DNA from: Owenia fusiformis
Taxonomy: Eukaryota > Annelida > Polychaeta > Sabellida > Oweniidae
Assembly: GCA_903813345.2 (NCBI GenBank)
Contig: CAIIXF020000010.1
Span: 124,001-188,000, forward strand
DNA length: 64,000 bases
Direction of reading: 5' to 3'
The position numbers were made by a program, and so were the translations under genes. Below, piece after piece: positions 1 through 64,000 of the stretch (position 1 is the first letter of the stretch; every line of letters starts with the position of its first letter). The notes beneath the pieces were generated by a model, which was not told where the DNA came from, made no database searches, and saw only the letters and a list, made by a program, of their open reading frames with translations.

Positions 1-43
1 TTCGATGGAATTTTTACACTTTGGTGTTGCTGTTGTCTAGTTT
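1..43 (+). repeat. 3' end of a hairpin-headed repeat family, cut by the window edge
   Basis: This matches the 3' end of the element at 43783-46325: a TTCGATGG-type sub-terminal inverted repeat followed by a tail of about 30 bp reading roughly TACACTTTGGTGTTGCTGTTG and ending CTAG. The rest of the copy lies upstream of the window. Confidence 0.6.
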
Positions 44-81
44 ATTTTGGTAATAACTTGACAAATATTTACTTATTTCAG

Positions 82-126
82 TTTATCGAGGCGAAACAGT
101 GAGAAAAAGACTAGAAGAGCGAACAG
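82..126 (+). CDS. Penultimate coding exon of an unrecognised gene
   Basis: A 45-nt exon lies between a good acceptor (pyrimidine run then TTTCAG) and the donor ACAG|GTAGAT. Two of the three frames are open. Only the frame reading YRGETVRKRLEERT joins without a stop to the exon at 2168 (phase-1 junction G|GT, a glycine codon). The peptide is rich in Arg, Glu and Lys, as expected of a cytoplasmic tail or linker. I do not recognise the family, and upstream exons lie outside the window. The intron to the next exon (127-2167) holds two degenerate minisatellites and a MITE. Confidence rests on paired splice sites and frame compatibility, not homology. Confidence 0.5.
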
Positions 127-429
127 GTAGATTTTGTACATGTACTTTTAACTGAAGGATTAACATTAAAGATTAAATGATTATTCCAATCATATGAAAT
201 ACTGCTTCTGAACCATGTTTATATTAGAATGGGATTCATTAAATTGCAGCTGCTTCCATTAATAAAGTTGAAATGTAGTGGACATTGTTTAATAAATACT
301 TAGAAGTATGTTTCTTTGTATGTAGCATGTGTTAATATCTGCTAACGTAGGTTATGATTGCTGGTGCCCATATAATTTGAAAAGATATAGACTAACACAG
401 CCTAATGTTCAAAGCATAGGACTAGCATT

Positions 430-800
430 ACTCATCTGTCAAATCCCAATTTAGATCGGGAGAAATCCCAATTTTTTATCGCTCATTCCAATTTTTTTTT
501 AAATCCCAATTTTTATCCTGATTTGAAGAAAATATCCCAATTCTTTCGTAGAATATCCAGATTTCAAGAAAATATTTGGATTTTTTCATATGATATCCAG
601 ATTTTTTTTATAAATTATCCAGATTATGTGTTCATTAACTCCCACTTTGTTAACAAGATATCCCGATTTTTCAGTAAAAACTCCCCATTTTTGTTTTTTC
701 CCCTCCCCATAAATGAGATGCCCTCGCAAAAAATTAAAGTATACAATAGGTTTTGTGATAAAACAAAATACAGTAGCTACACAAACAATATTCACTCGTA
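430..800. repeat. Degenerate AT-rich minisatellite, first array
   Basis: Imperfect units of roughly 30 bp built on AAATCCCAATTTT / AATATCCAGATTT recur across the stretch. Related units reappear at 1775-2035. Both arrays lie in the intron of the gene at 82-2286. The open frames crossing this array come from its low-complexity sequence and are not genes. Confidence 0.6.
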
Positions 801-889
801 AAGCTCTTTCATCTTCTCTTAACTAAAGTATTTTAGACCTGAAATAAATCGAACGTTCTGGGCTTGTGAAATTCCAATCAATTACTCAG

Positions 890-1311
890 ATGCGAGTAGG
901 TAGTTACCAGTTTCGCCACCAGGTGGCTGATTTGGTGGAATTAGCATGACAGGGTCTTACAAAATTCCCTTAAACCTGAATATGCATCAGTTTTAGTGGT
1001 TCACTTTTCATATTACCCTTATTTATCTGATAGTTATTCAAATTAAAATATGTCCAGTAAAAGAAAATATTATCTGCCCGACACAAAAAAAAGATATTTC
1101 ATTTTTTTGTGGTTTTACAACATGGGGTCTATGGGGAATCTCCCCGACCCAGAAGTCACATTTTCAAAGAAAATTAAATTTTCAAAGTTGATAAACTCTT
1201 TTCAAAACCACATTTCTAAATTTAATTTTACATGTGGATTCCAAATATGACACCAGTTTGACCAAATTGTGAGTTTTTAATGATGTAAATCAAGATTATT
1301 TCTACTCGCAT
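890..1311. mobile_element. MITE with ATGCGAGTAG terminal inverted repeats, copy 1
   Basis: The ends are ATGCGAGTAG (890-899) and CTACTCGCAT (1302-1311). A second copy of the same length and sequence order lies at 28225-28623, sharing the internal blocks TAGTTACCAGTTTC, CACCAGGTGGCT and TAAATCAAGAT. There is no coding capacity and no clear target duplication. It is probably a non-autonomous DNA transposon of unassigned superfamily. Confidence 0.65.
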
Positions 1312-1774
1312 CTGGGATATTGAAACGCATATAGGAGAAAGTTGGAATGTTGTTAAAACAAGAAACAAATAGGTATTTGAAACAAGAATTTAATTAAATC
1401 AATCATTTTGGGATTGAGATATTCAATACAAAGCATCAAACGCGTACACTTCATGTAACACAAACATGTATCCAATGTGATTTGCTTTATCAGAAAAATA
1501 ATTGATTATGTGAGGACTACTGTAGATGGAGACTACATAATTATTTCTGATATTTAAGTAATACAAGTAATGTGCTGTGAGGTCTTAATGGATACAGAAA
1601 ACCATGATTAAAGTTTGCTTAAATTGCATGAACATAACATCAAGTTGTGAGGGTGTATTCACATTAATTATGGTGTGTTACTTGGTTTAATGCATATGAT
1701 ATCTCATATTATAAACAAAGATAGTAAAAAGCCCCAAATGCAATTTGAAAAGGCATTTATCAAATTACTTATGT

Positions 1775-2035
1775 AAACCCCGATTTTCTCCAGATTATTT
1801 TTAGCAATCCCGATTTTCTTCTGATTTATTTTTATTAGTTATCTTGATTTTCTCCCGATTTCTTTAGAATTGTTGATATAGTTTTTGTACCCCCTGTTTT
1901 TCTCCCGATTTCTTTCTAGAAATCCCAATTTTCTCCCGATTTCTTCATAGAAATCCAGATTTTTCAGGAAAAATCCCAGTTTTCTCTCCAATTTCTCTTA
2001 AAAAAATCCTGACTTCTGATTTAAAAAAAAAATAT
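1775..2035. repeat. Degenerate AT-rich minisatellite, second array
   Basis: Repeated units of about 30-35 bp carry CCCGATTT, TTTTCTCC and AGAAATCC motifs. It is related to the array at 430-800 but better preserved, and ends about 130 bp before the next exon. Confidence 0.65.
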
Positions 2036-2167
2036 GCAGATTATTATTTATTTTTTTACTTGTCAGGTTTTCCATTACAATCCTTTAATGGCAAAAACAC
2101 AGTTTGTATAATTATTAATACCTGATCCAGTTTCTTGTTGAAATAATTCATGATTCTTAACATCCAG

Positions 2168-2286
2168 GTGATAGGGGGGCACCACAACCGCCAGCTGACT
2201 TCAATAATCCTATAGCAAGAACCCGTACATCAGCAGAGCACCCTGGTGAGGGTCCTGCCATTATCAATTCAGAGACCTATATCTGA
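2168..2286 (+). CDS. Terminal coding exon of an unrecognised gene
   Basis: The acceptor ACATCCAG is followed by an open frame entered at GT|GAT, in phase with the exon at 82-126. It reads DRGAPQPPADFNNPIARTR then TSAEHPGEGPAIINSETYI and stops at TGA 2284-2286. The composition (Pro, Asn, Glu, Arg; no hydrophobic segment) suggests a disordered C-terminal tail. The last residues, ETYI, could fit a C-terminal PDZ-ligand pattern, but that is only a pattern match. I cannot name the protein. Roughly 100 bp of apparent 3' UTR follow before the large palindromic element begins. Confidence 0.55.
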
Positions 2287-2710
2287 ACTTATGAGGTATA
2301 ATGGCTTCAAAGAGATCTGTTATGGACTGAAAAGTCACTTGGTAGCAATGGATACAATATTGAATATGAACTTAAAAAGGAATATCACGGGCTGTCATCG
2401 AAAAATTTGTCCAGCTTGGGGGAGCATGTTATTTTTCGTAAAACCACAAAACTGCACAAAATATTTTTTTACCTCTTTATGTTTCGTTATACTAAAGAAC
2501 TCATAAAGCGAGTTGCTTAAACAGATCCGTTTTCGTAAACTTTGTATCGACTTCGATACATTTTTGTTTTTCCGTGATTTCACGAGATGTAAGCAGAATC
2601 ACCACTACCTTTTTGCACAATAGTGTGTCAGAGTCTTATGTTTCAGAAAATCCAAGCTTTTGGGAACATTTTTTCCGTAAGACTGTAAAATTATCAATAT
2701 ACTCCCTCTA

Positions 2711-5700
2711 GGTAGTGAGGTAGCACCGAAAAATGTACCCGCTTCTGAACAAATTGAAATTACTTTTTTCTTATGTATTTTTATGTGATACTTCAGAAAA
2801 TTTTAGTCTGACGCGCCGTATCCGGGGCGAAAGTTGTCAAAATTGGGTTTTTGACCCTCAAAAGGAAAATTACAGGGGGTACATTATCATCATTGAATAA
2901 TTCATTCAGTTAGTCTTCAATCATCATATTGATTTTATTGAGAGTTGATGAGATCATTTTAAGGTAGTATGCAAAGTTTCAATGGTCTGTCACTCGTGGT
3001 TACCATGGAAACCACAATTTTTGCTGAGAAAATCCTTAATTTTGGTAACACCGGTACCTGTACATAGTATAGAATGTGGATTATTTTTCAAATCAACAGA
3101 TATCAGAACATTTTAGCACTCTAAAAATCACCAGGGCTGTCCAAACATTTGTTTAAAGAGAAAGAATATTGCAATTTATATGACTGGTAAGTGTCAAAGA
3201 CCATACAATTACATAAGTGGTCAAAAGTGGGCGTCGCCCTCATAATATTAGTTGATTGCCATTCTCTATAAATACAGAGTTTTACTTGACTTTTGAGATA
3301 CATTTATATTGAATTTATTTGGTTATACTTAATATCAAGCATTTTTACATCTAAGTGTTATAGTTATTGCATGGGGATACAGGGGGGAGGGGGGTAGTAA
3401 CAGAATTGGGAGGGGGCAGAGCTTAAGTGTAAATCTCATCTACATGGTTCTAGATTTCATAGGGTACAGCTTCTGGGTCGTATTATATTCATCTCAATAT
3501 ATAAGATATTAGAATTTACATCGTTGGTAAGTGTCAAAGACCATAGAATTACACATGTGATCAAAAGTGGGCGTCGCCCTAATCATTGTATATGGTTCAT
3601 TCTCTATAAATACAGAGTTTAACTTGACTTTTGAAGTACATTTACTTAAAAACATCTTTGATTTATAGTTAATGTCAAGCATTTCTGGTAAGTTTTATAT
3701 GTACATCTAATTGTAATATTTATTGTCTCGGGGTGGAGGATGGGGGGGAGAGTAACAGAATTGGAAATGGGCAGAGCTAATAAGCCTTAAATGTAAATCT
3801 CATTTACTTAATTCTGGATTTCAAGGGATGCATCTTCTGGGTCTTCTTCACATTCATCTCAATATATGGGATATTCCAATTTACATGATTGGTAAGTGTC
3901 AAAGACCATACAATTACATAAGTGATCAAAAGTGGGTGTTGCTCTAACAATAGTAGATAATTCATTCTCTATGAATATGGAGTTTAACTTGACTTTAAGA
4001 TTTATTTTTTAAATTAAAACTTCTTTGATTACATTTAGTATTGTAATAGTTATTCCCTGTGGGGGGGGGGCAAGGGGGGTAGTAGCAGAAATGGGAGGGG
4101 GCAGAGCCAATGGCCAGTCAGTTTTAAGTATTAATATCAATATCATAGTCTGATCATTTTCATTCACCTCCCGATGTTAATATATTAACAATATCATGTG
4201 GGAGAATATACCACTACACTTGCAGATTTTAGAGTCATTCAGTTGAGTGTATCTATATGGCGCTCCACCTTTGCCTTTTAAAAAGGTGCTATTGCTATTG
4301 CCCCTTCTGCATGACACTTCATCTGTGAATGTGTGAAGTGCTAGGAAGGCTGCATATATGTCAGGGTCTATATTGGAGGAAATACCACTGACATCAGTCT
4401 TCATTTGTTTCCAACTCCGTATCCAGCAGCACACTTTCCTGTATTTGCTTTTTGTTTTCATCATCATACAAGAACTAAATCCAATCTTTAGGGACTCTTG
4501 TTTTTCTACCTTAAATAGGGCAAGGTGTCCCTCCCCTCTTTCAGGTGCCTTTATAGAATTTTTGATGTGATTATCACATACAAAAACTAATCGATCTGCA
4601 ATTGTAGAATCTTGAAAAAAGTCTCCGCCAGATCCAGAAACAAAACTACCTTTCAAGTTGAATTATGATTTGGGATAGTTGGGGTTTGTTTTCCTTATGA
4701 TTTGTATACATTTAGAAGTTTTCTTTTTCTTGCTGGGTTCTATTACAAATTTTGGTCCTTTCCCTTTGGCACTTGTGGGTACTTGTTCATGCATAGGGAT
4801 GGGTTTCTCTGTTCTTGCAAGAAGTCTAGTCAGTGTTCCTAGAGCCCAAGGCACAGGGCTCAATAGGAACTGCAGGAGACATTCTAGGCTAATTTTATGT
4901 TCCTTAGCAAGATCGAAGCTGTTCAAAGATGTTTCATTCTGAATGAATTTGAACCATCTTATAAGCTTGTTCTGAGCACTTTTTTACTGTCACTGTTGCT
5001 GCTGTAGTTTGCTGCTATAGTTTTCAATTTCATATGTTTTATTAGATCATGAAATCTTTTTTTCAACTAATCTCAGATGGTATCTCTTCATGCAATTTCC
5101 CCTTTTGACTAAAATTAGATGAGATCTGCAGCGACATTATTTGGCACAGATTTTCCTTATGATACACCGTAGAGATGACCTTCATCCTCAATGGTAAATG
5201 GATCAAGAAAGTCTTTGATTGCGGTTTTTGTCATCTTTATATCTTTTCTGTACTTGCTATTTGTGCCTTTCCAAGGTCATTATGGGTGTCACACTCATCT
5301 CATCTCTAGATAATTTTCCTAAGTTGGTCTTATGAAGGACTGTCTGATTGTCGTAACCATCGCATCCATATAAAGCACTTATTGTCTGTATGGCCCATAT
5401 TGCAAATCCTCGTAGTGAACCACCAGATGGACTTGAATGGAAACTAAATGACTCCATATCTTTCCTACCCTTTGCATTCGTTTGACTTCACTTCTTAAAA
5501 GAGAGCTTCGTCTTCACTCTTTCAAACTAAAATAAACCTGTGAACTCACCGCGCCAATCAGTATTCGTCGGCCAAAATTGACCGACGTTTTATATATGGT
5601 CATTCCTTCTGACATCATCGTTGAGCCCGGAATTGACCAATGACATGCGCATATTTAATTAGAACGCATTTGGCGTATGTTTTTTCAAGCTTCGCTGATT

Positions 5701-7243
5701 GTTGGAAGAAAGGTCAGCGCGTAGGTCAAAAGTTATTTATAACCAAAACTGTCACCGGTACCCGTCGTGGGGGCGGGGCTACTAAACTGTAATATGGTCT
5801 CTACGAGGCAGAGTGTAGTTTAACTAGACTCTGCACGCAGGGTATATCTTTCCAGTGGGTATTGACTGATATTCTCATACAAGAGATTGGTGATATAGCA
5901 ACACCAGGAGATGAATCAGAAAACTCCAGAAGATGTACCCTATGAAATCCAGAATTAAAAAGATGAGATTTATACTTAAGGCAGATGAGATCTACACATT
6001 CTAATTCTGTTACTATTCACCCCTGCCCCAATGTAAAAACTATAAAACTTACACAGATGTATTTACCAGAAATGCTGGACATAAATTATAATAACAGCAG
6101 TTCAGTATAACTATGAATGTATCTCAAAAGAACTATGCAGATGAGATTTATACTTAAGGCTGATTACCTCTCCCCCCTCCCTATTCTGTTACTACTCTCC
6201 CCCATCCTCCCCCAGGCAAGAACTATTACAATTTGATGTGCATTACTTACCAGAAATGCTTGATATTAAGTATAATCAAAGAAGTTGTAATGTAAATGTA
6301 TCTCAAAAGTCAAGTTAGACTCTGTGTTTATAGAGAATGAATCTATGATAAGGGCGACGCCCACTTTTGATCACTTGCGTAATTCTATGGTCTTTATACT
6401 TACCAATCATGCAGAATTATAATATCCTATATATTCAGATGAATGTGAAGAAGACCTAGAAGATGTACCCCATGGAATCCAGAACTATGTAGATGAGATT
6501 TATACTTAAGGGTGATTAGCTTTGCCCTCTTCCAATTCTGTTACCCCCCCCCTCCATCTACCCCCTCCCCCATGCAATAAATATAACACTTACATGTACA
6601 TTATTTACCAAAAATGCTTCAAATTTAGTATAACCAAGGAACATCATTATAAATGTATCTCAAAAGTCAAGTAAAACTCTGTATTTTTAGAGAATGGCAA
6701 TCATCTACTATGATGAGGGCGACGCCCACTTTTGATCACTTATATAATTGTATGGTCTTTGACACTCCCCAGTTATGTTAATTGCAATATCCTTTATATT
6801 TAAATAAATGTTTGAACTGCCCTGGTAATTTTGAGAATGCTAAAATGTTATGATACCTGTTAATTTGAAAAATAATCCACATTCTATATTATGTACAGGT
6901 ACAGGTTTTACCAAAATTAAGGATATTCTCAGCAAAAATTGTGGTTTCCATGGCAACCACAAGTGGCAGACCATTGAAACTTTGCATACTACCTTAAAAT
7001 GATCTCATCAACTCTCAATTAAATTATTATGATGATTAAAGACCAACTGAATGAATTATTCAATGATGATAATGTACCCCCTGTAATTTTCCTTTTTAGG
7101 GTCAAAAACCCAATTTTGACAACTTTCGCCCCGGATACGGCGCGTCAGACAAAAATTTTCTGAAGTATCACATAAAAATACATTAGAAACAAGTAATTTC
7201 AATTTGTTCAGAAGCGGGTACTTTTTTCGGTGCTACCTCACTA
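2711..7243. mobile_element. Large palindromic transposon-like element with ~1.4-kb inverted arms
   Basis: The left arm (2711 to about 4150) and right arm (about 5870 to 7243) are inverted copies. GTGAGGTAGCACCG at 2717 pairs with CGGTGCTACCTCAC near 7230, and long near-identical blocks follow, including CGCCGTATCCGGGGCGAAAG and its complement near 7130. Each arm carries tandem sub-repeats of about 360 bp holding AAAAGTGGGCGTCGCCCT or its complement and a G-rich tract: three on the left, at least two on the right. The central 1.7 kb holds a decayed minus-strand coding region. This is the layout of a DNA transposon with long, internally repetitive inverted repeats. The superfamily is not assigned. 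Confidence 0.7.
4177..4930 (-). pseudogene. Decayed transposon-encoded protein, two frames
   Basis: On the minus strand two frames follow one another. The first (4926-4663) contains LSPVPWALGTLTRLLARTEK. The second (4656-4177) contains DRLVFVCDNHIKNSIKAPER and then FLALHTFTDEVS with FLKGKGGA. The pattern TPVP.A.GT...AKT, then D...V.D....SIK..ER, then LHAFTGCD....F.GKGK is familiar to me from a widespread family of multi-copy uncharacterised proteins in cnidarian, mollusc and other invertebrate genomes. Here the frames are shifted, the Cys of the FTGCD motif is lost, and the segment between SIK and FT is much shorter than I remember for the family. The product is therefore probably non-functional. 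It lies in the centre of the palindromic element, which suggests it is the element's own gene. A short minus-strand frame at 5457-5257 may be an N-terminal remnant. Confidence 0.5.
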
Positions 7244-8634
7244 ACTACTCACTTAAGTTACCTAATTGAATTAGCTGAAAAGTGCATTTGGATTAGTGCG
7301 AATAGTGCAATATTCAACTTTGGCCTAAAGTCCATTCGTCACCCCCATACATCATATGGTGGACCTTTGAATTATTGAAAGTATGATGTTTTATGGTCAA
7401 TTTATAATAATAAGGGTTTTCTGAAGCAATAAACTGTTTGAATATAAGCCACCTTGATACAACAAGGAAGTGAAAAACACACACAGCATGATATAAAAAA
7501 GCAGGTCACATTTGATTGCATCCAAAATATAAGGCATACATAAAGCTTGAGTATTGAATGTGAATATATTCTTAAACCTCAGAAAAATGATTATCAAGAG
7601 AAAAACACACAATTTTGGCAGGGAAATGGGTCACTCTTGGAGTTGCCTGAAAACATGTTCTTGGGTTGATTTAATTTAAATAAGTATGGCATCAGTGAGT
7701 TAAGACTATCACCTTTATTATTTCATAAGGATTTAACATATAATCGTACATTGGATTTATACCTTATTTATAGTGACACTTATAGTGACAGATCCTTTGA
7801 GTAATGGGACATTTTAGAGTATGATGATCTGGCACCGTTTTCAATAGCTTTTACTCCTATCCTTATTGAACTTCAAACAGAATTGAAAGTTATTCGCAAA
7901 TGATATATTCATTGCATTGAGAAATTAATTTTCTTTGTTATAATGAAACATATGAGTTAAAAAATAATCTGCAAAGTCTTTTTAGTTTTTTTATGAAAAA
8001 TTGCATGCTCCCCAAGCTGGACTAATTTTTCGATTATAAGCCGTGAATATACTCAAATTAGAGAAAACTAAGTGACAGTTTGTGATAGTGATGATATTTA
8101 ATTCATATGCAGTTTCTGTAGTTGTGAGGCTTTCAACATTCTCCTTTTACAGATACTTGAATGTCCAATGTAGTTTTGTAAGGGGCATTTAAATATAGCA
8201 AGGTGCCATGGAATAAGTTACATTCACATATATTTATTTATTTTTCTGCTTTATATCATTATATATGTATATTCATTCCAACAGCTACTCATATAACTAA
8301 TATTGCTTGAATTTTTGATACCTCTACATTTTGTGTAATAACATGAATCTCATATTTGAAAAAATGTGTGCTCTACCAAATATGTTATTGCATAATGCAT
8401 AGTATTCATAATTCATTGAAATCAAAATGTTTTACCTGAAGAATTACCTTTTATATAATTTTATGGTGTTTTGCATGATATTTACATTGCAGATCTTATC
8501 TTTTGAAATATGGAGAGAATCAATTATGCATGCCTTGTAATGTTTTTTTATTGACTTTGTCAAGTTTATCCAAAATTGTTTGCACCATTTGAGAGCACTA
8601 TACTTGTAAATACATATTAGTTTGTATATTTTTA
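7244..8634. other. AT-rich intergenic stretch, no gene recognised
   Basis: Apart from the outer inverted arm at 7930-8047, this stretch shows no open frame with coding character, no RNA gene and no clear repeat. Part after 8048 may be continuation of the interrupted 3' UTR of the gene ending at 2286. Confidence 0.4.
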
Positions 8635-9450
8635 TTGTACCTTAAAAGGTACAATATTGTCGTCAGATTGACGGGTGGTGGGTGGGTGGCCGGCGTGCAG
8701 CGTCTCACTTTCTTTTCATCACGATTCAAGGAAAACCATTTCAAGGATTTAGTTCAAATTTTCACACATGTTGCATGGAAAGAAGCTCTAGAGCTGATTT
8801 ACTAGATATTATTATTCAATCTTGTCATCGCGTTTCCAGGAAAACCACTGAACAGATTTACTTCAAATTTTCACACGTTACATGGTATGAAATTCTAGAG
8901 ATGATTAACTTTTTGGTGGCCATTTTGCATTCTGGCAGCCATCTTTGAAGTTTTTAGATAAATCTTGTCATCGCGATTCCAGGAAACCACTTAACAGATT
9001 TATTTCAAATGTTCACACATGTTACACAGTAAGAAGTTCTAGAGCTGATTAATGCTTGGGCAGCCATCTTGCATTTCCGGCAGCTATCTTAGATGATTCC
9101 AGGAAAACCACTCAACAGATTTATTTCAAATTTTGTCACATGGTACATGGTATGAGGTTTTAGAGCTGATTAACTTATCAGCAGATTTTTTGTATTCTGA
9201 TGGCAATCTTGGAAGTTTTTAGATAAATCTCGTCATCGTGATTCCAGGAAAACCACTCAACGGATTTACTCCAAATTCTCACTAATGTTACATCATAAGA
9301 AGTTCTAGAGCTGATTAACTTTTCGGCAGCGATCTTGCATTATCGCGGCTATTTTAGAAGTTTTTAGATAAATCTTGTCATTGCATTTCCATGAAAACCA
9401 CTTAACAGATTTACTTCAAATATTTACAGTTGTTACAGCCCATGCTGCTA
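8635..9450. repeat. Hairpin-headed repeat element with ~110-150-bp internal units
   Basis: It opens with the perfect palindrome TTGTACCTTAAAAGGTACAA (8635-8654), then ATTGTCGTC and a G-rich head. Six imperfect units follow (near 8725, 8838, 8972, 9097, 9243 and 9390), each carrying GGAAAACCACTCAACAGATT, TTCAAATTTTCACA and GCAGCCATCTTG-like segments. No 3' end is evident. The same layout recurs at 43783, 48852 and 50702 with different sequence. The frame at 8682-8948 only reads through two of the units. Confidence 0.6.
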
Positions 9451-9779
9451 TGTTTTAGATACAATATAGTTCACTGTGTGCCTTGTTTTACCATGTGTGT
9501 TTATTTTGACAATACATGGAAGGAATCATAGGCAAGATTCATCTCTAAATGTAAAAAGATTTATTGATCTTAGCATTATTCCTAAAATTTTGAATAATAA
9601 GTCAATTTAGAATGACAACATTAACAAATAATAAAATAATTTGCTTTCTGAAGACATTTCAAATGTATTATTCATAATGTTAGTGAATTAAAAAGCGTTA
9701 TGTGTAGTTTTTTTATACTATGTCATTGCTGTTCCTGGGAATATTATGATCTTAGAATGGCAACAATTCAACACATTCC

Positions 9780-12645
9780 ATGAAAGCTGTGCATACAACT
9801 ATTTTGATGAACTTGCTAGTATATGTTATATTTGCCTGCAGTGATAAAATATTTTATTTATATATTTCATGAACTTGCATGTTATATTGGCATGTACCTA
9901 GGCCTGCCGCTATAGGATATTTTATATAAATATTTGATGAACTTGTTTAGTACATATTAATGGCATGTACGAGACATATAGTTATAGAATATGTTATGTA
10001 TATATTTCATGAACTTGCTAGTACATGTTATATTGGCCAACAGTTTTAGAATATTTTATGCATATATTTCATGAACCTGCTAGTACATGTTATATTGGCC
10101 AGCAGTTTTAGAATACTTTATGCATATATTTCATGAACTTGCTAGTACATGTTATATTGGTCAGTAGTTTTAGAATATTTTATGTATATATTTCATGAAC
10201 TTGCTAGTACATGTTATATTGGCCAACAGTTTTAGAATACTTTATGCATATATTTCATGAACTTGCTAGTACATGTTATATTGGCCAGCAGTTTTAGAAT
10301 ACTTTATGCATATATTTCATGAACTTGCTAGTACATGTTATATTGGTCAGTAGTTTTAGAATATTTTATGCATATATTTCATGAACTTGCTAGTACATGT
10401 TATATTGGCCAACAGTTTTAGAATATTTTATGCATATATTTCATGAACTTGCTAGCACATGTTATATTGGCCAACAGTTTTAGAATATTTTATGCATATA
10501 TTTCATGAACTTGCTAGCACATGTTATATTGGCCAACAGTTTTAGAATATTTTATGCATATATTTCATGAACTTGCTAGCACATGTTATATTGGCCAGCA
10601 GTTTTAGAATACTTTATGCATATATTTCATGAACTTGCTAGTACATGTTATATTGGCCAGCAGTTTTAGAATACTTTATGCATATATTTCATGAACTTGC
10701 TAGCACATGTTATATTGGCCAACAGTTTTAGAATATTTTATGCATATATTTCATGAACTTGCTAGCACATGTTATATTGGCCAACAGTTTTAGGATATTT
10801 TATGCATATATTTCATGAACCTGCTAGTACATGTTATATTGGCCAGCAGTTTTAGAATACTTTATGCATATATTTCATGAACCTGCTAGTACATGTTATA
10901 TTGGCCAGCAGTTTTAGAATACTTTATGCATATATTTCATGAACTTGCTAGTACATGTTATATTGGTCAGTAGTTTTAGAATATTTTATGCATATATTTC
11001 ATGAACTTGCTAGTACATGTTATATTGGCCAGCAGTTTTAGAATACTTTATGCATATATTTCATGAACTTGCTAGTACATGTTATATTGGCCAGCAGTTT
11101 TAGAATACTTTATGCATATATTTCATGAACTTGCTAGTACATGTTATATTGGCCAGCAGTTTTAGAATACTTTATGCATATATTTCATGAACTTGCTAGT
11201 ACATGTTATATTGGTCAGTAGTTTTAGAATATTTTATGTATATATTTCATGAACTTGCTAACGCATGTTATATTGGCCAACAGTTTTAGAATATTTTATG
11301 CATATATTTCATGAACCTGCTAGTACATGTTATATTGGTCAGTAGTTTTAGAATACTTTATGCATATATTTCATGAACTTGCTAGTACATGTTATATTGG
11401 TCAGTAGTTTTAGAATATTTTATGTATATATTTCATGAACTTGCTAGTACATGTTATATTGGCCAACAGTTTTAGAATACTTTATGCATATATTTCATGA
11501 ACTTGCTAGTACATGTTATATTGGCCAGCAGTTTTAGAATACTTTATGCATATATTTCATGAACTTGCTAGTACATGTTATATTGGTCAGTAGTTTTAGA
11601 ATATTTTATGCATATATTTCATGAACTTGCTAGTACATGTTATATTGGCCAACAGTTTTAGAATATTTTATGCATATATTTCATGAACTTGCTAGCACAT
11701 GTTATATTGGCCAACAGTTTTAGAATATTTTATGCATATATTTCATGAACTTGCTAGCACATGTTATATTGGCCAACAGTTTTAGAATATTTTATGCATA
11801 TATTTCATGAACTTGCTAGCACATGTTATATTGGCCAGCAGTTTTAGAATACTTTATGCATATATTTCATGAACTTGCTAGTACATGTTATATTGGCCAG
11901 CAGTTTTAGAATACTTTATGCATATATTTCATGAACTTGCTAGCACATGTTATATTGGCCAACAGTTTTAGAATATTTTATGCATATATTTCATGAACTT
12001 GCTAGCACATGTTATATTGGCCAACAGTTTTAGGATATTTTATGCATATATTTCATGAACCTGCTAGTACATGTTATATTGGCCAGCAGTTTTAGAATAC
12101 TTTATGCATATATTTCATGAACCTGCTAGTACATGTTATATTGGCCAGCAGTTTTAGAATACTTTATGCATATATTTCATGAACCTGCTAGTACATGTTA
12201 TATTGGCCAGCAGTTTTAGAATACTTTATGCATATATTTCATGAACTTGCTAGTACATGTTATATTGGTCAGTAGTTTTAGAATATTTTATGCATATATT
12301 TCATGAACTTGCTAGTACATGTTATATTGGCCAGCAGTTTTAGAATACTTTATGCATATATTTCATGAACTTGCTAGTACATGTTATATTGGCCAGCAGT
12401 TTTAGAATACTTTATGCATATATTTCATGAACTTGCTAGTACATGTTATATTGGCCAGCAGTTTTAGAATACTTTATGCATATATTTCATGAACTTGCTA
12501 GTACATGTTATATTGGTCAGTAGTTTTAGAATATTTTATGTATATATTTCATGAACTTGCTAACGCATGTTATATTGGCATGTACTGGAGCCTGCCGTAA
12601 TAAAATATTTTATATAAATATTTGATGAACTTGCTAGTACATGTT
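9780..12645. repeat. 62-bp satellite array with 20-unit higher-order repeats
   Basis: Roughly 45 tandem units of 62 bp carry the core TTCATGAACTTGCTAGTACA, then TGTTATATTGGCCAGCAG, then TTTTAGAATACTTTATGCAT. Variants (GGCCAACAG / GGTCAGTAG, TAGTAC / TAGCAC, TATTTT / TACTTT) recur in the same order 1240 bp (20 units) apart. The single TAGGATATTT variant, for example, sits at 10791 and 12031. Edge units (9780-10000 and 12575-12645) are diverged and carry longer inserts such as GGCATGTACC..GCCTGCCG, as expected of older flanking copies. Confidence 0.95.
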
Positions 12646-12761
12646 ATTGGTCAATTTAATATAAATATATTTTCTTGGCCTCAGAGCATCGGGTATTTGT
12701 TGAAGTCATTTTTGTGTATTGATTCCATATTAATCCCTTGCCAATCTTTATTACATAGATT

Positions 12762-13291
12762 CGTTCCATACACATATACTCACATCACTCACCTAATATG
12801 TATATACTCTGTTACATCACTCTCCCCATATACATATATATATATATACTCACATACATCACTCACCTAATATATATATATATATATACTCACATACATC
12901 ACTCACCTAATATATATATATATATACTCTATTACATCACTCACTCAATAGTTATTTTGCGCACTAATAGGCTACAAAGCGAATTCCATATCGTGAGGAT
13001 CAAACTGAAATCCACCAGGGCTAAATTTTTCTGATTTTAGAGATGATTGTATCATTTACAACCTTCTCCCTTGATTTTTGAAATTTGGTGAGTGATGTAA
13101 TAGAGTATATACATATTAGGTGAGTGATGTATGTGAGTATATGCATATTGGGTGAGTCATGTAATAGAGTATACATACCAGGTGAGTGATATATGTGAGT
13201 ATATATATATATATATGGGGTGAGTGATGTAATAGAGTATATACTGTACATATTAGGTAAGAGATGTATGTGAGTATATGTGTATGGAACG
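12762..13291. repeat. Palindromic TA-rich minisatellite
   Basis: The left arm, 12762 to about 12945, repeats ACTCACATACATCACTCACC with TATATA runs. The right arm, about 13082 to 13291, is its inverted copy with the units GGTGAGTGATGTA..GAGTATATA. The outermost bases CGTTCCATAC (12762) and GTATGGAACG (13282) pair exactly. The loop of about 135 bp is unique. Open frames across it (for example 12798-13034) are repeat artefacts. Confidence 0.85.
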
Positions 13292-13339
13292 AAATTCAAA
13301 ATGTTCAGAGTGTAACAAATGACATCCAAATTCTAAAAT

Positions 13340-13626
13340 TTCCCCAGACCCTTTGGACGGGTAGGAAGGAGGGGTTACCATGCATCCCAATGATGTATTT
13401 TTTTAATGTACATTTTTGTAATCCTAAAGGTCCATACTAAAGATATTTGCATGTTCCCAGAATGAAATATTGTCCTATGGTATCCATTGGTGGCCATCTT
13501 GAATTTTTGAAAGAGTTGATGTTAATTATCTCAAAGTACAATAACTTCCACAATTTTGAGAATTGAAAGTTGTAAGTGGTACCAAAATGAAGCTATTATA
13601 GTATCCCATATTATAAGATGTTATAA
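13340..13626 (-). repeat. Repeat X, left fragment
   Basis: This is an inverted copy of the right part of the intact repeat at 22668-23625. Shared blocks include ATCTTGAATTTTT, GAGTTGATGTTAAT, TACAATAACTTCCAC and GGTACCAAAATGAAGC. The copy is interrupted at 13626 by the 4161-bp element and resumes at 17788. Confidence 0.8.
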
Positions 13627-13942
13627 TAGGGTGGTCCAAAATATGGCGAAAAACCAACTTTGTTTCAGATCATCTTCCTCATTTCACTTACTGTTGTCCA
13701 TGACCTAAAACACCTGCACACCAAATTTTAAGACCCAAATCACATGGGAAATTTACCCACGCTTCGACTGAAAATTCGGTTATTTCATGATTTTTTGCTA
13801 TTTTCGATAAATTGTCATCTCCCTTTTCCTGGTATAATATGTTTCTATTTTTTCATAATAAACATTTTTGTAGGACTCTTTATTACGTCATAATACTAGG
13901 AACCCATACACCAAATGTTGAGACCCAAATCCCATGGGAAAT

Positions 13943-14347
13943 TTACCCACGCTTCGACTGAACACGGCTGTTTCCAACTGAACTTTTAATCAAATCTCCA
14001 GCTTTACTCCATGCAGCAGTAAACAAAGTCGCAGATTTATTCTGCCATTCAGTTACATGGGACTTTTTTCCAATTAGGTCAAGTTTAGAGTCTAAATGCT
14101 CAGAATGAAGTGATTTTAATTTATTCACTTTTTGATGATTAAAACAATAAAGGTATCCTTTATATTGTCCATCAAGAATTAGATGACAGCACCATATAAA
14201 CAAAAAGTTATGAATTACTTTAGAACATGTGTATTTGGAAAAATATGCGGTGATATACCAGGATATCAAATATCTGCCTATGCTATAACTGCTGCAGACA
14301 TTTCTGCTAGGGCTATTTACATGATGTTCAGCAGATCGCCCTTGCAT
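13943..14347 (-). CDS. 134-codon open frame inside the 4161-bp element
   Basis: The frame begins MQGRSAEHHVNSPSRN and ends in the element's left terminal repeat. It contains several Cys and His residues (CSSYSIGRY, WCCHLILDG, YCFNHQKVN) and an HSEHLDSKLDLIGKKSHVTE segment. I see no known domain. It is the longest frame in the element, but its last part runs through the conserved inverted terminus, so it could be chance. A Cys/His-rich remnant of a transposon protein is possible. Confidence that it is expressed is low. Confidence 0.2.
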   Translation of the reverse strand: MQGRSAEHHVNSPSRNVCSSYSIGRYLISWYITAYFSKYTCSKVIHNFLFIWCCHLILDGQYKGYLYCFNHQKVNKLKSLHSEHLDSKLDLIGKKSHVTEWQNKSATLFTAAWSKAGDLIKSSVGNSRVQSKRG

Positions 14348-16548
14348 ATTATTTAAGACTGAAATACAGTTTTGTTTAAATTCTTTTAAAATAACTTATG
14401 ATAGGGTCAATTTAAAACTTTTGCTAACAGTATTCTTATAAGGTTTATCTTTATAAGGTGTATGTTTTTATAAAAGCATAACTGTTTATAAAATGCGTCA
14501 AGAATTGAGAGTGAATTTGACTTACCAAATTGCAGCAAGGGACTATGATTAAATACCCATAAATGCGCTAATGCTCATTTCTAATCCAAATGTTAATCTA
14601 AGATAGATACTATATTATGTAAAAGTCAATCAATGAGTCACTTCAATATCACTTTACTTTCTTCAACTTTCTCCTCTTTATTTGTGGGGTAATATCCTGA
14701 AATTCTGGTTGCTGTTCAGTTCTAGTGATCATTGATACGCATGATTTTCTTAGCAAATGATGTTGTTAATAAGATCATTGTCTTATTAATGTCATATAAC
14801 ATTTACTGCCTATATATGTAGGGTGATACTGCGCCTCATCTAATGTTATATGAATTCCTTCTTTCGTTTTGATATTTTCAGTTACCTATTTTGCATTAAT
14901 TGGATTTACCTTTCTGCTTTTCTGTAAATGTTTACTTTTGAATGTAAAAAGCTTTTTGAACAAAACTGGCAAAGTGATTCTATGGATTTTGAAAAGATTT
15001 CCAGATGCATACTTGTTTATTTAATGAAGGCCATACTAAAATCCATGTTCTGTTACAATTTACAAAGTAAGAATCTTTAAAGGAGATGGTAACTTCAGGG
15101 AAACTAAACTTTAAGACAAAGGGGTGCTGTTATGACTTCTAAATATAGTTGTGCATATCTTGAATTGTTCTTTCCTGTGGTGTGTCATACTTTAAAAACA
15201 AATCACAACTTTTTTAGATAGAGGGGTGAGAAAGTATAGACTTTACACAGATTTATGTCCATTAAATGATACCAGATTTGATCAGTTATGTCTCAATTCC
15301 TTGAACCCCTTCTAGATGTTCACATGTTAATGTTTCTACCAGGAGCAATTAGACTGTCAACAAGTTAAACAAAGTGAATCTAGCTTGATTTATTGAATGG
15401 AAGGAATACAATGAGGGGGAAATGCTACACAACTTTAGCTAAAGAAGGCATGACCCAATTTAACCGGATATGGCTAAGAGCGCATGCTCAACATCTGGTT
15501 TAGATTAACAGTCAGAATGACCTGAACTTAAGGACAAGTATTAAAGATGCCAAAAACAAGCCATTTAAACAGCCGTGTGAAAAATTCGGTTATTTCATGA
15601 TTTTTTGCTATTTTCGATAAATTGCCATCTCCATTTTCCTGGTATAAAATGGTAGATGTCTTTTCATAATAAATATTTTTGGATGACTCTTTATTACTTC
15701 ATAATACTTAGGAACCCATACATCAAATTTTGAGACCCAAATCCCATGGGAAATTTACCCACGCTTCGACTGAAAAATTGGGTTATTTCATATACAATAC
15801 AATACATCTCTATTTTCCTGGTATTATATGTTTCTATTTTTTATAATAAATATTTTGGGAGGACTCTTTATTACTTCATAATATGAGGAACCCATACCCC
15901 AAATATGCACCAAATTGAGACCCTGGCCCCATGAGAAATTAATTCATGCTTCAACCAAAAACTTGTGATTTTCTGCGAATTTTCTCCTATTTTCAATAGA
16001 TCAACATTAATCTTATATTTAGTTTTTAAACATTTTAGGAGGACATTAATACGTTCCTGATACTAGGAACCCATACATTTAATATGTACCAAATGTTTAG
16101 ACCTGAACCCCATGGGAAATTCACGTTTGCTTTGATCATATACTTTTGATTTTTGTCGTTTAGAGCACCATATCATTGTTGTGTGATGTGCAATTTGTAA
16201 TAAATTGTATTACACGCTGTCTTAATTATCCTGTTTGGCCTTACATACGTTACATCGTGAAAGATGGTTATATAGTACTTTAAGGTAATTCCTTATTTTC
16301 CGTTTTAATGGCTTCCTAATTGGAGCCCCGTGTTTTTTCAGGAACACATAACTCATTCCATTCAGATGCACAAACAGTGTAAAAACATAGCACATAGTAC
16401 ATTATAGAAAATTACTAACCATCAACTAATAATCTAAATACATATTTGAACTCAGTGTAAAATTGAAAGAGCTGACCAAGTATGGAATGAGTTCCAGAAA
16501 TAACATTGGACTCCACTTAAAATTTCTGAACATACAGAATTACCTTAA

Positions 16549-16821
16549 GTGTTTCTCATTGCTCTTCCTATCTTCTACATTGTGTACTTTCAGGGCATGA
16601 ACATTTTCAGAGAAATGACAAAGCTCAGTGGAAGCTCGAATCCCTTGAAGATTTGGTACAGGCTTACTGGTTACAACAGAGACCATGCCATTGATACATT
16701 GATCAATCAAAAAATCATTTCTCCAAAGAAAATCAGATTTGACCTTACCCTGCAAAGATGTGTGAAAGAATATGACATCTCATACAAATCCAAACAAAGT
16801 CCTGTGATGTATCCCTACTGA
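16549..16821 (+). other. Possible captured exon-like segment in the 4161-bp element
   Basis: An acceptor-like TACTTTCAG (to 16593) leads into a segment with two overlapping open frames. One reads MTKLSGSSNPLKIWYRLTGY then NRDHAIDTLINQKIISPKK and runs to TGA 16819-16821. The other reads HEHFQRNDKAQWKLESLEDL then VQAYWLQQR before a stop. Both have non-repetitive, protein-like composition unlike the surrounding AT-rich sequence. It could be a host gene fragment carried by the element or a remnant of its own gene. I do not recognise either peptide. Confidence 0.25.
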
Positions 16822-17796
16822 AACCAACAAACCAAATCTTCAAGGCATTTGAGTTGCTGTCGAGTCATCACTTCTTAATATTAACCACAGTATATAAATG
16901 TACAAGTAAAAGATCCTAAATTTTCCCCAAACTACTGAATTTGTCGCCTTTCAATAAGACTTAAAGTCTTGATATTTAGGTGTTTCTTTGGATTAAGAAG
17001 GAATTACCATAATGTTTATTAACATATTATGCCCCTAAAACAGACATCATAAGCTATCATAAGCACCAGTTTTCAGTCAAAGCATGGGTAACGTTCTCAT
17101 TGGATTTGGGTCTCAAAATTTGGTGGATATTTGGTGTATGAGATTTTAGTATTATGAAGTAATAAAAAGTCCTCAAAAATGTTTATTATAAAAACATATC
17201 GTACCAGGAAAATGGAGACAGCAATTTATTGAAAATCGGAAAAAATGTGAAAATCACAATTTTTCAGTCAAACCATGGGTAAATTTCCCATGGGATTTGG
17301 GTCTCAAAATTTGGTGTATGGGTTTCTAGTATTATGAAGTAATAAAGAGTCATCCAAAAATATTTATTATGAAAAAATATAAACATATTATACCAGGAAA
17401 ATGGAGACATTAAATCTATTGAAAATCGGACAAAACTGTGAAAATCACAATTTTTCAGTCAAAGCATGGGTAAATTTCACATGGGATTTGGGTCTCAAAA
17501 TTTGGTGTTTGGGCTCCTAGTATTATAAGGTAATAAAGAGTCCTACAAAAATGTTTATTATGAAAAAATAGAAACATTTTATACCAGGAAAAAGGAGATG
17601 GCAATTTATCGAAAATAGCAAAAAATCATGAAATAACCGAATTTTTCAGTCGAAGCGTGGGTAAATTTCCCATGGGATTTGGGTCTCAAAATTTGGTGTG
17701 CAGGTGCAGGTCATGGACAACAGTAAGTCAAATGAGGAAGATGATCCGAAAGAAAGTTGGTTTTTCGCCATATTTTGGACCACCCTAATGTTATAA

Positions 17797-18410
17797 GTAT
17801 GCAAATAGTCTCATTTGCATAAAATGTGACATCATTGATCATAATGTTTGCCTCTTTACAACGGTATCGCACAATACCTTGCTGCCTGAGTGACCATAAA
17901 TGAGTGACCATAAATTAAATTAAATAAATAGGTACATTAATTTTGAACATATTTGCAATTGAAAGTTTTGGAAAAACAGACACTAAGTTATAACACTTCA
18001 CATGATTATGTTACTGAAAAGGGGCATGGCACTTCTTGAGAAAGAGTTGATGTTAATCATTTCAAAGTACAATAACTTCCATAGTTTTGAGAATTGAAAG
18101 CCGTACGGTGGTAACAAAATGGAGCTTTTGCAATAATTATGCAAATTTTTTCCATTTGCATAATATGTCACATCCTCTATCATTTTGGGCTTTTTTAAAT
18201 GGCAACGACCAATATCTCTCCCTCTGGGTAACAGTCTTGGTTATTCATGAGCATTTATGATTTTGAATATATAGGTACATTAATTTTGAACATATTTGCA
18301 ATTGAAATTTTGGAAAAACTTTGAAAGAAATTAAGTGTTGACACTTCACAAGATTATGTAACTGAAAGGGGGGTGGCACTTCTTGTTCAAAATGTTAACT
18401 TCTAAACACT
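17797..18410 (-). repeat. Repeat X, right fragment
   Basis: This continues the repeat interrupted at 13626. It is inverted relative to 22668-23340 and contains two sub-units, with AATTTTGAACATATTTGCAA at about 17937 and again at 18279. CATTTGCATAAAATGTGACAT and similar A/T-rich blocks match the intact copy. Short minus-strand frames here are not genes. Confidence 0.8.
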
Positions 18411-19508
18411 AATGTCTACTTCAAAGGCTGAAGCTGCTCTAGCAGTGTCATGTAGATAGAGCCTAATGTTGCTTATTGGTGAAATGTTGGCCAAATTTTG
18501 CAGCCTATGTGCACTGCTTACAAGTACATGAAGTGTTCATTATGATAGTGTAAGTCCAATATGACAGCACAATTCAAGTCAGGCTATTTTATTGTCAATA
18601 CGCACATATGCAAAAGTTGATCTGATGTGACATGTTAGAAGTGGTAGTGGTTAATAATGCCCGGATCAAAGAAACGCAAGATGGATATTGAAGATAGACC
18701 CAGATCAAAGTATGGCCATCCTCAGCCTCAATCATGACGCCATCTGTATTGTCCATCAGTGGGAGCAGTAACCCAAATACCGAGCATATGATTTAATGTA
18801 TGTGTCATTCAGTTGCCATGCACTTGGGGACAGTTGGCAGTTTCTTCCTTGCCCCAAAGTCTGAGGTTTGATGGAGTTGAGACCAGGTCAGGGAAAGCTC
18901 TTAAAGTGTGCGCCAAAGTTTAAAACTGCGCAGACGCACCGCTCTCGCTAAACTATATAAAGAGATTACCGGGTACACGATTCAGAGGTAAGCCAGGAAG
19001 GCGAACGATCTTCGTCTCGTGATGATTTCCCATATAATAGTAACCAGGGAAGTTTCACCATTGAAATTGAAAATTACTATTAGATATACTTTGTAGATGT
19101 TATTTATGAAGCTATTTAGTGTTTGCATCAATCAAATGGCTCATTTTGAACATATAAAAAGTATTTGTGTTTTGTTTCCCAGGGAATTGTATTGTATGTA
19201 GTACACACATAAATAGTGTACATTATACAGTACTTGAATAGCCTGGTTTACATAATATTGAAGGGCATGCTGATTACATGCACACGAGTACATGAATGAA
19301 GGCCTAATATTGATATACGTAGCTTGCATACCTAAATAAAAAATAAACTCTTCTAATCCCCTAATGTAAACACGGCGGTATACGTAGCCCGATTTATCGG
19401 GGACTTTAATAGGAAACTGAGCTCCTCTTGCTCCATGGACTAAAGGTCATTTCATTTCAAGAAGTGCTGAAGTGAGGGTTCCCGGGTAATGTAACAAATC
19501 TGAAAAGG
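18411..19508. other. Spacer with a promoter-like patch
   Basis: There is no gene. GC-richer sequence at 18905-19010 carries TATATAA (18954-18960) after GCGCAGACGCACCGCTCTCG and could be a cryptic promoter or the start of a decayed element. That reading rests on composition and the TATA motif alone. Confidence 0.25.
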
Positions 19509-21225
19509 TCACTTAAATTGGGGAGAAATGTCATAACGCCCTGATATATGACTTGAGTCAATGGCTTTAAGCCACTTGACCAGGTCCCTTGAATCTTCAG
19601 CTGTATTGTTCAAATCATGCAAGGTTTTGTCATAGTTCTTCTTTAGACATTTGATTCTTTTATCTTGCACTGTTGGTATTTGCTTGCCCTTTATTTTGAA
19701 CTGCATTGGAGAAAGCTTGCCATCAACCAAAACCATGCTTCTTGACCTGGTTGGTTTTTAACTTATGCAAGTCCAGTTTTCAATTCTTTCTATAGCTAAT
19801 AGAACACATCTGGTACCAACACTACTGAACTGGTCATAACTGGGATGTCATCCATGAAAGCTCTGTATGGTAGGTGTTTTGCACCTTCATTTGCTTGTGG
19901 AACCTTACACTGCATCATCCCTGCCTTGAGCAGAAAGTTCATGGATGTTACGAAGAGAACTACTGATACAGTGCAGTCTGCCACTATGCCTTTCTCCGAA
20001 CTCTGCTAATTAGTGGTATAATTGCCAAATGTATTGTGCAACTTCAAGAGGTTTGTGTGTCCCATTATCAGATTGACTACATCTGTTGATTTTTGTACAT
20101 GAAAGTGAACTTGTACTTCTACTATCAGTTAGTCAGGGACACTAGGTAGGCCTTAGGTCCAGCCAAACTACTGATTCTCTTTCTTGGCTTCCTTCACAAG
20201 TTGGCTTATTGCTGCTATATGCAGCCTTGATGTCTTGGGATACCACTTTTCCAAATGCTTGGTAGGCCAGTAGGAAATAACTGTGAGGCTTGACAACAAT
20301 GGCCCAGAAGATCTTTCCCTCAGCATCCAATAATGATGTCTACCTGAACTGGTTTTAGCTCCTTTGGAATGAAGCATATTTCCGCCAAAGCCCAAGTTCT
20401 GCAATATTTTTCTTGTTCAGGATGCTTGTAAGCAAGCGCCATACATATGTAGATGTATTAACAGCTTTCGGTAGTTCCTGTACACCCTGTATATCACATC
20501 TGTTGGACCTGAGTCCGAACCTTCCTGATGATTGTTCTTACCTTATCAAGCTTGAAATCTGAGATGGCAAACGGTTTTGATGATAAATCTGGTGGGATGT
20601 CAATTGGAAAATTACCGAATGGCATCTCTCGATCTTGGTCACCGTGTGCTGCCAAAGTATTTGCTTCTGCTTGATGCTGCATACATGCCATACTAGTTGG
20701 TACCCTTACAAGTTTGATGTGAGCTTATAGAGATTTTCAAAGAATGTCTTCCTGGTCATACGCTTCTCTTTTCCTGAGTGTTTCTATCTTTGGAAGAAGA
20801 ATCTTTGGATGACTAAGGTGAAGTAATCTCTTAAGAATCTGATGGGGCTCTCTGATCTTTTTCACTTTCCAGTGATGAAGCCGTCCACTAACACTGCGGG
20901 CTTCATCTCTCCTTCCGGAGAGAAGCGTTTGTCTTCTACTTGGCCCAACACAATGGTGTTTCACAGATGTTTCCTCCACTCCTCGTCCTCGCATCTGGGA
21001 TGAAAATTGTTGTAACTTGGACAAGAGCTAGCATATCGAAGAGGCTGGGCTCTGCATCCCACTTCTAATGGGTGCATAATTGCATACCACCCTCTTGTCT
21101 GCCTTGTCTCATCAAATAGGTCTTGGATTTTTAAGCTGATGAGATGTTTTAGTCGGTCTTCTGAAGGTACTGTCAGCTCATTGAAGATTATGGTCCTACT
21201 GTGTTTTGACATCAGCACTGAGTTT
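19509..21225 (-). pseudogene. Decayed reverse-transcriptase element
   Basis: Read on the minus strand, broken frames carry the signatures of a reverse-transcriptase family common in fish and marine invertebrate genomes. In order they are ELTVPSEDR with HPLEVGCR (21218-20961), a basic LRKREAY linker (to 20737), VRTIIRKVRT then DVIYRVYRNYRKL (20691-20430), LDAEGKIFWAIVVK and ESVVWLDL (20404-20142), PYRAFMDDIPVMTSS with the FMDD catalytic box (19984-19796), and WLKAIDSSHISGRYDI (19736-19509). Stops and frameshifts separate every block, so no protein is made. The ELTVP..EVGCR block precedes the RT here, whereas in the family as I know it that block follows the RT. This suggests the tail of one copy joined to the head of another, or a rearranged copy. 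Confidence 0.7.
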
Positions 21226-21589
21226 CTGGAAGAGGCCAGTTGAGAGCCCAGTCGGATGTCATGGACTGAGTATATTGGACTGAGGTAGAGGCTTAATACA
21301 TATTGAGTTAATTATATAGCTTTAAACTAAATACTGTGGGTACCCATTTCAGTTCATTGCTTATCCTAAGTAAGATGATATGGGGATATGTGGTCATTCG
21401 TATTTTTCGTATTTGTATACTTCAGTAGTACTAAGTCCAAAAGATATACAGATTTTATATCTTTGGCTGAAATTTAAATGTCTGCCAAAAAGACCAACAA
21501 AAATTTCTGAACAAGCTATGAATACTGGACATCACTTCTAAAAGTCAAAAGCTACATTCTACAGCCGGGGGGGGGGGTCACTGTATATA

Positions 21590-22060
21590 AACCTTGACAG
21601 GTACCTCTTTTAACATTTAGTATGGCAATGGATCCAAATTTTAGGATCTGGAATTAGAATGCCCCCAAATTATGACTTTTGAGGTATGACAATGGTTGGA
21701 TTTTTCTACTTTGTGGTACAAGAATGGTCATGGTGAATATGTTACCTCTTACTTGTGGTATGGGATTGGTGTAGTTTTTATAAATGCCCTTAATTTGAGG
21801 TTGTTTTGGATCGATTTCCTAAAAGTTCTGCCTTCATCCAGGGGCTTTAGACATTATTTGGTTTGGCATTAGTCCTATGTTTGGACATTTGGTATAGCAT
21901 TGGTCTTATATTTTTGGGTATTTGGTATGGCTTTTGGGCTTTATTTTGGTTGGTATATGAACACATTGAACTTTGACAGATTGGTATAGGAACATAATGA
22001 TATCTGAGGGCACAGCATAGGACCCCTACAGAATTGTGTATTCAGTGAACCCCTGGGTAT
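21590..22060. repeat. Diverged interspersed repeat, copy 1
   Basis: Blocks such as GGTATGGCTTTTGGGC, TTGACAGATTGGTATAGGAA and CAGCATAGGACCCCTAC reappear in order, with divergence, at 24330-24607. The left side also holds a poly-G run and imperfect TGGTATGG-type units. It is non-coding. Confidence 0.6.
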
Positions 22061-22084
22061 TTTACAGATGATACATTGACTATA

Positions 22085-22662
22085 CAGGGTGGGCCAAAAA
22101 CGCCACTTTTTTCAAAATGCTATAACCTTTTTAATTTTTCATACAAAATCATAATCTAGCCATGGATCATGAATTGAACACTTTTACTTGAATGAAATAT
22201 GTCACCAGCGTCTCACTTAAACATGTGGTGTGCCATGAGAAACAAGCATAATTTACAAAATGTTCCTGAACTGATACGGCCCGATGATCGCCAAGCGCCC
22301 TGAGGAAAGCCCCAGTGAGTATAGGGTATGGGAAGGTCTCCAGGAGATTGTATGAAGGCACCCAATCGAGAAAATTACTCAACTTAAGCTGGCAATGAAG
22401 ACAGGTTGAAAAAAACTTAGCTAACATTTCATTGATACAGCTATATCAGCAAGGTAACTAAAACTAAAATATATCATCAAATAGGGTGGCGGACCAATTG
22501 AACTCCTCTTTTAAATCAAATATAATCCAAGTTGATGGACTTGTTACATTATATTATTACTTAAAACCCCTGGCACTATATAACTGCAAGATTTTGGGTA
22601 TGTAGGTTGGAAAATAAAAAAGGTGTGTTTTGAAAAAGAAGTGGCGTTTTTGGCCCACCCTG
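22085..22662. mobile_element. Tc1/mariner-type MITE, CAGGGTGGGCC ends
   Basis: The terminal inverted repeats run CAGGGTGGGCCAAAAACGCC (22085) and GGCGTTTTTGGCCCACCCTG (22643-22662). TA precedes the left end; the right side reads CATA, a probably mutated TA. The 578-bp length and lack of any transposase motif make it non-autonomous. The open minus-strand frame inside (22427-22167) has no recognisable transposase motif. Confidence 0.85.
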
Positions 22663-22667
22663 CATAA

Positions 22668-23625
22668 TAACATGACAGATTCTCAACAAGTTCCACGCCC
22701 CTTTTCAGAACAATAATCATTTGAAAGGTCATACCTTAATTTCTGACAATGTTTTTCTCAATCTTTCAATGCAAATATGTTCAAACTTTCAATTGCAAAT
22801 ATGTTGAAAATTAATGTATACATTTAAAATCTTTTATATTTATATTCATGAGAAACCAAGACTGGTCACTCAGAGGAAAAGGCAATATGCACTACTGTTG
22901 AAAAGGGGCAAAAATAATGATTGATGATGTCATATTTTATGCAAATACGGTAATTTACATAGTTATTGTATCTTATAATGTAGGATATTTTGATACCTTC
23001 ATTTTGGTACCACTAACAGCTTTCAACTCTCGAAACTGTGGAAGTTATTGTACTTTGAAATGATTAACATCAACTCTTTCTCAAGAAGTGCCATGCCCCT
23101 TTTCAGTAACATAATAATGTAAAGTGTCATAACTTAGTGTCTGACAATGTTTTTCCAAAACTTTCAATTGCAAATATGTTCAAAATTAATGTACCTACGT
23201 ATATATTTAAATTCATTTATGTTCATGGATGACTAAGACTGGTCACTCAGGCAGCAAGGTATTGTGCGATACCGTTGTAAAAAGGCAAAAAGTACGATTA
23301 ATTATGCCATATTTATGCAAATGATACTATTTGCATAATTATTACATCTTATAATATGGGATACTATAATAGCTTCATTTTGGTACCACTTACCGCTTTC
23401 AATTCTCAAAACTGTGGAAGTTATTGTAATTAACATCAACTCTGAAAAATTCAAGATGGCTGACAACAAGATGATGGCCGCCAATGGATACCACGGGACA
23501 ATATTTCATTCCTGGAACATGCAAAAATCGTTAGTATGGTGGACCTTTAGGATTACAAAAATGTACATTAAAAATACATATTTGGGATGCATTGGGACCA
23601 TACCTTCCTACTAGACTACTTGTTG
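22668..23625 (+). repeat. Repeat X, uninterrupted copy
   Basis: Two sub-units of about 400 bp share ATGCCCCTTTTCAG-like, CTTTCAATTGCAAATATGTT and GGTACCACT-type blocks. The whole stretch is inverted relative to 13340-13626 plus 17797-18410, so it shows the pre-insertion state of the 4161-bp element's target site. Together the two copies form a large inverted pair around the reverse-transcriptase relic. Confidence 0.8.
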
Positions 23626-23729
23626 TTTGGCCTTCGGCCTTCTTTGCTCATCCATCGGCCTCCAATTCAACAATCAAGACGCATCCCAACCTGAAGTCCT
23701 GGATCCGCCCCTGTCGGTTGCCTTTTTTA

Positions 23730-24050
23730 ATTATTAATTAATTTATATACATTGAAACATTTATACAATTTTTACACAATATACAGGTACAGTGTATACA
23801 GAACTTATTGGTTATAAATTTTACTATTTCTTAATTTCCAAATTTCAAACTTGTGTTTAAACACTAGCTGGTTTCTATGGCATTTGCTCTCAAAATCTCC
23901 TTCATTGTTATAAAATAAAAGTTCTTGTTCAGAGAACTTTAAATGTTGAGTATTTACACATTCCTTTGCATTCGTACAATTGACAAATAAGTGTTTATGA
24001 CTTTCTGCTTCAACCTTGCATATTTTACAAATTCCATTTGACTTCTGAAT
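23730..24050 (-). pseudogene. 3' remnant of a non-LTR retrotransposon
   Basis: The minus-strand translation near 24030-23830 reads GICKICKVEAESHKHLFVNC followed by TNAKECVNTQ. The C..C....E...HLF..C pattern matches the zinc-ribbon segment at the end of many LINE reverse transcriptases. Nothing of the RT core precedes it, so this is a typical 5'-truncated copy, reversed relative to the window. It abuts the hairpin-headed element starting at 24062. Confidence 0.55.
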
Positions 24051-24061
24051 TTTTTGTAATT

Positions 24062-26455
24062 ATCCCATCGAACGAAGTAGGTAGATCAATTTCAAATGTT
24101 CAGGGATGATTCTTAGTATTCAAATCTTGATCTGATTAGTTTTTTGACATTCTGGGTAAATGTCAAGGCAGCCATTTTGGATTTTCCATTCTAAAATCTT
24201 GTCTGTAAAGTCTTGTTTACATGTTTTCTAGTTACTATGTAGTAACTGTTTGATGGATCAATTTCAAATTTTCATGGTTGGTTCTTAGTATGAAAATCCA
24301 GAACTAACTAAATAACTTGTCGTAGGCATTGGTCTAGTAGTTACACAAATCCTTAATTTAAAGCTGCTTTGGATCGTGTCCACAAAGATTTGTCTTCCTG
24401 CAGGGCTTAAGACACTTTGAAACGTCTTGGTCTTATATCTGAATATTTACATGTAGTATGGTATTGGTCCTATATTTGGTATGGCTTTTGGGCGTCAATT
24501 TGGTTAGTAAAAGAACGCATTGAAATTTGACAGATTGGTATGAGAATATATTGATATCTGAGAGTTCAGCCTAGGACCCCCACCGGATTTTGTAAACAGT
24601 GAACCCGCTCAGATGCATAGCAAATGAATTTGAATAATGCTCCAGAATTTGATTGTAAATAATAGGATGAACCCAATATCAGATCGCTTCGATCACTCAT
24701 GTTGATATTTGATATCAATTTTGAATCAACATCATACCACCAAGAAATTACACGTATCTGATATTTTGGAAATTTCTTAGCTTGTATTCGCGAATGCAAC
24801 TAACGGCTAGCAGCTACCGGTTTAACTTACTATTTTATGGGTAACTCATTATCCAATACATCACTCATACATAACGTATTATTATGTATAAATGTTGTAT
24901 CTGTTTTCTTTAAAGGGTGACGCATATCGTTTAGCAAATCGAACGCTCGTTTCTGGTGTTGCTCACCGTTTAGTATAAAAGGCCCGATCCCGGAATAATA
25001 CTCAAGGGTTCACAGGTTCGAGGTTGTTGTGTCAACACCTCTAACTGTTATACAGCATAAGTATATTATAGATCGTCACACATTTATAAAAGGGTGATTT
25101 TTATTTTGACAAATCAATTCCACATTTATGGGTGAAGTTTCAGGATCTTCTATTTGTGTATAATAAGGAAAAATTGGCATCTAAATTTCCCCATAACGTA
25201 ATAGCACACAGCTTGGCATATGAAATATCCTACAAATGAAACAAAGCAAGACAAACCGGTTTCTAATACAAGGATTTATATTGGCTGTTGTACATGTATT
25301 CTTTGAACGCAATCACTCTTTGGATAACGTTTTCAAAATCATTATAAACGGATTACTTTATCTCAAAGACAATTTCAATAAACTGGATTTTACAGAACTC
25401 CCCTTATTTCTTAAAAATGGACCGATCCAGTTGATTCGCCTGGAGCCGCCATATTGTTTTTTTACGGGATGCTAATCGTCACCCTTTAATGTTGTATTGT
25501 TGATAGATTTATGTTTACATGTTTAATCCATTTTATTATGGGAATAGAAGCGACATAATAATAATAAGGTGAATAGTTTTACGCAAAAAATATGTTTCAA
25601 GATGGCCGCCTCTTTAAAAATGGTCAGAAATTTTCGCGATAATCTATGTTTTTCATTTTAAACCAAAGTAATAAATATTATTGTTTTAAATATTGAAAGT
25701 ATATTCAAAATATATATCTATTTCACGTTTATTCCGTGTTTTTCATTTTGACCCCAAGGGACTGTGTATGGGAGTCAGGAAAACGGGAATTTATCTTAAT
25801 TTTGAGATCTTTCTGAAGTATAGCTTTACTATACTCAAATGAAGGGCAGTTTAGAGTAGATTGCAAATAGTATATCGTAATTTGGGCCTTGTAAAATTCA
25901 AAATGGCCACCTTATGTGAGATTTCGCAACAGTTTTCTATTCTCTTCAAAGTTATGGCTTTATTATACTCAAATTGAAGGATGTTTAGGGTAGATCATTG
26001 TTATGATATTGTTTCTGATTTGTGCCTCAGAAAATTTAAAATGGCTGTCAACAGGAATTTGCGTTAATTTTGAGATCTTTCTGAAGTAAAGCTTTACTAT
26101 ACTCAAATGAAAGGTAATTTAGAGTAGATTGCAACTATTGTATAAATGTTCTGATTTTGGCCATTAAAAATGGCCGCCTGATGTGGGATTTCACAATAAT
26201 TTTCTGAACTCCTCAAAGTATGGCTATACTATTCTTAAATTGAAGGAAAATTTTGTTTTCCTGATTTGTGCCTCAGAAAATTCAAATTGTCTTTCTTATT
26301 TGTGCATTTGAAACACTTAAATGGTCACTCAAATGCTTAAATTGGTAGAAATTTTGATATTTCTCTAATGTTTGTATTTTCTGTGACAAATACAGATTCA
26401 ATTATATTATAGTGTTCCTTGGGATTTGCTACTCCGTGGAGTTGCCGTTTTCTAG
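24062..26455 (+). mobile_element. Hairpin-headed, Helentron/HINE-like element, copy interrupted by a TTAA MITE
   Basis: It starts ATCCCATCGAACGAAG (24062), as the element at 43783 does, and ends with GGGATTTGCTAC..GTTGCCGTTTTCTAG (to 26455), matching the other copies' tail. Internal units repeat AAGATGGCCGCC / AAAATGGCC and TTTACTATACTCAAATGAAG at roughly 150-bp spacing (25600-26350). A 580-bp MITE is inserted at 24910-25489. The stretch 24330-24607 is shared with 21590-22060. There is no coding region. The Helentron-associated assignment is inferred from layout. Confidence 0.5.
24910..25489 (+). mobile_element. TTAA-flanked MITE, copy 1
   Basis: It runs from TTAAAGGGTGACG to CGTCACCCTTTAA, so both ends are TTAA plus AGGGTGACG inverted repeats. 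A TTAA target fits piggyBac-type (or Kolobok-type) elements. A second, split copy in reverse lies at 43563-46657. Inside is a TATA-like GTATAAAAGGCCCGATC followed by GTTCACAGGTTCGAGG. The 79-codon frame at 25236-25475 matches no family I recognise and probably opens by chance. Confidence 0.85.
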
Positions 26456-26626
26456 TTTAAATATTTATATTAACTGCCACTTTTCTGTTGCTCAGATGCA
26501 AAAAGCAAATAAAGCAATCGATAACTTCACTACAATAAATTATTTAATAGGTCGATAAACTCCAGGGTGGGACAATCCATATAGCGGCTTAATTAGCAAC
26601 CACAAAATCCAGAGGTTTAAGAAACA

Positions 26627-27603
26627 CAGGTCGTATAAAAAAACGCAACAAGTAGTTATCTCGTAAAATCACAAAACTAGTGATGACTACATCAATTTCA
26701 TTTAATGTACCATAAAGCCACGTCTCTCGATGTCATTCATTCACATGTGGTAATGGTTGAGTGAGAAATCCTTCCATTTGCACAGTGGGTCAAAATCGGC
26801 TCTGCGCCAAGTTTTAGATATTGAAAAAATCAGTGCAAGGGTTAAGTGCCAATGGAAGTTCCCCTGACTTGAATTGTTGTGACTTTTTCTTTTGGAGCTA
26901 TCTCAGGAGCATCTGTGCTCACAATTCCTCCACCAGATATTGCAAAATCTCGAGAAAGATTTTCCCATGGGCTGCTTTTCTTTGCTTTAACCCACACATG
27001 ATTCAGGGCTGAACCATGCATGACGTGGACAGATGAGCGCATCTTTATGTGCAAGGAAGTGGTGGCAATTTGGAGGGGTATAGGATGTATTCTTGCAAGA
27101 GTATGAGTATGAACATATTACTGTCTATTCCACACCTGTCACACCTTCTTCCAACAGCCCTTATGCCCCTTGTACTGACTTTTGCAATGTTTTAAACTTG
27201 GGTCCGAGCTGAAATTTGCTCCACTTTGCAAAATTAATGATTATTCGGCCAGAGATGACTCCCTGTGAATGAATGATATTCCATTACAAAGAGGAGTAAT
27301 TTGGCTTTTGGTACATGGAATTAAAAGGATGCATTCAGCATTGGTTTTATGTTTTCGTCCAATATTGCATCGGGCTCCGTACACTGACTTTTGCAATGTT
27401 TATAACTTGGCCCAAAGCTAATTTTGGCCCACTTTGCAAATGGATTGATTACTCGCCCAACCATGACCAAATATCAATGAATGATATATCGTTGTAAAGA
27501 GGAGATACATGGCTTTATGGTGCATTGAATGAAATCAATGCTGTTATCACTGGTTTTGTGCTTTTCCAAGATAACAATCTGTTGCGTTTTTTGATACGCA
27601 CTG
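26627..27603 (+). mobile_element. Mariner-type element with long sub-repeated termini
   Basis: The outer ends pair as CAGGTCGTATAAAAAAACGC (26627) and GCGTTTTTTGATACGCACTG (to 27603), with TA after the right end. Inverted similarity extends about 200 bp inward, through GTGGGTCAAAAT / ATTTTGGCCCAC. The right terminus is duplicated in tandem (near 27175-27330 and 27375-27540, sharing TGACTTTTGCAATGTTT and CCACTTTGCAAA). A transposase fragment survives inside. Confidence 0.7.
26845..26990 (+). pseudogene. Mariner transposase C-terminal fragment
   Basis: The frame at 26845 reads ANGSSPDLNCCDFFFWSYLR then SICAHNSSTRYCK, which matches the SPDLNPCDFFLWGYLK signature around the third catalytic Asp of mariner transposases. 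The upstream catalytic region is missing and the frame is short, so this is a relic inside the element at 26627-27603. Confidence 0.65.
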
Positions 27604-27890
27604 TAGAAGTACTGTATGCCTACTTAGTCTTTCTTTGTAGTTTACTCTCTAAATGTTGCTCTTCGTGGTTTTGTTAAATGTTAGTTTATTGATATTATAC
27701 TATACTCTACAAAGTCATTTACATAATTTGATGATTGCTAGCCTAGAATCTTTCATTCATTTTCTAAAATAGCATTTGTTTTGTGCCACTGTTGCCCTGT
27801 GTGTTTTCTCCCTTTGTCATATACTAAGTTAAAATATCTTGATATGGTCCACATTCAGACATTGTAATATCTTAGACTTTACGTCCATAC

Positions 27891-28097
27891 CACTGGCGGA
27901 TGTGGGGGGGGCCCGCCCTTCCCCCCTATTTTGAGCTAAAAAAGCCTCAAGGCCCCTAAAAGTGGGCCTTTTTGGTCATAAATAGGCTTTCTAAGGCCTC
28001 ATTTTTTATTTAAGGCCAAATTTTGAAGAAAATGGGCTTCAAATTGTCAAAATTTGTGCCCAATTTTTGGCCATTCCCCCTCCCAGATCCGCCCCTG
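27891..28097. mobile_element. Short MITE with GGCGGAT ends, copy 1
   Basis: The ends are CACTGGCGGATGTGG and CAGATCCGCCCCTG, an inverted pair, with GGCCC/GGGCC-rich internal sequence. A similar element lies at 32611-32775 and a single end (GGATCCGCCCCTG) at about 23700. The end sequence resembles widespread hAT-type MITEs, but no clear 8-bp target duplication is seen. Confidence 0.6.
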
Positions 28098-28224
28098 CAT
28101 ACATTATTAACTTATACAACAATATTGATGGATGACATTTTGTAAAAAAATCTCCAAAAGACGTGGTCACTGTTAGTCGTCCAATGGGTTGTTCGATATT
28201 TCAGCAGGAAGTTGAATAACGCAA

Positions 28225-28623
28225 ATGCGAGTAGGTAGTTACCAGTTTCACCACCAGGTGGCTCGCTCGGGTCAGATAGGTTGGCGGGTATAGTAGAACG
28301 TTCCCTTTAACTTAAATTACATCTGCTTCAGTGGTTCAATTTTCATATAGCCCTTATGTATCGAAGTGTTATGCAAATTAAAGTATGGCCAGTAAAAGAA
28401 AATGTAAGAAAAAATATTTCACTTTTTGTGATTTTTTAATATGAGGTCTATCACCCCGAACTAGAAGTCACATTTTCAAAAAAGATTAAATTTTCAAAGT
28501 TGATAAACAATTTTCGAAACCATATTTTTAGATGTAGTTTTACATGTAGATTTCAAATATGACATCAGTTTGACATAATTTTGAATATTTAATGACGTAA
28601 ATCAAGATCATTCCTACTCGCAT
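28225..28623. mobile_element. MITE with ATGCGAGTAG ends, copy 2
   Basis: It runs from ATGCGAGTAG to CTACTCGCAT, in the same orientation and order as 890-1311, and ends 400 bp upstream of the ANKH-like start codon. It could contribute 5' regulatory sequence to that gene, though nothing shows this directly. Confidence 0.65.
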
Positions 28624-28625
28624 TT

Positions 28626-29022
28626 AGTCTATTAGGAATGCTACCTTGCTCGGAAAATATCACACTTCTTGCGAACGCATTTGTACCACTCGAAAATACA
28701 ACTTTCGGCTCATGGCTCGGGTCGTTAGTTGCTGCTGTTAGTTTTTCAAGTAGACTTTAGTTCAAGATAAGCGCAGCGAAACACTGCAGGATATACAGTC
28801 AACAAATTAACAGCAAAATATGCAATGAAAAATGCAAAATAGATCGCTGTTCAAAAATAAGAGCGTTGCATTTTTGAGTTACCCTGTAATAAATCTTAAT
28901 AAAGCATCATTAAGCAGGCTTGCGTGTCGAACTCGCAAATCGATTAGATCTATAGAGTTTCACTTCTAAACATCAGAAGTTAGAGCATCAAACCAAGAGT
29001 GATTAAAGTTTGGAGAAAGGTC
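28626..29022 (+). promoter_or_regulatory. Upstream region of the ANKH-like gene
   Basis: This is unique, somewhat GC-richer sequence between a MITE and the ATG, with no clear TATA box and no evident splice acceptor just before the ATG. It presumably holds the promoter and 5' UTR, judged only from position. Confidence 0.25.
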
Positions 29023-30408
29023 ATGTGGAACACGATTAATTCAAAGTCAGAATTTGGAGAATATTCATTAATTTGTAAATTATTCCTGCCCTTGTGCATC
29101 TCAAACTTTAGGATTGCGTTTAACAGATATTTAGATTATTTTAGTCAGACATTTGCCGAGGATGTTACATCAGCCTTAACAATTCTTTCGATCGTACGTA
29201 TGATGCTAGCACTATCTAAGTCATACCCATCACCAACTGCGACGAAACAGATATTAATCGTACTCGTGGAGACTCGTCAGGATTTTTACAAAGCCATGGC
29301 ATTTATAGCGCTTTTTGGATCCATAATGCTCTCTATTCTTTTGACGTTTGGATTAACACCGGCAGGTGGACTTTTCAAAATTTTGTTCAAAATTTCAGAT
29401 GATGAGTTACACTTGACACAGCTTGGCATAACTAGCATTTGTCTTGTTCCATTTTTATCAAATCTACAGAATGCATTAGAAGGGATTCTTTTAAAAGAGA
29501 ATAGTTGGAAACTAAACATGTTTTCGAAGATTGACAGCATTCTCCTCAAGATATCCACTGTTGCTGTACTGATGAACACAACTCTAGCGAAATACTACCC
29601 CATTTTCATACCTATTATATCTGTGTATATATCGTCATTATGTGCATTGTTGATATTGGGTTTAGCTTATAAGTTGTCACTTTTCAAAGAACTCCCGGAT
29701 GAGGCATCGAGGCAGAATTCGAACAGAAAACCGCTAACATTTATGGATATCGTGAAGTTGACAGCTCCGATGGGAATGAAACAAATTGTGGAAAAATTTG
29801 AGTTGACACTTTTGAAAATCATCCTTGTTCATATATCGAACAGCGAAATGGAGGGAAAGCATGTATTAGCGTACTTGGATGTCGTGCAAAATGCGGGCTA
29901 CGTATTATCCAGATGGCTATTTGGGATACCACCACTAATGACAGTATATTTAGGAAAGAATTTGAAGAATGTTGTGTACAAAGATCGGTATGATAGACTT
30001 GTTGTGTTTATATCTATTGTTGTAGCATTTGCAACGTTGCTAAAGGTTCTTGTTTGCTGGGTACCATCGTTAACCAAAGCTTTTCTTGTAGGGATTTTTA
30101 ACATACCAGAGATTGAGTTTAATTTTATAAGTTACCCATTCAAGTTGTGGACATTTCGGCCATTATTATATGGCGTGTATACGTTTTCTGTGGGAGTACT
30201 GACACATAAAAAAGACACAAAGATTCTTATCACGTGTTCCATTCTGGAACTAGTGATGATTTCAGGTGTACCGCTTTTGTTAAATCTAATTGAGATATAC
30301 GGCCTACTGTCCGGAATTATGTCCCTTTATATTTCACAAGCGGTATCAACTTATATTGTCTACATATACTATTATGTTAAACATTGTTATCGTGCCACGC
30401 AGCTATAG
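29023..30408 (+). CDS. ANKH-like (progressive ankylosis) membrane protein, intronless
   Basis: This is a single 461-codon frame. The first ATG (29023) is in good context (G at -3); the frame is open further upstream but only from non-ATG codons. The protein is hydrophobic throughout, with about 10-12 predicted membrane segments. It aligns by eye to ANKH along its length: LFLPLCISNF near the N-terminus (ANKH FLVPLGITNI), ILIVLVETRQDFYKAM (VFVNSKRDRTKAV), GILLKENSW (GILLKHKYS), then PIFIPIISVYISSLCALLIL ([20 protein letters not shown]), VPSLTKAFLVGIFNI (TPNVSEKILIDIIGV), and a TM-rich end near IYGLLSGIMSLYISQA. ANKH sits in the plasma membrane and promotes release of ATP/citrate and extracellular pyrophosphate. 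Vertebrate ANKH has introns and a longer acidic tail, which is absent here. The frame is intact, so the gene is probably a functional divergent paralogue or old retrocopy. Identity is low, so a related MATE-like transporter is the alternative. Confidence 0.7.
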   Translation: MWNTINSKSEFGEYSLICKLFLPLCISNFRIAFNRYLDYFSQTFAEDVTSALTILSIVRMMLALSKSYPSPTATKQILIVLVETRQDFYKAMAFIALFGSIMLSILLTFGLTPAGGLFKILFKISDDELHLTQLGITSICLVPFLSNLQNALEGILLKENSWKLNMFSKIDSILLKISTVAVLMNTTLAKYYPIFIPIISVYISSLCALLILGLAYKLSLFKELPDEASRQNSNRKPLTFMDIVKLTAPMGMKQIVEKFELTLLKIILVHISNSEMEGKHVLAYLDVVQNAGYVLSRWLFGIPPLMTVYLGKNLKNVVYKDRYDRLVVFISIVVAFATLLKVLVCWVPSLTKAFLVGIFNIPEIEFNFISYPFKLWTFRPLLYGVYTFSVGVLTHKKDTKILITCSILELVMISGVPLLLNLIEIYGLLSGIMSLYISQAVSTYIVYIYYYVKHCYRATQL

Positions 30409-30414
30409 AAGAAA

Positions 30415-32207
30415 CTCGAGAGCAAAACAAGACCTTCTAGACTTCGAAACTCGCGGTCGTCAGTTCCGATCTCGCTGCGCTCGTTCCTTCCACCCAAATC
30501 ACGTTCTCACTACGAGGATATCGGCTCTTTAATCGCGTCTACTAGTTCCTCTCTCCCGAACCTATTTCTACACTCACACATCGAGTTCCAACATCGTAAA
30601 CAACACAAAAACAAATTCCACTCCCAAACCTATTTCTATGTACCAGGTCATCTAATAAGATCGCGGAAAATAGTCATATTTCAATGATTTTTAATTTATT
30701 TCATGAAAATACACAATGTGTACAAAATAGTTTCTAATTGATTCTTAAATTTGATTGGTCAAAAATAATGGTCTCTATGGAAACTTGACTTTTAGGTAGG
30801 CGGGGCACTTTTTACGTCACACAACTTACCATTACAGAAATCTATCAATATATGAAAATAATGGATCCCTATGTTTAGTTGTTCTAATTTAAATTATACA
30901 CGTACTAAGGGGAAATTGACATTTCTGGGATCCTGCTAGTCCATGCTGTACCAGAGCGCCAGAAAACCAACAAAGATTATTATGCTATGGTAAGTTGGTA
31001 AAACTTAACCATGCATACAGCAACACCCAGGATAATGCACCCAGTCACACTGCTAATATTGTGCAGGAAACCATAATACGTAGCTTGACGATGACAAAGC
31101 TGTTTCGAACCAATACTCTCCAGATGGTACAATTCTTGATTTTGTTTTTAACAGGATGAAGGATCAGCTCAAAGGTGTTCGTTATGGGACAAAGCAACAA
31201 CTTTGACTTCAGCCCGGATCCAGTTAGCCCTTGAACGCCAGCGACTGTACATTTTACATAAAGGATGATTTTCACCTTATGGGACAAAAGTTGTGACTAT
31301 TATATATTAATAAGTTATATCATGTACACGTAGATAACGGAGAAGAGGAAATGTATGCATGTGCTTCACTCATAAACTTGCCTACTATTATTTTGCTTTT
31401 CTATCGAATAATATGACGTAAAAATTGCCGCGCCTATTTAAAATCCAAGTTAAACCATTTTTTACCAATCGAATAGAGGCGCCAATATTTTAGGAATCAA
31501 TAACAAAATACACATGTGTGATAAGGAGTGGTATCGATATGGTAAATTTTTTGATCACGCGTTTCTCTTAAACCAGTCATAAAAAATCTAAAAAAATTAA
31601 CACATCGTCAATTTAATGGTCATCTTTTAAAGTTCTTCTTATTTTTACTTATATATATATATATACACTTTCATCTTCACCTCATTGGAACAAAATGACA
31701 TAAACACAACATGTTTAGGTCTCTCAATATTGTAATTGTACAAAAGAAAGTTTGGTCGATTTTAAAAAAGTATCCTTTTCGCATTAAATTGTTGTCAATC
31801 AGTTAACATTACGTAAAATACCGTCTTTTTTACAGAATGTTTTCAATAATTGCTTTAAGAGAAAAACATTGTTGAATTCCAGTTCACCATATCGATACTT
31901 ATCCTTTTATGAGAAAATATCAAAACTAGTATGAGAGCATTTTTCCGTGAACTTATTGAACGACCTGCTGGTACACTCAAGCATCGAGTCCCAACACCTC
32001 GAAACAAACAAAAATAAGTTCCTCTCCCGGACCTATTCCTACACTCACGCGTTAAGTCTCAATATTGCGAACAAAGGTGGTTTGCGACTAAGGAGTCGAT
32101 ATTCGCGTTGTGAGAACGGCACACGTGTTGGAAGGAGCGAGAGGTCGGAAATGACGACTGCGTGAGTCGAAGTCTAGGAGACCTAAAAACGGGATGCTCT
32201 CATATTT
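30415..32207. repeat. Inverted repeat segments just downstream of the ANKH-like gene
   Basis: GAGAGCA and GACCTTCTAGACTTCG, then the following 100 bp or so (30417-30537), return inverted at 32085-32200 ending AGGAGACCT..GATGCTCTCATA. A direct repeat, CCGAACCTATTTCTACACTC, occurs at about 30555 and again, diverged, near 32017. The right cluster (31930-32204) is itself bounded by TATGAGAGCAT / ATGCTCTCATA and looks like a MITE. The left cluster starts within 10 bp of the stop codon. The middle (30650-31920) is AT-rich with no gene. Confidence 0.55.
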
Positions 32208-32610
32208 TCATACATGATATCATACACTAATCTGTGTATGTTGAGCGACAGTGTGATGTTCTCGATGCTTGTTTCTTGTTTATGATTAGAAACATCATCA
32301 TTCTAAATAAATATGTAGGCCTACAAAGAAAATAGCTGCACATGTATATTTATAAGTTCTGGTGTCCTTGTTTCAAAGATTGTATTGTATGGAGGTTATT
32401 TAATGGGAATTATTTCATACATATGGGTTATGCACTGGGAGGTTTTGGATACAGGGAATATCCCGAGGGATATACAATAATGGTAAGGGCATCAGTCTTT
32501 GGATCCAAGGGTCATAGGTTCCGAGGATTCCCACACGGGGCATTGAATTTAGCCCCTGGGGCGCCCTCGGGTCAGTAAACTTATATTTTTTACTGTATAG
32601 TAGGATTACA
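32208..32610. other. No gene recognised
   Basis: The frame at 32342-32578 is open but has no family resemblance and no splice signals that would support it. I see nothing else. Confidence 0.3.
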
Positions 32611-32775
32611 CAGCGGGCGGATCTGGGAAGCAACAAGGGGGGGGGGGATTTCAGGTCATAGAAAAAAACTTCCGTTCCACTTTTTGGGGCATAAAGGCCT
32701 CTTTTAGGCCCAATATTTCTTGGGCCAATTTTTTTTTCTGGGCCCACCCAAGGGGGGGGGGCAGATCCGCCAGTG
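32611..32775. mobile_element. Short MITE with GGCGGAT ends, copy 2
   Basis: The ends are CAGCGGGCGGATCTGG and CAGATCCGCCAGTG, with poly-G tracts and a GGCCC-rich interior. It is related to the element at 27891-28097. Confidence 0.6.
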
Positions 32776-34959
32776 GTACCCACTTGACGATACAATTTTT
32801 TGGGCTAGTGTAGGTCTACATGTACATGTACATGTCAGTACGTCTAATTCCAAACACCCCCATCAAAAAATGTAGTTAGCTTGGCTGTACTGCACATCTA
32901 TGCTATGATTCTATATATATTATGTGTATTATCCACTGTAGAATGCATTTGCAGAAAAAATTACGAAAAATTGTAAAAAATATCTGGGTTATTCCATTTT
33001 TACTACAAGGTATTTTAGGGGGGTAATTCCGAACAGGAGTTTTTTTTGGGGGTAAATCCGAACACTTGCATGGGGGTAATTCCAAACACTTAACTTAAAC
33101 TTAATTGTTTTAATTATTAGATTGATGGTATATCATTATATGATACCCTTAACTTATGATACTGGATCCTGTCACCCCTGCATATCAAGAAACCCAAATT
33201 TAAATCATTTATTACTGACATCTATTTATTTAAACGCACAGAGTTTGTGGGGGTGATTCCAAACACTAGCATGGGGGTAATTCCGAACACCTAAATCATC
33301 ATAATTGATTATTTTATTGTAAGATTGTTGGTATACATGATTAAATTGTATCTTTCAGGCTATAAATATTATGTAGAGGTAGTAGAGGTACTATTATTCA
33401 ATTCAATGATCTGCTTGCCATTATTTGGAACCCGTTCGTGTTTACCCCCTGTTTGGATTTGGACGTATTGACTACCTCTTTAACTTGGAAACGAAGAGAT
33501 GCTCTTGGTTACTCGAGTCTCTAGCTTACAGCTAGACGTAACTTAATTGATTTCGTATGTACTGTGCTACACGCACCTACACGCACCTAGAATTCATTTT
33601 TAATAAATTTTATACATATTTCTAAGAATATTGATCATATTTAGGATGAAGCGTTGCTTGTCTGGATTTAGATATTTCAAAATTTCATTTCGGAGTTTGA
33701 CACATGGTGGAATTTTCTCGCTGTAGCTAAAAATGGCTTCCGGTTCTGGACGTGAATTCAATATTTGAAATTATTCTCGCTTAAAGAAATCAAATATAAC
33801 AATAGATTCAGACGGGGATGTGAGCTGATGTTCTTCAAATCTATACATAAAGGTATATTTCATATTATTATGCCATATTTACTGTGCGTGTGACACAATG
33901 ATTTACAATATTTATAATACTAAGGCAGCTCAATCTTCCTCCTCAAAGCCGGAATATAGAGAAGGCTTTGGACCGAAGTAAGCTCTTGGTACTTGATAAT
34001 GTGTGTGAACACTGGCATTTTATTTTTTCCTATTTTTCTTAACTTTGTTTTGTCTATTCAATTTTCTTCGCCAATCTCAAGTTCTTTGCTATACCCAACG
34101 CCAATGCAGTCTTCTAACGGTCTCACACCTGCAATTATGTCCCGGGGACCTCTTGTAAAAAACACTGAACGAAAACTCATTGCCAATAGATGGCGGTCTT
34201 CCTGGACGCTGATCTGATTGGTCAAATAAATATAGAAAATTTTTACACTTTACGAAATTATTTTAATTTTGAGTAAATATTGTCTCAAATCAAGTTATGA
34301 TTCTTCCAAGACTAAGACTAATTTATTTATAAAGTTTAGATGTTCCATTTACGGTAAGCCATTCAATATTTCGGTTTTTATCACTTGATTTATTAAGATA
34401 AATTTGAAGAAAATATTTATTTTGTGGGTGATAATTGATGTCAAAATGTTGAATTAAGATAGCTAAGAGATTCCTCTTCTTTTGTAGGGTATCAGTAATT
34501 TCATTTGAATCTAATCTGAATCTGGATTTTTTTTTGATTCATTTTTTCGGCGCCAACAATAACTTTAACAATGAATTATCATCACACCAATTTTTGAGAT
34601 TTTCAAATCATAGATTCTAAAGGGGGGATTGCAGATTTGGAATCCTGACAAAATGTCCCATCTTTCAGGGATCCAACACATTGATTATTTTTTAGTTGTT
34701 GTTGATAATCCTGCACGCGGGATCAACTCTACATGGTGGGTACATGTAGGTGGAAATCCACCAAGGTTCAGGTGGCAAATTAAACAATCTCCATAAGCCG
34801 CTGTTTCTTGGCAGTTAGATCTATTCTCTTGTACTATCGAATTTGCATTCTGTTATCTCGTTTACAATTTAATTACTGAGAAATTAAATGTTATCATATA
34901 CAACTTTAGCAATGAATTATGTAATAAAGTATAATGCATAGAACGCATAATACTATATC
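32776..34959. other. Intergenic, with a short interspersed G-rich repeat
   Basis: Between 33010 and 33300 the phrase GGGGGTAATTCCAAACAC and close variants (GGGGGTAAATCCGAACAC, GGGGGTGATTCCAAACACT) recurs at least five times with variable spacing. A complementary version (ATTCCAAACACCCCC) lies at about 32850. The rest is AT-rich and shows no supported gene. The frame at 33993-34217 is unrecognised and probably chance. Confidence 0.45.
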
Positions 34960-35589
34960 TAGTAGGGGAATTGGTCCTAATTATCGCACGGTCCTAATTA
35001 TCGCACAATTGTCCTAAATAGCTAAAATATGCACCCACCATCTTTTAAACCAGTGTTACGAAAAACAGTTCAACACCATTACTCCCAATCTTCATGATTT
35101 ATTCATATATTTAGAAATATCTCTTCATTTTTTAAGAATTGTTAACTTCCGCCATTGTCATAAATGCTTTTGCGCAAGAAGTGAAATTCGTCTGACAAAT
35201 TTTGACCCCCTCCAAATAAAGACAGAAAAGTAAGTGTATAATGTATATTTTGTTGATATTTTACACTAAAACTGATAGAAAAATGATTACAGCATATGTA
35301 TGTATCTGTTATAAACAGAGAAATGTATACAGTATCGTGAAATGACATCTGAAACATAACTGTGCGATAATTAGGACGACTGTGCGATAATTAGGACCAC
35401 CGCACATGCGAGTCTAAGGGGTCTTAAAGTGTTAGCGTTCGGAGATTGAGAAATGTCAAACACTACTTAGATTTTAGAGGAAAGGTTGATCTTTCGTCTC
35501 ATATTCTCAAAGTAAGTTGAAGTTATCATATTTGAAATCGTCAGCAGTTTCCCTGAGTACCCGTGCGATGATAGGACGACTTCCCCTAG
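34960..35589. mobile_element. MITE with doubled termini
   Basis: The outer ends CTAGTAGGGGAATTGGTCCT (about 34959) and AGGACGACTTCCCCTAG (to about 35589) form an imperfect inverted pair. Within them GGTCCTAATTATCGCAC occurs twice in tandem on the left (34973 and 34990). Its complement GTGCGATAATTAGGAC also occurs twice in tandem on the right (35362-35398). The overlapping minus-strand frame (35824-35507) runs through the end and has no recognised domain. Confidence 0.7.
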
Positions 35590-36960
35590 ACAACAAAAGT
35601 TTCGTAAGACTGGGAAAATTATGTACATTTTTCTTATGATTTGACAGAAAAGTTAGCAAAGCATCCATCACATCATTGGAAAGCTTATTTCGTCTCCTTA
35701 TAACCTGTTGATAAGAATTGAATCCAACTGTCAAGAATTTAGAACCTTTAATAGTAGCTGATGAGATATATCTTACAGAGGCATAACATTCATTTTTTGT
35801 TATGAATTCTGCAGCAGTTTGCAAGTTACAGAAATAAAATAAAGTAAAAATATTAGACTGGAAAATGGGATTGATAGCCAGGCCATGCTATATTATAAAG
35901 AGAGCAATTTATTGTCCAGTTCAACTTTTGACATTGCAATTTGCAAATCCAGAAGGACACTATATTCATGAATCTGTAGATGTCAAAATGACATACCCAT
36001 TACTGACTATCTATTCTACTCTTGATTTAAGGAAGGGGATCGTCCAGATTTTTGTCCCGGACAACCATTTATGTCCTAATATAACTGCTCATATAACATC
36101 ATATATGCCTTAGATATATTTTGAGACCATATCATGAGCACAGTTTTACCAATATATTGAGAAAATCAACAGGACAACCAAAGAAAAACCAAATGTCTAG
36201 AACACAATCTAGATAAAATTGTGTTGTGAAAGAAATAAAAGATTGCCCAAGCCGGGAATCAAACCCCAACCTTTTGAAAAAAACATGATTCCGTTACTCT
36301 AATTGTGTTTTTAGACGACCCCCTTCCTTTAAGTTATTAACAGATACCAAAAGACATACATTAGAGATATAATCATTACTAAGCATTTTGGTAAAGGAAA
36401 AGGGTACAATTCAATATTTGCAATCTTATCTAAATTGCCTTTCATCTGAGTATAATGAAGCTATACTTCAGAAAGATCTTAAAATTAATGCAAATTCCTG
36501 TGAAATACGCAGAATATACATGTATATGAAATAGATAGATGTTGTGAATATCATTGTTGTACCAAAATTTCAAACAGTGATATTTATTACTTTATTTAAA
36601 ATGAAAAAAAAACTAGTGGCTGACATCTTGAAATTTCTTTTATTTAAAAAGATTTACCAATGTACATCTTTTTACCGATTATGAAGAAACTCTGCCTACA
36701 AGCTTGACTATATCCCCACCAAACTTCATTTGTTGGGATAATAAGCCATCAATGAACTCATCCATGCATGAAAGTGGTTTTAATAGAAAAAAAACAAATT
36801 TTAAAATCTTAGTTACTCATAGAAAACAATGGTACAGTAATATTTAAAACACAACACACTGTGAATTTTTTTTTCAACATTCTTGAAAAACCAACATTGG
36901 TTTATTTTGAAAGTTTAAAAGATTCTTTGCACCCTAAGTGACATCACTATTTTTTTTTTC
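35590..36960. other. Intergenic, no supported gene
   Basis: Two short frames (35824-35507 minus, 35865-36113 plus) resemble no family I know. The stretch 36380-36620 shares TAATGAAGCTATACTTCAGAAAG-type sequence, inverted, with the element at 24062-26455. The only structured item is the tRNA-like patch at 36236-36310. Confidence 0.35.
36236..36310 (-). repeat. tRNA-derived SINE-like patch
   Basis: On the minus strand, GGGGTTTGATTCCCGGCTTG resembles an RNA polymerase III B box (GGTTCGAATCC). An A-box partner and a cloverleaf are not convincing, so this is probably a decayed SINE head rather than a tRNA gene. Confidence 0.35.
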
Positions 36961-37600
36961 AATTCAATTCACTTTATTTCAAATGTTTCAGGTACAGTAT
37001 TTTACATTGACATGAAACGACACCCCGAGGGGCGTATAAGTTCCATGTTTAACATACAATATAGCATGTATTAAATGCATGCATGCATGTATGCGCAAAA
37101 AAACTGAACCAAAAAATGGAACCTCACGGAGATTGCTCCTAGTGAAACTTTCTGAGCGATCAAAATCAATAGCAAATTGCTTTGAAATACGCGAAACAAA
37201 ATGGTATTTAATGGTTGAAAAATAAAAAAAAACTGATGCAAACTTTTAATCATTTTTTTTCGTTCAGTGCAAAAATGTGACTTTGAATTCCCGGGAACCT
37301 TTTTTCATGGGGACGCACTTTTTTGAGGGGGGACGCAATTTTGGAAAATCAATCCGTCCCAGGGAAGCACTTTTGGACAAGCCTACTGAAAGCACTGGTC
37401 AGGTTATATAGAAAAAATGACAAAGCATAAAATGCATCATAATAAAATACAAGTCATGAAAAGAAAGCATTTTTCAAAGATCTAATAATGACATAGCAAA
37501 TCAAACTTTAACTTTCGTTCAAATGATTTGATGTGTTTAGACTTTTTGAGATCAAGTGAAAGAGTATTGTAAAGTAATGGGCCACTGTTTTCTGTTCTGA
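36960..37600 (-). pseudogene. 5'-truncated LINE remnant, minus strand
   Basis: Near 37590-37510 the minus strand reads GPLLYNTLSLDLKKSKHIKS, which matches the 'G..LWNSLPL.L+....SF' end of many LINE ORF2 proteins. The stretch down to 36960 ends in AATTCAATTCACTTTATTTC on the + strand, complement of a LINE 3' tail. Much of the interior is diverged. Confidence 0.45.
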
Positions 37601-37920
37601 ATTATGATTTATATGATATCACTAAGGACATGTGCCTTGTACTGTAATGTGGAAGATGATGATTCATATATGTCAATGTTAATTTGAATAATGACAGGAA
37701 ATTTGAATATTAGAGAAATAAAAGGCTGACAAGTCATGAAAAATAGTAATTAAATGAATGGTAAAAACATATTTTCAAACTTATATTGACCAAACTTTAT
37801 GATCATCCCTCGTATCATTTCATTTTTCAGACACAGAAAAGGTTGAATTGATGGTGCAAAATTTCACATCCCTGGAGCGATCCAAATGCTCTCTTGACAT
37901 CTTCATTCTCACTCCGAATA
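37601..37920. other. Upstream region of DCAF12, exon boundary unresolved
   Basis: An acceptor-like CATTTTTCAG ends at 37830. A frame after it is open for about 45 codons but ends at TAA near 37974 and is not in the DCAF12 frame. The DCAF12 frame itself has a TGA at 37849-37851. The region may be 5' UTR, or an upstream coding exon may join at a later acceptor such as AATAATGCACCAG (to 37929). Confidence 0.35.
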
Positions 37921-38220
37921 ATGCACCAGTACCAACACAGAACACAAAACAAGGACCAAAATGGCTCCGGATGTAAGAGAGCATGCCTTCCCCATACATT
38001 TACTTCAAGGAATGTTACCACTGACATATTCAAATACACCCAAGGTAGACAGCTAGGTGCATTTCGAGGGGATTTGATCAAGTTAACAGGGAATTATGTA
38101 GCAGCTCAGATTCCAGGGTTGTTGCAGGAACAGGCCTTTCAACTTGGTAGGATTAATAAGATATTTGCATCTCAATGGCTCTCTGAAAGAAAAGTTGTCA
38201 TTGGATCCAAGTGTAACCAG
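37921..38220 (+). CDS. DCAF12: DCAF12, first exon seen (N-terminal region)
   Basis: DCAF12 is a WD40-repeat substrate receptor that docks proteins to the CUL4-DDB1 E3 ubiquitin ligase. This exon encodes IFKYTQGRQLG, then NYVAAQIPGLLQEQAFQLGR and INKIFASQWLSERKVVIGSK. It aligns to human DCAF12 LHGYAAQQLPSLLKEREFHL and [20 protein letters not shown], the segment before the first propeller blade. I place the start at ATG 37921 (A at -3). It gives an N-terminal extension of about 37 residues, against about 47 in human, but a spliced start is not excluded. The exon ends at CAG|GTATGT, phase 0, and joins the exon at 39482 without a frame change. Confidence 0.8.
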
Positions 38221-39481
38221 GTATGTGATGGTAACAGTTCATATTCTCAGAATTTAATTGAATGATTATGAAAAACTTCAAGTCTGAATGTTTTTAGATT
38301 TATTAGCTTATCAGTCTTATTTCAGCCTAGATGCACTTTAATTGAACGAAAACATTTGCTAGAAAAAGCTCTTGAATCTAATTGACCATGACAGCAAGCA
38401 TCAAATTTTCATCATGAATGAGGTCGATTTATATCCAAATATGAAACCTGTATGTTAATAGTAGCATCTGTTTATTGAAAAGTTTGCAGTGTTGTAATGA
38501 ATTGTATTAATAAATAGGGATTATGAATATGTGAACGACAGGCATGTATAGACGAGTGTTCCTGACACAGACTGAAAAATTGAAATTTTATGCATATTTT
38601 GAAAGATGTTCTATAACTTGTAAAGCAGGTGTTCTTTACAGAAGAGTGTTTTCTAATGCCAAGCTTACTTTTAACGCGGTTGTAATTTACCGAACGGCAA
38701 AAGTAGAAAAAATCCGAACATTTTGAACTGATAAAGATCTTTAAATTGTGAAGGTCTGAGTTCCTGGACCTCTTAGAAAACAGCTAAACATATCAAAAAG
38801 TGAAGATGGGTCAATTTGATTCTTGTTCTCAGAAGATATTAATAAAATAGTTAAATGTTTGGAATTTTTTTAATGCTGTAAATTGTTCACAATTCTAAAT
38901 CAAGAAGTCGCTCGTATTTCTGTCGTATTTAGGAAATCATGTTGCCGAAAATCAGTGCACAGTGTTCATGGTATTGTTGTAAAATTTCTTATATTTTATT
39001 ATAAACTAACACCTTAGGGTTAAACTTTTGCTCGAGGAATTAACTTATTTTCATCAATACATATTAACCCATCAGGTTTTCTAATAGTAAACTAACGTTC
39101 AAACCTCAGTCCATTGTCGTTATCACTTACTACTAAACCCAAGTGAGATATGGCTCTTGCCTCAGCACGAGCCAATAAAACTCAGGTTACCTGAGTAACC
39201 AATCAAGTACCAGGTCCCAAAGTCTGATACAATACTTCAAATCAACAATTCTCTAAGATCTAAAATTGAGACCTGTATCTCTCTTATTTCAAAAGTTAAA
39301 GCATCCAGTGTGAGGGTTCGAGTCTGTGATATAGACCCCTGTATAAGTCATGGACCCCTAAAAGATCAAAATGTGAGATTCTTTGGACTGATCTTTAATT
39401 ATGTGTTGCTAATAGATTATAGAAGTTTTCTATAGGGAAAACATCTTATTTTTTTGATGATTCAATTTTATTGTATTTCAG
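38221..39481 (+). other. DCAF12 intron, nothing recognised
   Basis: AT-rich sequence bounded by GTATGT and TATTTCAG, with no recognisable repeat or gene. Confidence 0.6.
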
Positions 39482-39688
39482 ATAGCAGTATTAGATTTAT
39501 TCACCAAACAGATGGCAATGATACCATCTTTGAAGAGTACAGATAGTAGTCAACCAGCGGACTGCCCATGTGGTATCCATGCAGTTGAGCTTAACCCCTC
39601 CAAGACCCTCATGGCAACTGGTGGGGTGAACACTAATGATTTAGCCATATATCAGCTTCCAACATGTGATCCTGTCTGCATTGGGGAG
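39482..39688 (+). CDS. DCAF12: DCAF12, exon with first WD40 blade
   Basis: This 69-codon, phase 0-0 exon lies between TGTATTTCAG and GGGGAG|GTACAT. It reads IAVLDLFTKQMAMIPSLKS, then CGIHAVELNPSKTLMATGG and NDLAIYQLPTCDPVCIGE. This is a close match to human DCAF12 CGIHAIELNPSRTLLATGG and NSLAIYRLPTLDPVCVGD, the most conserved part of the protein. The preceding insert (STDSSQPADCP) differs in sequence from the human one. It is the clearest anchor for the gene's identity. Confidence 0.93.
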
Positions 39689-39806
39689 GTACATAGTTTT
39701 CTTACTATTTATAATTAGTGAACTTGCTATTTGTAGAAGTCTGTGTTCAAGAAGTAGATTTTCTTGTAGTTTCGTGGTCTTAGCATTAATCACTTATTCA
39801 ATATTA

Positions 39807-40378
39807 CAGGGTGACACAAAAAATGACACCCACCTTACGTTACATAACTTGTTTGTCTATTAACATATAGACTTGTCCCGTAGCACAATTAAAGTGGACA
39901 TAATGCCAAAACACCCCAAGTAATTTCACATGTGTAGCACATGTGGGTCAAATTTAATGAGCGTTACAAGCTCTAAATGACGTCCATTCCTTTGCAGACA
40001 CACAAGGATTCTACACAAAAAATGCTACCCAACTTTGTAAATATAACTTTGTAAATATTAATGATTTTGGCATGTACATTCAGGGAAATGAAGTCCAATC
40101 AAATAAACACAAAATAAATTAGTTTCAAAATTATGTTACAAAAGGTGGATGTCATTTTTTGTGGAATATCCAGTTGTGCCAGCAAAGGAATAGAGGACAC
40201 ATTTTGTAACGCTCATAGATGTTCATCTAGGTGAGCTAGCCATCTAAAACTTCTTGTGGAGTTGCAAAATGCAGTGTAATGTGTAATGTTTAATGTGAGA
40301 AAAAACAAGTCAGAATTTCTACAGACAAAATAGTTACGAAACATCATGTGAGTGGGTGTCATTTTTTGTGTCCCAAGG
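39807..40378. mobile_element. Tc1/mariner-type MITE in a DCAF12 intron
   Basis: The ends are CAGGGTGACACAAAAAATGA (39807) and the inverted TCATTTTTTGTGTCCC (to about 40374), with TA on both outer sides (39805-39806 and 40379-40380). At about 572 bp with no transposase, it is non-autonomous. Confidence 0.75.
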
Positions 40379-40439
40379 TACATTCATGTGATAATTCAGT
40401 TATAAACCTATCATCAAAACTAAGTTTATAAAAAAATCA

Positions 40440-42563
40440 ATTAGAAGATACACAAAATAAAATATTCTAAAGTTCAAAGAAATAACTTCACATGAAACTT
40501 GGGATAATATTACTGAACTCACTGATACAAACGAATCTTATGATAAATTTGAGGATAAGTTGTCAAGTATCTATAATGAATGTTTCCCATTAAAACAAGT
40601 TACAATTAAATTATATAACAATAACCAGAAGCCATGGATAACATTGGCAATACTTAAATCAATTAGAAATAAAAGCAAGCTCTATAAAAAATATCTTAGA
40701 AATCCAAATGATCAAAACAAAAACCAATACAAATCTTTTGCAAATCAGTTAAAAACCATCATAAAATTGTCTGAAAAACAGTATTATTATAACAAATTTG
40801 AACATAATCAGGGCAATATTAAGGCAAATTGGCAAATAATAAATGATATACTTCAAAGGAAAAATAAAAATAACAATATTTCAGATACTTTCCTTCAAAA
40901 TAATGTTGAAATAACAAATAAACAGGAAATAGCAAATCAATTTAATAATTTTTTTGTAAAAGTTTGAGAAAAACTAGCAGCAAAAATACCCAAATCAAAT
41001 AAAAACTCTTTGGACTTTATGCAAACAATAGGGAGACAAGTCGCCACTCTTTTCTTAGATCCAGTTGAAGTCGATGAATTGAATAAAATAATAAAAATTT
41101 AAAACCTTCTGCAGCGGGACACGATGACCTTAAACCTTTTATCATTAAAGAATGCGGATCATTATTTCACCGTCCTCTTTTACATATTTTTAATCTATCT
41201 CTCACAAGCGGAATTTTCCCAGATCGACTTAAAATAGCAAAGGTTATTCCTATATATAAAAAAGATGACGCACATTTTTTCACAAATTATCGCCCAATAT
41301 CAGTTTTACCCATGTTTTCTAAGATTCTGGAAAAGATTATGCACAGTAGAATTACTACATTCAAAGATACAATTGACATTCTGTACATTAACCAATTTGG
41401 ATTAAGGGAAAAAAGATCTACTTCCATGGCTGTCTTGACTTTTATTGAAAAGATTAGAAAAGCAATCGATGATGGTGAATTTACAATAGGACTATTTCTT
41501 GACTTTTCCAAAGCCTTTGATACAAATGATCACAACATTCTATTTAGTAAACTTGACTTTTATGGCATTTGAGGAGTTGCACTTAATTGAATTAAAAGCT
41601 ATTTTACTCATAGAATTCAGAAAACATCATACAAAGATACTTTATCAGACCCTGAATTGATCACCTGCGGAATCCCCCAGGGTTCAATTCTCGGACCATT
41701 GTTTTTTATCCTATACATCAATGATATCTACCTTTATTCTCGACGACTGCTTTTCGCAGATGATACCAATTAATTGATACAAGGGAAAGGTCTAAGTGAC
41801 CTTGCAGATATTCTCAATACTGAATTAAAACATATAGAGGAATGACTCATTACTAATAAATTATCCCTTAATGCTGACAAAACAAAATATATTATATTTA
41901 CTTCAACTCAAAAAAGCGGGTAAAGGTATATAAAATTCACTACATCGTCACCAGAAAAAGTTCACACGCATTGCAACAAATTCTGATTATCAAGCTCATT
42001 CTCTTCCCTTATTCAAACAACTAAACATTTTAAACATATTTGACATAAATAAGCAATTGAAATGGCTTTTTATGTACAAATGGATTAATGAACTTGATAA
42101 TTATCAGAAAATTTTCCCAAACCTCTTTATAACTATCCAGGAGAGACATAATTACAACACCCGAAACAAGTGTTCTTATGTCAAGTCCAAAGTACGAACA
42201 AATTATGGTAGAGCTATGTTGTCTTTCACTGCACCGATAATTTGGAATGAATTAACTGATGAAATGAAATCATCTGAAAGCATCTTAATTATGAAAAAAA
42301 GAACTCAAAAAGTACCTTCTTAATCAATAGTATCATTCATAGTCTATGTTAGTTTTTATAATGATTTGCGGGCCTAATATGACACACACTATTAAGCAGA
42401 AACAAATAGTATGCATTATTGCACAAGCAGATCCCCCATCTGTTCATGTATTATTATAAAACACGGGAATATACACATTATGTGTCACCTGTTTATTGTA
42501 ACCTGTTGTAAAGATATGATTAAATAAGAATAAATAAATAAAAAAAATAAATAAATAAAAAAA
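40440..42563 (+). mobile_element. Non-LTR retrotransposon (LINE) copy in a DCAF12 intron
   Basis: The copy is in the same orientation as DCAF12. It holds most of an ORF2-like reverse transcriptase and ends in an A/T-rich tail of TAAA/AAATAAATAAA repeats (42520-42563), the usual LINE 3' signature. It lies about 50 bp before the acceptor of the next DCAF12 exon. The 5' part (endonuclease) is missing. Confidence 0.8.
40490..42323 (+). pseudogene. LINE reverse transcriptase, broken
   Basis: Blocks appear in the order expected of a Jockey/CR1-like RT: NNQKPWITLAILKSIRNKSK and KANWQIINDIL (40560-40967), AAGHDDLKPFIIKECG (about 41110), NYRPISVLPMFSKILEKIMH (41288 on), NQFGLREKRSTSMAV, then LFLDFSKAFDTNDHNILFSK (RT-A motif). 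After in-frame stops come CGIPQGSILGPLFFILYIND and the FADDT catalytic box (about 41755), then the C-terminal HNYNTRNK and IWNELTDEMK (42057-42323). Several stops and at least two frameshifts make it inactive. Between FADDT and the C-terminal block part of the ORF appears deleted. Confidence 0.85.
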
Positions 42564-42617
42564 ATGGAAGATCTAGACAAGCCTCATGAATCTATTGTTG
42601 TTTGCATGTTTTTACAG

Positions 42618-42678
42618 CAAGGCCACCAGGACTGGGTGTTTGACATTAAGTGGTTGGATGATCAGTTCGTTGTAACAG
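42618..42678 (+). CDS. DCAF12: DCAF12, short exon of second WD40 blade
   Basis: A 61-nt exon between TTTTTACAG and ACAG|GTGAGA. It reads QGHQDWVFDIKWLDDQFVVT and ends one base into a Gly codon (phase 1). It matches human [20 protein letters not shown]. The codon is completed by GA at 52016, giving TGSRDG across a 9.3-kb intron. Confidence 0.92.
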
Positions 42679-43562
42679 GTGAGATGATTTTCTGTGTTAT
42701 ATTATTATCATCATTTTTTCCTCAGCCATGAGATGCCATGATATAATGCAGGGGTTTCATTAGCAGCAGGTAACAGGCGATTTTCACTGATTATTTTCAC
42801 AAAATCGCCTGTTCTTTTTTAGGGACTTTTCAACTATTCCATGTTAAATTTATGATTTCCATTAATTTTGCCAGTTGTTTTCATTTATTACTACTATTTA
42901 GAACTGCTCAATGCAATGGGTATTAACGTTTTTGGTGTTTATAACAACTGATCGAGTTATTGGCATGGTGAGTGATTGACAAGTTTCATAAAGTTTGTCC
43001 TTATACTTCATTATTTCTTGTGATGAATTAAATTTTTACTAGATTTAAGCACTCTCTACAGATTACTCAATATTTTTCAGCATAGAATTTTTACTGTTTT
43101 CAAGTTATTTGACTTAAAAAACTGTAAAAATGGGTTCTTTTTCAACGTGCTTCAATCATGGGCATTCAATATGCAACTTTGTGTTATTACACGAGAACTT
43201 CTAAATGAGTGGTGCCATGCTTCTCTTTTATGCTTTTTTGGTAATATTTCAAAAAGATTTTGATTAAAGTATATGCTTATAGCATTATCTTGAAGAAAAA
43301 TCAATTTTGAATTTGATTAAAACATGAAACATGCTTAATCTCATTTACATTTGTAAAAGTAAATAAAAAAGAGCAATAAGGAAATGAGGTATCAAAATGT
43401 CCTCTTCGAGTTTTGCATTGTGGGTAATTTTATTCAAGAACCCATTCCAATAAAAATATAATTTGTGGGGAATGTTCTGTTTCATAATTATGATGAATTC
43501 CATTTTCTATTAAATTATCAACATGTATGCAGATAATCATGTTTTTATTTTTGGGTTATTTC

Positions 43563-46500
43563 TTAAAGGGCCCGATAAGCTTCCCGTATAAAAACAATAT
43601 GGCGGCTCCTGGATCAGTCCATTTTTAAGAAATAAGGGGAGTTCTGTAAAATCCAGTTTAAATTGTCTTTGAGATAAAGTAATCCGTTTATAATGATTTT
43701 GAAAACATTATCCATAGAGTGATAGAGTTCAAAGAATATGTACAACAGCCAATATAAATCCTTGTATTAGAACTGCTTTGTTATCCCATCGAACGAAGTT
43801 CGGAGGGATATAGGGAACGCCTCCGTCCGTCCGTACGTACGTCCGTACGTACGTACGTCCGTCCGTACGTCCGTCCATCCGTCTGTCCGTCTGTCCGGGC
43901 AATAACTCAAATACCGTTGGCCCGACACACTGAGTTCCCTAATGGAAACTGTGATCATGTCCTTAGCTGACCTCTGCTGTAGGCAGGCATCAAGTAACAG
44001 TAAGGCGGCCAATCGTTAATGCTAAGTTTTGTTTACTGATAAGAAGCAGCATTTAAAAGTACACTGTGGTTTAGAATCCATTGTAATTAACCGACATTCT
44101 AGTTTTTGTAATAATGACCATGGATGTTTCACAAATTGTAGAATTTAATTAGAAAATTAATTTTGTGTATTCAATTACCTTTCCAGAAGTACCAAAAACT
44201 TCTAAATCGGTGCAATATACCCTACACACTGATTGACAGCAATTTGCAACCCTCTCATAAACATTCACATTTGAAACTGAATTTGACATCTTCTTACATA
44301 ATTAAAGAAATAACTGAAGTTTGCCCAATGATGCTGTTTATACACAAATATTCAGGAGTTTAACCTGAGTATTATGATATAAATACCTATTTTCTTTCAT
44401 TTTTTTTATTTTCCTATATCAAAAATGAATGAATTTTAGTGTAAATCAAATTATGAACTGAACAATTTAAATTTGGATTATTAGAATCGATATCCAGGTA
44501 AAAATTGGAAATATCATATTTATAGCTCAGACAGATATAAGCAGATACTCACATTGAAATTTCTTGGAAAATTGTGCTCTTTTGCCACATATCCTACAGG
44601 TGTTAAGTAAACAATCCGCATTGTAACTACTGTTCAAACTTGTCATAATCCAAATTAAAGTTCATCTTACTCATTTAAAAAAAATGAAAGAAAATATTGC
44701 ACTAGTGATTGACAAACGTGAAACTTTTCAGAACAACTACATTATATGCTTCTTGTACAGAAAACTTCTGATTGTTCTTTAATTAACTTTGAAGATGGAA
44801 AGAATCAAGATAAGCCAGCATTCCTAAGGTTAAGAAAATCAGACTAATGGCTATTAAGAGTATCAAAGTGGTGAGAAAGGAGTGTTGGGGTTTAAAGTGA
44901 TGACAGGCTAATTAATTTATTTGCTGAAGATGTTTATGAAGTATACCATATAGTTGTAGTTCCAATAAAACCATGGGATCTAGAGGAATCTGAACAGGCA
45001 CATTAGCCATATTGTTTATCATAACAACAAGCAACTGAGCATGCGTAGCATTAACAACTGGTCTGCAGCTTAACTTCCTATCAGTTGACCTCAATTCCGT
45101 TTTGCCTATCTATGAAATCAGTGTGCCGATTTTGTTCATATTTTGTACACATATACCTTATGGGAGTAGAAGTTCTGCTCGAAAGCCGATTTTCAAAATG
45201 GCCGCTCATTTCAAAATGGCGGTCATTTTAGTGCCGATTTTACAGTAATTTAGGTGCAATATGTAAAACTGTTGTAGCAATATGTTTTAAATGTAAAAAA
45301 AGTTATAAAGGACATTAATAATGCTACAAATGTAGATATTTAAGAAGCACATGGCAGCCATCTTGAAAAATGGTGGCCTTTACTCATCATTTTACGATTT
45401 TTGCTATAACTCAAAAAATAGTGGAGCGATTTTGTTCATATTTGGTATGTGAATACTATAAGCATTGTACACTGTCTTAAGACACTTTTGGTAGAAGGCG
45501 GCCATTTTGAAAAATGGCCGCCATTTTAACGTATTTTACTATAACTCGAAAAGTAGTGGAGCAGTTTTTTCATATTTGGTATGTGAATACTATAAGCACG
45601 GCACACTGCCCTATGACACTTTTGGTAGAAGGCGGCCATTTTGAAGAAAAAATTGAAAAATGGCCTCCATTTTAACATGTTTTACTGTAACTCGAAAAGT
45701 AGTGGAGCGATTTTGTTCATATTTGGTATGTGAATACTATAAGCATGGCACACTGTCCTATGACACTTTTGGTAGAAGGCGGCCATTTTGAAAAAAATTT
45801 TGAAAAATGACTGCCATTTTAACGTATTTTACTATTATTATCGAAAAGTAGTGGAGCAATTTTGTTCATATTTGGTATGTGAATACTATAAGCATGGCAC
45901 ACTGTCTATTTCTAATGACACTTTTGGTAGAAGGTGGCCATTTTGAAAAATGGCCGCCATTTTAACGTATTTTACTATAACTCAAAAAGTAGTGGAGCGA
46001 TTTTGTTCATATTTGATATGTGAATACTTTAAGAATGGCACATTTTCTAATTAAACTTTGGGGAGTAGTCGGCCATTTTGAAAATGGCCACCATTATTAT
46101 GTGTGTTATTTTACAAGTACGTGTGCGATTTTTCAAAAATTTTAGAGGTGGCTACTGAAAAGCATATTATTTCTTCTGATGACAACTTGGCTAGTGAGCA
46201 ACCATTTTGAAAATGGTGGCCTTTCTTATGTGTGTTGTTTTATGATATTTGCTATTCGTTTGTAAAAATGCCAGCCATTTCTGTTCGATGGGATTCGCTA
46301 CACTTTGGCGTTGCCGTTGTTCTGGTTTCATTTGTAGAATATTTAATATGCCAAGCTGTGTGCTATTACGTTATGGGGAAATTTAGATGTCAATTTTTCC
46401 TTATTATACACAAATAGAAGATCCTGAAACTTCACCCATAAATGTGGAATTGATTTGTCAAAATAAAAATCACCCTTTTATAAATGCGTGACGATCTATA

Positions 46501-46657
46501 ATATACTTATGCTATATAACAGTTAGAGGTGTTGACACAATGACTTCGAGCCTGTGAACCCTTGAGTATTATTCCGGGATCGGGCCTTTTATACTAAACG
46601 GTGAGCAACACCAGAAACGAGTGTTCGATTTGCTAAACGATATGCGTCACCCTTTAA
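43563..46657 (-). mobile_element. TTAA MITE, copy 2, split by a 2.5-kb insertion
   Basis: This is the reverse-oriented copy of the MITE at 24910-25489. The left piece (43563-43780) starts TTAAAGGG. The right piece (46326-46657) ends GCGTCACCCTTTAA. Together they restore about 550 bp of the MITE. The break falls between GCTTTG and TTTCATTTGTAG, which are contiguous in copy 1. Confidence 0.85.
43783..46325 (+). mobile_element. Hairpin-headed, Helentron/HINE-like non-autonomous element
   Basis: The left end ATCCCATCGAACGAAGTTCG is an imperfect palindrome closing at GGAGGGAT and is followed by a CCGTCCGTACGT microsatellite. The right end carries TTCGATGGGAT (complement of the left end), then a tail of about 32 bp, TCGCTACACTTTGGCGTTGC onward, with a GGC..GCC mini-hairpin. 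Between 45180 and 46230 lie about seven imperfect units with CGGCCATTTTGAAAAATGGC palindromes and AGTAGTGGAGCGATTTTGTT. Asymmetric inverted termini, an internal microsatellite and insertion at a T-T step fit Helentron-associated elements (HINEs), as inference. No Rep/helicase coding is present. Confidence 0.6.
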
Positions 46658-47767
46658 AATCATACATGAAAAGCACAAAACAAGATTTTCCTTGAAATGT
46701 GTACAGGAAGCATTTCTTCTCCAATTTTGAAAACCTAAGACAAGGCTTATGTATGAAATATGGGAAGTTGCCTACCCTTCTATTGAAAGCACATGCTTCA
46801 CTGGGCTTTCAATAGCAGGGGGCGAGTGCCATTTGTTTTCGATAATTCGCCCTTTGTCAGAAGCCAAATATTGTCTAAGTTTTGGGGGAAATTAAAAGTC
46901 TTCTATAGACTATCCTTTATTTCATTTAGCGATCTTATTTTGCACTTCCTTGTTTATGATTTGTACATTATATTCCATGGAAATGCAGATAAATGCATAA
47001 GTGATACAACGCTGTTCAACCAGTCACAGTACAGTCTTTCCAATGGGTGTAAAATTGTATTAATCAGTTGAAGGTCCAATATAAACTTTGGCTTATCCAA
47101 TATTATCAAAGTGTGAAATGTGAAACTTTTTATTAATTTCAAAAATGTTTTTTGAAGGAACTTTTGTCCAAAATATCGTGAATTTATAAAAAACTAATTT
47201 GGTGAGGTTACACTAGCACACAATTCACACCAATGCTAAGCATTCATCCTCACTTGTTTTTGCCGACAAAATTAAGAACATTGTTTGATAAATAAGCGAG
47301 CAAAAGGATTAATGTGTCAACGATGCATCACACTGATATTTAAATTTCTGTCAAGTTATATTTGTATTTTACAATTATCTTGTATTCTGTATTTTACATT
47401 TGATGATGTAATTAGAATTGTATTTGACAACAACTTTATTTTTGTATTCAATAGTTAGTTTAGTCTTAGGTCAGTTTTGTAGATTGTAGTTTTTAGTGAC
47501 TAATATGTCATTGTAATGACATCAGAGAGTCAATAAAAGATATATATATAATAAACTCAATCATGGATGAAAGTGGTTCAGGGCAAATGCATTTCAAAAT
47601 TTTAAAGGTGACGCCCCTTGTTTTTTTCATCTGCCTCTTGTGCAGAAAGTTACTGAAACCACTGCTTCAATAGACAAGAGGCAAGAAGAAAAAATCTTGA
47701 TTCACTTCATTAAATATTCAAAATTCAGTCAAAGTGATGTCATATTTGAAATCTACATTTAAAAGTA
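46658..47767. other. DCAF12 intron, nothing recognised
   Basis: The sequence is AT-rich. The frame at 46793-47071 is open but resembles no family and lacks splice sites that would place it in DCAF12. Confidence 0.4.
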
Positions 47768-47892
47768 CAGGGTGGTCAAAAAATGGCAACCCTAATTTTT
47801 CCTCATATCTCTGTCATTTTAGGAAATAAATCCCTGATATTTGGTGCATTTGCACATCTTTCAATTTCCCACCAGCCTACCATGACCATCTG

Positions 47893-48154
47893 CAGGGTTC
47901 GAAATTAGCGTTGCTGAAGTAACGATTCGTTACTTTATTTCTAAAATTGTTACCTAGCAACATGCCCAAGTAAGAAAATAGTTTCCTGGTTTATGGGAAG
48001 ATATATATATATGCCGTCAACTCAATCAAAATTTTATTAACATTTTTTCAACCGGTAAGAACAACAACCTTACTTTGGAATTTAGTTACCTAGTAAAATG
48101 TCAGGTAACTATTTTCACTTCCAGTCTAAAAAATTTTAAAAAGTTTGAACCCTG
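47893..48154. mobile_element. Small MITE nested in the mariner relic
   Basis: CAGGGTTCGAAATTAG (47893) pairs with the inverted AAGTTTGAACCCTG (to 48154). The end CAGGGTTC is typical of hAT-type MITEs, but no clear target duplication is visible. Confidence 0.5.
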
Positions 48155-48515
48155 ATCGTACTGATAGTCACATTATCACAGCATTTTAAGCAAGATGCCC
48201 CAGAGGGCCACTTTTGGGCTGTCTGAACTGGTCTGGTATTCGAATGAATTCCATTTCCAACTACACTTGTAAACTCTAACAATTATGTTTTCTTGGGGAG
48301 CTGAGCACTTGATAACGGATAAAGTAGTGGAGAGGCACCTTCACACAGATGCACAGTTTAGTGTATACTTGGCACAAAGGGAAAGTGTCCTTTACCCTTG
48401 AAGATGCCAACGAAAATTCAATTACTGTCAACATCAAACGCTATATTGTGATTCTCAGGAAGCTCTGGGGGGGGGGGGGTTAGGTAAACTTGGGGAGGTT
48501 GATAGGCAGAAACAA

Positions 48516-48683
48516 TGTTTCCAACAAGACAGAGCCATGCCCCATACATCCAATGATGCACTGGAATGGCTTTGGGACCATTTCAATGACCACATTATCA
48601 GCTGGATAACAGACAATGAATGGGCATCCAATAGCCCAGATATGGCCCCATTTAACTTTTACCAGTGGGGATACCCCAAGTAA
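48516..48683 (+). pseudogene. Mariner transposase, catalytic-domain remnant
   Basis: The frame reads CFQQDRAMPHTSNDALEWLW, then HIISWITDNEWASNSPDMAP and FNFYQWGYPK, ending at TAA. QQD holds the second and SPD the third catalytic Asp of the DDD triad. The order matches mariner transposases of the type ending SPDLNPLDFYLWGYLK. The N-terminal DNA-binding domain and first Asp are not recognisable, and a poly-G run (about 48469) interrupts the upstream sequence, so the gene is dead. Confidence 0.8.
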
Positions 48684-48851
48684 TGAGTGTAGGAGAATGA
48701 CACCAGAACAACATTAGACCTCAAAAGTGTGATCACATGTGTTATTCAGGCCATACTTTGCTGGGGAAAAAACAGGGTTGCTGTTTTTTGACCACCCTGT
48801 ACATCTAGAAATATGGCTTTGAAAATTGTTTATCAGCTTTGAAAATTTATT

Positions 48852-49700
48852 ATCCCACGCAACGAAGTTCAAGGGGGATAAAGGAAAGCTGTCCCTTCAT
48901 CCGTCTGTCCGTTCGCCGTCCATCAGTGTGTCCAAGAGATAACTCAAATACCGATTGACTGATTTGATTCAATTTTATAGGCTTATGCCTTATGGGTGTA
49001 GGACCTCTGCTCCAGAAGAAATTTTCATTATGGCCCCTCAATTCAAAACAGCCACCATTTTTCGTAAAAAATGTAATCTTTCATAACTCAAATACAAGTT
49101 GATGGATTTGATTCAAATTTTTATGCTGATCATAAGGACAAACGAGCTTAGCTTAGAAGAGATTTTCAAGATTGCTTAATTTCAAAATGGTGGTCTTTTC
49201 GTAATTAAATGTAATCTATGATAACTCAAATACGAGTGAATGGATTTGCTTCAGATTTTATATGATGATGCCTAGGGTAACAGTAGCTCTGTTAGAGAAA
49301 GAATTTTCAAGATGGAGGCTGAATTTCAAAATGGTGGCCATTTTTCGTAAAAAATGTAATCTATGATAACTCAAATACAAGTGAATGGATTTGCTTCAGA
49401 TTTTATATGATGATGCCTAGAGACACAGTAGCTCTGTGAGAGAAATAATCTCAAGATGGAGGCTAAATTTCAAAATGGCTGCCATTTTTTGTTAAAAAAA
49501 CGTAATCTTTGATAACTCAAACACCAACGAATGGATTTGGCTCAAATTTATATGATGATGTTTAACACAGTAGATCTGTTAGAGAAAGAATTTTCAAGAT
49601 GGCGGCTGAATTTCAAAATCGCTGCCATTTATCAGAAAAAAACTTAATCTAGCTTTGCAAACTCATGTACCAGTGGATGGATTTAGTTCAAATTGTCAAG
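48852..49700 (+). mobile_element. Hairpin-headed repeat element, 3' truncated
   Basis: It starts ATCCCACGCAACGAAGTTCA and closes with GGGGGAT, an imperfect hairpin like that at 43783. A CCGTCTGTCCGTTCGCCGTC head follows, then about five units of roughly 150 bp with GATAACTCAAATAC, ATGGATTTG.TTCA and TTTCAAAATGG(C/T)GGCC. The 3' tail present at 46286-46325 is not seen. Confidence 0.6.
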
Positions 49701-50701
49701 TTCGGGTTCATTCCCCTTAGTCGCAAAATCCCCAAATCTCCTTGTATTGGACATTCGAGGGTTGATCATAAAGTTCTCATAATATCTCTCTAATTTCTTT
49801 ATTTTTCAATATTTCGTCCCTCCGCTATTAAAAGGTTCTATGTCCACTTGTACCATATTTGAGAAAACCAAGAACAAACATTTAGGTTCCTCTATCTTTG
49901 TGATACAGTAAAGTAGAATTTTGACATAAATGGTTATGCCTATTTCCTATTTCTGTTGGAGATCAGGCTTTATAATCTTTGGAAAGAGCATGGTAAATTT
50001 AGGGGGAATCCACTTTCACATGCATTTGATCCATATTGGTAGTTAGAACCTTATTATAATGAAGGGACAATTTTCCTATGAAATTTTCACAGAATGTGCA
50101 GCATGGAATGTTTTATTATTCTAGCAAAAAAGATTTAGAATAACAGAAACATCAAATAAGAAATGGTTGCCATAGTAACTTGAAATCAAGGCACCCGGGG
50201 CAAATAAAAAACTAGCTAGAATAGCCCCCATTAACCATGTTTAAATACATAATAAGTTGTCAAATAAGCTATCAAACACATTAAATTGTCAAATAATATG
50301 TGCTCTTGATCATTGTGAACTATTATAATGGTCATGTGGATTGCGTGATCTCATAATGGATGATTGTTTTTTCTTCATTAGAAGTGACTGTTAGACCCCA
50401 TGACTGTTTTGTCAAATATTCCGAGGAAAATTGATTTTGCCCCTTTAGTTCAATTTTAACATATACAGACCACACACAAAGTGTAATTTTGTTGATATCT
50501 AGCAATATATTTGTTTTAGATCATGTTTAGTCTGACCATAGGATCTTACAAACTTAACATAACATTTTATCAGTATGAATTTTATTTTTCTGAAGATCTC
50601 TGCATCCATTGCATTCTCTTACTCAGTCATTTCTGATCATTAGCTTTGAGTCTCAGACTGTGGTATCACATGCTATCTGACCAGAACAATCTGCATTTTT
50701 T
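49701..50701. other. DCAF12 intron, nothing recognised
   Basis: AT-rich sequence with no coding frame, RNA gene or clear repeat structure. Confidence 0.5.
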
Positions 50702-51452
50702 ATGTCACCACCAAAAGTGGTGACATATTGTTATGGTCTCCGTTTTTTATGTCACCACCAAAAGTGGTGACATATTGTTATGGTCTCCGTTTTTTTGCGA
50801 CGGCGGTTGGTGGTTGGCGTCCGGTGGTTGGTGTCTGGTGGTTGGCGTCTGGCAGTTGGTGGTTGGAGGTTGGCGTCCGGCGTCTGTAACAATTTCTTAC
50901 AACTTCCTATAACTTAACAAATACTGTTTAGACTGACTAAAAAATTTTTTCAAAATCATCTACATGTTCTCAGAAATTCAAATCTGACTTTAGATTTGAC
51001 ATTTGACCTTCAATGACCAAAAAAGGTCAAAAAGGTCTGTTTTCAACTTGCTTCAAGTTGACTAAAAAATTTTTTCAAAATCATCTATGTGTTCTCAGAA
51101 ATTCAAATCTGACTTTAGATTTGACTTAAGATTTTACATGTGATGACCTTCAATGACCTTCTCAAAGTAAAAAAAAGGTCATAAAGGTCTTTTTTCAACT
51201 TGCTTCAAATTGACTAAAAAAAAATTTCAAAATCATCTACATGTTCTCAGAAATTCAAATCTGACTTTAGATTTGACATTTGACCTTCAATGACCTTCCC
51301 AAATGTCAAAAAAGGTCAAAAAGGTATTTTTTCATCTTGCTTCATCTTTTCAGAAGTTCAAATTTGACTTTACAAGTTCTCAGAAATTCAAATCTGACTT
51401 AAGTTTGAACTCATAATATTGTGAGCAACTAGGTGGTGACATTTTGTCATGT
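50702..51452 (+). mobile_element. Hairpin-headed repeat element with duplicated head
   Basis: The palindrome ATGTCACCACC-AAA-AGTGGTGACAT (50702-50726) plus ATTGTTATGGTCTCCG occurs twice, 47 bp apart (again at 50749). A GGTTGG/GGCGTC head and three to four units with TTTCAAAATCATCTACATGT and GAAATTCAAATCTGACTTTA follow. It ends near AGGTGGTGACATTTTGTCAT (about 51431-51450), the inverted counterpart of the head. It is non-coding. Confidence 0.6.
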
Positions 51453-52015
51453 TAATGCCTTGTTACCAATTTCTTTTTAAAAAACATCTTCAAATTCTAG
51501 GAGTTCAAATCTGACCATAGTTTTGAGATTTAACCCTAACTTGGCCTTCAGTGACATTCGAAGGTCAAAAAATTGATTTTTCAAATTCAAATTTTGGTCA
51601 GCTTAATCATAAAATACCTTTTGAGCTCTAAGAAAAGTAAAATTTGCAAGGTCTAAGGTCAAGATCATTAAACTAGGTCACAAACTTTACTATCTAAGTT
51701 TCTCAAAGTTTAAAACTACAAATCAATATTCTTGGTTGAAAGTCAGGATACACATTCCTATAAAGGTCATACACTGTGTGAGCTTTCAATAGATGAATGC
51801 ATGATAAATATGTGTTAAAATTATGGACTAGTAAAGTTTACTGCTAGAACTGACATTTATGTCATTGTGACTCTGCTTAGTACAGTGTTACATCATTCAG
51901 TTGATCTCATGCTTTTCTACAAGAGGATTTGTACTTTTAAAGATATAAGCCTCAATTTTTGTTTAATATTTTCTCTTGAATCTATTCAAAGCCATCCTAA
52001 AATTTTATTTTTAAG
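51453..52015 (+). other. DCAF12 intron end
   Basis: The first part continues diverged copies of the preceding element's units. The rest is plain AT-rich intron up to the acceptor TTTTTAAG at 52015. Confidence 0.4.
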
Positions 52016-52188
52016 GATCACGAGATGGTAACCTTGCTTTATGGCATATTCCCGATACCTTGGAGGACAACGTTTCAAGGATGCAGAGTCTGCAAGTACC
52101 TGAATATTCAGTGATAAACCCCACATTACGACGATTCTGTAAAAAAGCTGAAAAAGTACGGGCATTGGCCTATAATGATAATTCTGGT
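52016..52188 (+). CDS. DCAF12: DCAF12, exon spanning WD40 blades 2-3
   Basis: A 173-nt exon, entered with two bases completing a Gly codon. It reads GSRDGNLALWHIPDTLEDN (human GSRDGSMGLWEVTDD), a divergent linker with VSRMQSLQVPEYSVINPTLR, then KVRALAYNDNSG (human KVRALAFNNKNK). It ends at GGT|GTAAGT, phase 0. The SRDG..LW pattern is the WD40 end-of-blade signature. A 252-bp intron separates it from the next exon. Confidence 0.93.
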
Positions 52189-52440
52189 GTAAGTTTCAAT
52201 CCCATTTTATCCGTGAATATTTAATATTTTCATAAAAGAAAGAAGATATAGTCACGCAGTGGCAACATTTTTTGTAACTACGATGTTTATATTGAGGTTG
52301 CCCATTTTCTTGTACATAATTCAGTCACTTTGATCAACTCAAATGTATTATGTTTTTCCAAGAATATTATTTTATTGACATGAACCCTCAAAAAACAATT
52401 AAAATAAACTTATTATGGCTCATATCCTTTTCTGTTGTAG

Positions 52441-52503
52441 CATATAGCTGCCTTGTCACTTAATGCTTATGTTCACCAGTATGACACAAGAACCTTCAAA
52501 CAG
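52441..52503 (+). CDS. DCAF12: DCAF12, 63-nt exon that seeded the 70-bp array
   Basis: The exon is bounded by TTCTGTTGTAG and CAAACAG|GTAAGC and encodes HIAALSLNAYVHQYDTRTFKQ minus one residue at neither end (21 codons, phase 0-0). It corresponds to human [20 protein letters not shown], the body of the third WD40 blade. Joined directly to 62528 it keeps the frame, so one copy is enough for a normal protein. Its last 54 nt and its donor are the source of the tandem array that follows. Only this first copy has a proper acceptor right at the exon start. Confidence 0.9.
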
Positions 52504-55500
52504 GTAAGCAGCAACTCCTGCCTCATCCATTAATGCTTATGTTCACCAGTATGACACAATAACCTTCAAACAGGTAAACAACAACTCCTGCCTTGTCCCT
52601 TAATGCGTTTGTTCACCAGTATGACACAAGAACCTTCAAACAGGTAAGCAACAACTCCTGCCTTGTCCCTTAATGCTTATGTTCACCAGTATGACACAAA
52701 AACCTTCAAACAGGTAAGCAACAACTCCTGCCTTGTCCCTTAATGCTTATGTTCACCAGTATGACACAAAAACCTTCAAACAGGTAAGCAACAACTCCTG
52801 CCTTGTCCCTTAATGTGTATGTTCACCAGTATGACACAAGAACCTTCAAACAGGTAAGCAACAACTCCTGCCTTGTCCCTTAATGTGTATGTTCACCAGT
52901 ATGACACAAAAACCTTCAAACAGGTAAGCAACAACTCCTGCCTTGTCAATTAATGCTTATGTTCACCAGTATGACACAAGAACCTTCAAACAGGTAAGCA
53001 ACAACTCCTGCCTTGTCAATTAATGCTTATGTTCACCAGTATGACACAAGAACCTTCAAACAGGTAAGCAACAACTCCTGCCTTGTCCCTTAATGCGTTT
53101 GTTCACCAGTATGACACAAAAACCTTCAAACAGGTAAGCAACAACTCCTGCCTTGTCCATTAATGCTTATGTTCACCAGTATGACACAAAAACCTTCAAA
53201 CAGGTAAGCAACAACTCCTGCCTTGTCAATTAATGCTTATGTTCACCAGTATGACACAAGAACCTTCAAACAGGTAAGCAACAACTCCTGCCTTGTCCAT
53301 TAATGCTTATGTTCACCAGTATGACACAAGAACCTTCAAACAGGTAAGCAACAACTCCTGCCTTGTCAATTAATGCTTATGTTCACCAGTATGACACAAG
53401 AACCTTCAAACAGGTAAGCAACAACTCCTGCCTTGTCAATTAATGCTTATGTTCACCAGTATGACACAAGAACCTTCAAACAGGTAAGCAGCAACTCCTG
53501 CCTCATCCATTAATGCTTATGTTCACCAGTATGACACAATAACCTTCAAACAGGTAAACAACAACTCCTGCCTTGTCCCTTAATGCGTTTGTTCACCAGT
53601 ATGACACAAGAACCTTCAAACAGGTAAGCAACAACTCCTGCCTTGTCCCTTAATGCTTATGTTCACCAGTATGACACAAAAACCTTCAAACAGGTAAGCA
53701 ACAACTCCTGCCTTGTCCCTTAATGCTTATGTTCACCAGTATGACACAAAAACCTTCAAACAGGTAAGCAACAACTCCTGCCTTGTCCCTTAATGTGTAT
53801 GTTCACCAGTATGACACAAGAACCTTCAAACAGGTAAGCAACAACTCCTGCCTTGTCCCTTAATGTGTATGTTCACCAGTATGACACAAAAACCTTCAAA
53901 CAGGTAAGCAACAACTCCTGCCTTGTCAATTAATGCTTATGTTCACCAGTATGACACAAGAACCTTCAAACAGGTAAGCAACAACTCCTGCCTTGTCAAT
54001 TAATGCTTATGTTCACCAGTATGACACAAGAACCTTCAAACAGGTAAGCAACAACTCCTGCCTTGTCCCTTAATGCGTTTGTTCACCAGTATGACACAAA
54101 AACCTTCAAACAGGTAAGCAACAACTCCTGCCTTGTCCATTAATGCTTATGTTCACCAGTATGACACAAAAACCTTCAAACAGGTAAGCAACAACTCCTG
54201 CCTTGTCAATTAATGCTTATGTTCACCAGTATGACACAAGAACCTTCAAACAGGTAAGCAACAACTCCTGCCTTGTCCATTAATGCTTATGTTCACCAGT
54301 ATGACACAAGAACCTTCAAACAGGTAAGCAACAACTCCTGCCTTGTCAATTAATGCTTATGTTCACCAGTATGACACAAGAACCTTCAAACAGGTAAGCA
54401 ACAACTCCTGCCTTGTCAATTAATGCTTATGTTCACCAGTATGACACAAGAACCTTCAAACAGGTAAGCAACAACTCCTGCCTTGTCCCTTAATGCGTTT
54501 GTTCACCAGTATGACACAAAAACCTTCAAACAGGTAAGCAACAACTCCTGCCTTGTCCCTTAATGCGTTTGTTCACCAGTATGACACAAGAACCTTCAAA
54601 CAGGTAAGCAACAACTCCTGCCTTGTCCCTTAATGCTTATGTTCACCAGTATGACACAAAAACCTTCAAACAGGTAAGCAACAACTCCTGCCTTGTCCCT
54701 TAATGCTTATGTTCACCAGTATGACACAAAAACCTTCAAACAGGTAAGCAACAACTCCTGCCTTGTCCCTTAATGTGTATGTTCACCAGTATGACACAAG
54801 AACCTTCAAACAGGTAAGCAACAACTCCTGCCTTGTCCCTTAATGCTTATGTTCACCAGTATGACACAAGAACCTTCAAACAGGTAAGCAGCAACTCTTG
54901 CCTTGTCCATTAATGCTTATGTTCACCAGTATGACACAAGAACCTTCAAACAGGTAAGCAACAACTCCTGCCTTGTCCCTTAATGCTTATGTTCACCAGT
55001 ATGACACAAAAACCTTCAAACAGGTAAGCAACAACTCCTGCCTTGTCCCTTAATGTGTATGTTCACCAGTATGACACAAGAACCTTCAAACAGGTAAGCA
55101 GCAACTCTTGCCTTGTCAATTAATGCTTATGTTCACCAGTATGACACAAGAACCTTCAAACAGGTAAGCAACAACTCCTGCCTTGTCCATTAATGCTTAT
55201 GTTCACCAGTATGACACAAGAACCTTCAAACAGGTAAGCAGCAACTCTTGCCTTGTCCATTAATGCTTATGTTCACCAGTATGACACAAGAACCTTCAAA
55301 CAGGTAAGCAACAACTCCTGCCTTGTCCATTAATGCTTATGTTCACCAGTATGACACAAAAACCTTCAAACAGGTAAGCAACAACTCCTGCCTTGTCCCT
55401 TAATACGTTTGTTCACCAGTATGACACAAGAACCTTCAAACAGGTAAGCAACAACTCCTGCCTTGTCCCTTAATGCGTTTGTTCACCAGTATGACACAAA

Positions 55501-58500
55501 AACCTTCAAACAGGTAAGCAACAACTCCTGCCTTGTCCCTTAATGCGTTTGTTCACCAGTATGACACAAGAACCTTCAAACAGGTAAGCAACAACTCCTG
55601 CCTTGTCCCTTAATGCTTATGTTCACCAGTATGACACAAGAACCTTCAAACAGGTAAGCAACAACTCCTGCCTTGTCAGTAAATGTGTATGTTCACCAGT
55701 ATGACACAAGAACCTTCAAACAGGTAAGCAACAACTCCTGCCTTGTCCCTTAATGCTTATGTTCACCAGTATGACACAAAAACCTTCAAACAGGTAAGCA
55801 ACAACTCCTGCCTTGTCAATTAATGCTTATGTTCACCAGTATGACACAAGAACCTTCAAACAGGTAAGCAACAACTCCTGCCTTGTCCATTAATGCTTAT
55901 GTTCACCAGTATGACACAAAAACCTTCAAACAGGTAAGCAACAACTCCTGCCTTGTCCATTAATGCTTATGTTCACCAGTATGACACAAGAACCTTCAAA
56001 TAGGTAAGCAACAACTCTTGCCTTGTCCATTAATGCTTATGTTCACCAGTATGACACAAGAACCTTCAAACAGGTAAGCAGCAACTCTTGCCTTGTCCAT
56101 TAATGCTTATGTTCACCAGTATGACACAAGAACCTTCAAACAGGTAAGCAACAACTCCTGCCTTGTCCATTAATGCTTATGTTCACCAGTATGACACAAA
56201 AACCTTCAAACAGGTAAGCAACAACTCCTGCCTTGTCCATTAATGCTTATGTTCACCAGTATGACACAAGAACCTTCAAACAGGAAAGCAGCAACTCTTG
56301 CCTTGTCCATTAATGCTTATGTTCACCAGTATGACACAAGAACCTTCAAACAGGTAAGCAACAACTCCTGCCTTGTCCATTAATGCTTATGTTCACCAGT
56401 ATGACACAAGAACCTTCAAACAGGTAAGCAACAACTCCTGCCTTGTCCATTAATGCTTATGTTCACCAGTATGACACAAGAACCTTCAAACAGGTAAGCA
56501 ACAACTCCTGCCTTGTCCCTTAATGTGTATGTTCACCAGTATGACACAAGAACCTTCAAACAGGTAAACAACAACTCCTGCCTTGTCCCTTAATGCGTTT
56601 GTTCACCAGTATGACACAAGAACCTTCAAACAGGTAAGCAACAACTCCTGCCTTGTCCCTTAATGCTTATGTTCACCAGTATGACACAAAAACCTTCAAA
56701 CAGGTAAGCAACAACTCCTGCCTTGTCCCTTAATGCTTATGTTCACCAGTATGACACAAAAACCTTCAAACAGGTAAGCAACAACTCCTGCCTTGTCCCT
56801 TAATGTGTATGTTCACCAGTATGACACAAGAACCTTCAAACAGGTAAGCAACAACTCCTGCCTTGTCCCTTAATGTGTATGTTCACCAGTATGACACAAA
56901 AACCTTCAAACAGGTAAGCAACAACTCCTGCCTTGTCAATTAATGCTTATGTTCACCAGTATGACACAAGAACCTTCAAACAGGTAAGCAACAACTCCTG
57001 CCTTGTCAATTAATGCTTATGTTCACCAGTATGACACAAGAACCTTCAAACAGGTAAGCAACAACTCCTGCCTTGTCCCTTAATGCGTTTGTTCACCAGT
57101 ATGACACAAAAACCTTCAAACAGGTAAGCAACAACTCCTGCCTTGTCCATTAATGCTTATGTTCACCAGTATGACACAAAAACCTTCAAACAGGTAAGCA
57201 ACAACTCCTGCCTTGTCAATTAATGCTTATGTTCACCAGTATGACACAAGAACCTTCAAACAGGTAAGCAACAACTCCTGCCTTGTCCATTAATGCTTAT
57301 GTTCACCAGTATGACACAAGAACCTTCAAACAGGTAAGCAACAACTCCTGCCTTGTCAATTAATGCTTATGTTCACCAGTATGACACAAGAACCTTCAAA
57401 CAGGTAAGCAACAACTCCTGCCTTGTCAATTAATGCTTATGTTCACCAGTATGACACAAGAACCTTCAAACAGGTAAGCAACAACTCCTGCCTTGTCCCT
57501 TAATGCGTTTGTTCACCAGTATGACACAAAAACCTTCAAACAGGTAAGCAACAACTCCTGCCTTGTCCCTTAATGCGTTTGTTCACCAGTATGACACAAG
57601 AACCTTCAAACAGGTAAGCAACAACTCCTGCCTTGTCCCTTAATGCTTATGTTCACCAGTATGACACAAAAACCTTCAAACAGGTAAGCAACAACTCCTG
57701 CCTTGTCCCTTAATGCTTATGTTCACCAGTATGACACAAAAACCTTCAAACAGGTAAGCAACAACTCCTGCCTTGTCCCTTAATGTGTATGTTCACCAGT
57801 ATGACACAAGAACCTTCAAACAGGTAAGCAACAACTCCTGCCTTGTCCCTTAATGCTTATGTTCACCAGTATGACACAAGAACCTTCAAACAGGTAAGCA
57901 GCAACTCTTGCCTTGTCCATTAATGCTTATGTTCACCAGTATGACACAAGAACCTTCAAACAGGTAAGCAACAACTCCTGCCTTGTCCCTTAATGCTTAT
58001 GTTCACCAGTATGACACAAAAACCTTCAAACAGGTAAGCAACAACTCCTGCCTTGTCCCTTAATGTGTATGTTCACCAGTATGACACAAGAACCTTCAAA
58101 CAGGTAAGCAGCAACTCTTGCCTTGTCAATTAATGCTTATGTTCACCAGTATGACACAAGAACCTTCAAACAGGTAAGCAACAACTCCTGCCTTGTCCAT
58201 TAATGCTTATGTTCACCAGTATGACACAAGAACCTTCAAACAGGTAAGCAGCAACTCTTGCCTTGTCCATTAATGCTTATGTTCACCAGTATGACACAAG
58301 AACCTTCAAACAGGTAAGCAACAACTCCTGCCTTGTCCATTAATGCTTATGTTCACCAGTATGACACAAAAACCTTCAAACAGGTAAGCAACAACTCCTG
58401 CCTTGTCCCTTAATACGTTTGTTCACCAGTATGACACAAGAACCTTCAAACAGGTAAGCAACAACTCCTGCCTTGTCCCTTAATGCGTTTGTTCACCAGT

Positions 58501-61500
58501 ATGACACAAAAACCTTCAAACAGGTAAGCAACAACTCCTGCCTTGTCCCTTAATGCGTTTGTTCACCAGTATGACACAAGAACCTTCAAACAGGTAAGCA
58601 ACAACTCCTGCCTTGTCCCTTAATGCTTATGTTCACCAGTATGACACAAGAACCTTCAAACAGGTAAGCAACAACTCCTGCCTTGTCAGTAAATGTGTAT
58701 GTTCACCAGTATGACACAAGAACCTTCAAACAGGTAAGCAACAACTCCTGCCTTGTCCCTTAATGCTTATGTTCACCAGTATGACACAAAAACCTTCAAA
58801 CAGGTAAGCAACAACTCCTGCCTTGTCAATTAATGCTTATGTTCACCAGTATGACACAAGAACCTTCAAACAGGTAAGCAACAACTCCTGCCTTGTCCAT
58901 TAATGCTTATGTTCACCAGTATGACACAAAAACCTTCAAACAGGTAAGCAACAACTCCTGCCTTGTCCATTAATGCTTATGTTCACCAGTATGACACAAG
59001 AACCTTCAAATAGGTAAGCAACAACTCTTGCCTTGTCCATTAATGCTTATGTTCACCAGTATGACACAAGAACCTTCAAACAGGTAAGCAGCAACTCTTG
59101 CCTTGTCCATTAATGCTTATGTTCACCAGTATGACACAAGAACCTTCAAACAGGTAAGCAACAACTCCTGCCTTGTCCATTAATGCTTATGTTCACCAGT
59201 ATGACACAAAAACCTTCAAACAGGTAAGCAACAACTCCTGCCTTGTCCATTAATGCTTATGTTCACCAGTATGACACAAGAACCTTCAAACAGGAAAGCA
59301 GCAACTCTTGCCTTGTCCATTAATGCTTATGTTCACCAGTATGACACAAGAACCTTCAAACAGGTAAGCAACAACTCCTGCCTTGTCCATTAATGCTTAT
59401 GTTCACCAGTATGACACAAGAACCTTCAAACAGGTAAGCAACAACTCCTGCCTTGTCCATTAATGCTTATGTTCACCAGTATGACACAAGAACCTTCAAA
59501 CAGGTAAGCAACAACTCCTGCCTTGTCCCTTAATGTGTATGTTCACCAGTATGACACAAGAACCTTCAAACAGGTAAGCAACAACTCCTGCCTTGTCCAT
59601 TAATGCTTATGTTCACCAGTATGACACAAGAACCTTCAAACAGGTAAGCAACAACTCCTGCCTTGTCAATTAATGCTTATGTTCACCAGTATGACACAAG
59701 AACCTTCAAACAGGTAAGCAACAACTCCTGCCTTGTCCATTAATGCTTATGTTCACCAGTATGACACAAGAACCTTCAAACAGGTAAGCAGCAACTCTTG
59801 CCTTGTCCATTAATGCTTATGTTCACCAGTATGACACAAGAACCTTCAAACAGGTAAGCAACAACTCCTGCCTTGTCCATTAATGCTTATGTTCACCAGT
59901 ATGACACAAAAACCTTCAAACAGGTAAGCAACAACTCCTGCCTTGTCCATTAATGCTTATGTTCACCAGTATGACACAAGAACCTCCAAACAGGTAAGCA
60001 ACAACTCCTGCCTTGTCCATTAATGCTTATGTTCACCAGTATGACACAATAACCTTCAAACAGGTAAGCAACAACTCCTGCCTTGTCAATTAATGCTTAT
60101 GTTCACCAGTATGACACAAGAACCTTCAAACAGGTAAGCAACAACTCCTGCCTTGTCAATTAATGCTTATGTTCACCAGTATGACACAAGAACCTTCAAA
60201 CAGGTAAGCAACAACTCCTGCCTTGTCACTAAATGTGTATGTTCACCAGTATGACACAAGAACCTTCAAACAGGTAAGCAACAACTCCTGCCTTGTCCCT
60301 TAATACGTTTGTTCACCAGTATTGACACAAGAACCTTCAAACAGGTAAGCAACAACTCCTGCCTTGTCACTTAATGCTTATGTTCACCAGTATGACACAA
60401 AAACCTTCAAACAGGTAAGCAACAACTCCTGCCTTGTCCCTTAATGCGTTTGTTCACCAGTATGACACAAGAACCTTCAAACAGGTAAGCAACAACTCCT
60501 GCCTTGTCCCTTAATGTGTATGTTCACCAGTATGACACAAAAACCTTCAAACAGGTAAGAAACAACTCCTGCCTTGTCACTTAATGATTATGTTCATCAG
60601 TATGACACAAGAACCTTCAAACAGGTAAGCAGCAACTCCTGCCTTGTCACTTAATGGGTAAGTTTACCAGTATGACACAAGAACCTTCAAACAGGTAAAC
60701 TTCTGCCTTGTCACTTAATGCTTATGTTCACCAGTATGACACAAGAACCTTCAAACAGGTAAGCAACAACTCCTGCCTTGTCCCTTAATGCGTTTGTTCA
60801 CCAGTATGACACAAGAACCTTCAAACAGGTAAGCAACAACTCCTGCCTTGTCCCTTTATGTGTATGTTCACCAGTATGACACAAGAACCTTCAAACAGGT
60901 AAGCAACAACTCCTGCCTTGTCCCTTAATGCGTTTGTTCACCAGTATGACACAATAACCTTCAAACAGGTAAGCAACAACTCCTGCCTTGTCCCTTAATG
61001 CTTATGTTCACCAGTATGACACAAAAACCTTCAAACAGGTAAGCAACAACTCCTGCCTTGTCCCTTAATGCTTATGTTCACCAGTATGACACAAGAACCT
61101 TCAAACAGGTAAGCAACAACTCCTGCCTTGTCCCTTAATACGTTTGTTCACCAGTATTGACACAAGAACCTTCAAACAGGTAAGCAACAACTCCTGCCTT
61201 GTCCCTTAATACGTTTGTTCACCAGTATGACACAATAACCTTCAAACAGGTAAGCAACAACTCCTGCCTTGTCCATTAATGCTTATGTTCACAAGTATGA
61301 CACAAAAACCTTCAAACAGGTAAGCAACAACTCCTGCCTTGTCCATTAATGCTTATGTTCACCAGTATGACACAAGAACCTTCAAACAGGTAAGCAACAA
61401 CTCCTGCCTTGTCCCTTAATACGTTTGTTCACCAGTATGACACAAGAACCTTCAAACAGGTAAGCAACAACTCCTGCCTTGTCCCTTAATGTGTATGTTT

Positions 61501-61826
61501 ACCAGTATCGACACAATAACCTTCAAACAGGTAAGCAACAACTCCTGCCTTGTCCCTTAATACGTTTGTTCACCAGTATGACACAAGAACCTTCAAACAG
61601 GTAAGCAACAACTCCTGCCTTGTCCCTTAATGCGTTTGTTCACCAGTATTGACACAAGAACCTTCAAACAGGTAAGCAACAACTCCTGCCTTGTCCCTTA
61701 ATGCGTTTGTTCACCAGTATGACACAAGAACCTTCAAACAGGAAAGCAGCAACTCTTGCCTTGTCCATTAATGCTTATGTTCACCAGTATGACACAAGAA
61801 CCTTCAAACAGGAAAGCAACAACTCC
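52450..61826 (+). repeat. Exon-plus-donor minisatellite: ~133 tandem 70-bp units inside DCAF12
   Basis: Each unit is 54 nt of exon (GCCTTGTC...AACCTTCAAACAG) plus 16 nt of intron (GTAAGCAACAACTCCT). Units differ at a few fixed sites: CCCTTAATGC / CAATTAATGC / CCATTAATGC, GCTTAT / GCGTTT / GTGTAT, ACACAAG / ACACAAA / ACACAAT. The donor CAG|GTAAGC is kept in nearly all. GTAAAC variants occur (52571, 53551, 56561) and GAAAGC losses occur (56281, 59291 and the last two units). Blocks repeat at 3010 bp (53551-56560 and 56561-59570) and 980 bp (52571-53550 and 53551 on). From about 60310 the units carry more indels. The array fills most of the intron before 62528. Confidence 0.97.
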
Positions 61827-62527
61827 AAGGCATTTGTCTTGTTCATTTCACTATATTTTACCCTGTCATACCCTGCCTTATTGTGAAGTATTATTTTGAT
61901 GCCCTATGTCCGGAAACGGAAGTAGGAAAATTGACATTCCCTAGCAGTAGTTATTGATTAAAATAGAATGGTATTGTTAGTATTTTATACATGTACAGTA
62001 CATGTACTTTTATACATGTGTTTCATGCCTTTTTGGAATCTAACGAACATTGTGTATCATAAGTCGGCAACTCTGTCATTTATTTTGCACCAATGGATTT
62101 ATAACAAATTATAAAATGATATTCTAATGACCCTGGACACGCTTGTCCAGGAGCATAGTTATATGAACAGTTAATATTATATTAATTAGAAACTGCTATA
62201 CAAAATAAGAATTTAGTATTACTCAATTGAGTTCCCCATGGCTGATCATAATACATGACAAGTATACTCCTAGATCCTCTTTGTAAAATAAGACAGCCAA
62301 TATTTGTATAATGCAAATCAATTTCTTATTGCTTTTGTTGACATGAAAAGGGAGGGGGTCAATTGTAATTTTTATCTATTAAATTACAGTATATACTGTA
62401 TATCATTAGATATTAGTGAAAATAATGGGATGACTTTTTGATGATTGTAAATTATTTTTATACCTCTTACCACAAAACTTTCTCAATAAGCTAAAATTTG
62501 ATTTGATATTTTCTGCTCATGTTTCAG
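61827..62527 (+). other. DCAF12 intron after the array
   Basis: Unique AT-rich sequence with a short palindromic TACATGTACAGTACATGTA near 61988, ending in the acceptor CATGTTTCAG. No gene. Confidence 0.5.
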
Positions 62528-62687
62528 ATATGCTGTAAAAAGCTTCACCACACTCGTGAGAATGTGTGTATGTCTGTGCACAAGGATAGAGGTCTGTATG
62601 CAGTAGGATCACAGTCTTATGTTGCTTTACTGGACTCAAACACACTTAAGCATGTACATAGTATATTATCTAAACAAAGAGGCTGTG
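62528..62687 (+). CDS. DCAF12: DCAF12, exon with fourth WD40 blade (gene continues past window)
   Basis: A 160-nt exon from GTTTCAG to TGTG|GTAAGT, phase 0 to 1. It reads KKLHHTRENVCMSVHKDRG, then LYAVGSQSYVALLDSNTLKH and VHSILSKQRGCG. This matches human STKLPYCRENVCLAYGSEW, VYAVGSQAHVSFLDPRQ and SVCSREGGSG. Together the six exons cover roughly the first two-thirds of DCAF12. The exons expected to encode the 'VGTGQGSLLFYD' blade and the C-terminus are not found in the last 1.3 kb of the window. Confidence 0.92.
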
Positions 62688-63043
62688 GTAAGTTTTGGTT
62701 TATATTTTACTTTTAAAAAATGCTTACAATTATTATATTTTACTTGTTTAAAATACAAGTTTTTGAACGGTTTTCAAAATATAACTTTCCAATGCTTTAA
62801 ACGTTATTTTGGAAACTTTAAGCAAATCAAAGGACAGGTCAGGGAGTGAGTCCAGATATTGGCTTAGAAAACATCAAAAATTGTAATGTCTGAAAAAGCC
62901 AACTCAATTGCAAAAACCCCTAAACCTCAAAAAGTTATCCTTCTTCTCAGAGCTTAAAAATATCAACTTGAATCACAATTAATGAAGTTAAGAAAACACA
63001 TAATGAAATTCTGCGCTAAGGGCTGATATGAAAAAGTCAGTCC
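62688..63043 (+). other. DCAF12 intron, nothing recognised
   Basis: AT-rich intron after the donor at 62688. No coding or repeat feature. Confidence 0.4.
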
Positions 63044-63113
63044 ATCCTAGTGGGGATTGAACTTACAACCCCTCACTTTCAGGATGAGTGCTCTACCAAT
63101 GAGCTACAGAGCT
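63044..63113 (-). repeat. tRNA-derived SINE head 1
   Basis: The minus strand reads CTGTAGCTCATTGGTAGAGC (a very good A box and D arm), then CTCATCCTGAAAGTGAG (a paired anticodon stem, loop CCTGAAA), then AAGTTCAATCCCCA (B-box-like). The acceptor ends do not pair and position 33 is C rather than T, so this is a tRNA-derived SINE rather than a working tRNA gene. Confidence 0.6.
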
Positions 63114-63662
63114 GACTGACTTTACCAAATTGCATATATAACATTGCAGCCATGTCTTACATGCTCATTTTCCTGGCCCAATATAAGTAGTGTATTGCCA
63201 GATTTAGTGGAGTCTGAATTAGCAGTTTAATTTCACATGCTATATATAAAGCACCCTTTTTGACCAGAGCATCATTAATACATATATTTTTGATATTTAC
63301 TGAGGTGGTGTTAAGAAGTGGTCCCAGTAGATAATAACAGGCCTCAAAGATTTTGCATGTTTCCATTGAATCCCATGTTGATTTATCAATCTTCAAAATA
63401 CCCCCTGCAGAACAGATCAAGGGCAGTAAAGTCAATTTTCCTAATATTTAACCAAACTTGAATGTCTTCGAGCTTCAAAATAAGAAAGGAGTACTAGCTG
63501 GATTTCGCCTAGCTCTGAAGATATGGCATTTGAATTTTGGAAAATCCCCATTGACTGCCATTATAGACGACTATCAATATGGCTTTATTAAAGTGTTATT
63601 TTTTCCAAAAGTCCACCATGGAAATTTCTGATATAGCAGATTTCTATAGCCAATATATTGAC

Positions 63663-63697
63663 TCTGGACGAGTGCTCTACCACTGAGCTATGGAGCA
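63663..63697 (-). repeat. tRNA-derived SINE head 2, partial
   Basis: The minus strand reads CTCCATAGCTCAGTGGTAGA then GCACTCGTCC, an A box and start of an anticodon arm like the copy at 63044-63113. It then departs from tRNA. Both heads share orientation, about 600 bp apart, inside the DCAF12 intron. Confidence 0.5.
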
Positions 63698-64000
63698 GAT
63701 TAATTTATGCAAAGAAGTTTGGAACATACATGACATATCCTCATTGTCCTCATATCTGTCATTGCATACTTTCATTGCATACTTGTATAGACATTGAATG
63801 CTATTTCTTGATATAAGTGAATTGGTGTTTATCTGGGTAATCAAGGGATTATACATTGTAGTCAGTCCGAGAATGTTTGATTTATTTCTGGTCTAGAATA
63901 CTGTAGTTAAAAGAAGATGAAAGAGCTTTACAAGTGTATTTTGTATGTGCAGCTACTGTATTTTGTTTTATCACAAAACTTGACGTAAATGTGAAAATGT

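Follow-up and report, generated by a model that had tools for sequence, protein, structure and literature searches.

The window analysed here, a 64,000-nucleotide stretch of the Owenia fusiformis genome (C10:124001-188000), contains part of a DCAF12 gene in which a tandem array of 70-bp units begins inside a coding exon and occupies most of the following intron (Table 1). When four exons were joined, their translation matched human DCAF12 in the PDB (8t9a and 8ajm) with an E-value of 5.3e-27, the repeated exon lying within the alignment, and three joined exons matched the Pfam family Beta-prop_DCAF12 (E 2.9e-20). On its own, the repeated exon gave no Pfam match at 0.05, because its 21 amino acids are too few. 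The tblastn bait for the DCAF12 exons was a human DCAF12 sequence. Later conserved exons of the gene lie outside the window, at C10:188319-188465 and 188839-188988, so the gene continues beyond it. The original prediction had staked itself on homology to DCAF12 in an alignment; this homology held, and judged by these matches the identity of the gene can be regarded as solid. Frames at window positions 40461-42320, within the DCAF12 region, resemble, by inspection, pieces of a putative non-LTR reverse transcriptase. An unbroken frame of 474 codons at 28984-30405 is unusually long for the window.

Table 1. Features of the DCAF12 locus (positions in the window) and exon-end arrays at other loci of the assembly
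Feature	Position	Strand	Remarks
Upstream DCAF12 exon	52015-52188	+	Open frame GSRDGNLALWHIP...NDNSG; tblastn to human DCAF12; PDB 8t9a/8ajm
63-nt DCAF12 coding exon, intact source of the repeat	52441-52503	+	Reads HIAALSLNAYVHQYDTRTFKQ, phase 0; within the DCAF12 alignment
First (native) donor, GTAAGC	52504-52509	+	
Intron, 10,024 nt	52504-62527	+	9,323 nt array and 701 nt single-copy; following exon open from 62528
Array, 70 bp x 134	52448-61826	+	Unit 0 exonic, remaining units intronic
Higher-order block, units 16-57	53568-56507	+	Identical to 56578-59517
Higher-order block, units 59-100	56578-59517	+	Identical to 53568-56507
Donor GT to GA, unit 132	61742-61743	+	
Donor GT to GA, last unit (133)	61812-61813		
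Next DCAF12 exon	62528-62687	+	ICCKKLHHTRENVC...KQRGC
Exon-end arrays with homology			L007 soluble Rieske; L011 NIF phosphatase; L013 XPNPEP3; L045 K+ channel; L050 C2 domain; L012 scramblase; L033 Caprin-1; L034 kringle; L036 Il2rg-type; L038 protein kinase; L039 PP2A B56; L051 RETREG/ARL6IP; L043 INTS9; L046 Lon; L047 SMC4; L048 ABCC5
Exon-end arrays by eye			L009, L010, L032, L042, L049, L052, L055, L056, L057, L058, L060

Tandem Repeats Finder reported the array with a period of 70, 134.0 copies and 95% matches, and cutting at a fixed motif likewise yielded 134 units, whose 133 spacings comprised 128 of 70 bp, four of 71 bp and one of 64 bp. With head-to-tail units of tens of base pairs spanning more than a few hundred base pairs, the array is a minisatellite. 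It starts 7 nt within the 63-nt exon, which gives units made up of 56 exonic and 14 intronic nucleotides, and unit 0 is the genuine exon, with its acceptor (...TTGTAG) and its donor (CAG/GTAAGC, the slash marking the junction). The right end reads ...CAACTC and passes into single-copy intron (CAAGGCATTTG), and neighbouring units meet at CAACTC/CTGCC, a junction showing that the founding duplication shared at most about one base at its ends. These boundaries, together with the DCAF12 homology, bear out the original prediction that an exon end and its donor had been amplified into a minisatellite within their own gene. Its figures of 54 nt of exon and 16 nt of intron needed correction to 56 and 14, the former split having arisen because the start was set two bases later than the array boundary. 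In the assembly scanned (498,259,871 bases in 525 contigs), an exact 25-mer from the unit had 84 matches, all inside the DCAF12 array, and the reversed control had none, which rules out a dispersed satellite.

Donors within the array are highly uniform. Among the 133 units that measure 70 or 71 bp, 123 carry CAGGTAAGC, which is the native DCAF12 donor 9-mer, three carry CAGGTAAAC, two TAGGTAAGC, one CAGGTAAGA and four CAGGAAAGC; the 64-bp unit carries CAGGTAAAC. The donor GT is kept in 130 of 134 units, and GTAAGC in 125, in agreement with the original count of over 120. A change from GT to GA accounts for units 54 and 97 as well as for the two units closest to the downstream acceptor (Table 1), which are thus among the four without GT. 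Using general splice-site frequency tables, we obtained a score of 11.3 for the native donor, and just one plus-strand GT in window positions 1-51000 scored equally high. As the copied donors are identical to the native one, the donor itself gives copy 1 no advantage, a point against preferential use of the first donor. The array donors may serve as decoys or alternative sites. The earlier suggestion that the array titrates U1 snRNP gained no support. Read past donor 1, the following unit gives VSSNSCLIH and then a stop, which use of donor 2 would meet. A lengthened blade-3 exon, which had been put forward earlier, would therefore add no protein, 70 not being a multiple of 3. Unit 117 (60639-60702), the sole unit of 64 bp, carries an extra GGGTAAGTTTACCAG, possibly a new pair of donor and acceptor within the unit.

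Similar arrays were found elsewhere in the genome. Three CAGGTRAG words spaced 51-81 nt apart gave 926 matches genome-wide vs 85 for the reversed word, and the corresponding counts were 853 vs 124 at 20-50 nt, 128 vs 63 for CAGGTAAGT triples at 51-81 nt, and 218 vs 79 for CAGGTRAGT triples at 82-112 nt, although one array yields many matches, so that these counts overstate the enrichment. Single CAGGTRAG words numbered 24,946, compared with 16,555 for the reversed word. When arrays rather than matches were counted on C1, the longest contig, at the 51-81 nt spacing, there were at least four donor arrays against at least one control array, a difference that is not significant. Across the 51-81, 20-50 and 82-112 nt scans, C1 (62.2 of 498 Mb) held at least nine arrays, which would extrapolate to about 70 genome-wide for the CAGGTRAG word alone if C1 is typical. 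At least 38 CAGGTRAG arrays besides that of DCAF12 were present among the matches listed, and 37 of these were sampled, C11:10468162 being left out as its 5' end lay outside the listed matches. At that locus (C11:10468162-10475473, minus strand), CAGGTAAGT recurs with a 76-bp period in an array that extends over at least 7 kb.

In all 37 sampled arrays, open frames ending at the first donor were translated and compared by homology. Sixteen start at the end of a coding exon with homology at E<1e-3 (Table 1), and 14 of these pass the Pfam cut-off or match a PDB entry, while the kringle and the protein kinase fall under the curated cut-off. A further 11 look exon-like by eye, with an open frame behind an acceptor-like AG and no database match; for L056 and L060 the PDB gave no match either. 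In the remaining 10 of the 37 (L008, L035, L037, L040, L041, L044, L053, L054, L059 and L061), no exon was found at the first donor. The recurrence of exon-end arrays in other genes rules out an oddity confined to DCAF12.

Against a recurrent class of exon-end arrays count the choice of the 37 by their donor word, the 10 in which no exon was found and the 11 exon calls made by eye only. If arrays were placed at random on CAGGTRAG words, about 34% would be expected to lie on real donors, a share derived from the surplus of the word over its reverse; the 16 of 37 confirmed cases are not above this expectation (p 0.14), whereas the 27 of 37 that include the by-eye cases are above it (p 1e-6). The reversed word listed 19 control loci, of which 18 were taken, C124 being left out because it has the same letters as C2:18427459. 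With six low-complexity loci excluded, the search at 12 of the 18 took in 28 frames at exon ends and 26 at exon starts. One confirmed exon-end array was found among the 18 loci, at a neurotransmitter symporter exon (L017; SNF, 2.4e-10; donor AAG/GTATAG), and two further control arrays (L021 and L026) look exon-end-like by eye, with matches only under the cut-off. Weak control-locus matches under the cut-off were to ATP-synt_I (0.038), CFEM (0.0092) and Peptidase_M20 (0.014, from an added L021 peptide); a Pox_A14 match at 0.0088, also under the cut-off, was taken as chance. The 26 exon-start frames at the 12 loci gave nothing convincing, and one segment searched in each of two low-complexity control loci (L014 and L022) gave no match.

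On the acceptor side, the word TTTTTNCAG gave 145 triple matches vs 48 for its reverse, many of them from one dispersed repeat, and its single occurrences (64,900) were fewer than those of the reversed control (76,732), so that this word is not above background. Short arrays of a dispersed repeat roughly 31 bp long (TTTTTTCAGAAATCTACCGTAAAAACTCCCG) occur on most large contigs among the matches listed. A hotspot for arrays at 5' splice junctions is suggested rather than shown. A bolder proposal, which we regard as rather doubtful, is that 5' junctions are favoured birthplaces of minisatellites, with maybe hundreds of arrays seeded by something that acts at exon ends during transcription or repair. 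Dozens of genes would then carry long series of identical donors, and differences in their length among individuals might adjust expression.

Retention of the donors was also compared with that of the rest of the unit. In the DCAF12 array, the mismatch rate was 0.008 in the donor columns and 0.034 in the rest, so that the donor varied less within this one array, but columns 23-53 (0.012) and 63-70 (0.014) beside it were almost as invariant, and four of nine donor columns were variable vs 21 of 70 overall. Among 21 other arrays, the donor 9-mer had a mismatch rate below the rest in just nine (Wilcoxon p 0.50), even though 19 of the 21 had been chosen by donor word, a bias towards conserved donors. 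There is no sign of selection for donor retention in the arrays. Of 17 arrays, five have a next-copy spacing divisible by 3, or two to three of 17 when the basic period is taken, where 5.7 would be expected. The added unit is stop-free in six of 17, and use of the second donor adds a stop in the other 11, DCAF12 included; this frame analysis took the exon part of DCAF12 as 44 nt, the true value being 56, since unit 1 differs from unit 0. The stop past donor 1 and the lack of enrichment for multiple-of-3 spacings rule out an expansion of coding sequence.

Repeats in such positions have precedents. The original prediction knew of no described case of this kind, which does not stand in view of the ABCA7 intron-18 VNTR (PMC5954066) and of the human tandem repeats at exon-intron boundaries catalogued in 2009 (PMC2812944, which cites Zhuo et al. 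2007). The ABCA7 VNTR has a 25-bp unit whose first two bases are the exon-18 donor, and it spans 298-10,678 bp, or about 12-427 units (PMC5954066). Retention of one unit, through the second donor, occurs independently of VNTR length and causes a frameshift, and longer VNTRs are accompanied by more exon-19 skipping and lower expression (PMC5954066; PMC6660495), while the authors report that length has no effect on nonsense-mediated decay (PMC5954066). As described there, that array resembles the one in DCAF12 in lying directly behind an intact exon, in being intronic and in holding the native donor in its unit; it differs in that its 25-bp unit starts at the donor GT, whereas 56 of the 70 nt of the DCAF12 unit are coding exon. 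ABCA7 is also known from RNA, population and disease data in this literature, and the DCAF12 array from genome sequence alone. By analogy, ABCA7 is the best guide to how the DCAF12 array behaves.

Other systems are related as well. The human boundary repeats average 30 bp by four copies and lie in primate duplicated genes, where interest centred on altered coding sequence and on the origin of introns (PMC2812944); like the present arrays they are minisatellites across exon-intron boundaries that alter gene structure, but the present arrays are longer and occupy the intron that follows an intact exon. In a model of intron gain, tandem duplication of an exonic AGGT creates a new intron (PMC3443670). 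The stretch duplicated in DCAF12 also contains AGGT, but it spans from exon into intron and is followed by single-copy intron, and the 701 nt behind the array suggest that the intron is older than the array. In the accessible part of the open-licence literature, no report was found of a genome in which minisatellites of exon end plus donor recur in many genes.

We consider it likely that the array arose by a tandem duplication over the 5' splice site that was tolerated since the first exon and donor stayed intact, that it grew by unequal exchange and is spliced out with the 10,024-nt intron, and that it belongs to a recurrent class. As the sequence shows, the founding duplication ran from within the 63-nt exon to 14 nt into the intron and so copied the 5' splice junction. 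With the whole exon and the native donor retained in the first copy, later copies fell in the intron and the gene stayed readable. On the ABCA7 precedent, splicing most likely proceeds for the most part from the first donor, with the array excised as part of the intron, and use of a later donor, which adds a stop, would feed nonsense-mediated decay. The same type of event has occurred at other exon ends of this genome, and donor-junction minisatellites would then be a recurrent, mostly tolerated class and not a device of DCAF12.

It is unlikely that the array instead acts as an active decoy, with a sizeable share of the pre-mRNA spliced from donors 2-134 into degraded, stop-containing transcripts and array length tuning the dose of DCAF12. 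The near-uniform copies of a donor whose score is almost unrivalled on the plus strand of window positions 1-51000 would suit such a role, as would the one-unit retention seen in ABCA7 and the drop in its expression as the VNTR lengthens (PMC5954066); but in that same study unit retention is unchanged by length and no length effect on nonsense-mediated decay was seen, and across the 21 arrays the donor columns show no selection.

How the units vary suggests that the array grew through unequal exchange or the duplication of blocks, which is what the preferred reading proposes. The 133 units comprise 37 distinct sequences that are reused many times in blocks. Units 1-13 are letter-identical to units 15-27, a 13-unit run at an offset of 14, and a 42-unit run recurs at an offset of 43 as an identical block of 2,940 bp (Table 1), so that 14-unit and 43-unit higher-order repeats are present. 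Divergence is greater at the right edge, where every length variant is found. This is the usual minisatellite picture of unequal exchange or block duplication in the interior and an ageing edge. The 2,940-bp block may have been duplicated recently or may reflect a loop in the assembly, and its repetition letter for letter is what would be expected if the array were real and its copy number of 134 wrong, for example through a loop in the repeat graph. We regard such an artefact of length as fairly improbable, as the 37 distinct sequences and the diverged right edge favour a real array of many units. With the block duplications as a hint from one assembly, the data suggest that array length may differ among individuals. 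Since the distance of the window from one end of its 37.5-Mb contig is just 124-188 kb, the array may be subtelomeric.

Each CAG/GT in the array could also serve as acceptor and then as donor, the intron being removed in 70-nt steps by recursive, dual-specific splicing. AGGT is present at the same position in 130 of the 134 units, and PMC10809524 gives precedents in VCX3A and in polyubiquitin UBC, whose dual-specific array likewise has AGGT at one fixed place per unit but consists of 228-nt coding monomers that stay in frame either way. Such splicing is nevertheless very improbable here, as CAG/GT is weak as an acceptor (score 2.5 with the frequency tables, equalled by 20% of window AGs) and as UBC-type units are coding and multiples of 3 (PMC10809524), whereas the DCAF12 unit is neither, with its 70 nt and a stop past donor 1. 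Least probable of all is a bank of microexons, in which TTCACCAG/TATG would act as acceptor and each unit would offer an in-frame, stop-free exon of 24 nt (YDTRTFKQ or near) for insertion after the native exon: TTCACCAGTAT is kept in 130 of 133 full units, 24 nt preserve the frame and the acceptor scores 5.9 (same tables), close to the 8.2 and 6.7 of the real acceptors and among the best 5.2% of AGs at window positions 1-51000, but introns between adjacent units would be just 46 nt, the segment is inherited coding sequence and four 71-bp units break the frame.

Designed minigenes are the usual means of studying how the spliceosome picks one of several equal 5' splice sites. In this one genome there is a natural series of about 4 to 134 near-identical donors per acceptor, in conserved genes that include DCAF12, INTS9, Lon, SMC4 and PP2A-B56 among others. 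Beside these arrays, the VNTR of ABCA7, which is a risk factor for Alzheimer disease, would no longer stand alone but belong to a wider class. Donor arrays will also mislead exon prediction and the alignment of RNA reads, a warning for annotators.

Finally, several other tandem repeats were observed. A second large minisatellite lies at window positions 9980-12579 (62 bp x 42, 95% matches), arrays of this sort being abundant in the genome. A dispersed tandem family with a repeat of 134-149 bp (ACTATAACTC..AAAAGTAGTGGAGC...) occurs in the window at 45388-46095 and on other contigs at L020 (1919-2600) and L025 (310-560), where it adjoins two unrelated arrays. At C1:1245097-1251365, CAGGTGAG occurs four times at a spacing of exactly 2,087 bp, which marks a larger tandem repeat.
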